A stretch of 51,485 nucleotides of DNA from Parcubacteria group bacterium GW2011_GWC2_42_12 (GCA_000997945.1 LCCP01000007.1:1-51485); one strand, 5' to 3'; counted from the first letter of the stretch, positions 1 through 51,485 are shown. The notes: generated from the letters alone by a model not told the origin. Made by a program: numbers and translations.

Positions 1-1
1 T

Positions 2-58
2 ATTATTAATCAAGGGCGGCAAGACGATGTCAGGCAGCTAAAACTCTTTGATCTGTGA
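2..58 (+). CDS. C-terminal tail of an upstream gene (possibly a Y-family DNA polymerase)
   Basis: An open frame enters from the window edge and ends at the TGA at 56-58, giving 18 residues that finish in RQLKLFDL. The pentapeptide QLKLF fits the beta-sliding-clamp-binding motif (QLxLF) found at the extreme C terminus of DNA polymerase IV/DinB and some other replication proteins. The call rests on that motif alone, so the identity is a weak inference; a short chance match is possible. A perfect hairpin follows ten bases later, which fits the end of a transcription unit before the glycan genes begin. Confidence 0.35.
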   Translation: MINQGRQDDVRQLKLFDL

Positions 59-67
59 GTTTTAACG

Positions 68-89
68 CCCTGCGGTCTCTGCCGCAGGG
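68..89 (+). terminator. Hairpin after the upstream gene, possible terminator
   Basis: An 8-bp perfect GC-rich stem (CCCTGCGG / CCGCAGGG) with a 6-nt loop lies just after the stop at 58 and just before the ATG at 100. It is followed by TAATTTA rather than a run of T, so it is only a moderate intrinsic terminator. It argues against the GTG at 55 as the start of the next gene. Confidence 0.45.
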
Positions 90-99
90 TAATTTACAT

Positions 100-732
100 A
101 TGTTTTATAACATTTTAAAAAGCATCGCACGGAATAAGAGCTTAATCAGGACGCTTATGAATTTGGAATTAAGGCAATATAAAATTTACGGCCAAGTTTT
201 AGATATCGGCGGAGGCGTGAACCCCAGTTATCTAGATTTTTTGCAAACAGACGAAAACCGGCAAATCAGAAATCTGGATAGCAAGAATACGGCGATTGAT
301 CTGGAAAAGGATAAATTGCCGGCCGAAAACGAAAGTATTGATTGCGTTTTAATGTTTAATATTTTGGAACATATTTATAATTATAATTTTTTGGCGCGCG
401 AGGTCTTTCGGGTTATAAAAAAATCAGGATTGGTTTTGGGTTTTGTGCCTTTTTTAGTTAATTATCACCCGGATCCGCGAGATTATTTTCGCTATACCGG
501 AGAAGCGTTGCAAAAAATTTTTAATCAAGCCGGCTTTACGGAAATAAAAGTTAATGAAGTGGGCGGCGGACCGCTGGCGGTTAATTATAATAACATTGTT
601 TTTGCTTTTCCCAGAATTATTCGCTTAGCGATTTTTCCTTTTTATTATCTGGCCGACTTTATTTTATTAAAATTAAAGCCGGAAGTTAGGAAACGATATC
701 CTTTAGGGTATATGTTCACGGCTCAAAAATGA
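100..732 (+). CDS. Class I SAM-dependent methyltransferase
   Basis: About 210 residues with a class I Rossmann methyltransferase core. Motif I is LDIGGGVNPS (near residue 35), an acidic residue follows the second strand, and the post-motif region reads IDCVLMFNILEHI, typical of Methyltransf_11/23 proteins that act on small molecules or sugars. The ATG at 100 is preferred over an in-frame GTG at 55 because the latter overlaps the upstream gene and a hairpin. The C-terminal third is hydrophobic (FAFPRIIRLAIFPFYYLADFILL), suggesting membrane association. It stands first in the glycan block, ahead of a GT2, so a role in methylating a glycan or lipid-linked sugar is likely but unproven. The acceptor cannot be read from the sequence. 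Confidence 0.75.
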   Translation: MFYNILKSIARNKSLIRTLMNLELRQYKIYGQVLDIGGGVNPSYLDFLQTDENRQIRNLDSKNTAIDLEKDKLPAENESIDCVLMFNILEHIYNYNFLAREVFRVIKKSGLVLGFVPFLVNYHPDPRDYFRYTGEALQKIFNQAGFTEIKVNEVGGGPLAVNYNNIVFAFPRIIRLAIFPFYYLADFILLKLKPEVRKRYPLGYMFTAQK

Positions 733-797
733 ATAGGATTTTTAATTTTTCTATGCTGACAAAGCAAATAAATATTTAAAATACCAAATTTAAATTT

Positions 798-1499
798 ATG
801 AATAAACTATCCATTATCATTCCGGTTTTCAATGAAAAAAACACGATTAAAGAAATCGTGCGCCAGGTCGAGGCGGTGGCTCTGCCTTTAGAGAAAGAAA
901 TAATTATTGTTGATGACTGTTCAACCGACGGCACTCGCGAAATTTTAAAAGATTTTAACCAAGAGCGATATAAAATTATTTTGAGAGAGAAGAACGGAGG
1001 CAAGGGAGCGGCTTTGCGCGACGGCTTCTTGCGAGCCAGCGGCGAAATTATTATCATGCAGGACGCCGATTTGGAATATGACCCGAATGATTATCCTAAA
1101 ATTCTCGGCCCGATTTTAAAAGGCCGGGGAGATGTGGTTTATGGTTCTCGTTTCGTTACCAGCGACCCGAAAAGAGTTTTATATTTTTGGCATCTCTTGG
1201 GCAATTTGTTTTTAACCAAGCTGTCCAATCTTTTAACCGGTTTGACTCTCTCCGATATGGAAACCGGCTATAAAGCTTTCCGCCGAGAAGTGGTTGACTC
1301 TTTTAAGAATAAATTGGCATCAAAGCGCTTTGGCATTGAGCCGGAAATAACCGCCTGGGTAGCCAGGGGCAGATGGCGAGTATATGAAGTCGGCATTTCT
1401 TATTACGGTCGAACTTATCAGGAAGGCAAAAAAATTAATTGGCGCGATGGCTTGGCGGCGATTTGGCATATTATTAAATTTAACATTTTTAAAATATGA
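798..1499 (+). CDS. Family 2 glycosyltransferase, DPM1/polyprenyl-phosphate type
   Basis: 233 residues with the GT-A fold signature of GT2: N-terminal LSIIIPVFNEKNTI, nucleotide-binding IIIVDDCSTDGT, MQDADLEYDP as the DxD-type metal site, and YGSRF. This set is typical of dolichol/undecaprenyl-phosphate mannosyl- or glucosyltransferases (DPM1-like). No C-terminal membrane helices are seen, so it is the short soluble or peripheral form. Such enzymes charge a polyprenyl phosphate with a sugar that GT-C enzymes then use, and GT39-like proteins occur at 5347 and 16629. The stop overlaps the next ATG by 4 nt, implying translational coupling. Family call is firm; the sugar is unknown. Confidence 0.9.
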   Translation: MNKLSIIIPVFNEKNTIKEIVRQVEAVALPLEKEIIIVDDCSTDGTREILKDFNQERYKIILREKNGGKGAALRDGFLRASGEIIIMQDADLEYDPNDYPKILGPILKGRGDVVYGSRFVTSDPKRVLYFWHLLGNLFLTKLSNLLTGLTLSDMETGYKAFRREVVDSFKNKLASKRFGIEPEITAWVARGRWRVYEVGISYYGRTYQEGKKINWRDGLAAIWHIIKFNIFKI

Positions 1500-2803
1500 A
1501 GGTAGTCCTCCTGGAAGTCTGTTCAACGCGGTCGGAATATATTAATAAAGATGTGATGGGAGAATACGGCATGGTAGCGCAAATCGGCGATTCAATTTTC
1601 GCTAAAATTTTAGAGGCGGCAAAAAAGAGGTCGGTCAATATCCCGGTTTTCGCTTTAGGATACTTGGCGGCGATTCTTAAAAAGAACGGCCATCAGGTTG
1701 AATATAAATTTAATGCCATTCCGCTGGGCGCTGATTTGGTAATTATTCCTTCTTCAATCGTTGATTATAAATATGAAGTAGCTTTTGCCAGAAAGATTAA
1801 AAAAGCCAACGCCGGGGCTAAGGTTGGTTTTTTCGGCCCCTTTGCCTCGGTTAGATCTGATTTATATTTGGCGGCCGCGGACTTTGTCATAGTTGACGAA
1901 CCCGAGCAGGTGGTTGACAAGATAAGCGATCATTGGATTCCGCAGGGGAAAGTTATGGGCGAAAAAGTGGCCGATTTAGACACTTTGCCTTTTCCCGCCT
2001 GGGACATATTTCCTTTAAAGAAATATTCTTATCGGCCCCTGTTAAAGTCTCGTCTCTTTGTGACGGTATTATCTAGCCGCGGTTGTACTTTTAGCTGTTC
2101 TTATTGTCCTTATAAAGCATATTATGGTCATTTAAGACAGAGAAGCGCTGCCTCGGTGATTGAAGAATTGAAACATCTGAAGAAAATTTATGGCATTAAA
2201 TCCGTGCAATTTAGAGACCCGTTGTTTACCGGTAAAAAGGATCGGGTGAATGCCATTGCCGACGGCATGATTGCTGATAATTTGAATATAAAATGGGGTT
2301 GTGAAACGCATGTTAACTGTTTGGATCATGAGTTAATTGATAAATTGTACGCGGCCGGATTGAGAAGCATTAATTTAGGCATTGAATCATGGGACATAGA
2401 GATGTTAAATAAGTCTTCTCGCCTTTCCGCTTCCAAGGCGAAAGAGGAGGAGATTATCGGTTATTGCCAAAAGAAAGGAATTCGGGTGGCGGCTTTTTAC
2501 ATCTTCGGCTGGCCAGAAGATACGGTAGAAACGATTAAGCGCACCGTTGATTACGCCAAGAAGCTCAACACTATTGTCGCCCAGTTTTTTATTCTCACGC
2601 CTTTTCCCGGCACCGCCCACTACCGGCAAATGGCCGATGACATTATAGAAACAGATTGGGAGAAATTTAATAGTTTTACGCCAGTTTTCAAGCATCCTAA
2701 TTTGTCCGGCCGTGAGTTTCAATCTCTTAAAGAGCAAGCTTTTGTCTCTTATTATTTCAGATTTAGTTACTTAATCAAGCATTGGTTTAGGATATTATTT
2801 TAA
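1496..2803 (+). CDS. B12-binding-domain radical SAM protein
   Basis: 435 residues. An N-terminal Rossmann-like cobalamin-binding domain (about 1-165) contains VFALGYLAAILKKNGH and GFFGPFAS. It is followed by a radical SAM barrel with the [4Fe-4S] cysteines C197, C201 and C204 in RGCTFSCSYC, and a SAM-binding GIESWD segment. The classic DxHxxG cobalamin motif is absent, as in most proteins of this class. Members are assigned to methylation or rearrangement of unactivated carbons, often in secondary-metabolite, lipid or glycan pathways; substrate is not predictable here. It overlaps the GT2 gene by 4 nt and should be co-translated with it. First of four B12-type radical SAM genes in the window. 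Confidence 0.88.
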   Translation: MKVVLLEVCSTRSEYINKDVMGEYGMVAQIGDSIFAKILEAAKKRSVNIPVFALGYLAAILKKNGHQVEYKFNAIPLGADLVIIPSSIVDYKYEVAFARKIKKANAGAKVGFFGPFASVRSDLYLAAADFVIVDEPEQVVDKISDHWIPQGKVMGEKVADLDTLPFPAWDIFPLKKYSYRPLLKSRLFVTVLSSRGCTFSCSYCPYKAYYGHLRQRSAASVIEELKHLKKIYGIKSVQFRDPLFTGKKDRVNAIADGMIADNLNIKWGCETHVNCLDHELIDKLYAAGLRSINLGIESWDIEMLNKSSRLSASKAKEEEIIGYCQKKGIRVAAFYIFGWPEDTVETIKRTVDYAKKLNTIVAQFFILTPFPGTAHYRQMADDIIETDWEKFNSFTPVFKHPNLSGREFQSLKEQAFVSYYFRFSYLIKHWFRILF

Positions 2804-2834
2804 TAGTGTCTGTGTGTCTTAAAGATACGTAAAA

Positions 2835-3018
2835 GCAGTTGTCTAAAATTAGTAATTTTATCGTTGCGGAACTCGCCCACACCACTTTTTCATGTTCGTT
2901 TTGAAAATTTTATACTAAAATCAAAATATAAAGTTTATTAAAGATTGGGACATAGAGTGAAAAGTGGTGGGGGTTCAAACAGTCCTCGCTTCAAAAATTA
3001 CTAATTTTAGACAACTGC
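2835..3018. mobile_element. MITE-like element with 25-bp perfect terminal inverted repeats
   Basis: The 227-bp gap between two genes holds a 184-bp element bounded by arms at 2835-2859 (begins GCAGTTGTCTAAAATTAG) and 2994-3018 (ends CTAATTTTAGACAACTGC) that are exact reverse complements over 25 bp. A second inner pair, ACCACTTTT near 2881 and AAAAGTGGT near 2960, extends the dyad, so most of the element can fold on itself. There is no open reading frame inside and no clear target-site duplication. This fits a miniature non-autonomous transposable element; a long hairpin regulatory RNA or an attenuating structure before the SDR gene are alternatives. Confidence 0.55.
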
Positions 3019-3030
3019 TATCAACTGCGT

Positions 3031-3855
3031 ATGAAGATATTAATTACCGGCGGCCGGGGTTTTTTGGGCCAACATTTGTTTCCTTGGTTAAAGACGGCTG
3101 GACATGATTGTCTTTTATTTTCCGGCGATATTCGCAGTAAAGCTGATGTGGCGAAATTTAGAGAAGAAAAGGTTGATATAGTTATTCATCTGGCGGCTAA
3201 AGTTCAGGGTAAGGACAGCCGATCGTTTTATGAAGTTAATCTTGGCGGCACGGAAAATATTTTAGAAATCTGCCGCCAGATTAAGCCCCGCCGCTTTATA
3301 TTTTTATCCACTATCCGGGTTTTATCTCCCAAGCAAAGTCCGTATGCTTTATCTAAAAAAGCCGCGGAAGCGGCGGTGATTAAATCCGGGGCGCCGTATA
3401 TTATTCTTAGGCCCAGTCTGCTTTATGGCCAAGGCAATAAAAAGAATTTGGGATTTTTTTTCGCGGCCGTGGCTCGCTGGCCGATTGTGCCGATTTTTGA
3501 TTTTAAAATTCAGCCGTTGTTCGTTGGCGATCTAATAGAAATTATCAGCCGCTCAATGGATTCTCAAATTAAGCAAGTCATCAATATCACCGGCCAGGAA
3601 ACGGTTAGTCTGTCTAATATTTTACAACGAGCTAAATTGTTGCTTAATCGCCAGACTTATATTTTACGCTTGCCGAAATTCCTGGTTGGGTTTTTGAAAT
3701 TAGCATCGCTTTGCCCTTATTTCCCTTTTCCTTGGTGGCAAATCCAGCCGTTATTAAGCAATGAAATTTTGCCGAGCGATCCTTGGCCTGATTTATTTAA
3801 AATTAAGCCGACCAAGTTAGACGATGGTTTAAAACAAACTTTGCTTAATCCATAA
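3031..3855 (+). CDS. NAD-dependent epimerase/dehydratase (extended SDR)
   Basis: 274 residues. The N terminus MKILITGGRGFLGQHL is the GxxGxxG dinucleotide-binding motif of extended short-chain dehydrogenases. VIHLAAKVQG and the catalytic YALSK (YxxxK) with LRPSLLYGQG confirm the sugar-nucleotide epimerase/dehydratase family. The protein is slightly shorter than the usual 300-330 residues. The start ATG lies 13 bp downstream of the inverted-repeat element and the stop is 2 bp before the next start. It probably modifies an NDP-sugar for the glycan; 4-epimerase, dehydratase and reductase activities cannot be told apart from these motifs. Confidence 0.85.
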   Translation: MKILITGGRGFLGQHLFPWLKTAGHDCLLFSGDIRSKADVAKFREEKVDIVIHLAAKVQGKDSRSFYEVNLGGTENILEICRQIKPRRFIFLSTIRVLSPKQSPYALSKKAAEAAVIKSGAPYIILRPSLLYGQGNKKNLGFFFAAVARWPIVPIFDFKIQPLFVGDLIEIISRSMDSQIKQVINITGQETVSLSNILQRAKLLLNRQTYILRLPKFLVGFLKLASLCPYFPFPWWQIQPLLSNEILPSDPWPDLFKIKPTKLDDGLKQTLLNP

Positions 3856-3857
3856 TT

Positions 3858-5248
3858 ATGAAAAGATTGAAAGTTTTATTGTTAAAGCCCTATAGCCAGG
3901 CCGACGAATTAATTCCTCCTTTTGCTTTGGGCTATTTAGCGACCGCGATCAGAGAAAAGCATGACGTGACTATTTTGGATTGTCTGAAGGAGAAAATACC
4001 GCCGGATCAACTAGGGTTGTTGGTATCCAGGTTTTTACTTTTCATGTTCCCGCAACTAAAGAATATTCAGAGGTTATTAAAAGAATTTTGCCTCATGCGC
4101 TGATAATTCTCGGCGGCCCCCAGCCATCGGCAGATCCGGAAAACATTTTTAATTTACTGCCTAAAGCGGATTGGGCGTTTTTAGGCGAAGCGGAAATCGG
4201 CCTGCCTAAATTATTGGAATTCGTTGCTTTTGATAATTTAGCGTCGTCCGGCTTAAAAGAAATACCCGGCTTGATTTGGCGCGATCAAGATAATCTCAAG
4301 GTTAATCAGCAGATTTTTTTCGCTGACATAGATCAGTTCGGCATGCCGGCTTGGGATCTAATTCGGCCCGAGACTTATCCGGTTTCTCCGCACGGCGGTT
4401 TTTATAAGAATTATCCGATTGCGCCGATTGTGATAAGCCGCGGTTGTCCTTTTTCTTGTACTTATTGCGCCGGCCGGCTAGTTTCCGGCAAGAGAATTCG
4501 CTATCGCAGCGCAGCCAAGGTTGTTGAAGAAATAAAATTGTTATATCATCAATACGGCATCAGAGAAATCCATATTGAAGACGACAATTTTACTTTTAAT
4601 CATGACTTGGTCAGAGAATTTTGCCGGTTGCTTAAAGCCAATAAATTAGATATAAGCTGGACTTGTCCCAACGGCGTGCGTTTAGACACTTTGACCGAAG
4701 ATTTGTTATTAACCATGAAGCAGAGCGGCCTGTATTTTATTTCCGTGGGCGTAGAATCCGGTTCTGATCGAGTACTCGCCGAAATGAAGAAGAACTTAAC
4801 CACGGCCAAAATTAGGGAAAAGATTAATCTAATCAAGCAATGCGGGTTAGAAGTTTCCGGTTTTTTTATCATCGGTTATCCAACCGAAACGCGCCAAGAC
4901 ATTGAAGAGACCATAAAGTTTGCTTGCAGTTTGGGCCTTAAGCGCGCGGCCTTTTTTCTTTTTAAACCATTCCCGGGCTCGGATATTACTCGCGAGTTAA
5001 TAAAAAGAGGGGAATGGCGGTTTAATAATAGTTCAGCCGAAGATTGGAATAAGTTTATTTTGGCTGACGCGGTTTACGCTCCGCCTGGGTTTACTGTTGA
5101 AGAGATGAAAAAGTGGCGGCAGAAAGCTTTGCGGCGGTTTTATCTCCGGCCGCGGGTGATAATTGATTTTATCAGGGATATTCGCGGACCCAAGCACCTT
5201 TGGCTGATTATGAAAAGAGCTTACGCTTGGCTTTGGCGAGTAGAATAG
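3858..5248 (+). pseudogene. B12-binding radical SAM gene broken by a frameshift
   Basis: Two overlapping frames together encode one family protein. The first, from the ATG at 3858, gives the N-terminal B12-binding strand (VLLLKPYSQ, IPPFALGYLATAI, HDVTILDCLKEKIPPDQ). The second, open from 3965 and running to 5248, continues with VVGIQVFTFHVPATKEYSEVI, then the radical SAM site RGCPFSCTYC, IEDDNFTF and GVESGSDRV. The change of frame (-1/+2) falls at about 4000-4012. The joined product would lack a few residues expected between PPDQ and VVGIQ, so a small deletion of 3n+1 bases is likely. The first frame ends at 4103 and alone encodes only 81 residues. A sequencing or assembly error would make this an intact gene of roughly 460 residues. 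Confidence 0.75.
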
Positions 5249-5280
5249 TGTTATTTATAAATTTTATAATATAAAGTTAG

Positions 5281-5330
5281 GGCGCTTGGTTGAAATTGGT
5301 AGTTTTTTCGTTTAATTTCAACCAAGCGCC
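5281..5330 (+). promoter_or_regulatory. 17-bp perfect stem-loop before the GT39-like gene
   Basis: Arms 5281-5297 (GGCGCTTGGTTGAAATT) and 5314-5330 are exact reverse complements with a 16-nt loop that holds six T. There is no T-tract after the second arm, so it is not a standard terminator. A TATAAT at 5265-5270 would place a transcript start at about 5277, putting the stem at the very 5' end of the mRNA for the gene at 5347, where it could stabilise the message or control ribosome entry. No good -35 box is visible. Alternative: terminator for the upstream radical SAM gene. Confidence 0.5.
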
Positions 5331-5346
5331 AATCAGCTCATATCCT

Positions 5347-6681
5347 ATGCCAATAAAAAACTTTTATCAAAACAACAAAGTATTGCTGATTATTTTAATC
5401 GGCGCCTTTTTAGCTAGCTTGGCTTATTCTTTCTATTTTCGCATAACGCCGGCCGTTGATGCTCGGGCTTATGATACCATCGCTCAAAATATTGTCAGCG
5501 GCGCGGGTTACAGGGAAGACTTAAGCCGCGGCGTGGCTTTTGACCAGGCGATTAGCCGCGTCGGTCCGCTTTATGAATATTTTTTAGCCGGAATTTATAA
5601 AGTTTTCGGCCATCACTACGAAGCGGTTTGGCTGGCGCAAGCCGGTTTACGCTCCCTAAGCGCCTGGCTAATATATTTAACCGTGTTATTAATTTTGGCT
5701 GATCATGATAAGAAAAAAAAGATTGGCCTCTATGCGGCGGCGATTTTTGGTTTTTACCCTGATTTGATAGAAATTTCCGCTATGCTCATGACCGAGACTT
5801 TTTATCTTTTTTTAACCGTTTTGTTAATTTATGTTTTCTTTGCTTTTGTTCGGCGACCCGGCGTTTATTTGGCGGCCGCTTTGGGGCTTTCCGCCGGCTT
5901 GGCGGTTTTAGCTCGGCCGCCAGTGCTTTTTTTAATTCCGGTATTTTTATTTTATTTATGGCGGGAAAAATTGTGGCGGCAGGCAACATTATTTTTGCTA
6001 GTTTTATTTATAGTCTTTATTCCCTGGACATATCGTAATTATCAGATTTACGATCAGCTGATGCCTTTCGGCGCGGCCGGCAATTTTAATTTTTGGATCG
6101 GTAACCAACAAGGCGGCGACGGCGAACAAGGGCTAACGGAAGAGCAGATGCGATTTTTGTCTAGTCACGAAGTTAGTGAAATAAATGACGAGTCCCTGAA
6201 ACAGTTTAAGGGTTTTCTCTTGAGTCATCCGCTGGAATTTGTTAAATTAACCTGTTTAAGAATTAATAAATATTTTAGCGTCATCCGGCCCATGGGTTTT
6301 TGGTTTTATCAGCAAGGACCCGGGCAACTCTTGTTTATTTTGTCGTCAGCCGCGGTCTGGGTTTTTTTATTTGTTTTTGGCTTGGGCGGGGTTTTTAAAG
6401 CTATTGTAGACAGAGACAAAAGATTGTATTATTTATTGGCCTTTACCGTTCTTACGCCGTTGATTATTTTTATAACTGTGGTGGAAACCAGATATCGTTT
6501 TCAGATTTACCCGCTGCTCGCTGTCTTCGCCGGTTATTTTATAGTTAACTTACACGGCCAGATAAAATGGTGGCGAGAAAAAACTTTGCGGCTGGCGGTA
6601 ATTTTAGTTGTCGCCAACGGTTTACTGGATTTACTATTGAGTCTAGAGCGGTTTAAGGAAAGATTAGATTTGTTTTTTTGA
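5347..6681 (+). CDS. GT39/ArnT-like integral membrane glycosyltransferase
   Basis: 444 residues from the ATG at 5347; an upstream in-frame TTG at 5290 is rejected because it lies inside a stem-loop. A first membrane helix (VLLIILIGAFLASLAYSF) is followed by an extracytoplasmic loop with TPAVDARAYDTIA, the conserved acidic residue after TM1 of PMT_2/ArnT GT-C enzymes. Many further helices follow (LFLLVLFIVFIPW, LLFILSSAAVWVFLFVFGLGG). These enzymes move a sugar from a polyprenyl-phosphate donor to a lipid, protein or glycan outside the membrane. The GT2 at 798 could make that donor. A second GT39-like gene lies at 16629. Confidence 0.82.
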   Translation: MPIKNFYQNNKVLLIILIGAFLASLAYSFYFRITPAVDARAYDTIAQNIVSGAGYREDLSRGVAFDQAISRVGPLYEYFLAGIYKVFGHHYEAVWLAQAGLRSLSAWLIYLTVLLILADHDKKKKIGLYAAAIFGFYPDLIEISAMLMTETFYLFLTVLLIYVFFAFVRRPGVYLAAALGLSAGLAVLARPPVLFLIPVFLFYLWREKLWRQATLFLLVLFIVFIPWTYRNYQIYDQLMPFGAAGNFNFWIGNQQGGDGEQGLTEEQMRFLSSHEVSEINDESLKQFKGFLLSHPLEFVKLTCLRINKYFSVIRPMGFWFYQQGPGQLLFILSSAAVWVFLFVFGLGGVFKAIVDRDKRLYYLLAFTVLTPLIIFITVVETRYRFQIYPLLAVFAGYFIVNLHGQIKWWREKTLRLAVILVVANGLLDLLLSLERFKERLDLFF

Positions 6682-6739
6682 TTTATAGGAAAAATAGGGG
6701 TAAAGTTAAAGCAGATATGATACAAGATAACATATAAAT

Positions 6740-9700
6740 ATGGGCGAGCAATTTGTAAAAGAGTATTTAGATGAGTTAACAAAGAAATTTCAAACCGGCC
6801 ATGCCAGAGAGCATGCCTATCGGCCGGCGCTTAACGCGTTTCTTCAGAAAATTAGCGGTTTTAATGTAGTTAACGACCCCAAAAGAAGCGAATACGGTTC
6901 GCCAGATTTTGTATTTCTTAAAGGCAAAATAACCATTGCTTATGCCGAAGCTAAAGATATTGGCGTATCGCTTAATGAGACCGAAAAAGGCGAGCAGATG
7001 TCCCGTTATTATGGCTACTCCAATCTTATTTTAACTGATTATTTAGAATTTAGATTTTTTAGGAATGGCCAGAAATATTGCGAACCGATTAAAATTGGCG
7101 AAGTGAAAAACGGAGTGATTAACCCCATAGAAAATAATTTTTCTTTGATCGAGGAGACAATCAGGGATTTTATTCAAGGAGCTAAGGAGCCAATTCGTTC
7201 TGGCGAACATTTAGCCAAAATTATGGGAGGCAAGGCGCGAAGAATAAGAGACACTGTCCGGCAGTTTCTCGCCACAGCATCGGATAAAAACGCTGAACTT
7301 ATTCGCGTGTATGAGGCATTAAAGAAGTTGCTCGTTCACGATTTAACGGTTAATTCTTTCGCGGATATGTATGCCCAAACGCTCGTTTATGGTCTTTTTG
7401 TCGCGCGGTACTATGATAAAACAGAAAAAGATTTTTCGCGCAGAGAAGCGCGCGAATTGGTTCCGGCCTCCAACCCTTTGCTTAGACATTTTTTTGACCA
7501 CATCGTTGGCCCCGACTTTGACGAGCGATTAGAGAATATCGTTGACGAGTTGTGCGAAGTTTTTTGTCACGCTAATATCAAAGAGCTGATGAAGCAGTAT
7601 TTTAAAAATGATTTGTGGGGAAATGTCCACGCGGGCGCGGATCCGGTGATTCATTTCTATGAGGATTTTTTGCAAGAATATGACCCGATTTTGCGCAAAA
7701 AAATGGGCGCTTACTATACGCCTTTGCCGGTAGTGCAATTTATCGTGCGCTCCGTTGATTACCTCTTAGAAAAAGAATTTGACCTGGCCGCCGGTTTAGC
7801 CGACACCTCAAAATTAGCTAACGGCATTCATCGGGTGCAAATTTTAGATCCGGCCGTGGGGACCGGAACTTTTATTAGCAAAGTTATCCGTATTATTTAT
7901 GAACGGTTATTAAGGGGAGGCCAAGAGGGGCGCTGGCCCGCTTATGTGCATAATGATTTATTGCCGCGCCTGCACGGTTTTGAACTTATGATGGCGCCCT
8001 ATACCATAGCTCACCTGAAATTGAGCATGGCTTTTAAAGAGACGAAATTTTGGAATTTCCATCGCCGTTTAGGTATTTATCTTACTAATTCCCTTGAGGA
8101 GAGCGCTGTTCAAGAGAGTTTATTTACTGGTTTTGGTTTTGCGCAAAGCATTGCCGACGAATCTAAAGAAGCGTCGGTTATAAAAAATAAAACCCCGATT
8201 ATGGTTGTTGTCGGTAATCCACCATATTCAGGTGAATCAAGTAATGCTTCATACATCGGTCATGATGTCTATAAAAAAGAACCATCGGGCGGAAAATTGC
8301 AAGAGCGCAATTCAAAATGGCTCAACGATGATTATGTAAAATTCATCCGGTTGGCTGAAAACATGGTTGAAAAAACGGGTGAAGGCATCGTAGGAATGAT
8401 TACTGCTCACGGTTATATTGATAATCCGACATTCCGCGGCATGCGTTGGCATCTTATGCAGACCTTTGACGAAATATATGCGCTTGATTTGCATGGTAAT
8501 GCCAATAAAAAAGAAAAAGCTCCAGATGGAAGCGATGATAAGAATGTTTTTGACATTAAGCAGGGTGTGGCCATCCTTTTTGGCATTAAGAGAAAAAGTC
8601 GTCAAAATAATAAAGTTAAAATATTTCGTGCAGACTGTTTTGGATCGCGATCGTCGAAATTTGAATTCCTTGACGCCAACTCGCTAAATTCTGTGAACTG
8701 GAAACAGGTTGCGCTGTCAGCACCAAATTATGAATGGGTTATTCGCGACACCGAAACACAAACGGAATATAGAAAGGGATTTTCAGTATCAGATTTATTT
8801 ATTGATAATGGTGTAGGTATTACTACAGCTCATGATGATTTTGTTATTAAAGAAAAACGGGAAGACTTAATTAAGTTATTTAAAGATTTTCAATCCTCGG
8901 AACGGGATGCTGATTTTCTCCATAAAAAATTTAATGTGAAAATAAAGGCGGGTTGGAATATTTTAAATGGATATGACAATATCAAAAATGAGGGCGACAT
9001 AGATAAATTTATTAAACCCATATCTTATAGGGTGTTTGATAATAGGTATATTTTTTATGAAGACAAATTAGTTTGGAGAACAGTAAGAAAGATAATGAAT
9101 AATATACTAGATAAGGATAATTTGTCTTTAATTTCTAATAGACAAGTAAAGGCTGGTAATTGGAACCATGTGTTTATTTCAAATAAGATAATTGAATCAT
9201 CTTTTGTTTCAAATAAAACAGGTGAAATAGGAACAAACTTTCCTCTTTATCTTTATACTGAAGATGGTTCAAAAATTACAAATCTTAAAAAAGAAATTAT
9301 AAATGAGATAGAAAAAATCGTGGGTAAAGTTTCGCCGGAAAATGTTTTTGATTATATTTATGCGGTTTTGCATTCGCCGAACTATCGGGAAAAATATAAA
9401 GAGTTTTTAAAAATTGATTTTCCGCGCGTACCATATCCGAAAGACGCAAAGCAATTTAAGGCGTTCGCGGCGTTAGGCAAAGAATTGCGCGAGTTGCATT
9501 TGCTGGAGTCGCCAAAAGTCAGTCAATTCATCACGACTTATCCTGTGGGTGGAACAAATTTGGTAGAGAAAGTGACTTATAAGGATGGTAAGGTGTTTAT
9601 AAATAAAGACCAGTATTTCGGCAATGTCCCTGAATTGGCCTGGAATTTTTACATTGGCGGCTACCAACCGGCCCAAAAATGGCTTAAAGACCGCAAAGGT

Positions 9701-9805
9701 CGCGTTCTAGTCAACGCGGACATTGAACATTATCAGAAAGTGATTGTGGCGCTCAAGGAGACGGAGAGGATTATGGGGGAGATTGATAAGGCTAATAAAA
9801 TATAA
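6740..9805 (+). CDS. Single-chain restriction-modification enzyme (type IIG/ISP-like), C terminus truncated
   Basis: 1021 residues combining nuclease and methylase. An N-terminal PD-(D/E)XK nuclease is seen as PDF (D56) with AEAKD (E70, K72). A helical linker leads to an N6-adenine methyltransferase with motif I ILDPAVGTGTF (D370) and motif IV NPPY (493-496), then a C-terminal target-recognition region containing SPNYREKYKEFLKIDFPRVPYPK, as in type ISP/Eco57I-like enzymes. No helicase domain is present, unlike LlaBIII-class proteins. The frame stops at TAA (9803-9805), but 19 further codons that look like the family's usual end follow in frame. It would cut or methylate DNA as one polypeptide; target unknown. 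It opens a small defence-like island. Confidence 0.85.
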   Translation: MGEQFVKEYLDELTKKFQTGHAREHAYRPALNAFLQKISGFNVVNDPKRSEYGSPDFVFLKGKITIAYAEAKDIGVSLNETEKGEQMSRYYGYSNLILTDYLEFRFFRNGQKYCEPIKIGEVKNGVINPIENNFSLIEETIRDFIQGAKEPIRSGEHLAKIMGGKARRIRDTVRQFLATASDKNAELIRVYEALKKLLVHDLTVNSFADMYAQTLVYGLFVARYYDKTEKDFSRREARELVPASNPLLRHFFDHIVGPDFDERLENIVDELCEVFCHANIKELMKQYFKNDLWGNVHAGADPVIHFYEDFLQEYDPILRKKMGAYYTPLPVVQFIVRSVDYLLEKEFDLAAGLADTSKLANGIHRVQILDPAVGTGTFISKVIRIIYERLLRGGQEGRWPAYVHNDLLPRLHGFELMMAPYTIAHLKLSMAFKETKFWNFHRRLGIYLTNSLEESAVQESLFTGFGFAQSIADESKEASVIKNKTPIMVVVGNPPYSGESSNASYIGHDVYKKEPSGGKLQERNSKWLNDDYVKFIRLAENMVEKTGEGIVGMITAHGYIDNPTFRGMRWHLMQTFDEIYALDLHGNANKKEKAPDGSDDKNVFDIKQGVAILFGIKRKSRQNNKVKIFRADCFGSRSSKFEFLDANSLNSVNWKQVALSAPNYEWVIRDTETQTEYRKGFSVSDLFIDNGVGITTAHDDFVIKEKREDLIKLFKDFQSSERDADFLHKKFNVKIKAGWNILNGYDNIKNEGDIDKFIKPISYRVFDNRYIFYEDKLVWRTVRKIMNNILDKDNLSLISNRQVKAGNWNHVFISNKIIESSFVSNKTGEIGTNFPLYLYTEDGSKITNLKKEIINEIEKIVGKVSPENVFDYIYAVLHSPNYREKYKEFLKIDFPRVPYPKDAKQFKAFAALGKELRELHLLESPKVSQFITTYPVGGTNLVEKVTYKDGKVFINKDQYFGNVPELAWNFYIGGYQPAQKWLKDRKGRVLVNADIEHYQKVIVALKETERIMGEIDKANKI

Positions 9806-9865
9806 AAAGTTTATGAGTTATATGGGTTGACGGAGGAGGAGATTATGGCGGTGAAAAGAAAATAA
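9806..9865 (+). pseudogene. In-frame severed C-terminal tail of the restriction-modification gene
   Basis: Directly after the TAA at 9803-9805, and in the same frame, 19 codons encode a peptide with VYELYGLTEEEI before a TAA at 9863-9865. Such a sequence is the familiar end of Eco57I/type ISP-like methylase proteins, so the ancestral gene probably ended here and the internal TAA arose later, or comes from a sequence error. It has no start of its own in good context. Loss of this short tail may not inactivate the enzyme. Confidence 0.6.
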
Positions 9866-9893
9866 TATTTAGCTAGATTTTTTTAATTATTCT

Positions 9894-10151
9894 ATGGCTG
9901 ACATTATAAATACAATTAAACAAGCCGCGCGCGAGCAAAAAGTTTTGAGGATTATTTATATTGAAAAAGACGGCACAAGCGAGGGCTGGCGGCGCGTTGA
10001 ACCATATAGTTTTAGCCACGATCAGGAGGAAGAAGACCTGTTTGCTTGGGATATAAATAAAAATGGCATCAGGAGATTTTTAACATGTCGCATAAATGAA
10101 GCGGAAATAACCGATGAAATGTTTTATCCGCGTTATCCGATTGAAATTTGA
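9894..10151 (+). CDS. Small stand-alone WYL-domain protein
   Basis: 85 residues that look like a bare WYL domain: LRIIYIEKDGT as the first strands, RRVEPYSF matching the conserved R-x-V-x-P-Y core, then LFAWDINKNGIRRFLTCRI matching the F/L-x-A-W/F-D ... R-x-F strand pair. No HTH domain is attached. WYL domains sense nucleotides or nucleic acids and regulate phage-defence and DNA-damage genes. Placed between a restriction-modification enzyme and a NYN nuclease, it may be the regulator or ligand sensor of this island. Its stop lies just before the next ATG, so the two are probably co-translated. Confidence 0.65.
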   Translation: MADIINTIKQAAREQKVLRIIYIEKDGTSEGWRRVEPYSFSHDQEEEDLFAWDINKNGIRRFLTCRINEAEITDEMFYPRYPIEI

Positions 10152-10152
10152 T

Positions 10153-10953
10153 ATGGAAGATAAAAAATTCAAATTAAAAATAAAAAAGAAAACTTTAGCC
10201 TTAATTGATTGGGCAAATGTTTACGGTTGGCAAAAAACATTGGGTTGGGAAGTTGATCCTAAAAAATTATTTGTTTATTTAAATAGATCAAAAATTATTG
10301 ATAAAAGATTTTATTACGGAGAAGATCGCGGCCAGCAAAAATCAGAAGAGTTTAAAAAAGAAATTGAGGGTATTGGGTATACGACGATCTTTAAAGAAGT
10401 TAAGTGGCCGCCCGTTTTGTTAGAAAAACAGCCGCACTTTAAAAGAATCGTTAAAAGCTTATTTAATGTTTTGGATAATGTTAAAAATAAAAATTCAGAA
10501 ATCTCAAATAAATTATATGAATTAACCAAGAAAATTGAACGATTGCCGAAAATAAATATTGGCAACGAAAACGGGGTTGTTAATTTATCAAGCGAAAGAG
10601 ATTTAAAAATTATTTTTGGTTTGATTGAAGAGTTGGATAATGACTTGAAAAAACTTAATATTGATATTGGCGGATTGCAGGAAAATTTAAAATTACCGGT
10701 TTATCGCAGAAAATGCGATTTTGATGTTGAAATAACTAGAGACGCTTTAAATGCCTTTAATGAATATGAAACTTTATTGCTTTTCAGCGGTGATGGCGAT
10801 TATGCGGCTTTGGTAAAAGATTTAATAGAAAAAGGCAAAAAAGTGATTTTAGTGTTCGGACCAGATTGCAAGGGCAGAGAATATTCTGATATTGAGAGTA
10901 GTTTGTTTTTCGAATGTTCAGTCGTTAATTTAAGGAAAATTTTACAAAAATAA
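10153..10953 (+). CDS. NYN-domain (LabA/DUF88-like) PIN-type nuclease
   Basis: 266 residues from the ATG at 10153; an earlier in-frame ATG at 10114 would overlap the WYL gene by 38 nt and adds no conserved sequence. The PIN-like NYN fold is visible as LALIDWANVYGW (D19), RKCDFDVEITRDA (D189, D191, D197) and LLFSGDGDYAALVKDLIEKGKKV (D214, D216), so the acidic metal-binding set is intact. Between them lies a charged insert (about 85-175) with helical, coiled-coil-like character. NYN proteins are RNases, several tied to RNA decay or defence. Neighbours suggest it belongs to a restriction-modification/WYL/NYN island. It is followed at once by an intrinsic terminator. Confidence 0.75.
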   Translation: MEDKKFKLKIKKKTLALIDWANVYGWQKTLGWEVDPKKLFVYLNRSKIIDKRFYYGEDRGQQKSEEFKKEIEGIGYTTIFKEVKWPPVLLEKQPHFKRIVKSLFNVLDNVKNKNSEISNKLYELTKKIERLPKINIGNENGVVNLSSERDLKIIFGLIEELDNDLKKLNIDIGGLQENLKLPVYRRKCDFDVEITRDALNAFNEYETLLLFSGDGDYAALVKDLIEKGKKVILVFGPDCKGREYSDIESSLFFECSVVNLRKILQK

Positions 10954-10980
10954 ATCCGAGGAATTGCTTCCTCGGATTTA
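10951..10980 (+). terminator. Intrinsic terminator closing the defence-like island
   Basis: A 13-bp perfect stem (TAAATCCGAGGAA / TTCCTCGGATTTA) with a TTGC loop starts at the stop codon of the NYN gene. The 3' arm ends in ATTTA followed by TGTGT, a weak U-rich tail. The strong stem and the position directly after a gene make this the clearest terminator in the window. Confidence 0.75.
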
Positions 10981-11136
10981 TGTGTATCCCAACGAATAAA
11001 TTCATTGAGCGTGATTAATTTAAAGATAGCATATAATTGTTAAAAAATCAATAATAAAAAAATAAATTATGTTATTTTGTTTAATCTTAGCGGTAAATAA
11101 AACAAAATATAAAATATTAAAAATTGCAAATTAACT
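10981..11136 (+). promoter_or_regulatory. AT-rich leader with candidate -10 box and dyad
   Basis: No coding potential is seen. TATAAT at 11032-11037 is a good -10 candidate, but the nearest TTGAGC (11005-11010) lies 21 bp upstream, longer than optimal. An AT-rich inverted pair, TATTTTGTTT (11073-11082) and AAACAAAATA (11100-11109), could be an operator or weak hairpin ahead of the gene at 11137. Since a terminator precedes it, some promoter is needed here. Confidence 0.3.
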
Positions 11137-12621
11137 ATGTCAGGAACCAATAAAAAAATCGCTCTGATTTCTTTGCGTCGGGATGATACCAGCGGCAATC
11201 CGCCTCTGGGTTCGCTCTATTTAGCTACCGCGCTTAAAAAAAACGGTTTTATACCGAAAATTATTTTTAAAAGCGAAAGTCAGATCGGGCGAATTGAACC
11301 GGAGATAGAAGATTTTAAACCGGCGCTGATTGGCATGTCGGTTTTTACCGGCTATTTAAATAAAGAATATGTTGATTTAAGTCGAAAATTAAAGGCCAAG
11401 GGGTATTTAATCGTCTGGGGCAATGCTCACGCTTCATTATTGCCGGAGCAGGTTTTAGCCGAGCCGGCCATTGATTTCGTGGTGATCGGCGAGGGCGAGG
11501 AGATTCTGGTTGAACTAGTAAAAAACTTAGGCGATAAAGAAAGTTATAAAAATATCACCGGCTTGGGTTTTAAAGGAGAAAATGGGCAAATTGTGATTAA
11601 TCCGCGCAGAAATTTCGGCGAGATGGATGAATATTTAATTGATTGGTCGCTGGTTAATATCGAGGATTATATCGTGCCTTATTTTTCCGGCAAATATAAA
11701 AGGACTTTGCTGGTGGTAACTTCGCGAGGCTGCCCGTTTAACTGCCAATTTTGTTATAATCAAGTTTTTAATAATCGGCGCTGGCGGGCGCATACAGCCG
11801 AGAAATTAATCGCCAATTTAAAACCGGTTATAGCCAAGCATAAAATTGACGCCATTAGGTTTTTAGACGATAATTTTTTCGTCAATAAAGAGCGGGCGTT
11901 TACCATCGTCCGCGGCCTGGGCTTACCCTATTGGGCCGAGTGCAGAGTTGAGTTCGTTGATGAAAAATTTGTGGCTAATTTAAAAGAGACCAAATGCCAA
12001 GAAATTATGTTCGGCTTTGAGTCAGGGTCAAATAGAATTTTAAAAGAAGTGATAAAAAAGGGCACGACCATAGAAAACACCATTCGCACCGTGACTTTGT
12101 TAAAAGATTCGGGTATTATGGCTTCGGGCTCGATTATTTTCGGCCTACCCACGGAGACGGAAGAGGAATATAGAGCCACCATGAAATTAATTATTAAATT
12201 ATTGGAAATAAATAATAATTTGGCTTTTACCTGCGGCTGGTTTCTGCCTTTTCCCGGCACCGGCCTTTATGAAGAAGCCAAGAAATTGGGTTTTAGGCCA
12301 CCAGTGAAAATAGAGGATTGGGATATTTTTGACCGCTGGCGGAACGATTATGAAATGGCTTGGATTAAATGGGATTATAAGCAAGCGGTTAAATATTCGC
12401 GCCAGGTCGCGCATCTCTTGGCCTTAGCCTATAAGCGGAATGTTCCGTTTTTAAAAACTATTTTAAAGAAAAGGATAGAATATTCAAATTACTCCTTTCC
12501 CTTAGATATTTATATTTTTTCCAGATTGCGAAATATTTATATGTTTAGCGGAGAGAAAAATTTTATTACCAGATTAATCAGGCGAGTTATAACTTATATA
12601 ATAAAATTGAAGCAAAGATAA
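11137..12621 (+). CDS. B12-binding-domain radical SAM protein
   Basis: 494 residues. The cobalamin-binding half (about 1-150) shows NPPLGSLYLATALKKNGF, LIGMSVFTGYLNKEY, LIVWGNAHASLLPEQVL and VVIGEGEEIL, the full pattern of B12-binding radical SAM proteins. The Fe-S cysteines are C199, C203 and C206 in RGCPFNCQFC, followed by RFLDDNFFV and GFESGSNRIL. The C-terminal extension is basic and probably recognises substrate. VFTGY and NAHASLLPEQVLAEP closely resemble the protein at 46238 (AFTGYQ, GHHARLLPEEVLAEP), so the two are likely paralogues. It starts a new transcription unit after the terminator and precedes a GT4 gene. Reaction unknown; C-methylation of a lipid or glycan part is one option. 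Confidence 0.88.
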   Translation: MSGTNKKIALISLRRDDTSGNPPLGSLYLATALKKNGFIPKIIFKSESQIGRIEPEIEDFKPALIGMSVFTGYLNKEYVDLSRKLKAKGYLIVWGNAHASLLPEQVLAEPAIDFVVIGEGEEILVELVKNLGDKESYKNITGLGFKGENGQIVINPRRNFGEMDEYLIDWSLVNIEDYIVPYFSGKYKRTLLVVTSRGCPFNCQFCYNQVFNNRRWRAHTAEKLIANLKPVIAKHKIDAIRFLDDNFFVNKERAFTIVRGLGLPYWAECRVEFVDEKFVANLKETKCQEIMFGFESGSNRILKEVIKKGTTIENTIRTVTLLKDSGIMASGSIIFGLPTETEEEYRATMKLIIKLLEINNNLAFTCGWFLPFPGTGLYEEAKKLGFRPPVKIEDWDIFDRWRNDYEMAWIKWDYKQAVKYSRQVAHLLALAYKRNVPFLKTILKKRIEYSNYSFPLDIYIFSRLRNIYMFSGEKNFITRLIRRVITYIIKLKQR

Positions 12622-12631
12622 ATTATATTTT

Positions 12632-13690
12632 ATGACCATTTGCTACCTGGGTTTATATAAAATGGACACGCGCAATCGGATAAATATCCAGGCCATGAGA
12701 GAGAATGGCCTGGAAGTTATTGAATGCCAGAACCGCGAGCCGGGGTTAAAAAAATATCTGGAGCAATTCAAAAAATACTGGCCGGCGAGGCGAAAATGCG
12801 ACCTTATTTATGTGGCTTTCCCCGGTTATGTTATTATGCCTTGGGCCTGGATTTTAGCTAAAATTACCAGAAAGAAAATAGTGCTGGATGCTTTTATGTC
12901 GGTTTATGATTCCATGATTTTAGATCGTCAGAGTTACGGAAAATACGGCTGGGCGGCTCTAAAATATTGGCTCTTAGATTGGTTTTCCTGCCGTTTGGCC
13001 GATATAATCCTTCTGGACGCCGACGAATATATAAATTATTACATTAAGACTTTTGCAGCGCGCAGAAATAAATTTAGGCGGCTCTTAGTCGGTTCTGATA
13101 ATAAGATGCTTTTTCCGCGAGAGCAAAAAAAAGCAACTAAGAATTTTTTGGTTCATTTTCATGGCACTTATCTGCCCCTGCAGGGCATTCCTTATATCAT
13201 TAAGGCCGCTAAAATATTGGAGTCCGAGGGCGTGGAATTTAACATCATCGGGCAGATGTCAACTTACGGCGAGGCGCTGAAACTTTGCCGGCAGTTGAAA
13301 ATTAAAAATATAAATTTTATTGAACGGGTGCTTTATGATAAATTGGGTGAATATATGTCTCGAGCCGATGTCTGCCTAGGCATGTTCGGCGCTACGGAAA
13401 AAGCTTTAAGATGCAGCGCTTTTAAAGTGGTGGAAGCTATCGCCGTGGCCAGGCCGTTTATTACCGGCGATACGCCAGCCATGAGAGAGATTTTTTATGA
13501 TCGAGAAAATTGTTTGTACTGCAAAATGATGAACGCGGAAGATCTGGCCGCGAAAATTTTGGAATTAAAAAACAATTCTGCCTTACGAGACAAGATCGCT
13601 AAAAACGGTTATCAAACCTATTTAAAATATTTTACGCCCAAAGCCATTGGCGCGGAATTTAAGAAGATATTTGAAGAAGTGATCAGGTAA
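12632..13690 (+). CDS. GT-B glycosyltransferase, GT4-like
   Basis: 352 residues with a two-domain GT-B layout. The N-terminal half contains CDLIYVAFPGYVIMPWAWILAKITRKKIVLDAF, an acceptor-side Rossmann fold. The C-terminal half has LVHFHGTYLPLQGIPYIIKAAKIL, FIERVLYDKLGEYMSRADVCLGMFG and FKVVEAIAVARPFITGDTPAMREI, matching the donor-binding E-x7-E region of GT4 proteins. Function: transfer of a sugar from an NDP donor to a growing lipid-linked glycan at the cytoplasmic face. The gene is 10 bp after the radical SAM gene and ends its short operon; a promoter-like sequence follows. Donor and linkage are not predictable. Confidence 0.82.
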   Translation: MTICYLGLYKMDTRNRINIQAMRENGLEVIECQNREPGLKKYLEQFKKYWPARRKCDLIYVAFPGYVIMPWAWILAKITRKKIVLDAFMSVYDSMILDRQSYGKYGWAALKYWLLDWFSCRLADIILLDADEYINYYIKTFAARRNKFRRLLVGSDNKMLFPREQKKATKNFLVHFHGTYLPLQGIPYIIKAAKILESEGVEFNIIGQMSTYGEALKLCRQLKIKNINFIERVLYDKLGEYMSRADVCLGMFGATEKALRCSAFKVVEAIAVARPFITGDTPAMREIFYDRENCLYCKMMNAEDLAAKILELKNNSALRDKIAKNGYQTYLKYFTPKAIGAEFKKIFEEVIR

Positions 13691-13697
13691 AATGGGC

Positions 13698-13726
13698 TTG
13701 ACTTATACTTCAAAAAATTTAATAAT
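13698..13726 (+). promoter_or_regulatory. Candidate sigma70-type promoter
   Basis: TTGACT (13698-13703, 5 of 6 to consensus) and AATAAT (13721-13726, 5 of 6) are separated by 17 bp in the 102-bp gap before the aminotransferase gene. A start near 13733 would give a leader of about 60 nt. AT-rich sequence makes chance matches common. Confidence 0.35.
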
Positions 13727-13792
13727 TAAGACAATAAGTCTGTTGATAAAAACTTAACTAAAAGTTATGTTATTTATTTTATTAAGAAACCT

Positions 13793-14884
13793 ATGATTAA
13801 TTTGTTTTATCCTTATTTTCCCGACGAAGCCATTAAGGCGATTGGCGAAGTTTTAAAAACTCGCTGGATCGGCCAGGGCCCGAGGGTTGACGCGGTTGAA
13901 GAAAAATTCAGCCAGAAATTTAATTTGTCCCATTCGGTCACGGTTAATAGCTGCACTTCAGCTTTGCATTTAGCTTTGTGTCTATGTGATCTGAAGGAGA
14001 ATGACGAAGTTATTACCACGCCCATGACCTGCACGGCTTCAAATATTCCCATTCTTTATTCTAAGAGCAAGGTAGTTTTCGCCGATATTCAAGAAAGTAG
14101 CATGAATATTGACCCGGTTGATATTAAGCGCAAAATTACGCCGAAGACCAAGGCCATTATGGTAGTGCATTGGGCCGGCTATCCTTGCGACATGGCGGAA
14201 ATTATGCAAATCGCTAAAGAGCATAATTTAAAAGTTATTGAGGACGCGGCTCATGCTCTGGGCGCGAAATATCAGAGCCAATCCATCGGCAGCATCGCCG
14301 ATTACACTTGTTTTTCTTTTCAAGCGATTAAGCAGATTACCACGGTTGATGGCGGCATGCTTACCATGAAAAATGACGCTGACTGTAAACGAGCGAAATT
14401 ATTGCGCTGGTATGGCATCGATCGGGATTTTAAAGGCGATATTTATTGGAAATATCAAATTAAAGAAATCGGCTATAAGTATCACATGAATGATGTTACG
14501 GCCACGATGCTAGATGTGCAGTTAGATAAATTTGATAAAATAGCGGAGCGGAGAAAGACCATCGCCGATCGCTATCTAAGCGAACTGAAAAATGTGCCCG
14601 GGCTTACCTTGTTGGAAAGAAAATCCGATCGCCAGAGCGGTAATTGGCTTTTTAGCATGTATGTTGATCGGCGCGATGATTTTCAAAAGAAATTGGCTGA
14701 AAATGAAATTGAATCCCATATGGTGCATGTCCGTAATGATATTTGTCCGATTTTCGGCGGCTTGAGGCAGGATCTGCCAGTGATGAATAAAATAGAAAAT
14801 AAATATGTTTCCATCCCGCTGCATAACCATTTAACCGATGAAGAGGCGGAGAAAGTTATTAAAGTTATTAAGAGTGGTTGGTAA
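13793..14884 (+). CDS. DegT/DnrJ/EryC1/StrS sugar aminotransferase
   Basis: 363 residues, usual length for this PLP family. VNSCTSALHLALCL and DEVITTPMTCTASN form the N-terminal PLP-phosphate region, VIEDAAHALGAKY carries the cofactor-contacting Asp, and FSFQAIKQITTVDGG supplies the Schiff-base lysine K180. The enzyme transaminates a keto-NDP-sugar, commonly at C-3 or C-4. Gmd at 29557 and several SDRs could make the keto substrate, and the formyltransferase at 20030 could act on the amino product. It is followed after 6 bp by a methyltransferase. The family is certain; regio-specificity is not. Confidence 0.9.
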   Translation: MINLFYPYFPDEAIKAIGEVLKTRWIGQGPRVDAVEEKFSQKFNLSHSVTVNSCTSALHLALCLCDLKENDEVITTPMTCTASNIPILYSKSKVVFADIQESSMNIDPVDIKRKITPKTKAIMVVHWAGYPCDMAEIMQIAKEHNLKVIEDAAHALGAKYQSQSIGSIADYTCFSFQAIKQITTVDGGMLTMKNDADCKRAKLLRWYGIDRDFKGDIYWKYQIKEIGYKYHMNDVTATMLDVQLDKFDKIAERRKTIADRYLSELKNVPGLTLLERKSDRQSGNWLFSMYVDRRDDFQKKLAENEIESHMVHVRNDICPIFGGLRQDLPVMNKIENKYVSIPLHNHLTDEEAEKVIKVIKSGW

Positions 14885-14890
14885 ACTAAT

Positions 14891-15493
14891 ATGAAAAATT
14901 TCCTGCTCAAAGTAATAAATAAATTATTAAGATCCAGTCTGCCGCCAGCGCGATACGCGGTTAAGCTAAAGAGAAAATATAGACTTAAATTATTTAAGCA
15001 GTCAGATAAGAAAGTGTTGGAAATCTGTGGCGGCATTATGCCGGTAAGTCCGGAGAATATCAATGTTGACATAATGGATGACCCTAAAGTCGATATCATC
15101 GCCGATTTGCATAACCAGCTGCCTTTTGAAGATAATAGCATTGATAAAATAATCTCCATTGCCACTTTAATGCATTTAGGTTTACCCGATATGAGAAAAG
15201 CTCTAGTTGAATTTTGCAGAATATTGAAGGCCGGCGGCACATTGGAAATAGGCATCCCGTCTTTGGAAAAAATCTTTGATTATTACAAAAAAAACGGTCT
15301 AGACGATACTTGCGTCCGGCACTTGCATGGCGCGCAAAAAAGCGAATTTGACATTCATCTGTGTGTGATGGATTTTAAAAGGATAAAACAGGAATTAGCT
15401 GGTTTAGGTTTTGGCGAAGCAGAGGAGGCAACCTATGATTTCCCTACGCAGGACGGCAGATTTTATATGAAAATTAATGCGAAAAAAATTTAA
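14891..15493 (+). CDS. SAM-dependent methyltransferase
   Basis: 200 residues. KVLEICGGIMPVSPENINVDI replaces the canonical glycine-rich motif I with EICGG, followed by LPFEDNSIDKIISIATLMHL and FCRILKAGGTLEIGIPSLEKI, the motif pattern of class I Methyltransf_11 proteins, including some predicted SAM-dependent glycan methylases. The basic N terminus before the fold (residues 1-40) suggests binding to a membrane or charged acceptor. The stop overlaps the ATG of the next glycosyltransferase by one base (TAATG), so the two are coupled. Likely caps or decorates a sugar in the glycan; acceptor unknown. Confidence 0.72.
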   Translation: MKNFLLKVINKLLRSSLPPARYAVKLKRKYRLKLFKQSDKKVLEICGGIMPVSPENINVDIMDDPKVDIIADLHNQLPFEDNSIDKIISIATLMHLGLPDMRKALVEFCRILKAGGTLEIGIPSLEKIFDYYKKNGLDDTCVRHLHGAQKSEFDIHLCVMDFKRIKQELAGLGFGEAEEATYDFPTQDGRFYMKINAKKI

Positions 15494-16623
15494 TGAAAAT
15501 AATCTATATCACTAATGCCAGAATCCCCACCGAAAAGGCGCACGGTTATCAGATATTTAAAATGTGCGAGGAATTCAGCAATCAAGGCGCTGAAGTTGAA
15601 TTATGGATTCCGACTAGAGATAATCATATTAAAGAAAATAATTTTTCTTTTTACGGAGTAAAAAATAATTTTAAAATTCGAGAGATAAAAAGTTTTGATT
15701 TTTATATCTATCATAAATATTTAGGAAAATTAAGTTTCTGGCTGCAAGGTTCTTGGTTCGTGCTTAAGTTGCTATTTATTCGAGTGGACAAAGATGTAAT
15801 CATTTACACCAGAAATCCGGAAATTGGCTGGATTTTTAATTTAAAGCGGTATAAAGTGATTGTTGAAGTTCATAATTGGCCTAGCAAAGATCGGTTATAT
15901 AGATTTTTAATAAAAAGAAGCAATAAAATAATAACCATAACCAACGGCCTAAAGAAATTATTTTTAAAAAATAGTTGGCCTGAAAATAATATTTTAGTAG
16001 CGCCTGACGGCGTTGATTTAAAAAAGTTTGATATTAAGATTGATAAAATTCAAGCCAAGGAAAAGTTAAATTTGCCGACAAATAAAAAAATAATATTATA
16101 TTGCGGCAGTCTATATTTATATGGCTGGAAAGGCGTTGATATCTTTTTAGCCGCAGCCGGGACTTTACCTGAAGATTATTTAGCGATTTTAGTTGGCGGC
16201 GAGTCGAACGAAACTGCAAAAATAAAAAATAAATATGGCGGTAATAATTTACTGCTGGTTGGCCGCAAGCGCCACGAAGAAATTCCTTATTATTTGAAAT
16301 CAGCCGATGTTTTGGTTTTGCCTAACAAAAGCGGCGACAAGATATCGGAACAATACACTTCGCCTTTAAAATTGTTTGAATATATGGCTTCGGGCGTGCC
16401 GATTATCGCCTCGGCTTTGCCGAGTCTTAAGGAAATACTAAACGGAAAAAACTCCTTTTTATTTAAACCGGATGATTCAGAGTCTTTAGCTCAAGGCATT
16501 AAAAAATTAATTCAAGATAATAATTTTTCACAACAAATAGCCAGGCAGGCCCTGCTGGATGTTAAAAATTATACCTGGGAGAAGAGAACGAGGAATATAA
16601 TTGAATTTATAAAATTTTTATAA
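15493..16623 (+). CDS. Family 4 glycosyltransferase
   Basis: 376 residues, GT-B fold. The N terminus reads MKIIYITNARIPTEKAHGYQIFKMCEEF, with the glycan-acceptor loop typical of GT4. ILYCGSLYLYGWKGVDIFLAAA begins the donor-binding domain and SPLKLFEYMASGVPIIASALPSLKEIL contains the E-x7-E motif. A retaining transferase using an NDP-sugar in assembly of a lipid-linked polysaccharide is expected. It is coupled to the upstream methyltransferase and is followed after 5 bp by a GT39-like membrane protein. Confidence 0.9.
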   Translation: MKIIYITNARIPTEKAHGYQIFKMCEEFSNQGAEVELWIPTRDNHIKENNFSFYGVKNNFKIREIKSFDFYIYHKYLGKLSFWLQGSWFVLKLLFIRVDKDVIIYTRNPEIGWIFNLKRYKVIVEVHNWPSKDRLYRFLIKRSNKIITITNGLKKLFLKNSWPENNILVAPDGVDLKKFDIKIDKIQAKEKLNLPTNKKIILYCGSLYLYGWKGVDIFLAAAGTLPEDYLAILVGGESNETAKIKNKYGGNNLLLVGRKRHEEIPYYLKSADVLVLPNKSGDKISEQYTSPLKLFEYMASGVPIIASALPSLKEILNGKNSFLFKPDDSESLAQGIKKLIQDNNFSQQIARQALLDVKNYTWEKRTRNIIEFIKFL

Positions 16624-16628
16624 TAGCC

Positions 16629-18044
16629 ATGAACGTAATAAGAAAATACAACATAGATATAATTATATTTTTGATTGCCTTGTTCTTAAGATTGGTTATT
16701 TTTGGCATGGTTGCGCATAATCGTGATTATAATTATGAAAGCTTTACGGCCGATGGTTATTATGAAGTAGCTGTTAGCATGGTCAAATATCATGTTTCTC
16801 CTAACTTAGCAATTCTAGCCTCGACGCCAAATTCTTTGCGCACGCCCGGGTTGCCGATTATAATCGTTCCTTTTATATATTTTTTTAATAGTGTTTTTGG
16901 TTTTATCATCTTGCAGATAATAATTAGTAGCCTAATCCCCGTCATCAGCCGCCGGCTGGCTTTGGCGGTTAACCTGCCGGTGATTTTTTCCAATCTAATT
17001 GGATTTTTTATGGCGGTTGATGTTTTAGGCATAAGTTTGTCGATGCCGATAATTACTGAAACTTTTTTTACCTTTTTTTTGCTGTTAGCGGTTTTTTATT
17101 TGGTAAAATTATTGCGAATAATATCTTTAGGCAGGAAATTTTTTACCGAGAATAGGCCCTATGGCTTGGTGGCGCTATGCGGCTTTTTATTAGGCGTGGC
17201 TACGCTTATGCGGCCAACGCTGATTTATTTTCCTTTGCTTATGGCTATGGTTTGGATAATTTATAGCTATAAAGCGAAGATAAAAGAATTTCTGAAATAT
17301 ACCTTGGTTTTTTTATTAGCGTCTTATTTAATTTTAACACCTTGGTTTTACAGAAATTATAAGGTTTTTCATGTGGTCGGTTATTCCTCCATCAAGGAGC
17401 AGGTTTTATATTCTACCTTGGTGCCTTCAATATTGGCGATAAAAAATCATCAAAGCTATAATCAAGCTCAAAAAGAATTTTTTTTAGCGCAAGGTTTTAA
17501 TAAATCTCCTGATGTAAATTTGGACGAAGCGGCCTGGTTTAAGAGGCAAGCGATAAAAGTAATATATAACAATCCCGTTTATTTTTTAGAATCAGCCACG
17601 ATTAGCCTCTACACTTTCTTTACGCATGATGGAGCACTAAATTTATTAAGTCAGCTAAAATTAGATAATGGTTATTTAAATTATCCTCACGGCCTATCAT
17701 TTTTTAAACAATCATTTCACGGTTTAATTATTTCCCTGGCAGATCTCGCCGGCTCGCCTCTGGCATTAGTTTTGCTGTTTAGACTTTTTTGGATATTGAC
17801 GGCAGTTTGTTTTATGATGAGCTTGGTGTATCAAGCGGTTAAAAAAGGGTTTAATATTTATTCCGGCTTTTTTCTGGTTTTAATTTTATATTTTGCCTTG
17901 ACGACGATTGCCAACGGCCTGGGCGTAAACGCTCGTTTTCGCTATCCGGTAAATGCCCTAATTTTGATATTTGTTATTCAGGGGTGGCAGGCCTGGTTAA
18001 ACGAATATAGAAGCAAAAAATTGTCAGTTCTCGAATGTTCCTAA
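16629..18044 (+). CDS. GT39-like integral membrane glycosyltransferase
   Basis: 471 residues with about ten hydrophobic helices. TM1 (IIIFLIALFLRLVIFGMVA) is followed by an external loop with YESFTADGYYEVAVSM and SLRTPGLPIIIVPFIYFF, the PMT_2 arrangement in which an acidic residue after TM1 is catalytic. HFxY-like ILTPWFYRNYKVF occurs before the C-terminal half, as in the protein at 5347 (FIPWTYRNYQIY), so the two are probable paralogues. It would use a polyprenyl-phosphate sugar on the outer face. ORF starts directly after a GT4 gene. No signal peptide beyond TM1. Confidence 0.78.
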   Translation: MNVIRKYNIDIIIFLIALFLRLVIFGMVAHNRDYNYESFTADGYYEVAVSMVKYHVSPNLAILASTPNSLRTPGLPIIIVPFIYFFNSVFGFIILQIIISSLIPVISRRLALAVNLPVIFSNLIGFFMAVDVLGISLSMPIITETFFTFFLLLAVFYLVKLLRIISLGRKFFTENRPYGLVALCGFLLGVATLMRPTLIYFPLLMAMVWIIYSYKAKIKEFLKYTLVFLLASYLILTPWFYRNYKVFHVVGYSSIKEQVLYSTLVPSILAIKNHQSYNQAQKEFFLAQGFNKSPDVNLDEAAWFKRQAIKVIYNNPVYFLESATISLYTFFTHDGALNLLSQLKLDNGYLNYPHGLSFFKQSFHGLIISLADLAGSPLALVLLFRLFWILTAVCFMMSLVYQAVKKGFNIYSGFFLVLILYFALTTIANGLGVNARFRYPVNALILIFVIQGWQAWLNEYRSKKLSVLECS

Positions 18045-18094
18045 TTAAGCTGTTATTATAGTTGTACTAGTTAATTTGATTAATATCTATATCT

Positions 18095-19012
18095 ATGAAG
18101 CCAGCGGATTTAGCAAAAGTTAAACAAACGCTTAAATTAACGCCCTATCCTGTAAACTTAGTCTTAGAAGCTACGACTTATTGTAATTTAAGATGTTTGG
18201 CTTGTCCTTATTCCAAGATGAAAAGGGAAAAAGGGCAAATGGACGAAAAACTTTATCAGAAAATAATCAAAGAAATAGCTGATAATAGTCCGGAAGAGAC
18301 AATAATTTGGTTTGCTTTCATGGGCGAGCCGGTTTCTTTAGGCAAGCAATTATTTGATTGGATAAAATATGCGAAAGAAAAAGGCGTTAAAAATACTTAT
18401 TTGAATACTAATGCTATTTTTTTTAATGAAGAAATGGCCAATTTAGCTATAACTAGCGGTCTTGATAAAATTATAATCAGCATAGACGCTTTTAAGCCAG
18501 AAAGTTATGAAAGAATAAGAAAGGGCGGTAATTACGAGGTTCTGAAGAAAAATATTTTGTATTTGTTGTCATTAATAAAGGAAAAAAAGGTTAAAAAACC
18601 TGAGGTGATGGTTCAGTTTATAGTTATGGACGAAAATAGAGACGAAGAAGAAGACTTCAAAAAATATTGGCTTGCCCGTGGCGCGACCGTAAAAATAAGA
18701 AGGAAAATGGGTTGGGGCGGCACGATAAATTCTGATGATTTGATTATAGCCCAAAAAGACAGGAATATGCCATGTTCCTGGCTGATGCGCCAGATGATAA
18801 TTTTATGGGACGGCAAGGTATCGCAATGCGACGCTGATTATGAGGGAATATATTGTGCCGGAAATATTAATAATCAAACCATATATGAAGTATGGAACGG
18901 AGAGCAGAAAATAAAAAGATTAAGGCATTTGAATAATGATTTTGATTTTTTGCCGTGTAAACAATGTAATGATTGGCAGGTAGGTTTATCGGAATTTTAT
19001 AAACCAAATTAA
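18095..19012 (+). CDS. Radical SAM/SPASM-type protein
   Basis: 305 residues. The radical SAM cysteines are C30, C34 and C37 in CNLRCLAC. A partial barrel follows (WFAFMGEPVSLGKQLFDWI, IIISIDAFKPESYERIRKGG). The C-terminal part, CSWLMRQMIILWDGKVSQCDADYEGIYCAGNI and CKQCNDWQ (C288, C291), supplies cysteines for an auxiliary SPASM/twitch Fe-S cluster. SPASM proteins often mature peptides or act as dehydrogenases on sugars. Its stop overlaps or abuts the next radical SAM gene, so the pair probably works together. In glycan clusters such proteins are usually of unknown function. No precursor peptide was found nearby. Confidence 0.85.
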   Translation: MKPADLAKVKQTLKLTPYPVNLVLEATTYCNLRCLACPYSKMKREKGQMDEKLYQKIIKEIADNSPEETIIWFAFMGEPVSLGKQLFDWIKYAKEKGVKNTYLNTNAIFFNEEMANLAITSGLDKIIISIDAFKPESYERIRKGGNYEVLKKNILYLLSLIKEKKVKKPEVMVQFIVMDENRDEEEDFKKYWLARGATVKIRRKMGWGGTINSDDLIIAQKDRNMPCSWLMRQMIILWDGKVSQCDADYEGIYCAGNINNQTIYEVWNGEQKIKRLRHLNNDFDFLPCKQCNDWQVGLSEFYKPN

Positions 19013-19038
19013 TGTTGGTATGCCTCTCTAAAAATATT

Positions 19039-20025
19039 ATGATGAAAAAAAAACAAATTGTGCATCGTCCGGAGAAGTTTGGTTTTCGATCAAAAGATGA
19101 TGAAGAATTCCCTCGGGTTATCTTAGTGGCAACCGCCAGCCCCTGCAACGCCAGATGTCCGCATTGTCCTTGCGCCACTATGCCAATATTGAGAAAAACC
19201 GAGGATCCTTTTGTCAGATTGGAATATTTTAAAAAAATGATTGATGAAGCGAGTCACTATGATACGAATTTAAGATTAAGCGGTTATGGCGAACCCTTAC
19301 TTCATCCTAATTTTTTTGAAGTGGTGGAATATGCGAGTAAAAAGAAAGTAAATTTCAGTCTGATAACCAATGGGTCTCTCTTTACTGACGAGAAGATCAA
19401 AAGGATTATTGAACTGGATGTTGATTCCATAGAAATTTCGGTGGACAGCCATAAAGAAGAGATATATAAAAAGATTAGAGTGGGGCTTGATTTTAAAAAA
19501 GTGAAAAATAATATAATTAATTTGGTTAAAACCAGAGATAGATTAAAAAAACATACGGTAATCATGGGGAGTATTATTAATCAGCCATCACGTAATCCCG
19601 AAATCAAGCAAGCCGAAGCTTATTGGGCGAAAATAGTTGATAAGGTGATGATCAGGGCGTATGTAACTTGGGGAATCTTGCCGACTAATGATTATGGCGA
19701 GCCGTATCTTGATCCGGTCAACAGAGAACCCTGCCCGTATCCTTTCGAAAGATTACTGATTGATCCGGCGGGTTATATCCGATTATGCCCGAATGATAAT
19801 CAGAAAATAATACCGCCGCTAGGACATTTAAAAACTCACACTATTAAAGAAGTTTGGCACAGCAAGAGAATGAATAAAATAAGGGAGGGGCATCTGAAAA
19901 GAAAATTCAATAAAGTGGAATTATGCAATATTTGCACGGATTATGCTTATCGCTCCTGGAATTATAATTACGCGAGCGCTTTAAAAGAGGCAAGAAAAAA
20001 AGTATCGCAAAGTTCAAATCAGTAA
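19039..20025 (+). CDS. Radical SAM/SPASM-type protein
   Basis: About 328 residues from the ATG at 19039, chosen because the homologous part begins there. An ATG at 19012 that overlaps the previous stop by one base is an alternative and would add nine residues. Cysteines in SPCNARCPHCPC form the radical SAM site, LRLSGYGEPLLHPNFFEV follows, and SIEISVDSHKEEIYKKI closes the barrel. The C-terminal CPYPFERLLIDPAGYIRLCPND ... LCNICTDYAYRSWNY is a SPASM auxiliary-cluster region. It is paired with the gene at 18095 and followed after 4 bp by a formyltransferase. Substrate unknown. Confidence 0.85.
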   Translation: MMKKKQIVHRPEKFGFRSKDDEEFPRVILVATASPCNARCPHCPCATMPILRKTEDPFVRLEYFKKMIDEASHYDTNLRLSGYGEPLLHPNFFEVVEYASKKKVNFSLITNGSLFTDEKIKRIIELDVDSIEISVDSHKEEIYKKIRVGLDFKKVKNNIINLVKTRDRLKKHTVIMGSIINQPSRNPEIKQAEAYWAKIVDKVMIRAYVTWGILPTNDYGEPYLDPVNREPCPYPFERLLIDPAGYIRLCPNDNQKIIPPLGHLKTHTIKEVWHSKRMNKIREGHLKRKFNKVELCNICTDYAYRSWNYNYASALKEARKKVSQSSNQ

Positions 20026-20029
20026 ATTT

Positions 20030-20644
20030 ATGAAGATCGTATTATTCGCTTTAACGGGGTTTGGCAATAAGGTGTTAGAGGCAATCTTAAAAGATGGTCA
20101 TGAAGTTCAAGCGATTTTTACTAGGAAAGAGTCAGGGCCTTATCCGTATTATCAGGAAGAAAATATTGCTAGTTTCGCGGCCAGGGAAGGCATCTCGGTT
20201 TTTGAAAGCTTTGATTGGCAGTCGGCTAGCAAGATTATTGCTAAATTACGTCCCGAGCTGTTGCTGGTTTCTACTTTCCACCGGATTATTCCAGAAAATA
20301 TTTTATTGTTAGCGCCGCGCGGCGTAAATTTACACCCCTCTCTTTTGCCTAAATACAGAGGTCCGACGCCAATCGCCTGGGTGTTACATAATAAAGAAAC
20401 GGTCACCGGCGTTACGGCTCATTGGCTAGTTAAAGACGCGGATGCAGGAGAAATTTTAATACAGGAGCGGTTGGCGATAGAGGCAGACGACGACGAGGGA
20501 AAATTAAGATATAAATTGTCTGTTTTGGCAGCAGAAGTGGCGGTAAAGCTGATTAAAAAAATTCAAGAAAATAAGATTGAGTCATATCCTCAAATTGAAA
20601 AGGAGGCAACTTATTTTCCGAAATTCGATAGAGATAAGTATTAA
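20030..20644 (+). CDS. Formyltransferase-fold enzyme, likely sugar N-formyltransferase
   Basis: 204 residues, the catalytic domain only of the Fmt/ArnA-like family. The catalytic triad is intact: N100 and H102 in GVNLHPSLLPKYRG and D138 in DADAGEIL. Full methionyl-tRNA formyltransferase is about 310 residues with a C-terminal tRNA-binding domain, absent here. Short versions in glycan clusters transfer formyl from 10-formyl-tetrahydrofolate to an amino sugar such as a 4-amino-4,6-dideoxyhexose. With DegT aminotransferases and Gmd in the window, an N-formylated aminosugar is a reasonable product. Alternative: formyltransferase acting on another amine or a broken fmt copy, but the intact motifs argue against the latter. 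Confidence 0.8.
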   Translation: MKIVLFALTGFGNKVLEAILKDGHEVQAIFTRKESGPYPYYQEENIASFAAREGISVFESFDWQSASKIIAKLRPELLLVSTFHRIIPENILLLAPRGVNLHPSLLPKYRGPTPIAWVLHNKETVTGVTAHWLVKDADAGEILIQERLAIEADDDEGKLRYKLSVLAAEVAVKLIKKIQENKIESYPQIEKEATYFPKFDRDKY

Positions 20645-20663
20645 TATTATAAGGTGTCATAAG

Positions 20664-21392
20664 ATGAAGAAAAAAACAGTTGCCATTATGCAGCCGAGTT
20701 ATCTGCCCTGGGTTGGTTTTTTTGAATTAATATATCGGGCGGATGTTTTTGTTGTCTATGATACCGTGCAATTTGATAAGAACGGGTGGCGCAACCGCAA
20801 TCGGATAAAAACCGCTAACGGTTCGCTCTGGCTGACTGTTCCGGTCAAGGCGAGCGGCCGGCCGAAGTTATGCGAGGCGGTGATTGATAACAGCAAAAAA
20901 TGGCGCAAGCAGCACTTACGATCAATTGAGCTGAATTATGGCAAGTGCCAATATTTTAATGATTATTTTCCTCAACTGGAGAAAATATTAAATTCCGATT
21001 GGCAGTATTTAAATGATTTGAATTTAGCTTTGATTAAATATTTTTTAGCAGTCTTAGATTTAACCGGCAAAGAGTTTATAATTTCTTCCAAACTGGATGA
21101 ATACGAGTCAATGGCGGGGCTGGATAAAGTCGGGCGCTTAATTGAACTGTGTAAATTTTTTAAAGCCGATGTATTTTATGAGCCGATGGGAGGCAAGTGC
21201 TATTTGGAGATTGAAAAAAAGCGTTTTGAGCAGGCGAATATTCAATTGGTGTTTCAAAATATAGAATCGCAACCGTATAATCAGCCTTTTGGAAATTTTA
21301 TTCCCAACCTTTCAATTATAGATTTGTTATTTAGCCTTGGTCCGAGTGCCAGAGAAGCCATGGTTAAAAGCGGCGCGAATGTAATTATTTAA
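20664..21392 (+). CDS. WbqC-family protein
   Basis: 242 residues from the ATG at 20664, which has AAGGTG eight bases upstream, one of the few Shine-Dalgarno-like sites in the window; a longer in-frame extension to 20577 overlaps the formyltransferase gene and is rejected. The conserved WbqC pattern is clear: AIMQPSYLPWVGFFELI, VVYDTVQFDKNGWRNRNRIKT, LWLTVPVK and a C-terminal FIPNLSIIDLLFSLG. WbqC proteins occur in O-antigen and capsule clusters and their biochemical role is not firmly known. A paralogue is at 48489 and both sit next to an SDR gene. Confidence 0.88.
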   Translation: MKKKTVAIMQPSYLPWVGFFELIYRADVFVVYDTVQFDKNGWRNRNRIKTANGSLWLTVPVKASGRPKLCEAVIDNSKKWRKQHLRSIELNYGKCQYFNDYFPQLEKILNSDWQYLNDLNLALIKYFLAVLDLTGKEFIISSKLDEYESMAGLDKVGRLIELCKFFKADVFYEPMGGKCYLEIEKKRFEQANIQLVFQNIESQPYNQPFGNFIPNLSIIDLLFSLGPSAREAMVKSGANVII

Positions 21393-21413
21393 TAATTTAA
21401 ATATAAAAATATT

Positions 21414-22367
21414 ATGAAAATTCTTATTACCGGCGGCGGCGGGTTTGTTGGTTCTTATTTATGTGAAGCGGAATTGGCGGCAGGCAATAAAGTAGTCGCG
21501 CTTGACATCGCTCCGCCCGTTAAAGTTAAAGAATTATTGGCTAATCCTAATTTTAAGTATGTTCAGGGCGATATGCTTGAAGAAGCGACATTGGAACCCT
21601 TAGTCGCTGAAACGGATTTACTTTATCATTTAGCGGCTATCGCCGATCCGCAAGTATATTGTGAAAATCCTCTTAAGGTGTTACGACTTGACTTAGAAGC
21701 TACGCAGTTAGCATTGAAATTGGCGGTCAGATATAACAAAAAGTTTATTTTTTCCTCAACTTCAGAGATTTATGGCAAGAACCCGAAAGTGCCGTGGAAA
21801 GAAGATGATGACCGAGTGCTCGGTTCAACCCATTATCCGAGATGGTCCTATTCCTCTTCTAAGGCCATCGGGGAGCATTATTGCTTCGCTTACGGCAGAA
21901 ATAATTTTAAATTTGTCATTTTGAGATTTTTTAATTTTTACGGCCCAAAACTGGATTTCGTCGGCCAAGGCAGAGTCATGACTTGTTTTTTAGATAAGTT
22001 TATTAAAGGCGAGCCGGTTGAAGTCGTTGAGCCGGGAGATCAAAGCCGATGTTTTACTTATATTGACGATGGTATAGCGGGCATTATGAAAGCCGCCCAC
22101 GCCCCGGAAGCGGAGGGTAAAGCTTTTAATTTTGGCATAAATGTTGAAACAACCATGCTTGAATTGGCGGAACTAATGAAAAGAATTGGAAAATTTAAAT
22201 CAAAGATTGTTATTATACCGGCGGAAAAGAAATATGGCAAAGGTTATGACGATATTTTTAGGAGGATTCCAGACTGCACCAGAGCTAAAGAAATTCTTGG
22301 CTGGCAGCCGACGACATCTTTGGAAGAAGGCCTAAAGAAGACAATTGATTATTATATAATTAAATAA
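21414..22367 (+). CDS. NAD-dependent epimerase/dehydratase (extended SDR)
   Basis: 317 residues. MKILITGGGGFVGSYLCEAEL carries the GxxGxxG motif, VVALDIAP the ribose-binding Asp, LLYHLAAIADPQVY the LAA segment, FSSTSEIYG the catalytic Ser/Thr, and YSSSKAIGE the YxxxK pair. FNFYGPKLDFVGQGRVM and the terminal ILGWQPTTSLEEGLKKTI are typical of UDP-glucuronate decarboxylase and GalE/RmlB-like enzymes. It probably alters an NDP-sugar for the glycan. Directly downstream of a WbqC gene, with 21 bp between. Exact reaction cannot be fixed. Confidence 0.88.
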   Translation: MKILITGGGGFVGSYLCEAELAAGNKVVALDIAPPVKVKELLANPNFKYVQGDMLEEATLEPLVAETDLLYHLAAIADPQVYCENPLKVLRLDLEATQLALKLAVRYNKKFIFSSTSEIYGKNPKVPWKEDDDRVLGSTHYPRWSYSSSKAIGEHYCFAYGRNNFKFVILRFFNFYGPKLDFVGQGRVMTCFLDKFIKGEPVEVVEPGDQSRCFTYIDDGIAGIMKAAHAPEAEGKAFNFGINVETTMLELAELMKRIGKFKSKIVIIPAEKKYGKGYDDIFRRIPDCTRAKEILGWQPTTSLEEGLKKTIDYYIIK

Positions 22368-22382
22368 TGGCGGCATTTAAAT

Positions 22383-22976
22383 ATGAACTGGCACAGGCTT
22401 TTAGAGCGTCCGAGTTTTTATAACTTCAGTCAAAAAATATTATCAATCATTGCCTTTGGTAATCATGGCATCGCTGATTTTTTAAAAGATTATTTTAGCA
22501 CCGGGCAATCGGTTTTGGATTTAGGCTGTGGTACGGGAAGATATGCTGATATTTTCGGCGATTGCTATACCGGCGTTGATAATAATCCGTCCTACATTGA
22601 AGCGGCCGGGAAAAACCATTTAGGCAGTTTCTTGGTCGCTGATGCCGCTAAATTAGATTTTTTAAAGCAGCGTTTCGATAATGTTTTGAGTATTAACACT
22701 TTTCACCACTTAAGCGATGAGCAGGTTTCACTGGCGGTTGGACAAATGAAAAAATTGGCGATAAAACAAATTATTGTAGTTGACCCGGTTTATCCTTCTA
22801 AATTTAATTTTTTAGGCTATTTTCTGTTTAAAATTGATCGGGGAAAATATCGGAGGAGTTATTCTCAGCACAAAGGTTTACTAGAAAGTTTAGGTTTTAA
22901 GGCGATAAGGCCGAGATTAAAGAATTCGTTTCCGTACCGAGTTTGTGTTTTTCGCCATGAGATTGGTAAAATTTAA
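22383..22976 (+). CDS. SAM-dependent methyltransferase
   Basis: 197 residues. VLDLGCGTGRYADIFGDCYTGVDNN is an orthodox motif I with the acidic ribose-binding residue, followed by VLSINTFHHLSDEQVSLAV as the motif IV region. The fold matches small-molecule class I methyltransferases of the Methyltransf_11/25 group. An N-terminal basic stretch (WHRLLERPSFYNFSQKI) precedes it, a pattern of membrane-near UbiE-like or glycolipid methylases. It lies 15 bp after an SDR gene and 86 bp before an aminotransferase, so a sugar acceptor is likely. Confidence 0.8.
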   Translation: MNWHRLLERPSFYNFSQKILSIIAFGNHGIADFLKDYFSTGQSVLDLGCGTGRYADIFGDCYTGVDNNPSYIEAAGKNHLGSFLVADAAKLDFLKQRFDNVLSINTFHHLSDEQVSLAVGQMKKLAIKQIIVVDPVYPSKFNFLGYFLFKIDRGKYRRSYSQHKGLLESLGFKAIRPRLKNSFPYRVCVFRHEIGKI

Positions 22977-23062
22977 AAATTTATATTAATTTAATTAAAT
23001 TTCGTTAGCTAGCCAAGCGTTAACCTAAGACTATTTTTGTTAATTGGTGGCTGGTAATTTGT

Positions 23063-24187
23063 ATGAAAGTTGAATTTTTCCGCCATAACATAAGCGAAAC
23101 AGATATAAAAAATTTGAATAAGGTTTTACGGACGCTTTTAATTACTACTGCCGGGGTCACGGGCAAGTTTGAAAAAGACTTTGCCGCTTATTTGCAATGC
23201 CCGCATGTCATCGGCGTAAACAGTTGTACCAACGCACTATTTTTATCTTTACTGGCTTTAAATATCGGACCGGGAGATGAGGTAATCACCACGCCGCTTA
23301 CATTTTTTGCTACGGCTAACGCGATTCTATATGTTGGCGCTAAGCCTGTTTTCGTTGATGTTGAGGCGGAGACGGGATTAATTGATCCGGTGTTAATAGA
23401 AAAAGCCATAACCAAGAGAACTAAAGCAATTCTGCCAGTGCATCTTTATGGACAAATGTGCGACATGAAGAGAATAAATTCCATCGCCAAGCGGCATGGC
23501 CTAAAAATTATTGAAGACGCGGCCTTGTGCATGGAGGGGGTGCGAGACGAAATTAGACCAGGACAATTGTCGCAAGGCGTTTGTTTTAGCTTTCATGCCA
23601 TTAAAAGCATAACTTCCGGAGAAGGCGGAGCAATCGCTGTCAATGATAGCGGTTTGGATAAGAAATTGAGGCTCTTGAGGCTGCATGGCATCGGCGGAAC
23701 CGTTTTAACCAGGGTTAAGGACAAAATAAAAAAGCAAGACATGATTTTATTAGGTTATAAATGCAATATGTATGATCTGCAGGCGGCCCTGTTGATCAAT
23801 CAAATTGAGAGGATAGAGGTTAATTTACAACGGCGAACATTTATTTATGACAGGTATCAAGCTGCTTTTGCCGGCAATCCTAAAATTATTTTTCCAACAA
23901 TTGTGGCCGGCAGCCAAAGCGCCAAAACCATGTTCCCACTTTGGGTGGATGTAAAAAAAAGAGATAAATATTTAGTTGATTTGCAAAATCAAGGCCTTGG
24001 CGTGGATATAAAATATCACCCGGTCCACTTATCAACATATTATCGGCGCAAATTTGGATATAAAAAAGGTGATTTTCCGCTAGCGGAAAAAATCAGTCGA
24101 TCAACCATCACTTTGCCGTTGTACCCTAAATTGAAGGATAAAGAGCTGGATTATGTCATTAAAATAGTTAATCGAGTTATTGTGTAA
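23063..24187 (+). CDS. DegT/DnrJ/EryC1/StrS sugar aminotransferase
   Basis: 374 residues. VNSCTNALFLSLLAL, DEVITTPLTFFATAN, IIEDAALCMEGVRD and FSFHAIKSITSGEGG (PLP lysine K181) mark the family. In place of the usual ACHALG motif it has AALCMEG, and it is otherwise full length. It should convert a keto-NDP-sugar to an amino sugar. It follows an 86-bp AT-rich gap with no clear promoter and precedes a GT2 gene. Three such aminotransferases (13793, 23063, 42202) occur, suggesting several different amino sugars. Confidence 0.9.
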   Translation: MKVEFFRHNISETDIKNLNKVLRTLLITTAGVTGKFEKDFAAYLQCPHVIGVNSCTNALFLSLLALNIGPGDEVITTPLTFFATANAILYVGAKPVFVDVEAETGLIDPVLIEKAITKRTKAILPVHLYGQMCDMKRINSIAKRHGLKIIEDAALCMEGVRDEIRPGQLSQGVCFSFHAIKSITSGEGGAIAVNDSGLDKKLRLLRLHGIGGTVLTRVKDKIKKQDMILLGYKCNMYDLQAALLINQIERIEVNLQRRTFIYDRYQAAFAGNPKIIFPTIVAGSQSAKTMFPLWVDVKKRDKYLVDLQNQGLGVDIKYHPVHLSTYYRRKFGYKKGDFPLAEKISRSTITLPLYPKLKDKELDYVIKIVNRVIV

Positions 24188-24205
24188 CTTAAACAGCTAT
24201 CAAGT

Positions 24206-24922
24206 ATGGAAAATAAATATAGTTTATCCTTGGTTATACCGGCCTTTAATGAAGAGGAATTATTAGCGGGAATAATTCGAGAATCAGCGGTTGAATTATC
24301 CAAGGTCAGCGACGATTTTGAGATTATTTTGGTAAACGATGGCAGTACGGACCGGACTGGGCAAATTGCCCAGAAATTGGCGGAGGAATTTAAATTTCTT
24401 AAAATTGTTAATTTAGAAAAAAACAGAGGCGTGGGCGAGGCGACCATAGCCGGTTTATTAGCCGCTCAAAAAGAAATTATTTTTAATAATACCGTTGACG
24501 CTTTTTTTAATATCAAAGAACTGCCGCGCTTTTTGCCTTACTTCGCAAGTTACGACATCGTCAGCGGTTATCGCACAAATTTAAAATCAAATAGTATTTA
24601 CGGTAAGATTTTAACCATCGGAAACTTTCGTTTAATTAAATTCTTGTTTCCTCGTCCCAAGCTACGCGCCTACCAGACAGTCCAATTCATAAAAAATGAA
24701 GTTATAAAGAAAATAAAAATTGAAGCAGAAACAACTTTTATCGCCCCGGAAATTTTGATAAAAGCTGATCATTTCGGCTACAAAATAAAAGAGCTTGGCA
24801 CTGAATATCAAAAAAGGAAAGCCGGCGAAGGAAAATGCGGTAAGCCCAAGTTTGTTATTCGGAGCTTTTATGATATTTTAAGATGTTGGTTCAAATGGAA
24901 AATTTTAGATAAATGGGAGTAA
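24206..24922 (+). CDS. Family 2 glycosyltransferase
   Basis: 238 residues. LSLVIPAFNEEELLAGII, FEIILVNDGSTDRTGQIA and KNRGVGEATIAGLLAA are clear GT2 motifs. In the place of the usual DAD/DxD metal site is NTVDAFFNIKEL, a weak match with one Asp, so catalysis may rely on a variant site. SGYRTNLKSNSIYGKIL corresponds to the acceptor side seen in DPM1-like proteins. The gene sits before a multi-helix GT-C-like gene, a common pair for making and using a polyprenyl-phosphate sugar. Activity is likely but less certain than for the GT2 at 798. Confidence 0.82.
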   Translation: MENKYSLSLVIPAFNEEELLAGIIRESAVELSKVSDDFEIILVNDGSTDRTGQIAQKLAEEFKFLKIVNLEKNRGVGEATIAGLLAAQKEIIFNNTVDAFFNIKELPRFLPYFASYDIVSGYRTNLKSNSIYGKILTIGNFRLIKFLFPRPKLRAYQTVQFIKNEVIKKIKIEAETTFIAPEILIKADHFGYKIKELGTEYQKRKAGEGKCGKPKFVIRSFYDILRCWFKWKILDKWE

Positions 24923-24928
24923 AAATGT

Positions 24929-26680
24929 ATGGATAAAACCCTTTCTTTTTTTAAGAGCCATTATTTAGCCGTTATTTTGGCTATTTTCGTCGGTTTGATT
25001 ACGATTTTACCTTTATTCTTAGCTAAATGGTCGCTGGGGCCGGATTATCAGGGCGTGCCTTTTATTTTTTCGGCTAACGAAGATGTTTATTTGGCTAAAA
25101 TGCAAGAGCTGGCCGAAGGACATTGGTTTTCTAATTCGGCTTATTTTTATGAATATAAAAAAACGCCGGCCGTAGTGCCATTCTTTGGCGAGTTTATTTA
25201 TAGTTTACCGACTATCGTTTTTAGAATTTCCGTGATATCAACAGATATTTTAAATAAATTTTTATTTCCAGCCATTTTATTTTTATTGGTTTATTGGTTA
25301 ATCCTCAAGCTGATAAATTCAGCCCCACAAGTCGGTCCTAAAATAAACGCCATCGCCGGCGCCTTATTCATTACTTTGGGCTACGATTTAATTGATTTGA
25401 AAAATGCCTGGCTAATGTTAAGCGGCCAGGATGTAAGTACAAAAATACTTATGTGGGCGAGGCCGGTTAATCCCATCAGCGGCGCTATCCTGATGTTTCT
25501 TTTTTTTCTATTAATTTGGTCAATTATCAATTATTCTAAATCATACCTGTCTATCATCGCCGGCATCGTATTAGGATTGATGTTCGGTTATATCTTTAGC
25601 TGGAGTCTTAGTTTAATGCTGTGTGTTTCTTTGGCGGTCGTCTTTTTATTTAAGAAAAATTATAAAATCTTCTGGCGGTTATTGACTGTTTTATTTATAA
25701 ATTTTTTAATTACCATGCCTTACTTGATGAACGCGTGGCGATTAATCATGGCCAAGGGCGATTCAGCTTTATCAACCAGAAACGGGATGATGTTTACTCA
25801 CGCGCCCATGGTTAATAAAGTTATATTATTGTTAACCATCATTTTTATTTTAAGTAGCTTATTTGCTTATTATAAGAAGATTAAAATTAACGAAAATTGG
25901 TGGTGGTTTTGTTTAAGTCTGTTGATTTCCGGCTGGGTTTGCTTTAATCAGCAGATTATTACCGGGCGCACGATTTGGCCTTATCATTTTGTCCAATACA
26001 CCATACCGATTTCCATTGTTGTCGGTTTGGTATTATTTTTTAGGTTTATCAGGCCATATTATTTTTATGTTTATTTCGCGGCAATTAATATTATTATTCT
26101 AGCTTCTTTGATATTTTCTTTTCAGGCTAGCGCCAGCTATAAATATGATTTAGCTGAATTTAGGCGGATGCAGCCATATCAGCCGATATTTAATTATTTA
26201 AATAAACAAACAGAAATAGATAGCGTGGTTTTAGTTCGAGAGCCTACCGACGACCTTACTCGGTTAATTCCGGCTTTTACCCATGATAATGTTTATGTAG
26301 CCCCGGGAGGATACGACCTGGAGGCGCCGAGCGAAAGAAGAAATTATAATTTTTTAGTCAAGCTTAAGATTAACGGTGTTAAGCCCGAGCAACTGAATGA
26401 TTATTTAACAAAGAATAACGGTCTAGTTCGAGCTTTTTATTTTCAAAATTGGCAGGAAGTTTTTTCCACCGAGATCGATCCATGGTTTGAGGCTTTAGCC
26501 AAGGATATCCGGCAGCAATATGATCAATTTTATAATAAAGATTTTTATCAGGAATTAAAAAAATATCGTTTAGATTATATTTTATCGACTGGTCCGCTAG
26601 AAATAGCTCTTTTGAATGAGCTGAAAAATCCTCGAATGACTTTTCAAAGTAACGGTTTTTATTTTTATAATTTTGAATGA
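24929..26680 (+). CDS. Large polytopic membrane protein, GT-C-like
   Basis: 583 residues with roughly eleven hydrophobic helices (first YLAVILAIFVGLITILPLFLA) and a soluble C-terminal tail of about 140 residues. The loop after TM1, SLGPDYQGVPFIFSANEDVYLAKMQELAEGHW, holds acidic residues where GT-C glycosyltransferases carry their catalytic Asp. No exact family was recognised; an uncharacterised GT-C enzyme using a polyprenyl-phosphate sugar is the best guess, with a polymerase or other glycan membrane protein as alternative. It overlaps slightly with, or abuts, the next gene. Confidence 0.6.
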   Translation: MDKTLSFFKSHYLAVILAIFVGLITILPLFLAKWSLGPDYQGVPFIFSANEDVYLAKMQELAEGHWFSNSAYFYEYKKTPAVVPFFGEFIYSLPTIVFRISVISTDILNKFLFPAILFLLVYWLILKLINSAPQVGPKINAIAGALFITLGYDLIDLKNAWLMLSGQDVSTKILMWARPVNPISGAILMFLFFLLIWSIINYSKSYLSIIAGIVLGLMFGYIFSWSLSLMLCVSLAVVFLFKKNYKIFWRLLTVLFINFLITMPYLMNAWRLIMAKGDSALSTRNGMMFTHAPMVNKVILLLTIIFILSSLFAYYKKIKINENWWWFCLSLLISGWVCFNQQIITGRTIWPYHFVQYTIPISIVVGLVLFFRFIRPYYFYVYFAAINIIILASLIFSFQASASYKYDLAEFRRMQPYQPIFNYLNKQTEIDSVVLVREPTDDLTRLIPAFTHDNVYVAPGGYDLEAPSERRNYNFLVKLKINGVKPEQLNDYLTKNNGLVRAFYFQNWQEVFSTEIDPWFEALAKDIRQQYDQFYNKDFYQELKKYRLDYILSTGPLEIALLNELKNPRMTFQSNGFYFYNFE

Positions 26681-26687
26681 TAAATAT

Positions 26688-27899
26688 ATGCCTTGCTATA
26701 TTTGCGGAGAAAAAAAATTATATAAATTTTTATCCTTAGGCCAGCAGCCGCCCAGCGACGCGTTTTTGCGCCCCAAGGATCTTTCCAAACCGGAGACGAC
26801 TTACCCACTGGAACTTTGTTTATGCGAGTCATGTCATTTAGTGCAGTTGAATTACGCGGTTGATCCGGAAAAACTTTTTAGGGATTATGTTTATAACACG
26901 GGTTCTAATAATAGTTTGAAAAAAAGTTTTGCCAATTTGGTTAATAATTTAGTTAAACGGTTTAATTTAAGCGAAAATGACTTAGCGATTGATATCGGTT
27001 CAAATGACGGCACTTTATTATCGTATTATCGGCCCCATAAAGTTAAAATTCTTGGCATTGATCCTTCAAGTGCGACCAAATTGGTCCTGGCTAATAATAT
27101 CCCCACCATTGTAGATTTTTTTTCTCGTAAGCTCTCCGCCAAAGTAATTAAAAAATATGGCCAGGCAAAAATAATTACCGCCACCAATGTTTTCGCTCAT
27201 GTGAAAAAATTAGATGATTTTGTCGCCGGAGTTAAAGATCTATTGACCGATGACGGTATTTTTGTTTCGGAGTCGGGTTATTTATTGGATTTTATTGAAA
27301 AGTTGCAGTATGATTCAATTTATCATGAGCATTTACGCTATTATTCATTAAAGCCCTTGGAAATTTTATTTAAAAAATTTGGCCTGGAGATTATTGACAC
27401 CGAGAGAGGATCTATCCACGGCGGGACAATAATAGTTTATGCCGCCAAAGTAGGGAAGCGGCCAATAGCTAATCGAGTGGCCGAGTTAATCCGCCAGGAG
27501 GAAAATTTCGGTTTATACAAAAAAGAAACATTTACTAATTTTGCCGCTAGAGTTAAAAAAAATAAATTGGCCTTGCGGAAGTTGGTTATTGAAAAAAAAT
27601 CAGAGGGTAAGATGATCGTTGGCATTGGCGCGCCGGCCAAAGGCAATACTTTATTAAATTATTGCAATTTAGGCGTTGAATATGTGAGTTATCTGGTGGA
27701 GAAGAGCCGACTAAAGATTGGTTTATATTCTCCGGGCCAGCATATTCCGGTAGTGGAGGAAAAACGGCTATTTATCGATCAGCCGGATTACGCGATTCTA
27801 TTGTCATGGAATATCGCTCAAGAGCTAATATCTAAGTTAAGGCGGGGCGGCTATCGCGGCAAATTCATTTTGCCCACGCCTAAGCCGAGGATTATATGA
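26688..27899 (+). CDS. NDP-hexose C-methyltransferase-like protein
   Basis: 403 residues from the ATG at 26688; an upstream TTG at 26673 overlaps the previous gene and is less likely. Three parts are visible: an N-terminal zinc-binding module (CYICG and CLCESCHLVQ, four Cys), a class I SAM domain (AIDIGSNDGTLLSYYR, VLGID) and a C-terminal domain with IVGIGAPAKGNTLLNYC and LEWN-like LLSWNIAQEL. This is the TylC3/Methyltransf_13-14 architecture, which adds a methyl group to a sugar carbon next to a keto group, giving branched deoxysugars. Followed by an aldo/keto reductase that could reduce the keto product. Confidence 0.9.
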   Translation: MPCYICGEKKLYKFLSLGQQPPSDAFLRPKDLSKPETTYPLELCLCESCHLVQLNYAVDPEKLFRDYVYNTGSNNSLKKSFANLVNNLVKRFNLSENDLAIDIGSNDGTLLSYYRPHKVKILGIDPSSATKLVLANNIPTIVDFFSRKLSAKVIKKYGQAKIITATNVFAHVKKLDDFVAGVKDLLTDDGIFVSESGYLLDFIEKLQYDSIYHEHLRYYSLKPLEILFKKFGLEIIDTERGSIHGGTIIVYAAKVGKRPIANRVAELIRQEENFGLYKKETFTNFAARVKKNKLALRKLVIEKKSEGKMIVGIGAPAKGNTLLNYCNLGVEYVSYLVEKSRLKIGLYSPGQHIPVVEEKRLFIDQPDYAILLSWNIAQELISKLRRGGYRGKFILPTPKPRII

Positions 27900-27900
27900 T

Positions 27901-28716
27901 ATGCCAATGAAAATTCCACCAATCGGCCTGGGTACCTGGGGCCTGGGCGGAAAATACGAAAGAGACGAGAGCAATCGAGAGGCCTCGATTAAATCCTTGA
28001 AACTTGGCCTAAAGATTGGTTATCGTTTGATTGATACCGCCGAGCTGTACGGCCGGGGATTAGCCGAAGAGATTGTGGGCCAAGCCATTAAGTCGTTTAA
28101 GCGCGAAGAAATTTTTATTATTTCTAAGGTTTGGTTGGATAATTTGGCCTACGATGCCGTAATTAATTCGGTCAAAAAAAGTTTAGCCAGGATGGAGACT
28201 GATTATATAGATTTATATTTGATTCATTGGTCAAAGGAAAATCGGCCTAAAAAAAATGTGCCGCTCGAAGAGACGGTTGGAGCCATGGAATTTTTGGCTG
28301 ATCAAAAATTAATAAAATATATTGGAGTTTCAAACGCCGATGTTAACACCTTGAGGCAAGTTCAGAAGGCTTTAAAGCATACTAAATTAGCCGCTGATCA
28401 GATTGAATATAATTTTTATGATAAATCAGCCAGCAAGGATATCGTTCCTTATTGCCGGCGACATGATATTAAATTAATCGCTTATCGTCCATTGACTAAA
28501 GGTAATTTAGACTGGGCCAAAAATCAGATTATTTGTAGTTTAAGCAAGAAGTATAATAAAACGTCGGTGCAAATAGTTTTAAATTGGTTAATTTGCCTTG
28601 ATTTGTCGCCTATCCCCAAGGCTAGTTCCGAAGATCATCTATTAGAAAATTATGGAGCTCTGGGCTGGGAGTTGGAAACGAGCGATGTGGCATTAATTAA
28701 TAATATTACTCAATAA
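27901..28716 (+). CDS. Aldo/keto reductase
   Basis: 271 residues. The catalytic tetrad is present: D45 and Y50 in LIDTAELYG, K76 in IISKVWLDN and H109 in LIHWSK. The NADPH-binding end (LSPIPKASSEDHLLENYGA) is conserved. Aldo/keto reductases reduce sugar ketones or aldehydes; with the C-methyltransferase just before and Gmd after, a 4-keto sugar is a plausible substrate. The ATG at 27901 begins one base after the previous TGA. General metabolic reductases look the same, so the pathway assignment is by context. Confidence 0.9.
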   Translation: MPMKIPPIGLGTWGLGGKYERDESNREASIKSLKLGLKIGYRLIDTAELYGRGLAEEIVGQAIKSFKREEIFIISKVWLDNLAYDAVINSVKKSLARMETDYIDLYLIHWSKENRPKKNVPLEETVGAMEFLADQKLIKYIGVSNADVNTLRQVQKALKHTKLAADQIEYNFYDKSASKDIVPYCRRHDIKLIAYRPLTKGNLDWAKNQIICSLSKKYNKTSVQIVLNWLICLDLSPIPKASSEDHLLENYGALGWELETSDVALINNITQ

Positions 28717-28737
28717 TTTAAATTAGAAGACAATAAT

Positions 28738-29526
28738 ATGTTGGCAATGATATTTAAAAAAATAAAAATATTAAAGAATTTGAATTTAGCCTGGGCTGTT
28801 CGTTATTATACGAAAAAATTAGCAAGAAATTTAAATTATTATTTCGCAAGCTCACGGACCGATTATAAAGAAATTGATATTGAAGGTTTAAGAATAAAGA
28901 TAAAAAAAATTCAAAGCCGAAAACACGAACACAATTTACTTATAATGTGGAAAAGGAATTCGGAATTAAACAAGGGAGATATCCTTGATTTAGGTGGTTA
29001 TAGTGGTATTTTTGGTTTAATATCGGCTAAAGTAAACCCACATAATAGAGTGTGTATTTTTGAGCCAGACGCAATTAATAGCCAGCATATAGAAAAAAAT
29101 ATAGTTTTGAATAATTTAACTAATGTTTCGCTTGTCAGAGGCGTTGTGTCCGATAAAACCAAACAAGTGTTTTTTAAAGAGCATCAGGGCGGTGAAGCGG
29201 GAAGCATAGTCAATCAGGGAAGTTTAAAAATTGAAAGCTATGCTTTGGATAATTTTATTGAGTCAAATAGTATAAAGCCGACTTTGATTAAGATGGATGT
29301 GGAAGGAGCGGAATATTTAGTTTTATCCGGCACGAGAGGATATTTGAAGAAAGCGGGGGATTTAAATATCCTTTTGGAATTGCATTATAATTTGGTTGGA
29401 AAATATGGTAATACCGCACAAGATGTTTTTAAATTATTGGACGAATTAAATTTTAAATATATTTATTTAGACAAAAATCAATATAACGAGCATTACTGGG
29501 TTTACAAAAAGAGTATAATGATTTAA
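28738..29526 (+). CDS. FkbM-family methyltransferase
   Basis: 262 residues. DILDLGGYSGIFGLISAKVNP is motif I, VCIFEPDAINSQHIEKNI is the FxFEPxP-like motif of FkbM proteins, and LIKMDVEGAEYLVLSG is their hallmark D-V-E-G-x-E segment. FkbM enzymes O-methylate hydroxyls of sugars or polyketides. The N-terminal 60 residues before the fold are basic and may contact membranes. It stands between the aldo/keto reductase and gmd, so its acceptor is probably a sugar in the same glycan. Confidence 0.88.
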   Translation: MLAMIFKKIKILKNLNLAWAVRYYTKKLARNLNYYFASSRTDYKEIDIEGLRIKIKKIQSRKHEHNLLIMWKRNSELNKGDILDLGGYSGIFGLISAKVNPHNRVCIFEPDAINSQHIEKNIVLNNLTNVSLVRGVVSDKTKQVFFKEHQGGEAGSIVNQGSLKIESYALDNFIESNSIKPTLIKMDVEGAEYLVLSGTRGYLKKAGDLNILLELHYNLVGKYGNTAQDVFKLLDELNFKYIYLDKNQYNEHYWVYKKSIMI

Positions 29527-29556
29527 CGTAAAGACTAATATTTAATATTTTATTTT

Positions 29557-30639
29557 ATGAAAAAAGCTTTAATAACCGGCATCACCGGGCAAGATGGTTC
29601 TTATTTAGCTGAACTGCTTTTAGGGAAAGGGTATCAAGTCTACGGTCTGCAAAGGCGGGCCTCTTCTCCCAATACGAGTCGAGTTGATCATCTTTTTGAA
29701 AACGAAAGAGAGCAGAATCCAAATTTCTTTATGATGTACGGCGATTTATCGGATAGTTCCAACCTGGTAAGAATTATGCATCATATTCAGCCAGACGAGA
29801 TATATAATTTAGCGGCCCAAAGCCATGTGGGGGTAAGTTTTGATAAGCCAGAATATACCGCCAATGTAAACGCGCTTGGGCCGCTTAGGATTTTAGAAAC
29901 CATTCGCAATCTTAAGCTTAAGGTGAAATTTTATCAAGCCAGTTCTTCGGAAATGTTCGGCAAAGTTTTGGCTATTCCGCAAAACGAGCAGACGCCATTT
30001 AATCCGCAATCGCCTTATGGCTTATCCAAAGTTTTCGCTTTTCATATGACAAGAATTTTCCGTACTGGCTATGGCGTATTCGCCTCAAACGGCATACTAT
30101 TCAACCACGAATCTCCCAGGCGCGGCCTAACTTTTGTTACCAGGAAGATTACTCTAGGACTGGCGCGCATCAAACTGGGCCTGCAGCATACTTTGCGGCT
30201 GGGAAATCTGGAGGCCAAGAGGGACTGGGGTTATTCTAAAGATTATGTCGAGGTGATTTGGCGAATACTACAGCATAATCAGCCGGACGATTTTGTTATT
30301 GCCACCGGTGAGACTCATACGGTTAGAGAGTTTGTTGATGAAGCGGCGGAATATTTTGGCTTGGAGTTAGAGTGGGTCGGCGTGGGCCGGGAAGAAAAAG
30401 GTTTGGATAAAAAAACCGGCAATGTGATTGTGGAAATTGATCAAAACTATTTTCGGCCGAATGAAGTTGAGTTTTTGCAAGGCGATGCCTCAAAGGCGCG
30501 CCGACTCTTGGGCTGGTGCCCGACTGTGACTTTTAAGGAATTAGTTAAGTTTATGGCCGAAGAAGACTTAAAATACGCTGAAGAAGAAGTTAAACTGGGT
30601 CGGCCGGTGGTGGTGCAAAGAAAGTATTTGGTAAAGTAA
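29557..30639 (+). CDS. gmd: GDP-mannose 4,6-dehydratase
   Basis: 360 residues. [20 protein letters not shown] is the signature N terminus of GMD, and [52 protein letters not shown], the catalytic YGLSK (Y154, K158) and [18 protein letters not shown] match the family throughout. It converts GDP-mannose to GDP-4-keto-6-deoxymannose, the branch point to GDP-fucose, GDP-rhamnose and GDP-perosamine. No clear GMER/RMD partner is adjacent; the aminotransferases would permit an amino sugar. RGLTFVTR replaces the commoner RGETFVTR, a small change. Together with the formyltransferase it suggests a 4-formamido-4,6-dideoxymannose, as inference. Confidence 0.93.
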
Positions 30640-30646
30640 TTTATTT

Positions 30647-31033
30647 ATGGATAAAATTTACCATAACAAAATTTTATTGGGAATTCGCGTGAGAAAATTT
30701 TCTGCCGGCACTAATGCGATTACGTCGGATAACGAGCCGTTGCAGGTGGTTGCTTTAAAGCATAAAAAGGGCGAAGCGGTAAAACCCCATCTGCACGCTA
30801 AGCGCTTAAGGAAAATTTTTTATACTCAAACTTGCTTTATCGTGAAAAAGGGCAGAATAAGAATCGACATTTATAACAACGACAAGAGTTTTGTTAAATC
30901 ATTGCCGCTCGGTGCCGGCGATTTTTTTATTTCTTTGGCCGGCGGACACGCGATTTCATATTTAACTGATGCTGAGGTGGTTGAAATTAAAAATGGTCCG
31001 TTTGAAGAAGATAAAGTAATTATTGGCGAATAA
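30647..31033 (+). CDS. Cupin-fold protein, possibly sugar-related
   Basis: 128 residues with a beta-barrel cupin pattern: ALKHKKGEAVKPHLHAKRLRK, metal-binding histidines in PHLHA, then CFIVKKGRIRIDIYNND, GDFFISLAGGHAISYL and VVEIKNGPF. This single-domain arrangement occurs in sugar-nucleotide isomerases and in many unrelated small cupins. It is 7 bp after gmd and 2 bp before a GT4, so it is in the operon. Isomerisation of a keto sugar or binding a metal/ligand are options; no closer call is supported. Confidence 0.65.
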   Translation: MDKIYHNKILLGIRVRKFSAGTNAITSDNEPLQVVALKHKKGEAVKPHLHAKRLRKIFYTQTCFIVKKGRIRIDIYNNDKSFVKSLPLGAGDFFISLAGGHAISYLTDAEVVEIKNGPFEEDKVIIGE

Positions 31034-31035
31034 TT

Positions 31036-32205
31036 ATGAGAATAATTTTGCTTACTACAAAATTAAATTTTAAAACCGGCGGCGGGTCTGTTACCGATCT
31101 TCATCTTAAAGCCAAGGGATTAGCGGAATTAGGGCATGAAGTTTCTGTGGTAACAACAAGATCAGCAGCTAATTCCGTTGATAGAGAGCTGCCTTATGCG
31201 GTTTATGAAGATGATGTTGATTCTCGCCATTTCATAAGATCGCAATATAGCACTTATCGCTTAATCAAGAAGTATGAAAATAAGGCAGACATTTTTTATA
31301 TTGACGGAAATAATTTTTTATACGGCGGCGGCGTTTACAAGTTGCTGGGCGGCCGGGTTCCCCTCGCGGCTTTTTTTAATATGAGATTAAATTGTTGGCG
31401 AGATCCGGAAATGAAAGCTGAAAATTTTTTTTCCCGCGCCAAAAGAAAATTAAGATTTTTTTTGGAGCGCTGGATCGGCAATCCGGTTGTTGTTAGAATG
31501 GAAACCTTTATTTATAATACTCCCATGCTGGCGGAGGTTTATTATGGATTCGGCCATAAGAAAAAAAAGAGCTTTATTGTTGAAGACATGGTTAATACGC
31601 TAGATATTATAAAAAAGCTTCAGGTCAGCCCGGAAATGATTAGAGCTCGCCAGACCGGCCAAAATGAAATAATCATCTATTGCTCCGGCCGTTTATTGAG
31701 AGAAAAAGGTTTTGATTTGGTTATACAAGCCGTTGGCGCGCTTAAGTCCAAAAATAAATATCAGTTTATCATCGGCGGCACCGGTCCGGATGAAAACCGT
31801 CTAAAAAAGATGGCTGCGGATTTAAAACTAGAGAAGTATATTGATTTTCCGGGTTGGCTAGAAAAAGAGAAAATGTATGAAAATTTAAGCCAAGCCCATA
31901 TTTTTATTTTTCCCAAATGGTGGTCCGAGTATGGTTCAGTGGTATTGACCGAAGCCATGGCCATGGGTCTGCCATGTTTAGTGCCGGCCGGCGGCGCGTT
32001 AGAGTGGCTCTCCATGGGCGGTTTTTTGCCTTTTGCGCCGGATAATTATAATGATTTAGCGAAAAGAATAGAAGAACTTGGCGCTAGCGCGGATTTAAGG
32101 ATAAAACTTGGGATCGGGGGATTAAGAAAAGCAGAAGAACTGGACTATAAAAAATTGGTTATCAAACTCGAGAAAGCCATGATATTCGCTCAAAATAAAG
32201 AATAG
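31036..32205 (+). CDS. Family 4 glycosyltransferase
   Basis: 389 residues, GT-B fold. The N terminus has KTGGGSVTDLHLKAKGLAELGHEVSVVT, the usual acceptor-site glycine-rich loop. The donor domain begins at IIYCSGRLLREKGFDLVIQAV, includes FIIGGTGPDENRLKKMA, and ends with SEYGSVVLTEAMAMGLPCLVPAGGALEWL, which holds the E-x7-E motif. It closes the operon headed by the aminotransferase/Gmd block; 74 bp with a consensus promoter follow. It adds one sugar to the growing chain; specificity unknown. Confidence 0.9.
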   Translation: MRIILLTTKLNFKTGGGSVTDLHLKAKGLAELGHEVSVVTTRSAANSVDRELPYAVYEDDVDSRHFIRSQYSTYRLIKKYENKADIFYIDGNNFLYGGGVYKLLGGRVPLAAFFNMRLNCWRDPEMKAENFFSRAKRKLRFFLERWIGNPVVVRMETFIYNTPMLAEVYYGFGHKKKKSFIVEDMVNTLDIIKKLQVSPEMIRARQTGQNEIIIYCSGRLLREKGFDLVIQAVGALKSKNKYQFIIGGTGPDENRLKKMAADLKLEKYIDFPGWLEKEKMYENLSQAHIFIFPKWWSEYGSVVLTEAMAMGLPCLVPAGGALEWLSMGGFLPFAPDNYNDLAKRIEELGASADLRIKLGIGGLRKAEELDYKKLVIKLEKAMIFAQNKE

Positions 32206-32241
32206 TTATTGAATGCTTACATTTTCTATAATTGCTACCTC

Positions 32242-32270
32242 TTGACACCTTTTGACACTTTAGTTATAAT
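32242..32270 (+). promoter_or_regulatory. Perfect-consensus sigma70 promoter with near-leaderless start
   Basis: TTGACA (32242-32247) and TATAAT (32265-32270) match consensus exactly with a 17-bp spacer. Transcription would start near 32277, only about three bases before the ATG at 32280, implying a leaderless or almost leaderless mRNA. A direct repeat of TTGACAC (32242 and 32252, ten bases apart, one helical turn) lies over the -35 box and may be an operator, perhaps for the HTH protein it drives. Confidence 0.75.
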
Positions 32271-32279
32271 TAGTACATT

Positions 32280-32528
32280 ATGACTCAAGAAATAAAAGAC
32301 AATGCCGTTTATACCACTAATGAAACGCAAAAGCTATTAAAGATAAGTAATAGCACGATTAAGCGCATGCTTAAAAAAAGGTTGATTAAAGCTAACAAAG
32401 TTGGCGGACAATATCGTATTTTAGGTAAGGAGATCTTACGTTTAGTCTCTCCGGCGGTTGAGAAAAAGGCGATTAAATCGTATTTGAATTTTAAGCAAAA
32501 AGTAGTAGACAGAATAAATAAGTGGTAA
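32280..32528 (+). CDS. Small MerR/excisionase-type helix-turn-helix protein
   Basis: 82 residues. VYTTNETQKLLKISNSTIKRMLKKRLIKANKVGGQYRI is the winged-HTH of the HTH_17/excisionase family, where the recognition helix is followed by a Gly-containing hairpin. No ligand domain exists. The gene is preceded by a consensus promoter with a direct repeat and followed after 18 bp by the ABC exporter, so it may autoregulate and set exporter expression. It is the only evident DNA-binding regulator in the window apart from the WYL protein. A prophage or plasmid excisionase origin is possible but no mobile genes are near. Confidence 0.75.
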   Translation: MTQEIKDNAVYTTNETQKLLKISNSTIKRMLKKRLIKANKVGGQYRILGKEILRLVSPAVEKKAIKSYLNFKQKVVDRINKW

Positions 32529-32546
32529 AAAATTTTAATTTTATTT

Positions 32547-34334
32547 ATGATTTTACCTAGTAAGAAGTTTGTGAATTTTTCCAAGATTTTTTATCGGGCA
32601 TATTGGGGTTATAAAAAACAAATCGTTGCGCTTACTTTGCTTGGGTTTTTAAGTAGCCTGCTCGAGGGTATAGGCATTAATGTTGCTATCCCAATATTTT
32701 CTTTTATCTCCGGAACCGGCAATAAAGCGAGCGATCCGATTTCTAGAATAATTAAAAAATCTTTTGATTTTTTTCAAGTAAACTATAGCTTAAAATATTT
32801 ATTTATTTTTGTCTGTGGTTTGCTTATTTTTAGGGTCTTAATATTACTCTTGTCAAATTATATCAAAATTAAAATTGCCGCTGTTTATGAAGAAAAGACT
32901 AGAGGAGAATTATTTAAGCTCACCGCCGAGGCCAATTGGCAATATCTTTTAAAGCAGAAATTAGGCTATCTGGAAACTATCTTAGTGACGAATGTTACTC
33001 ACGGCGGTCTCTTATTACAGTATATTAGCGCTAGTTTGATAATTATCGTGAGTCTAGTTATTTTTCTTTTAGTGGCAATAAATATTTCTTGGTTTATCAC
33101 TTTGATTACGGCTGTTTTAGGAGGATTGATATTTTTTGTTTTTAAACCATTTTTATATAGAATTAGAGCCCTGTCGCGAGAAAGAGAAAAAATTAATCGG
33201 CAAATCGCCCATCATATCAATGAGAATATCTTGGGCATGAAGACTATTAAAGCCATGTCAGCCAGCGGAAAAATTATTGATAAAGCTAAGGAATATTTTA
33301 GATCATTGAGAGAATTGATTATTAAAACTTCTTTTTTGAGCATCTTAACCGACGCCTTAATTCAACCGATCGGTTTAATTTTTGTCTTTATAGTTTTTGC
33401 TATCTCCTATAAAACCAACACTTTTAACTTTGCGGCTTTAGCTGCCATTATTTATTTAGTGCAAAGAATATTTGCTTATACTCAGCAACTGCAGTCCAAT
33501 GTTTATTCCATGACGGTTTCCTCTTCATATATTAGTAAGATGCTTGAATATAAGGACGAAGTGATTAAAAATAAAGAACTAGACAATGGTGTTGATAGTT
33601 TTAAATTCAATAATTTTTTAGAATTTAAAGATGTTGGCTTTTATTATAATAACGCAAAACAGATTTTAACCAAGGTAAATTTTATTATTAAAAAAGGCGA
33701 GATGATCGGCCTAATCGGTCCGTCCGGAGCCGGTAAAACCACTATCGTGGATATAATTTTACGTTTGTTTAATCCAACCAAGGGCGAAATTTTATTGGAT
33801 GGCAACAATATCAATAGCATCAATATTAATGAATGGAGAAAGAATATCGGTTATGTTTCCCAAGACATTTTTCTTAAGAATGACACTATCGCCAACAATA
33901 TAAAATTTTATAACGATTCAATCTCCGACAGAGAGATGAAAGAGGCGGCCAAAATGGCCAATATTTATGATTTTATACAGAGTTGTCCCGATAAATTTGC
34001 CACCGTCATCGGAGAAAGGGGGCTACTCTTATCAACCGGGCAAAGACAAAGAATTGTTATCGCTAGAATTTTGGCCAGGCGGCCGAAAATATTAATCTTG
34101 GATGAAGCCACCAGCGCGCTTGATAACGAGTCCGAAGTGCAAATTCAAGAGGTTATAGAAAATTTAAAGAATAAAGTGACGGTTCTATTAATCGCTCATC
34201 GTCTGTCAACGGTAATGAATTGTAATAAGTTGCTGGTTTTGCAAGATGGAGAAATAAAAGAGCAGGGTTCTCCTAAGGAGCTGTTGGCGGATGAGAACTC
34301 TTATTATTATAAAGTGAGCAATATTAGGCAGTAA
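32547..34334 (+). CDS. ABC exporter, MsbA/PglK-like (fused permease and ATPase)
   Basis: 595 residues. About 330 residues hold six membrane helices (e.g. VALTLLGFLSSLLEGIGINVAIPIF, LIIIVSLVIFLLVAINISWFI). The ATPase has Walker A GPSGAGKT (391-398), Q-loop VSQD, signature LSTGQ (495-499, where consensus is LSGGQ), Walker B ILILDEATSALD (D519, E520) and the switch His in LIAHRLS. Half-transporters of this type flip lipid-linked oligosaccharides (PglK) or lipid A (MsbA) as homodimers. It is the only transporter seen in a window full of glycan genes, so it is the candidate flippase or exporter for the product. Coupled to the HTH gene. Confidence 0.9.
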   Translation: MILPSKKFVNFSKIFYRAYWGYKKQIVALTLLGFLSSLLEGIGINVAIPIFSFISGTGNKASDPISRIIKKSFDFFQVNYSLKYLFIFVCGLLIFRVLILLLSNYIKIKIAAVYEEKTRGELFKLTAEANWQYLLKQKLGYLETILVTNVTHGGLLLQYISASLIIIVSLVIFLLVAINISWFITLITAVLGGLIFFVFKPFLYRIRALSREREKINRQIAHHINENILGMKTIKAMSASGKIIDKAKEYFRSLRELIIKTSFLSILTDALIQPIGLIFVFIVFAISYKTNTFNFAALAAIIYLVQRIFAYTQQLQSNVYSMTVSSSYISKMLEYKDEVIKNKELDNGVDSFKFNNFLEFKDVGFYYNNAKQILTKVNFIIKKGEMIGLIGPSGAGKTTIVDIILRLFNPTKGEILLDGNNINSININEWRKNIGYVSQDIFLKNDTIANNIKFYNDSISDREMKEAAKMANIYDFIQSCPDKFATVIGERGLLLSTGQRQRIVIARILARRPKILILDEATSALDNESEVQIQEVIENLKNKVTVLLIAHRLSTVMNCNKLLVLQDGEIKEQGSPKELLADENSYYYKVSNIRQ

Positions 34335-34348
34335 TTAATATTTTTAAT

Positions 34349-35776
34349 ATGCGCATATTTTTAGTCTGGGTGGAAGAAATAAATGAATGCGCCGATTTAA
34401 TATCGGGCTTAAAGCAGAGCGGGCACGAGATAGTCTATTGGCTAAGCACTAAAAAAAATCAGGGCAAATTACCCGGAACAATCGTACATGATCATTATGA
34501 TGCTTGGCTCGGTATTTCGCCGCCGGAATTGGCGACTGAAGAATTTGATCCACCGAGCGAAGAGTTAATAAAGAAATTATTTAGCGTGGAATCGATTATC
34601 ATGACCATGATGAATAAGCATTTTGAGGGTATGTGTGTTGATGAACGGAAAAATTATTATTATAATCTATTGGGCTATTGGTATGGCGTCTTAAATAAAT
34701 TTAAGCCCGAAGCGATTATTTTCCCCGCCCCGCCTCATCCGACTTTTCTTTATTTAATTTTTGAATTAGCCCGGCTATTAAAAATAAAAACCTTAATTTT
34801 TGAACATATTATAGATATCGGTAGAATGCTTTGGTATAATAATATTTGGCAAGGCAATCAGACACTCTTAGGAGAGTTGGCGGCCAACAGAGATAAAAAA
34901 TTTACCGTTAAAGATTTAAGTGAAGATCTGCAATTATATCTAAAACATTATGCTGACGAGAATAAAGATGCTACGCCAGAATATCTTAAGGATGATTTGA
35001 AAAAAAATAATTTTAAAAATAAAATTATCTTACTTATTAGATTAGCTCTTAAAAGCGTAAAAGATTTTACTATATTAAAAAAAGTTTTTTTATATCTTAA
35101 AAAATTATTAATCAATAATATTCAGAAAGAATACCGTCGTTTTTGCACTCTTCAACCCGATTTTTCAAAGAAATTCATTTATGTTCCCTTGCATCTTCAG
35201 CCGGAAATGACGACCAGCCCGATGGGCGGAGTCTTTGCTAGCCAAATATTGATGATAAAAATTTTAGCGGCTGCTTTACCGGCAGGTTGGAAAATTTACG
35301 TAAAAGAACATCCGGTGCAATGGATGTTCTTTGGTTTAAATTACAATGATTACCGTTACCCCGGCTATTATCAGCAGATTGCTCAAATCAAAAATGTTAA
35401 ATTGGTGCCCATCAAGACAAATAGTTTTTCTTTGATTAAGCAAGCGCAGGCGGTAGCTACCGTTACTGGTACTGCCGGTTGGGAGGCAATTTTGCGAGGC
35501 AAGCCGGCTTTAGTTTTCGGTCACGCGTGGTATAATGATTGCGCCGGCGTTTTTAAAGTCGACAGCGTGGAATCATGCCGGTCGGCGCTGGAAAAAATTG
35601 CCAATGGTTATCGCCTAGACGATCAAGCGGTGATGAATTATTTAAAATGTTTTGAATTGGCCAGTATTCGCGGCCTAGTTGATAAATGGACCGGAATTAA
35701 TGTTAAATTAACCAAGCGGGAGGGGTTGACTAATATTCTATCAGTTATAAATAATGAATTAAAAAAAATTACTTAA
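34349..35776 (+). CDS. Capsule-synthesis-type glycosyltransferase (KpsC/KpsS-like)
   Basis: 475 residues. The central and C-terminal region shows YVPLHLQPEMTTSPMGG, IYVKEHPVQW, VKLVPIKTNSFSLIKQA, then VATVTGTAGWEAILRGKPALVFGHAWY, the recognisable KpsC/KpsS (Capsule_synth) pattern. Family members include retaining beta-Kdo transferases that use CMP-Kdo. With NeuB and SpsF genes next door it may use a CMP-nonulosonate instead. It is cytoplasmic, lacking membrane helices. A second, more divergent copy is at 49893, at the other end of the block. Donor identity is inferred from context only. Confidence 0.72.
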   Translation: MRIFLVWVEEINECADLISGLKQSGHEIVYWLSTKKNQGKLPGTIVHDHYDAWLGISPPELATEEFDPPSEELIKKLFSVESIIMTMMNKHFEGMCVDERKNYYYNLLGYWYGVLNKFKPEAIIFPAPPHPTFLYLIFELARLLKIKTLIFEHIIDIGRMLWYNNIWQGNQTLLGELAANRDKKFTVKDLSEDLQLYLKHYADENKDATPEYLKDDLKKNNFKNKIILLIRLALKSVKDFTILKKVFLYLKKLLINNIQKEYRRFCTLQPDFSKKFIYVPLHLQPEMTTSPMGGVFASQILMIKILAAALPAGWKIYVKEHPVQWMFFGLNYNDYRYPGYYQQIAQIKNVKLVPIKTNSFSLIKQAQAVATVTGTAGWEAILRGKPALVFGHAWYNDCAGVFKVDSVESCRSALEKIANGYRLDDQAVMNYLKCFELASIRGLVDKWTGINVKLTKREGLTNILSVINNELKKIT

Positions 35777-35788
35777 TTTAAATTATAA

Positions 35789-36765
<977 letters not shown>

Positions 36766-36816
36766 AATAGTTTTTTAGATAGTTGAGAAAGGGATTTAAA
36801 CATAAGAATCAAAAGC

Positions 36817-37890
36817 ATGAAAAATCCAGGAAATTTCCCAAAAAAAATTAAAATTGGCAACAGACTGGTAGGGGAGAATCAGCCGGTTTTAATTATCGCT
36901 GATATCGGGGCTAATTTTGACGGTAATTTGGAAAAAGCCAAAAAACTCGCTTTAGCGGTTAAAGAGGCTGGCGGCGATGTAGTAAAGATACAAAGTTTTT
37001 TGGCGCCTAAGATTGTTTCTGGTTCTGGTTTCGCCTCGATGAAACTTAAAGGCGTTCACGGCAGTTGGGGTAGGCCAGTTGATGAAATATTTAAAGAAGC
37101 GGAATTTAAAAGAGAGTGGCATAAGGAATTTTTTGAGCATTGTCGAGCCATCGGCATCGCCGTTTCATCTTCTCCCTATGATTTTGAAGCCGTTGATTTG
37201 ATGAAAGAACTTGGAGTTGATTTCTATAAAATCGGTTCTGGCGACATAACTTGGCATGAAATGTTGGAGTATATCGCCAAAAAGAATAAACCAATGATTT
37301 TAGCCACTGGCGCCAGCACTTTGGCTGAAGTTGACGAGGCCGTTAAAATTATCGAAGCAACCGGTAATCGCGATTTAATTTTATTGCAATGTATTACTAA
37401 CTATCCATCAAAAATTGCTAGCGCCAATTTAAATGTTTTAAAAACATATCAAAAAAGATTTGATATAATTACCGGTTATTCCGATCATGCTCCGACCGAT
37501 ATTGTGCCTCTGGGGGCGGTTGCTCTGGGCGCCAAGGTAATTGAAAAACATTTTACTTTAAACAAAAAAGATAAGGGGCCGGATCATCCGCATTCTATGG
37601 AGCCGGCTGAATTTGCCAGCATGGTAAAAAGAATTAGACAGCTTGAGGCGGCGGCGGGATCGGAAGATAAACAGGTGGTTGAAGAAGAATCCGAAACCGT
37701 TATTGTTCAGCGCCGGGGATTATATGCTAAGCGCGTGATTAAAGCGGGAGAACCGTTAACAGCCGGAGATATTGATGTCTTGCGCCCGGCTTTAGGAATT
37801 TTACCGAAATTTAAATCTTCCATCACGGGCAAAAAAGCCAAACGGACGATCGGGGCTGGTGAGCCGATCAGATGGGAAGATTTGGCTTAA
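36817..37890 (+). CDS. neuB: NeuB/PseI-family nonulosonic acid synthase
   Basis: 357 residues. An N-terminal TIM barrel shows IIADIGANFDGNLEKAKKLALAVKEAGGDVVKIQSF, VSSSPYDFEAVDLM, FYKIGSGDITWHEML, PMILATGAS, LLQCITNYPS and VIEKHFTLNK, conserved in sialic, legionaminic and pseudaminic acid synthases. The last 60 residues (RRGLYAKRVIKAGEPLTAGDIDVLRP) are the SAF/antifreeze-like domain. It condenses phosphoenolpyruvate with an N-acyl hexosamine to give a nine-carbon keto acid. Follows the pseB pseudogene by 51 bp. The ADIGANFDG motif deviates from the more usual AEIGxNHNG seen in the copy at 44708, suggesting a different substrate. Confidence 0.9.
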   Translation: MKNPGNFPKKIKIGNRLVGENQPVLIIADIGANFDGNLEKAKKLALAVKEAGGDVVKIQSFLAPKIVSGSGFASMKLKGVHGSWGRPVDEIFKEAEFKREWHKEFFEHCRAIGIAVSSSPYDFEAVDLMKELGVDFYKIGSGDITWHEMLEYIAKKNKPMILATGASTLAEVDEAVKIIEATGNRDLILLQCITNYPSKIASANLNVLKTYQKRFDIITGYSDHAPTDIVPLGAVALGAKVIEKHFTLNKKDKGPDHPHSMEPAEFASMVKRIRQLEAAAGSEDKQVVEEESETVIVQRRGLYAKRVIKAGEPLTAGDIDVLRPALGILPKFKSSITGKKAKRTIGAGEPIRWEDLA

Positions 37891-37902
37891 ATTAATAATT
37901 AT

Positions 37903-38499
37903 ATGACGGAAAAAGAATTAAATAGAATTAGATTAGTAGCCATAGTTAGCAATGATCGGATTAAAAAATCTGATGCTGTAGTTTGTTTAGAGGGCGATCA
38001 CTATGTTCGATTGGAGCGAGCTCTGGAAATTTTTCAGCAAGGTTGGGCTAAAAAGATACTGGTTTCAGGCGGGTTTGAAGCGCCGCCCTTTTCCGTCCCG
38101 GCCGGGATTCTAGCCAAAGAGTTATATAAAAACGGTGTGCCGAAAAATAAGGTAATTCTGGAAGAAAAATCATTGAATTCTTATGAGCAGGGAGTGGAAG
38201 TCATGAAAATTATTAAAGAGAAAAAATGGCAGAAGATAATTTTAGTCGCTTCTCATTTTCATCAGATCAGGGCCTACCTTACTTTTCTAAAGACCATGAA
38301 GAAGGCCGGCCTTAAAGTTCAAATTTTTAACGCGCCAGCCAGAGAGATTTCGTGGTTTGATGTTATTTCCTTAGGTAAGAGTCGGTTAGAACTCTTAAAA
38401 GATGAGTTTGATAAAATAGAAGACTATTCGAGAAAAGGCGATGTAGTTTCAATCAAAGAGAGCATTGAATATCAAAAGTGGAAAGAGCAACAAAAATAA
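37903..38499 (+). CDS. YdcF-like (DUF218) protein
   Basis: 198 residues. SDAVVCLEGDHYVRLERALEIFQQGWAKKILVSGG, AGILAKELYKNGVPKNKVILEEKSLNSYEQGVEVMKII and KIILVASHFHQIRAYLTFL follow the YdcF/SanA (DUF218) pattern, a Rossmann-like fold whose enzymatic role is not established. It lacks the N-terminal membrane helices of ElyC. Both NeuB genes in this window have a YdcF-like gene beside them (here and at 44077), which suggests a role in nonulosonate formation, for instance at a dephosphorylation or hydrolysis step. That is inference. Confidence 0.78.
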   Translation: MTEKELNRIRLVAIVSNDRIKKSDAVVCLEGDHYVRLERALEIFQQGWAKKILVSGGFEAPPFSVPAGILAKELYKNGVPKNKVILEEKSLNSYEQGVEVMKIIKEKKWQKIILVASHFHQIRAYLTFLKTMKKAGLKVQIFNAPAREISWFDVISLGKSRLELLKDEFDKIEDYSRKGDVVSIKESIEYQKWKEQQK

Positions 38500-38520
38500 A
38501 ATTAGATTATTTAAGATTTT

Positions 38521-39171
38521 ATGGATATAGAACAAGCCAGGAAAACAATGAAGCATAATTTTATCGGACCGGACGAACTAAAGAAAATAGCCGGCCGGAT
38601 GAATTTACCTGATTTTCACTCCGGTAAAGTAAAAATTCCCGCGATACAGTTTAAAGTTGATTTATTAAAAAAAGTTTCTGAAGATTATATCTTAATTTTG
38701 GGTCTGCCTCGCGCTAAGGATGGAACTAAATTGACCATAAATAATTTACGTTTATTCTTCGGTTTTGATCCGGCGGCAAAAGAACCCTGTTTCTATAATC
38801 AAGATTGGTATCTAAAAGAAAAATTCGCCAATGATGTTTCTTTAAAGTTTAAATGGTATCTCATAAAAAAAACTGTTGCTAAGAATAGCCGGGGGAGAAG
38901 ACCGGAGGATATTGAAAAAAGTCTGCCTTCCGATAGTTCATTTCCTTCAGCGGTTCTGACGGTATTTACTTTTTTTGCCTATTATTTCTTAAGTAGCGGT
39001 CGGATTTTGTGGCAGTATGATTTTATTTGGTGTTCTGACAAAGATAAAAACGGCGATAGAATTTATACCGGGCGCTATTCGGATCCCAAAAAGATTAATA
39101 AGAACGGTTTTAATATTCATCGCTATCTTTCTCTCCGTTCTGGCTACGGTTTAGCGCCGCAAATTATATGA
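38521..39171 (+). CDS. Uncharacterised protein in the nonulosonate block
   Basis: 216 residues; no family was recognised. No signal peptide or continuous membrane segment except a hydrophobic stretch VLTVFTFFAYYFLSSGRIL (near 145-163). Aromatic-rich motifs occur in the C-terminal third, WQYDFIWCSDKDKNGDRIYTG and INKNGFNIHRYLSL, which look like a structured binding site. It is 21 bp after a YdcF-like gene and shares an ATGA overlap with the SpsF-type cytidylyltransferase gene, so coupled translation points to the same pathway. Whether it is an enzyme, an accessory protein or a transferase cannot be decided. Confidence 0.6.
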   Translation: MDIEQARKTMKHNFIGPDELKKIAGRMNLPDFHSGKVKIPAIQFKVDLLKKVSEDYILILGLPRAKDGTKLTINNLRLFFGFDPAAKEPCFYNQDWYLKEKFANDVSLKFKWYLIKKTVAKNSRGRRPEDIEKSLPSDSSFPSAVLTVFTFFAYYFLSSGRILWQYDFIWCSDKDKNGDRIYTGRYSDPKKINKNGFNIHRYLSLRSGYGLAPQII

Positions 39172-39923
39172 TCACGACAATTATTCAAGCCAGAATCAGT
39201 TCAACTAGATTACCCGAGAAGATGTTACTGCTATTAGGCCGTAGGACTATATTGGAAAATGTCGTGGCACGGGTCCAGAAAGCTAAACTGGTAGGTGAAA
39301 TAATCGTGGCGACCTCGGACAGCGAAGCTGATGATAGAATTGCTCAACTTTGTGAAGAAAGAGGTATAAGATATTTTCGAGGCAGTTTGGATGATGTTTT
39401 AGACAGGTATTATCAAGCGGCGAAACATTTTCAGGCGGAAAATGTTTGCCGAGTTACCGCCGATTGTCCGTTGATTGATCCGGAAGTTATTGATCTGGTA
39501 GCTAAGAAATATTTAGCGGGCGGCTACGATTATGTTTCCAATAATCATCCGGTGGCCACTTACCCCGATGGACTGGATGTTGAAATTTTTTCTTTCCGGG
39601 CTTTGGAAAAAACTTGGCGAGAAGCGGTTTTACCGTCCGAGAGAGAGCATATTACCGCCCATATCTGGAATCATCCGGATAAATTTAAAATTTACAATGT
39701 GAAAAATGACATTGATCTGTCGGATTATCGGCTGACTATTGACAAGACGGCCGATTATGAATTGTTAAAAGTAATTTTTAAGGAAGTTTCCGATCGGACA
39801 ACGCCAAATATTTTAAAATTTTTAAATGAACACCAGAATATAAAAAATATTAATGCTAAAATTACCAGAGATGAAGGCTACTATAAATCTTTAGAATATG
39901 ACAAAATCAATTTCCATAAATAG
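39168..39923 (+). CDS. spsF: SpsF-family cytidylyltransferase
   Basis: 251 residues. IIQARISSTRLPEKMLLLL is the nucleotide-binding start of SpsF/NeuA-like enzymes. DDRIAQLCEERGIRYFRGSLDDVLDRYYQAA, RVTADCPLIDPEVIDLV, YVSNNHPVATYPDGLDVEIFS and SEREHITAHIW match SpsF throughout. These enzymes are expected to activate nonulosonic or related sugars with CTP. It lies downstream of neuB, YdcF and the uncharacterised 216-residue gene, with an ATGA overlap to the last. A paralogue is at 43320. Confidence 0.88.
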   Translation: MITTIIQARISSTRLPEKMLLLLGRRTILENVVARVQKAKLVGEIIVATSDSEADDRIAQLCEERGIRYFRGSLDDVLDRYYQAAKHFQAENVCRVTADCPLIDPEVIDLVAKKYLAGGYDYVSNNHPVATYPDGLDVEIFSFRALEKTWREAVLPSEREHITAHIWNHPDKFKIYNVKNDIDLSDYRLTIDKTADYELLKVIFKEVSDRTTPNILKFLNEHQNIKNINAKITRDEGYYKSLEYDKINFHK

Positions 39924-39936
39924 ACAGAGTAGGAAA

Positions 39937-40899
39937 ATGTCTAAGGTTGATAAAAATCATCCCCTAGAAGTTAAAATTCCCAACAATATAATGATTGAGG
40001 TGACAAATCTTTGTAACCTCAAATGTCAAATGTGTTATAACCAGCGCATGAAAAGAAAAAAGGGCTTCATGCCTTTTAGTTTATTTAAAAAAATTGTGGA
40101 TCAGGCGGTTGATTTGAGTATTGAGAATATGGGGCTATATACCACCGGCGAGAGCTTTCTTCATCCCGAGATTTTTAAATTTATAAAATACGCGAAACAG
40201 ACAGGCATAAAATATGTCTATATTACTACTAATGGTCAAGCGCTGGATGACGAAAAAATAAAAAAAATATTTGCTTCCGGCCTGGATTCGATTAAATTTT
40301 CCATTGATGCCGGGAATAAAAAACAATATGAATCTTTAAAAATTGGCGCGAGCTGGGATAAATTAGTTATCACCGTTAAAAGTCTTAGAAAGATGAGAGA
40401 TGAAATGAATTCTCCTCTGCGGATTTTCGCTTCTTTTATTATCATGGCAGATAACTTTAAGGATTTGCTTAAGTATAAAAATACCTTTGGCAATTTCATA
40501 GATGAAACCGATTTTATTTTGGTAAAAAATCAAGGATCTCAAGTTAAAGTCGAGGGGCTTTATCCTAAAGAAATTATTTCTCAGATTAAGAATTTAACTT
40601 TGCCGAAAGAGAAATGGCAGCCCTGTCATATGCTGTGGAATAGATTTATCATCACCTCTGAAGGCTACCTGACGATTTGCTGCATAGATTTCGAAAATAA
40701 ATTGATTTACGGAGATGTTAATAAAGAATCTCTTGGGGCGAGCTGGAACAACAAAAAAATGAAGAGATTTAGAGAAATACACACACGCGGACAATTTGCC
40801 AAACTCCCATTGTGTTTTAACTGTGATGTAATTAAGAGAAATAATGAGATAGATATTAATAAAATTTTACAAAATTATGAGTATAAAAAAAGGTTTTAA
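39937..40899 (+). CDS. Radical SAM/SPASM-type protein
   Basis: About 320 residues from the ATG at 39937; an earlier in-frame ATG at 39898 overlaps the spsF gene by 26 nt and adds residues without conservation. The cluster-binding cysteines are in LCNLKCQMC (C26, C30, C33), followed by LYTTGESFLHPEIFKFI and IKFSIDAGNKKQYESLKIG. The C-terminal CHMLWNRFIITSEGYLTICCIDFENKLIYGDV ... LCFNCD is a SPASM region for an auxiliary Fe-S cluster. It resembles the proteins at 18095 and 19039 and overlaps the next aminotransferase gene by 23 nt. Substrate unknown; a sugar dehydrogenase or epimerase role is possible. Confidence 0.86.
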   Translation: MSKVDKNHPLEVKIPNNIMIEVTNLCNLKCQMCYNQRMKRKKGFMPFSLFKKIVDQAVDLSIENMGLYTTGESFLHPEIFKFIKYAKQTGIKYVYITTNGQALDDEKIKKIFASGLDSIKFSIDAGNKKQYESLKIGASWDKLVITVKSLRKMRDEMNSPLRIFASFIIMADNFKDLLKYKNTFGNFIDETDFILVKNQGSQVKVEGLYPKEIISQIKNLTLPKEKWQPCHMLWNRFIITSEGYLTICCIDFENKLIYGDVNKESLGASWNNKKMKRFREIHTRGQFAKLPLCFNCDVIKRNNEIDINKILQNYEYKKRF

Positions 40900-42190
40900 A
40901 CTATGGCGGCAGGCAAAAAAAATAATTCCCGGCGGTTCGCAATTGTTGTCTAAACGAGTCGAGATGTTTTTGCCCGAACAATGGCCCGCCTTTTTTAAAA
41001 AAGCCAAGGGCGTGGAGGTTTGGGATTTAGATGGCAATAAATATCTTGATGTTAATGCCAGCATTGGGGCCTGTATTTTGGGTTATGCCGACCCGGAAGT
41101 TAACCGGGCCGTAAAAAAGGCCATAGACGATGGTTCAAATTCTACGCTTAATTGTCCGGAAGAAGTGAAATTAGCGGAGTTGTTATGCAAATTGCATCCT
41201 TGGGCCAAGATGGTGAGATATGCCCGAGGCGGCGGGGAAGCCATGGCCGTAGCCGTTAGAATTGCTCGAGCGTATTCCGGGAAGAGCCAGGTAGCTTTTT
41301 GCGGTTATCATGGTTGGTCAGATTGGTATTTAGCGGCCAACATAGTCAATGATAAAAGTTTGGATGGACACTTGCTCTCGGGATTAGAACCGAGGGGCGT
41401 ACCCAGAGAATTAAAAGGCACGGCGATTCCTTTTCGCTATAATAAAATTGCCGAACTAAAAAAAATAGTTTCTAAGAATAAGAATATTGGCGTGATTGTG
41501 ATGGAGCCATTAAGACATGAGGAGCCGAAGGATAATTTTTTAAAGCAAGTAAGAAAGATTGCCGATAAAATTGGCGCTGTCTTGGTATTTGACGAAGTAA
41601 CCATCGGCTGGCGGCTTAATGTCGGTGGAGCGCACCTTAAATACGGCGTTAATCCGGACATCGCCGTTTTTGCCAAAGGCCTAAGCAATGGTTTTCCTAT
41701 GGCCGCGATCATCGGCAAAAAGGAAATTATGCAAGCCGCTCAAACTACTTTTATCAGCAGTTCTTCTTGGACCGAAAGGATCGGCCCGACGGCCGCCTTA
41801 GCGACAATTAATAAAATGATTGATAAGAAGGTTCCAGAGCATCTAAATAGAATCGGCCGGTTGGTGGTTAAGGGCTTAAAGCAGGCGGCAAAAAATAATC
41901 AGCTGAAGGTTACGGTAGCTGGGCCGCCGCCCTTAATTCATTTTTCTTTTGACTATGGCGCGGATAGTCAGGCCATACGCACTTTATTTACTCAAGAGAT
42001 GTTAAAGAAAAAGATTTTGGCTTCGGGCGGTGTTTATGTTACTTATAGTCTTAAAAAAAAGCAGGCCAAAAGATATTTGCGGGCAGTCGAAGAAACATTT
42101 AGATTATTAAGGAAGGCGATTGATAATAATCAAGTCCATAGTTTATTAAATGGCCCAATCGCTCATTCCGGATTTAAAAGATTAGTCTAA
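40877..42190 (+). CDS. Class III aminotransferase (glutamate-1-semialdehyde aminomutase-like)
   Basis: 437 residues. KKIIPGGSQLLSKR and GVEVWDLDGNKYLDVNASIGACILGY are the HemL-like start, VRYARGGGEAMAVAVRIARAYSG and AFCGYHGWSDWYLAA bind PLP, LVFDEVTIGWRL carries the cofactor Asp and FAKGLSNGFP the Schiff-base lysine K267. HemL itself serves tetrapyrrole synthesis, but no other heme gene is present and class III paralogues occur in nonulosonate and other sugar clusters. It probably aminates or isomerises a sugar intermediate. Starts within the end of the previous gene (23-nt overlap). Confidence 0.85.
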   Translation: MSIKKGFKLWRQAKKIIPGGSQLLSKRVEMFLPEQWPAFFKKAKGVEVWDLDGNKYLDVNASIGACILGYADPEVNRAVKKAIDDGSNSTLNCPEEVKLAELLCKLHPWAKMVRYARGGGEAMAVAVRIARAYSGKSQVAFCGYHGWSDWYLAANIVNDKSLDGHLLSGLEPRGVPRELKGTAIPFRYNKIAELKKIVSKNKNIGVIVMEPLRHEEPKDNFLKQVRKIADKIGAVLVFDEVTIGWRLNVGGAHLKYGVNPDIAVFAKGLSNGFPMAAIIGKKEIMQAAQTTFISSSSWTERIGPTAALATINKMIDKKVPEHLNRIGRLVVKGLKQAAKNNQLKVTVAGPPPLIHFSFDYGADSQAIRTLFTQEMLKKKILASGGVYVTYSLKKKQAKRYLRAVEETFRLLRKAIDNNQVHSLLNGPIAHSGFKRLV

Positions 42191-42201
42191 TTTATAATCA
42201 T

Positions 42202-43305
42202 ATGATTCCTTACGGGCATCAAAATATTGACCAAGAGGACATTAGAGAAGTGATAACAGCTTTGAAATCAGACTGGCTGACGCAAGGGCCGAGAGTTTTG
42301 CAATTTGAAAAAGCGCTGGCTAAATATTGTGGCGCTAAATACGCGGTAGCGGTATCGAGCGGCACTGCCGCCTTGCATCTGGCTTATTTAGCGGCCGGGC
42401 TGAAAGAAGGCGATGAAGTGATAACCACACCTAATACTTTCGTGGCCACAACTAATATGTTGCTCGCGGTTGGCGCTAAACCCGTTTTCTGTGACATAAG
42501 GTTAGATACATATAATTTTGATGAAACCAAGATAGAAAAATTGATCACTAAGAGGACTAAGGCCATCGCGCCGGTTCATTTTGGCGGCCAGCCGTGCGCT
42601 CTGGCTGAAATTCAGAGAATAGCCAAAAAACATAAATTGTTGGTGATTGAGGACGCTTGCCACGCTTTGGGCGCGAGCTACAAAAATAAAAAAATTGGCG
42701 GATTATCCGATATGAGCGTTTTTAGTTTTCATCCGGTAAAATCAATTACTACTGGTGAAGGCGGCGCGGTTTTAACTAATAATAAAAAGTTTTATGATCA
42801 ATTAATTTTATTGCGCAGCCACGGGATTCATAAAGACGAGAATGGTGCCAATGTCATGACCGGCTTGGGGTATAATTATAGAATAACCGATTTTCAGGCC
42901 GCGCTGGGCTTAAGCCAACTAAAGAAATTAGATAAATTTATGAAGCAGCGGCGGCAGATTGTGCGATGGTATCGACGATACTTACGGGACGAGAAGAGTA
43001 TTATCCTGCCGCTTGAATTGGCCGATTGTCTGAGTAGCTGGCATTTATATGTAATTAGGACAAAAAATAAAGCTGATCGGCCATTATTGCGTCAATATTT
43101 ATTAAAACATGGCGTTGGCGTAAATTTTCATTATCCAGCGGTCTATTCCCAGCCCTACTATCAAAATCATGGTTATCGCGGATTAAAATTGCCGGCCGAA
43201 GAAGTTTACCATAGTTCTTGCATTACTTTACCCTGTTTTCCCAGACTTAAAGAACCAGAAATAAAGTTTATTTGTAAAAATATTAAAGAATATTTTAGTA
43301 AATAA
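42202..43305 (+). CDS. pseC: PseC-like UDP-4-keto-sugar aminotransferase
   Basis: 367 residues of the DegT/DnrJ/EryC1 family. MIPYGHQNIDQEDIREVI ... SDWLTQGPRVLQFEKAL is the characteristic beginning of PseC. YAVAVSSGTAALHLAYLAAGL, DEVITTPNTFVATTN, VIEDACHALGASYKNKKIGG and FSFHPVKSITTGEGG (PLP lysine K180) complete the signature. PseC aminates the 4-keto sugar made by PseB; here pseB (35792) is frameshifted, so either it is not the partner or the pathway is affected. It lies between the class III aminotransferase and the second spsF. Confidence 0.85.
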   Translation: MIPYGHQNIDQEDIREVITALKSDWLTQGPRVLQFEKALAKYCGAKYAVAVSSGTAALHLAYLAAGLKEGDEVITTPNTFVATTNMLLAVGAKPVFCDIRLDTYNFDETKIEKLITKRTKAIAPVHFGGQPCALAEIQRIAKKHKLLVIEDACHALGASYKNKKIGGLSDMSVFSFHPVKSITTGEGGAVLTNNKKFYDQLILLRSHGIHKDENGANVMTGLGYNYRITDFQAALGLSQLKKLDKFMKQRRQIVRWYRRYLRDEKSIILPLELADCLSSWHLYVIRTKNKADRPLLRQYLLKHGVGVNFHYPAVYSQPYYQNHGYRGLKLPAEEVYHSSCITLPCFPRLKEPEIKFICKNIKEYFSK

Positions 43306-43319
43306 AAAATTAAAAAAAT

Positions 43320-44069
43320 ATGAATAAAAATATTTGTATAATTCAGGCGCGAACCGGATCGACTAGACTGCCCAACAAAGTTTTATTAAAAGTAAATGGA
43401 ATTAGCTTATTGGCGTACATGGTGAAAAGATTAAAATTATCGAAAAAAATAAATAAAATTGTTATTGCCACTTCGGTTAACAAAAATGACAAGGAGATTG
43501 AGCAATTATGCGATAAAATCGGCGTTAGCTGCTTTCGCGGTTCCGAAGACGATGTTTTAGATCGCTATTATCAGTGTTCGCTAAGATACAAAGGTTACGA
43601 AAATATTATTAGATTAACTGCGGATTGCCCGCTGATCGATCCTTATGTTGTTGACGATGTTATAACATTTTTTGACAATAATAAAAAATTTGATTTTGTA
43701 AGCAATTTTCTTCCTAAGTCATTTCCTCATGGCCTAGATGTCGAAATATTTAGAAGAAAAGCTCTATTTGAATCAGCGCAAAAAGCGGTATTGCCGGAAG
43801 AAAGAGAACATGTGGATATTTATGTTTTAAATAATCGATGTTTTAAAAAAGGTAACTTGTCCGCCGCTTATAACTTTTCCCAATTTAGGATGACTGTTGA
43901 TTACCCAGTAGATTTCGAGGTTATTAAATTTTTGATTGAAAACAGCAAAATTACCGATAGCTATCTGCATTATGTCTCTTTGCTCAGCGGTAATTTTCAG
44001 ATGATGTTAAAAAATATCAAGCATAATCATGATTTGTTAAAATCTTGGAATTTGTTTAAAAAAAGTTAA
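43320..44069 (+). CDS. spsF: SpsF-family cytidylyltransferase, second copy
   Basis: 249 residues, similar throughout to the copy at 39168: IIQARTGSTRLPNKVLLKV, KEIEQLCDKIGVSCFRGSEDDVLDRYYQCS, RLTADCPLIDPYVVDDV, FVSNFLPKSFPHGLDVEIF and EEREHVDIYVL. The STRLP motif is followed by NK instead of EK, and codon use is more A/T-rich. Two copies with two NeuB proteins suggest two different CMP-activated acids, or one redundant pair. It starts the second module and is followed after 7 bp by a YdcF-like gene. Confidence 0.88.
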   Translation: MNKNICIIQARTGSTRLPNKVLLKVNGISLLAYMVKRLKLSKKINKIVIATSVNKNDKEIEQLCDKIGVSCFRGSEDDVLDRYYQCSLRYKGYENIIRLTADCPLIDPYVVDDVITFFDNNKKFDFVSNFLPKSFPHGLDVEIFRRKALFESAQKAVLPEEREHVDIYVLNNRCFKKGNLSAAYNFSQFRMTVDYPVDFEVIKFLIENSKITDSYLHYVSLLSGNFQMMLKNIKHNHDLLKSWNLFKKS

Positions 44070-44076
44070 CTTAGCT

Positions 44077-44706
44077 ATGAATAAAAGACAAAAAATTTTA
44101 GCTGTTTTTGGAGGAGCTCTGGCGGAAGATAAGCACGGCCACTGGCATACTACATTTTACGAAATTGGAGATAATTTTGGTATTTGCGGCGGCGGGTTAA
44201 GGGTTAAGGCCGCCGGTTATTTATATAAGGATAAACAGTGCCAAGCAGTTATTGCTTCGGGCGGCAAGGGCCAGCTTAAAAAGGTGTTGCCCGGTAAAAT
44301 TACCTTGGCCAGCATAATAAAAGACGAATTAATCAAAGTTGGCATTCCGGCAAAAAATATAATCAAAGAAGAAAGGTCAGGCAATACTTATCAGCAGCTA
44401 AAGGAGTTGCAAAAAATAATAATGGCCAGTAATTTTAAGGATATTATTATAATCTCCAATAGATATCATTTGCCGCGCCTTCGCGCCATGATAAGATACG
44501 CCGGCGATTTGCGGGCGCTTAAGAAAATGTTTGATTTGTCAAGACTTGAAATAAAGTCAGCCGAAGACGTCGTTATAGAATATCAACCAAAAATTTGGAG
44601 CAAGATTATTAATCGAGTTTATAAAAGCAGGGCGATGACGAAAAGAATAAAATTAGAGAATCAAGGAACAGGGCAAATAAAGAGGGGAGTTTATCAATTT
44701 AAATAA
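44077..44706 (+). CDS. YdcF-like (DUF218) protein, second copy
   Basis: 209 residues. ILAVFGGALAEDKHGHW starts the fold, VKAAGYLYKDKQCQAVIASGGKG and IKDELIKVGIPAKNIIKEERSGNTYQQLKELQKI follow, and IIIISNRYHLPRLRAMI ends the DUF218 domain. It resembles the gene at 37903 in order of motifs though sequence identity appears low. It lies between an SpsF and a NeuB gene with 1-7 bp gaps, so it is in a tight operon with them. Function is not established. Confidence 0.75.
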   Translation: MNKRQKILAVFGGALAEDKHGHWHTTFYEIGDNFGICGGGLRVKAAGYLYKDKQCQAVIASGGKGQLKKVLPGKITLASIIKDELIKVGIPAKNIIKEERSGNTYQQLKELQKIIMASNFKDIIIISNRYHLPRLRAMIRYAGDLRALKKMFDLSRLEIKSAEDVVIEYQPKIWSKIINRVYKSRAMTKRIKLENQGTGQIKRGVYQFK

Positions 44707-44707
44707 T

Positions 44708-45769
44708 ATGGAAATTAAAATCGGTCGAAAAAAAATAGGTGAAAATAATTCGGTTTTTATAGTTGCTGAATTAGGTATCAATCATAATGGAAGTGTGGCT
44801 CGAGCCAAAAAAATGATGGTTGCCGCTAAAAAAGCCGGAGTTGACGCCGTTAAGATTCAATCGTTTGTTACTGAAGATTTTGTTGGCGATAAAAGTTTAA
44901 TCTATACCTATAAAAGCCAAGACAAGGAAGTTACAGAATCCCAGTATCTGATGTTTAAGAAGAACGAATTAAATAGAAAAAAACAGAGAGATCTTTTTAC
45001 TTACGCCAAGAAGATTGGTATAATTATTTTTTCCACTCCGCAAGACAATAGTTTTAAAACAGTTGATTATTTGTGCGGTCGAGAAGTAAATATGCCGGCG
45101 ATTAAAGTTCCGTCCGATGATTTGACTAATCTGTCGATGCTCGCTTATGTCGCGCGCAAGCAGAAACCGATAGTTATTTCTACGGGCATGGCTACCCTAA
45201 ATGAAGTAAAAGATGCGGTTAAAACAATAAAAAACCAGGGCAATAATAAAATAATTATTTTAAAATGCACGTCGCTTTATCCGACTCCGCCCAAAGAGGC
45301 AAACCTAGCCCAAATCAAAACTCTGCGAGATATTTTTAAGGGTTGTCTGGTTGGTTTTTCCGATCATACAATAGGATCAACCGCCGCGGTTGCTGCTACT
45401 ATGCTCGGCGCGATCATGATCGAAAAACATTTTACTTTAGATCATAATTTACCTGGTCCGGATCATTGGTTCGCCGCTGATCACGCCGAGTTAACGCAAT
45501 TAGTTAAACAAGTTCGAGAAGCTGAGAAGATGATAGGTAGGCCTGATTTAGTTTTATCTAAGGCCGAAGGTAAGATAAAAGCCATTGCTCGTCGTAGTCT
45601 TGTAGCGGCCAGGCAGATAAAAAGAGGGCAGAGGATAGGTGTTTGCGACCTTGAGTGTAAGCGGCCGGGCACGGGATTACCGCCAAAGTATCTACCAAAA
45701 GTAATTGGCAGAATCGCCCGCCACGATTACCGCCCAGGATATATTTTCACTAATAATGATTTAAAATAA
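44708..45769 (+). CDS. neuB: NeuB-family nonulosonic acid synthase, second copy
   Basis: 353 residues. VAELGINHNGSVARAKKMMVAAKKAGVDAVKIQSF, IIFSTPQDNSFKTVDYL, AIKVPSDDLTNLSML, PIVISTGMATL, LKCTSLYPTPPKEANL, FSDHTIGSTAAVAATMLGAIMIEKHFTLD and GPDHWFAAD give the full sialic-acid-synthase pattern. The C-terminal RRSLVAARQIKRGQRIGVCDLECKRPGTGLPP is the SAF domain. It makes a nine-carbon keto acid from PEP and a hexosamine. The barrel motifs are closer to classical NeuB than those of the copy at 36817. It is followed 1 bp later by an acetyltransferase-like gene. Confidence 0.92.
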   Translation: MEIKIGRKKIGENNSVFIVAELGINHNGSVARAKKMMVAAKKAGVDAVKIQSFVTEDFVGDKSLIYTYKSQDKEVTESQYLMFKKNELNRKKQRDLFTYAKKIGIIIFSTPQDNSFKTVDYLCGREVNMPAIKVPSDDLTNLSMLAYVARKQKPIVISTGMATLNEVKDAVKTIKNQGNNKIIILKCTSLYPTPPKEANLAQIKTLRDIFKGCLVGFSDHTIGSTAAVAATMLGAIMIEKHFTLDHNLPGPDHWFAADHAELTQLVKQVREAEKMIGRPDLVLSKAEGKIKAIARRSLVAARQIKRGQRIGVCDLECKRPGTGLPPKYLPKVIGRIARHDYRPGYIFTNNDLK

Positions 45770-45770
45770 T

Positions 45771-46232
45771 ATGGACAAAAAAATAAATATTTCCGAGTTA
45801 ATCAAAATGCCTGACAATCCGTTTCACCCTTTAGTTTATATCGGTGGCACGCCAAAATTCGGAAAAAATGTTTATATCGGTCTTCTCTCCGAAGTCACTG
45901 CCAAAGGTTCGTCGGTTGAAATCGGTGACGACTGCGATATTGCTTCTTTCGTCAGTATTAATGTGGCCGATTCGCACAATCGGACTATCGGCTTGGCGGA
46001 AGAAATCGAGCGCAAAGAAATAGTTATTGAAAATAATGTTTTTATTGGTTCGCATTGTTTCATCGGCGGCGGTGTAGAGATCGGCCATCACAGCGTCGTG
46101 GCCGCTGGTACGATTATTACTAAGCCATGTAAGATTCCGCCTTATTCGTTGATTGTCGGCAACCCCTTTGTCGTTAAAGCAGGCTGTTATAAAAAAGCCG
46201 CTCAAAAGGCGCGACAAAAATTTTGTAACTAA
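45771..46232 (+). CDS. Hexapeptide-repeat acyltransferase (left-handed beta-helix)
   Basis: 153 residues with regularly spaced hexapeptide repeats: KFGKNVYIGLLSEVTAKG, VEIGDDCDIASFVSI, IVIENNVFIGSHCFIGGGVEIGHHSVVAAGTIITK and IPPYSLIVGNPFVVKAG. This LbH fold forms trimeric O- or N-acetyltransferases; the loop ADSHNRTI probably supplies the catalytic His. In nonulosonate clusters they acetylate amino groups or hydroxyls of the acid. It starts one base after the neuB stop and precedes a B12-type radical SAM gene. Confidence 0.85.
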   Translation: MDKKINISELIKMPDNPFHPLVYIGGTPKFGKNVYIGLLSEVTAKGSSVEIGDDCDIASFVSINVADSHNRTIGLAEEIERKEIVIENNVFIGSHCFIGGGVEIGHHSVVAAGTIITKPCKIPPYSLIVGNPFVVKAGCYKKAAQKARQKFCN

Positions 46233-46237
46233 AATTT

Positions 46238-47560
46238 ATGTCTAAGATAGATATTCTATTAGCTTACCCTAAAACCACCAGAGACTCTCCGGTGAAACTT
46301 TTACCGTTGTCAATTTTATTTCCTGGCGCGATGTTTGAAAAACAGGGCCTGAAAGTTGAATATTTTGATGAACGGTTTGATTCTGAAGAGATGCTGGTTG
46401 ATTTAGTAAAACGGTCAAAAGAAATCGGCGTCAGCGCTTTTACCGGCTATCAAACCGGCCAGGCGGCAAGAATTCTTAAATTGGCCAAAAAAGTTAACCC
46501 AGAGATAATCGCTGGCGTAGGCGGTCATCATGCCCGTTTATTGCCGGAAGAGGTTTTAGCCGAGCCATTCGTTGATAAAGTTTGGACCAACAGAGTTTAT
46601 GGCGAAGATCTTTTTCCTTATAATCAGCGTACCAAGGTTCATTTCGAACGGACAGATATGCAATATTTTACTTCTCGAGGATGTCCTTTTGGTTGCAGAT
46701 TTTGTGCTTTAAGTTCTCCCTGGGAACCAAAAAATATAAAAGACTTGGATCGAGAGTTAAAAATTATTCATCAGGATATTGGTTTTAAGGAAATATCTTT
46801 TTCCGATCCGAACATTGCGCATGGTGTTTATAAAGAAAGCGGCAAAATTATGAAATTGGATCGCGTGGAGAGAATTAGGCAGATAGGTAAGATCATGAGA
46901 GATATTGAGGTAAAATGGGATAGTAATATTCGCGCTAATTATATTACTGCGGAGCTGGTCGAGACCCTGGCTGAAGCCAATTGTTTTTCCTTAGAAGTCG
47001 GTTGCGAATCGGGCAATGATTTTTTTTTAAAAAATGTCATTAGAAAAGGCGAAGGCATAGCGGAAATAAAAAACGCGGCTAAATTATTTTGCGGTTCTGG
47101 CATATCAGTGATGTATAGTTTTATGGCGCATATGCCAAGAGAAACCAGGGTGATGCTTAATGACACTTTGGACATGATTGATTGGCTGGTTGATAATGAT
47201 CCCAACGCTCGAGTTTCTATTTTTAATTACGCGCCCTATCCGGGCACGCCCATGTATCAAGACGCGGTTGACGGCGTAGAGGGTTATCCGAAATTTATCC
47301 CGCCGACGACGATGGAAGACTGGGGCAATCTCGGTTTAATGATATCGCCGCTTTATTGGATTACTGGTTTGTGTTTCCGCCAGGATAATTCGCGCAAAAA
47401 TTTTCCCGGAGAAGATTGGCAACTGATCGAGCCATATATTAAATTGGCTCAGAAAAAATGGCGAGAGCGAGAAATCGATGATTTTCCCACTAAAGAAGTA
47501 GAAACACTGATTGCTCGGCAGGTGGAAAAACATAGAAATGACATAAAATCAATTAACTAG
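46238..47560 (+). CDS. B12-binding-domain radical SAM protein
   Basis: 440 residues. The cobalamin domain (about 1-130) includes LLPLSILFPGAMFEKQGLKVEYFDERF, IGVSAFTGYQTGQAARILKLAKKVNP and GVGGHHARLLPEEVLAEP. The radical SAM cysteines are C149, C153 and C156 in RGCPFGCRFC, followed by ISFSDPNIAHG and VGCESGNDFFL. The N-terminal domain is shorter than in the copy at 11137, and linker residues are unusual (TNRVYGEDLFPYNQRTK). It sits between the acetyltransferase and an SDR, so it may modify the nonulosonate or its attached glycan. Function unknown. Confidence 0.88.
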   Translation: MSKIDILLAYPKTTRDSPVKLLPLSILFPGAMFEKQGLKVEYFDERFDSEEMLVDLVKRSKEIGVSAFTGYQTGQAARILKLAKKVNPEIIAGVGGHHARLLPEEVLAEPFVDKVWTNRVYGEDLFPYNQRTKVHFERTDMQYFTSRGCPFGCRFCALSSPWEPKNIKDLDRELKIIHQDIGFKEISFSDPNIAHGVYKESGKIMKLDRVERIRQIGKIMRDIEVKWDSNIRANYITAELVETLAEANCFSLEVGCESGNDFFLKNVIRKGEGIAEIKNAAKLFCGSGISVMYSFMAHMPRETRVMLNDTLDMIDWLVDNDPNARVSIFNYAPYPGTPMYQDAVDGVEGYPKFIPPTTMEDWGNLGLMISPLYWITGLCFRQDNSRKNFPGEDWQLIEPYIKLAQKKWREREIDDFPTKEVETLIARQVEKHRNDIKSIN

Positions 47561-47562
47561 CG

Positions 47563-48492
47563 ATGAATATGAAAAAAAATATATTAGTTGCCGGCGGCGC
47601 CGGTTTCATCGGTTCTTATTTAGTGGATAAATTAATCGCTTTAGGAAACGAGGTTATAATAGTTGATAATTTAAGCACGGGTAAGAGAGAAAATCTTAAT
47701 TCAGCGGCCAGATTTTATGAATTGGACATAAGAGATAAAGAAAATTTGAGAAAGGTGTTTGTAAAACATAAGATTGATTATGTTATAGATGAAGCCGCTA
47801 TCATCAATCTTAACGTCATGCTTGAGGATGTGATTGAAGATGTTGGCGTTAGCGTTTTAGGCGTAATCAATTTATTAAAATGTTGTGTTGAATTTAAGGT
47901 AAAAAAATTTATTTATGCTTCTTCGGTAGCGGTGTATGGTCGGCCAGAGAAATTACCGGCCAGAGAAACTGATGAATTGGCGCCGATCTATTCTTATGGC
48001 ATAGCGAAAAAATGCGCCGAAGATTATATTAAGTATTTTTTCGAATATCACGGTTTGAATTATACGATACTGCGTTATGCTAATGTTTACGGCCCGCGTC
48101 AAACCATCCGTGGCACGGTTGGCCTAATAACGATTTTTGCCGATCGTATTATGAAGGGTCAGCCATTAATAGTTTACGGCCAAGGGGTTGAAACTAGAGA
48201 TTATATTTATGTTGATGATGCCGCGGACATAACTTTGAAGATGTTAAAAATCGGCGACAGGGAAATTTTTAATGTCGGTTGCGGTCGCGGTATTACGGTT
48301 AATGAGGTTTTTGACTGTTTTAGCGAGGCGGCCGAGTTTCCCTTAAAAAGAGAGAACAAGCCGCTTCGAGGAGGAGAAATCGGCAATTTTTATTCCGACA
48401 ATACTAAATTGGTAAATCGTTTTAAAATAACACCCAAGATTTCAATTAAAAAGGGGGTAAAGAAAACTTTGGCTTATTATAAAAATTTATGA
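47563..48492 (+). CDS. NAD-dependent epimerase/dehydratase (extended SDR)
   Basis: 309 residues. KNILVAGGAGFIGSYLVDKLIALGNEVIIVDNLSTG is a classical GalE-like start, FIYASSVAVYG supplies the catalytic Ser, and YSYGIAKKCAEDYI the YxxxK pair. ANVYGPRQTIRGTVGLITIFADRIMKGQPLIVYGQG and the VDDAADI motif fit UDP-hexose 4-epimerases. Probably an NDP-sugar 4-epimerase. It overlaps the downstream WbqC gene by 4 nt, so the two are translated together, as an SDR and WbqC pair also at 20664/21414. Confidence 0.9.
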   Translation: MNMKKNILVAGGAGFIGSYLVDKLIALGNEVIIVDNLSTGKRENLNSAARFYELDIRDKENLRKVFVKHKIDYVIDEAAIINLNVMLEDVIEDVGVSVLGVINLLKCCVEFKVKKFIYASSVAVYGRPEKLPARETDELAPIYSYGIAKKCAEDYIKYFFEYHGLNYTILRYANVYGPRQTIRGTVGLITIFADRIMKGQPLIVYGQGVETRDYIYVDDAADITLKMLKIGDREIFNVGCGRGITVNEVFDCFSEAAEFPLKRENKPLRGGEIGNFYSDNTKLVNRFKITPKISIKKGVKKTLAYYKNL

Positions 48493-49202
48493 TATTAACG
48501 GCGCATCAACCAGTTTATTTACCTTGGCTTGGTTTATTCCATAAAATAGCGTTGAGCGACGCTTTTTGCTATTTTAATGATGTTCAATACCAGGTTAAGG
48601 ATTATAATAGCCGCAATAAAATTAAAACCGCTAATGGTGCGATTTGGCTGACGGTTCCGGTTTTGACAAAAGGTTATCGGGAAAAGAAAATTAAAGAAAT
48701 TGAGATTAATAATTCAATTGATTGGCGTAAAAAACATTGGAAATCAATTTATTTAAATTATAAGAAAGCTCCGTATTTTAATAAATACGCAAATTTTTTG
48801 GAGGAAACTTATAAAAGAGAATGGCGGTACCTGGTCGATCTCAATGAAGAAATGCTAAAATGGTTTTTAGAGCAGCTGGGAATTAAAGTTGATTATTTTA
48901 AGGCCTCGGAATTAAATTTTCAGAGCTATAAATCCGAATTGGTGCTAGACATGTGCAAAAAATTGAGAGCCGATAGCTATATTTTTGGAGCTTTGGGCAA
49001 AGATTATGCCCAAGAAGAAAATTTTGTAAAAAATGGCGTAAAAATTTATTTTCAGGATTATAAGCATCCGATTTATCCGCAACTTTATGGAGAATTTATG
49101 CCATACATGAGCATTATAGATTTATTGTTTAATTGCGGAGAAAACAGCTTGGCAATTTTAATGTCAGGCAATATTACAAGACAAAATTTAGATTTTAATT
49201 GA
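48489..49202 (+). CDS. WbqC-family protein, second copy
   Basis: 237 residues. ILTAHQPVYLPWLGLFHKIALSDAFCYFNDVQYQVKDYNSRNKIKTANGAIWLTVPVLTKG is the WbqC family start; the C-terminal part FMPYMSIIDLLFNCGENSLAIL matches the copy at 20664 (FIPNLSIIDLLFSLG). The family recurs in surface-glycan loci but its reaction is unknown. The ATGA overlap with the upstream epimerase and the short gap to the deacetylase place all three in one translational unit. Confidence 0.88.
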   Translation: MILTAHQPVYLPWLGLFHKIALSDAFCYFNDVQYQVKDYNSRNKIKTANGAIWLTVPVLTKGYREKKIKEIEINNSIDWRKKHWKSIYLNYKKAPYFNKYANFLEETYKREWRYLVDLNEEMLKWFLEQLGIKVDYFKASELNFQSYKSELVLDMCKKLRADSYIFGALGKDYAQEENFVKNGVKIYFQDYKHPIYPQLYGEFMPYMSIIDLLFNCGENSLAILMSGNITRQNLDFN

Positions 49203-49207
49203 AAATT

Positions 49208-49879
49208 ATGAACAAAATTTTAGTAGTTGCCGCCCATCCTGACGATGAAGTTGTTGGTGTCGGCGGTACAATCTTAAAACACATTGGCGTTGGCGACCGG
49301 GTTAGTATTTTGCTTTTAGGCGATGGTGTAACTTCCCGGGGCGCTAGCGTCACTGACATTAAAAAGAGAAGAGATCAGGCAAAACAAGCAGCCAGAGTAT
49401 TAGGCGTCGAAAAAGTTATAGTAGAGGCTTTGCCGGACAATAAGTTTGATTCCGTGCCGCTACTTGATATTGTAAAGAAAGTGGAGAAAGTTATTTATAT
49501 CATTAAGCCAAATATAGTTTATACGCATTTTGGCGACGATTTAAATATTGACCATCGCTTGACTTTCCAGGCGGTTTTAACCGTTTGCCGGCCGCAGCCG
49601 AAATTCTTTGTTAAGAAAATTTTAGCTTTTGAGACCTTGTCATCAACCGAGTGGCAGGTGAAAAAGAAAAATAAGCTTTTTTGCCCCAGTGAATATAATG
49701 ACATTGGCAAATTTATTAATAAAAAAATTAAGGCCATGGAAATTTACAGCGATGAATTAAAGAAATATCCTCATCCCAGGTCAAAAGAGGGTATTAGAAT
49801 TTTAGCTCAATATCGCGGACTGGAAGTCGGTTATAAATACGCCGAGGCTTTTCAGGTAATCAGACAGTTGAAAGATTAA
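49208..49879 (+). CDS. PIG-L/LmbE-family deacetylase
   Basis: 223 residues from the ATG at 49208; an upstream in-frame TTG at 49199 overlaps the WbqC stop and is unlikely. ILVVAAHPDDEVVGVGGTI carries the zinc ligands and catalytic Asp (H10, D13), DDLNIDHRLTFQAV a further ligand, H116. The family removes N-acetyl groups from GlcNAc-containing lipids, mycothiol precursors and bacillithiol intermediates. In this block it could deacetylate an amino sugar or nonulosonate before formylation or other acylation. Cytosolic; no signal peptide. Confidence 0.9.
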   Translation: MNKILVVAAHPDDEVVGVGGTILKHIGVGDRVSILLLGDGVTSRGASVTDIKKRRDQAKQAARVLGVEKVIVEALPDNKFDSVPLLDIVKKVEKVIYIIKPNIVYTHFGDDLNIDHRLTFQAVLTVCRPQPKFFVKKILAFETLSSTEWQVKKKNKLFCPSEYNDIGKFINKKIKAMEIYSDELKKYPHPRSKEGIRILAQYRGLEVGYKYAEAFQVIRQLKD

Positions 49880-49892
49880 TAATAATTTTAAT

Positions 49893-51422
49893 ATGATAGA
49901 AAAGAAAGACTTAAAAGGCAGAAGAATTTTAATTTTTCAGCAGCGGGGCTGGGGGGTTACTATTGGGCATTTTTTGGCGACCAAACTGCAAGCCGAAGGG
50001 TGTAAGCTGGCGGCCTTAACATTTAAAAAAAGTCTCCATGAGTATGTGTTAAGCCAAGCTGAAGTCAAATATGAGTTGATCATCAACGACGATGAAATTA
50101 TGGAAAACCCTAAAGCATATTTGGCAGCAGACGATTATTCGTTAAAAGCTATCTGCGAAGACCTGGGGGTTGATTCTATTTGGCCGATTGTTATGTCTCT
50201 AAGAAATCATGTTTATTCATATAAAGATGAATTTTATTACAGCTATAAGCAGAATGTGCCTGATGAAGAAATTATCGATTACATTAAAGCGGTCTATAAA
50301 TATATTAAAGAGATATTTCATAAATTTAATCCGGAAATAATAATCGCGCCGAATTTTGTGGCTTTGCCGCATATTATGTTGAATCTTTACGCGCAAAAAA
50401 GGGGAGTGATTATGACCACGGTTACCGACTGTAAAATAAAAAATTATTGTATTTTTACTCATGATTACAATGAGAGCAGCGGTCCTTTTTACGACCGAGT
50501 GGACGCGCTCAATAACGGTTTGGCGGAAACGGCCAATCGCGAGAGAGCCAGAATCTACATTAAGGATTTCAGGCAAATTTTTAAAAGGCCGGTTTATGCC
50601 GAAATTTACGAATTAGATAATAAAAGAACTATTAAAGGGAAAATAAGGCATACGCTGTCGCCTTATTATCAAATTTTTATTTGGTATTTTAGAAGATCGA
50701 TTAATCACATGAAAAATATTGGTATAACCGTTGATTATCGGCCGCCGAAAATTATTCTTCGGGATCATTATTGTCAGGAGCGATATAAAAAAATTGCTAA
50801 TAATTTAAATTATTACTCCTTCGCTAAAGTTAATAAATTTGTCTATTTTCCTTGGCAGTATCAGCCGGAAGTGGCAACCGATGTTATTGCCCCTTACTTC
50901 ATTAATCAAATAGAAGTCGCCAGGCAAGTTGCCATGTCCCTGCCCGATGATTATACTTTAGTGGTGAAGGATCATCCGGCCATGCTAGGTTTTCGTTCGC
51001 CCGCTAACCTTGAGAGAATGGCTAGGACGGTTAATGTTAAATTAATTGATTATCGAATCTCTAGCGAGCAGGTTTTAAAAAGAGCCAGCCTGGTTATAAG
51101 CCATAATAGCACTACCTTAGCCGAAGCCGCGTTTTATAACAAGCCGGCGATACAGTTAGGTAATTTAGGTAAAACCTTAAAATTACCGAATGTTTTTAAA
51201 TATACCGATCTGCCCAACTTATCAAAGAAAATAAAAGAAGTTCTAGGGGTTGATTTAAAGACCGAGGACTACGAACGGAAATTGGAAAATTATGTAGCGG
51301 CGGTTTACGATACGGGATTTGAATTGGATTATTGGGGTATTTGGGAAAGAGGCAAGCAAGGGGATATGGAATATCTTTGGCAGATGTGGTTTAAGTTAAT
51401 TTTTGGGTGCTTAAAAGATTGA
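49893..51422 (+). CDS. Divergent capsule-synthesis-type glycosyltransferase (KpsC/KpsS-like)
   Basis: 509 residues. After an N-terminal half of low similarity (RRILIFQQRGWGVTIGHFLATKLQAEGCKLAALTF), the C-terminal part has FVYFPWQYQPEVATDVIAP, YTLVVKDHPAMLGFRSP, VKLIDYRISSEQVLKRASLVISHNSTTLAEAAFYNKPAIQLG. The same order of motifs (PLHLQPE, VKEHPVQW, TGTAGWEAILRGKPALVFG) is seen in the gene at 34349, so both belong to the KpsC/KpsS or CDP-glycerophosphotransferase-like superfamily. As the far end of the nonulosonate block it may transfer the second CMP-activated acid. The closest family cannot be fixed by eye. Confidence 0.65.
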   Translation: MIEKKDLKGRRILIFQQRGWGVTIGHFLATKLQAEGCKLAALTFKKSLHEYVLSQAEVKYELIINDDEIMENPKAYLAADDYSLKAICEDLGVDSIWPIVMSLRNHVYSYKDEFYYSYKQNVPDEEIIDYIKAVYKYIKEIFHKFNPEIIIAPNFVALPHIMLNLYAQKRGVIMTTVTDCKIKNYCIFTHDYNESSGPFYDRVDALNNGLAETANRERARIYIKDFRQIFKRPVYAEIYELDNKRTIKGKIRHTLSPYYQIFIWYFRRSINHMKNIGITVDYRPPKIILRDHYCQERYKKIANNLNYYSFAKVNKFVYFPWQYQPEVATDVIAPYFINQIEVARQVAMSLPDDYTLVVKDHPAMLGFRSPANLERMARTVNVKLIDYRISSEQVLKRASLVISHNSTTLAEAAFYNKPAIQLGNLGKTLKLPNVFKYTDLPNLSKKIKEVLGVDLKTEDYERKLENYVAAVYDTGFELDYWGIWERGKQGDMEYLWQMWFKLIFGCLKD

Positions 51423-51452
51423 TATTTTGCCATAACTTAGATAAAATACGGG

Positions 51453-51485
51453 TATAATTTACAATTAAACATAAATCTATGGTTA
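51453..51485 (+). promoter_or_regulatory. Candidate -10 box and start of a following gene
   Basis: TATAAT at 51453-51458 follows the last gene; the best -35 candidate (TTGCCA at 51427) is 20 bp upstream, so the promoter is weak on paper. An ATG at 51479-51481 begins a frame that leaves the window after two codons, and it could be the start of the next gene. Nothing more can be said from this edge. Confidence 0.3.

Follow-up and report, generated by a model that had tools for sequence, protein, structure and literature searches.

YdcF-like proteins of the DUF218 family, encoded beside the nonulosonate synthase gene neuB in clusters of two phyla, most likely stand in for PseG as the UDP-sugar hydrolase of nonulosonate synthesis, a non-orthologous replacement to which, going by gene order, gene fusions and gene content, a probability of about two in three is given here. 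If this holds, the UDP-release step of the pathway has been reinvented, pseudaminate clusters that look incomplete would be explained, the annotation of such clusters in Patescibacteria-like and Bacteroidota genomes could be put right, and the DUF218 family would gain its first concrete substrate and a testable reaction. DUF218 (YdcF) proteins are widespread, with four in Escherichia coli, and to our knowledge an enzymatic activity has been demonstrated for none of them.

The window, i.e., the whole stretch of 51,485 nucleotides that was analysed (contig C7 of a 1.03-Mb assembly of Parcubacteria group bacterium GW2011_GWC2_42_12), is a long, mixed glycan island with two NeuB genes (Table 1). 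The initial annotation had pointed out that each of them has a YdcF/DUF218 neighbour, and this was borne out by the coordinates, the Pfam scores and the gene counts over the whole assembly. The open reading frames are separated by operon-like gaps, DUF218-A starting 12 bp after NeuB-A and NeuB-B 1 bp after DUF218-B; both DUF218 proteins score well above the PF02698 gathering score of 27.6 bits, and PF03102 matches both NeuB genes with an E-value of about 1e-81. The assembly contains exactly two DUF218 genes and exactly two NeuB genes, each of the latter adjoining one of the former, and for a genome of about 1000 genes the probability that both pairs are adjacent by chance can be roughly estimated at 1e-5. 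Polysaccharide islands mix genes, and the character of the window might suggest that both pairs are meaningless, a prospect that became negligible once the linkage had been replicated in about 20 loci from 19 genomes of two phyla. As controls, 41 loci with DUF218 proteins of other types (L036–L049 and L054–L080, from both phyla) showed no NeuB within about 1.5 kb on each side, so that only certain clades of DUF218 are marked by the linkage.

Table 1. Genes of nonulosonate synthesis in the window, with the profile scores on which their assignment is based.
Feature	Coordinates	Strand	Evidence
PseB-like 4,6-dehydratase, frame interrupted near 36470	35792..36765	+	two overlapping ORFs, consecutive parts of Polysacc_synt_2; TIGR03589 337.5 (first part)
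NeuB-A, nonulosonate synthase	36817..37890	+	PF03102 3e-81; TIGR03569 306.6 (cut-off 399.65), TIGR03586 299.3 (cut-off 340.25); not assignable to NnaB/PseI
DUF218-A, YdcF-like protein of 198 aa that looks cytosolic; candidate UDP-sugar hydrolase, cassette A	37903..38499	+	PF02698 62.9 bits; model resembles E. coli YdcF 3CA8, Z 15.8; cassette in 7 genomes
unkA, 216 aa	38521..39171	+	no Pfam family; directly after DUF218-A in all 7 cassettes; model pLDDT 83.5
SpsF-like CMP-nonulosonate cytidylyltransferase 1	39168..39923	+	PF02348 1e-29
class-III (GSA-type) PLP aminotransferase	40877..42190	+	PF00202 9e-42
PseC aminotransferase	42202..43305	+	TIGR03588 460.3, cut-off 423.5 exceeded
SpsF-like CMP-nonulosonate cytidylyltransferase 2	43320..44069	+	PF02348 5e-27
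DUF218-B, YdcF-like, 209 aa; candidate UDP-sugar hydrolase, cassette B	44077..44706	+	PF02698 61.4 bits; 10 genomes with type B in a Pse cluster
NeuB-B, nonulosonate synthase	44708..45769	+	PF03102 2e-81; TIGR03569 343.4 (cut-off 399.65); not assignable to NnaB/PseI
hexapeptide acyltransferase, possible PseH substitute	45771..46232	+	PF14602/PF00132

Of the pseudaminate genes in the window, PseC alone exceeds its equivalog cut-off; PseB is interrupted, both NeuB proteins fall below the PseI cut-off, and since they lie below both equivalog cut-offs, pseudaminate is only a possible product of the window, a point that weighs against the proposed role of DUF218. The two DUF218 proteins, which the initial annotation had treated as one thing, are 29% identical over 118 residues (the two NeuB proteins are 36% identical) and were placed in separate, well-supported clades of a tree of 70 DUF218 domains, so that a single origin for the pair was ruled out; type A is, in addition, accompanied by the further protein unkA. 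Altogether, the DUF218 proteins linked to nonulosonate genes make up three clades, namely A (7 genomes, Bacteroidota included), B (10 genomes of the window's phylum) and C (3 genomes). Because unlinked DUF218 proteins stand between these clades, with the starred branches of the tree forcing at least two changes, DUF218 was probably recruited into nonulosonate clusters more than once.

Type B was followed through 211 genomes of the window's class using a profile of its own, which gave nine matches above 170 bits, all of them in NeuB clusters, eight immediately preceding NeuB and one at a distance of 2.5 kb from it; a tenth type-B DUF218 was found in genome G337, with NeuB 2.4 kb downstream. The pseudaminate operons in which type B sits are otherwise complete, most clearly so in locus L205, a gapless PseB–PseC–PseF-like–DUF218–PseI–PseH-like operon in which PseB (467.7), PseC (459.5) and PseI (474.5) all score over their equivalog cut-offs, and DUF218 is the sole gene of the operon without an assigned step. 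L205 can thus be read, as far as sequence allows, as the known six-step pseudaminate pathway with DUF218 at the expected position of PseG. The PseG profile TIGR03590, for which Bacillus subtilis served as a positive control, matched neither the window DUF218 proteins nor that of L205.

The more distant type C was recognized in the Pse clusters of L008, L010 and L149, in L008 with a score over the PF02698 cut-off (40.1) and in L010 by a local profile only (69 bits). In L149 the DUF218 domain is fused to a PseH-type GNAT acetyltransferase (403 aa in all), i.e., to the same partner as PseG in the PseG–PseH fusions of many Bacteroidia loci such as L084. A second kind of fusion, of DUF218 to the C-terminus of an SpsF-like synthetase, was seen in two genomes (L202 and L203). 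This last fusion, together with the direct adjoining of the DUF218 and NeuB genes, would also be expected if DUF218 were a non-catalytic partner of NeuB or SpsF that stabilizes a complex or passes on intermediates. Such a role is quite improbable, as it would leave unexplained both the absence of PseG and the fusion to an acetyltransferase, which acts before NeuB; moreover, a change at the conserved Thr, His or Glu abolishes the function of SanA, an E. coli protein with a DUF218 domain (PMC12176290).

How the PseG slot is filled was examined in 61 loci containing both PseC and NeuB, which divided into 34 with PseG, 4 with DUF218, 18 with the GNAT-like protein GNAT2 and 5 with none of these; no locus had two of the three. 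The PseG profile was built from unfused sequences, because fused PseH domains otherwise yield false PseG matches. With the DUF218 loci that were added later, and that had been selected by their DUF218, the exclusion between DUF218 and PseG reached a Fisher p of 4e-4 overall, uncorrected for kinship, whereas inside the window's phylum alone it was weak (p 0.12); the loci are, besides, interrelated. When every ORF family of these loci was scanned without bias, GNAT2 came top of those missing alongside PseG (0/34 versus 18/27). The slot can therefore be filled, or the step bypassed, otherwise than by DUF218, and a Pse cluster lacking PseG does not require DUF218. In the stretch read, 4 of the 13 PseC loci of the phylum contained neither PseG nor DUF218 nor GNAT2, which counts against the replacement of PseG by DUF218.

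Loci devoid of every known candidate would also fit a different idea, in which a separate, unrecognized hydrolase encoded elsewhere removes the UDP and DUF218 serves to tailor the nonulosonate, catalyzing, e.g., acyl or methyl transfer. The idea is further favored by the report, cited in PMC12176290 and PMC3879167, that E. coli YdcF binds SAM. It is nevertheless unlikely: in L205 the five other steps are assigned and hydrolysis alone is left, and although a gene for tailoring could well occur together with PseG, there were 0 loci with both.

A genome-wide search for PseG in 16 other DUF218-type genomes found it in none of them, with short partial matches alone, which look like MurG. For the window's own genome the matter is less simple. 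The initial annotation had seen no PseG, and had taken a PseG gene elsewhere in the genome as an argument against its proposal; the absence holds for the window, but for the assembly it was ruled out by a PseG-like gene on another contig (G000:C38:1484-2302; TIGR03590 E 6e-44, 149 bits, just below the cut-off of 153.55). This 7-kb contig, which also encodes an aldo/keto reductase and a partial class-III aminotransferase, is a compositional outlier, its tetranucleotide profile correlating with that of the genome at 0.43, whereas the lowest value among the 41 other pieces is 0.55 (median 0.70). Since it falls outside all of these, it is probably a binning error.

Type A has a distribution of its own. 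Starting from DUF218-A, the gene row NeuB–DUF218–unkA was found in three Bacteroidota contigs, two of which also encode PseB and a CMP-sugar synthetase close by. Further type-A cassettes came from a fourth Bacteroidia genome (G682, L155) and from two genomes of the window's class (L196 and L197), the latter met by chance with the type-B profile, and in all seven genomes, the window's included, the type-A DUF218 adjoins NeuB. That type A is common in the phylum was ruled out, the window's genome being alone in carrying it among the 380 sampled, and 2 of 395 Bacteroidia carry it; this distribution suggests horizontal transfer. A search of plasmids for DUF218-A and one of phages and viral contigs for unkA found neither. 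In the four type-A genomes searched for PseG, nothing beyond weak partial matches was seen.

The constant company of unkA, which directly follows DUF218-A in 7/7 type-A cassettes, raises the possibility that the enzyme of cassette A is unkA, or unkA together with DUF218-A, the latter being insufficient alone. Across the cassettes, unkA has about 210 residues, with abundant invariant Asp, Trp, His and Arg. Its model (pLDDT 83.5) gave no Foldseek match with E < 0.001 and, at most, weak matches of the C-type-lectin/EgtB-like kind (Z up to 7.9). A part for unkA is a tentative alternative for type A, of lower standing than hydrolysis by DUF218, as types B and C have no unkA in clusters that are equally devoid of PseG; it is compatible with the replacement of PseG by DUF218 in those two types. 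The case for such a replacement is accordingly strongest in types B and C, and type A may differ, in that unkA could share or own the activity.

As for the protein itself, the DUF218-A model (pLDDT 88.9) matched the structure of E. coli YdcF (3CA8) with a Foldseek E of 6.5e-6 and a VIA alignment of 178 residues (Z 15.8), at an identity of about 14–18%. The YdcF fold has been described as nucleotide-utilizing (PMC12176290, PMC3879167). DUF218-A also looks cytosolic, as E. coli YdcF is, and shares with it a conserved Thr/Ser and His; E. coli YdcF differs in having no assigned reaction and in not being known from a sugar cluster. The relatives SanA and ElyC of E. coli possess a DUF218 domain as well and act on envelope polysaccharide precursors, SanA with a Thr/His/Glu set (PMC12176290), but they are membrane-anchored, periplasmic proteins without a known link to nonulosonates. 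The function of SanA requires Thr125, His149 and Glu182 (PMC12176290), of which the Thr/Ser and the His are kept in types A, B and C, whereas the Glu has no single alignable place, types A and C sharing one column and type B having another.

The proposed sequence of events would be as follows. PseB, PseC and an acyltransferase would make a UDP-linked 2,4-diamino-2,4,6-trideoxyhexose, the predicted substrate, which the cytosolic DUF218 protein would bind and hydrolyze at the anomeric carbon to yield UDP and the free sugar, with the conserved Thr/Ser and His as putative catalytic residues, and the adjacent NeuB would then condense the freed sugar with PEP. Hydrolysis, if it takes place, is predicted to cleave the C–O rather than the P–O bond because NeuB needs a free sugar; cleavage at the phosphate would require a second enzyme. 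The initial annotation had offered a hydrolase, a phosphatase or a carrier of the intermediate as the role of YdcF, and it is the hydrolase that the PseG position, the fusions and the absence of PseG from 16/16 genomes favor, whereas the phosphatase and the carrier gained no specific support. It is conceivable, if rather doubtful, that the DUF218 family as a whole consists of nucleotide-sugar (or sugar-pyrophosphate) hydrolases, with the same chemistry underlying E. coli YdcF, SanA and ElyC.

PseG is a GT-B protein. PseG (UDP-2,4-diacetamido-2,4,6-trideoxy-beta-L-altropyranose hydrolase, TIGR03590) and DUF218 share the place in the operon and the kind of fusion, and they exclude each other, but they belong to different families and folds, the DUF218-A model matching YdcF. 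Another close system is the sps pathway of B. subtilis, which is likewise encoded by a non-standard nonulosonate cluster with SpsF (PMC7439481); it differs in having a PseG-like protein instead of DUF218. The literature searched contained no paper on both YdcF and pseudaminic acid and none on both DUF218 and nonulosonic acid, and in a wider search, among the matches listed, the only YdcF/DUF218 paper was the one on ElyC, with 'neub' once. Two neighbours in the window may be mentioned in addition: a radical-SAM gene lies between the first SpsF-like synthetase and the class-III aminotransferase, and the latter enzyme is frequent in such clusters, where it also adjoins DUF218-B in L007, L147, L200, L201 and L204.

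A GNAT-like protein (PF13420), roughly 190 aa in length and with the sequence pattern 'YKCL...PIRxEDxxxIMxWRNxQIDxLRQ...YGGLVHIDW', was encoded in 18 of the loci containing both PseC and NeuB (L081, L085, L090, L093, L100, L104, L108, L110, L111, L116, L117, L127, L128, L129, L131, L134, L135 and L148). None of these 18 loci contained PseG, and the genomes that carry them were likewise without it. In five of its loci the protein was joined to a PseH-type domain, the fusion partner that PseG has in other loci. It may mark a third route by which the PseG step is performed or bypassed.

A NAD-dependent epimerase family was exclusive to the PseG-less loci, being present in 12/27 of these versus 0/34 of the loci with PseG. 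In L128, the epimerase and an ATP-grasp domain form a single fusion, followed by a HAD hydrolase and then NeuB, and in L154 ATP-grasp and HAD genes lie between DUF218-B, a YdcF-like protein, and NeuB.

Coordinates of the features discussed
Feature	Sequence	Positions	Remark
NAD-dependent epimerase observation	L128	11445-14026	
NAD-dependent epimerase observation	L148	13153-14076	
NAD-dependent epimerase observation	L154	1-4000	
unkA	window	38521-39171	conserved family, ~210 aa
Interruption in the PseB-like gene	window	36420-36540	
Contig C38	L006	1-6998	short contig of G000, the window's own assembly

No Pfam model matched the family of unkA, the gene directly after DUF218-A, and the family was seen only next to NeuB-A and DUF218-A; its predicted fold weakly resembles C-type lectins or EgtB. 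Several genomes of the window's phylum encode a NeuB of ~620–660 aa (L012, L015, L019, L020), the C-terminal part of which, read by eye, resembles a TIM barrel of the sugar-phosphate isomerase/AP-endonuclease type.

Contig C38 holds a PseG-like gene, an aldo/keto reductase gene, two ATP-grasp genes and the end portion of a class-III aminotransferase gene. Its tetranucleotide profile differs from that of the remainder of the assembly, and it is probably misbinned. The PseB-like gene of the window is interrupted: relative to its homologues it seems short of a small stretch near 36470, and its reading frame changes. The cause is either genuine damage to the gene or a fault in the assembly.
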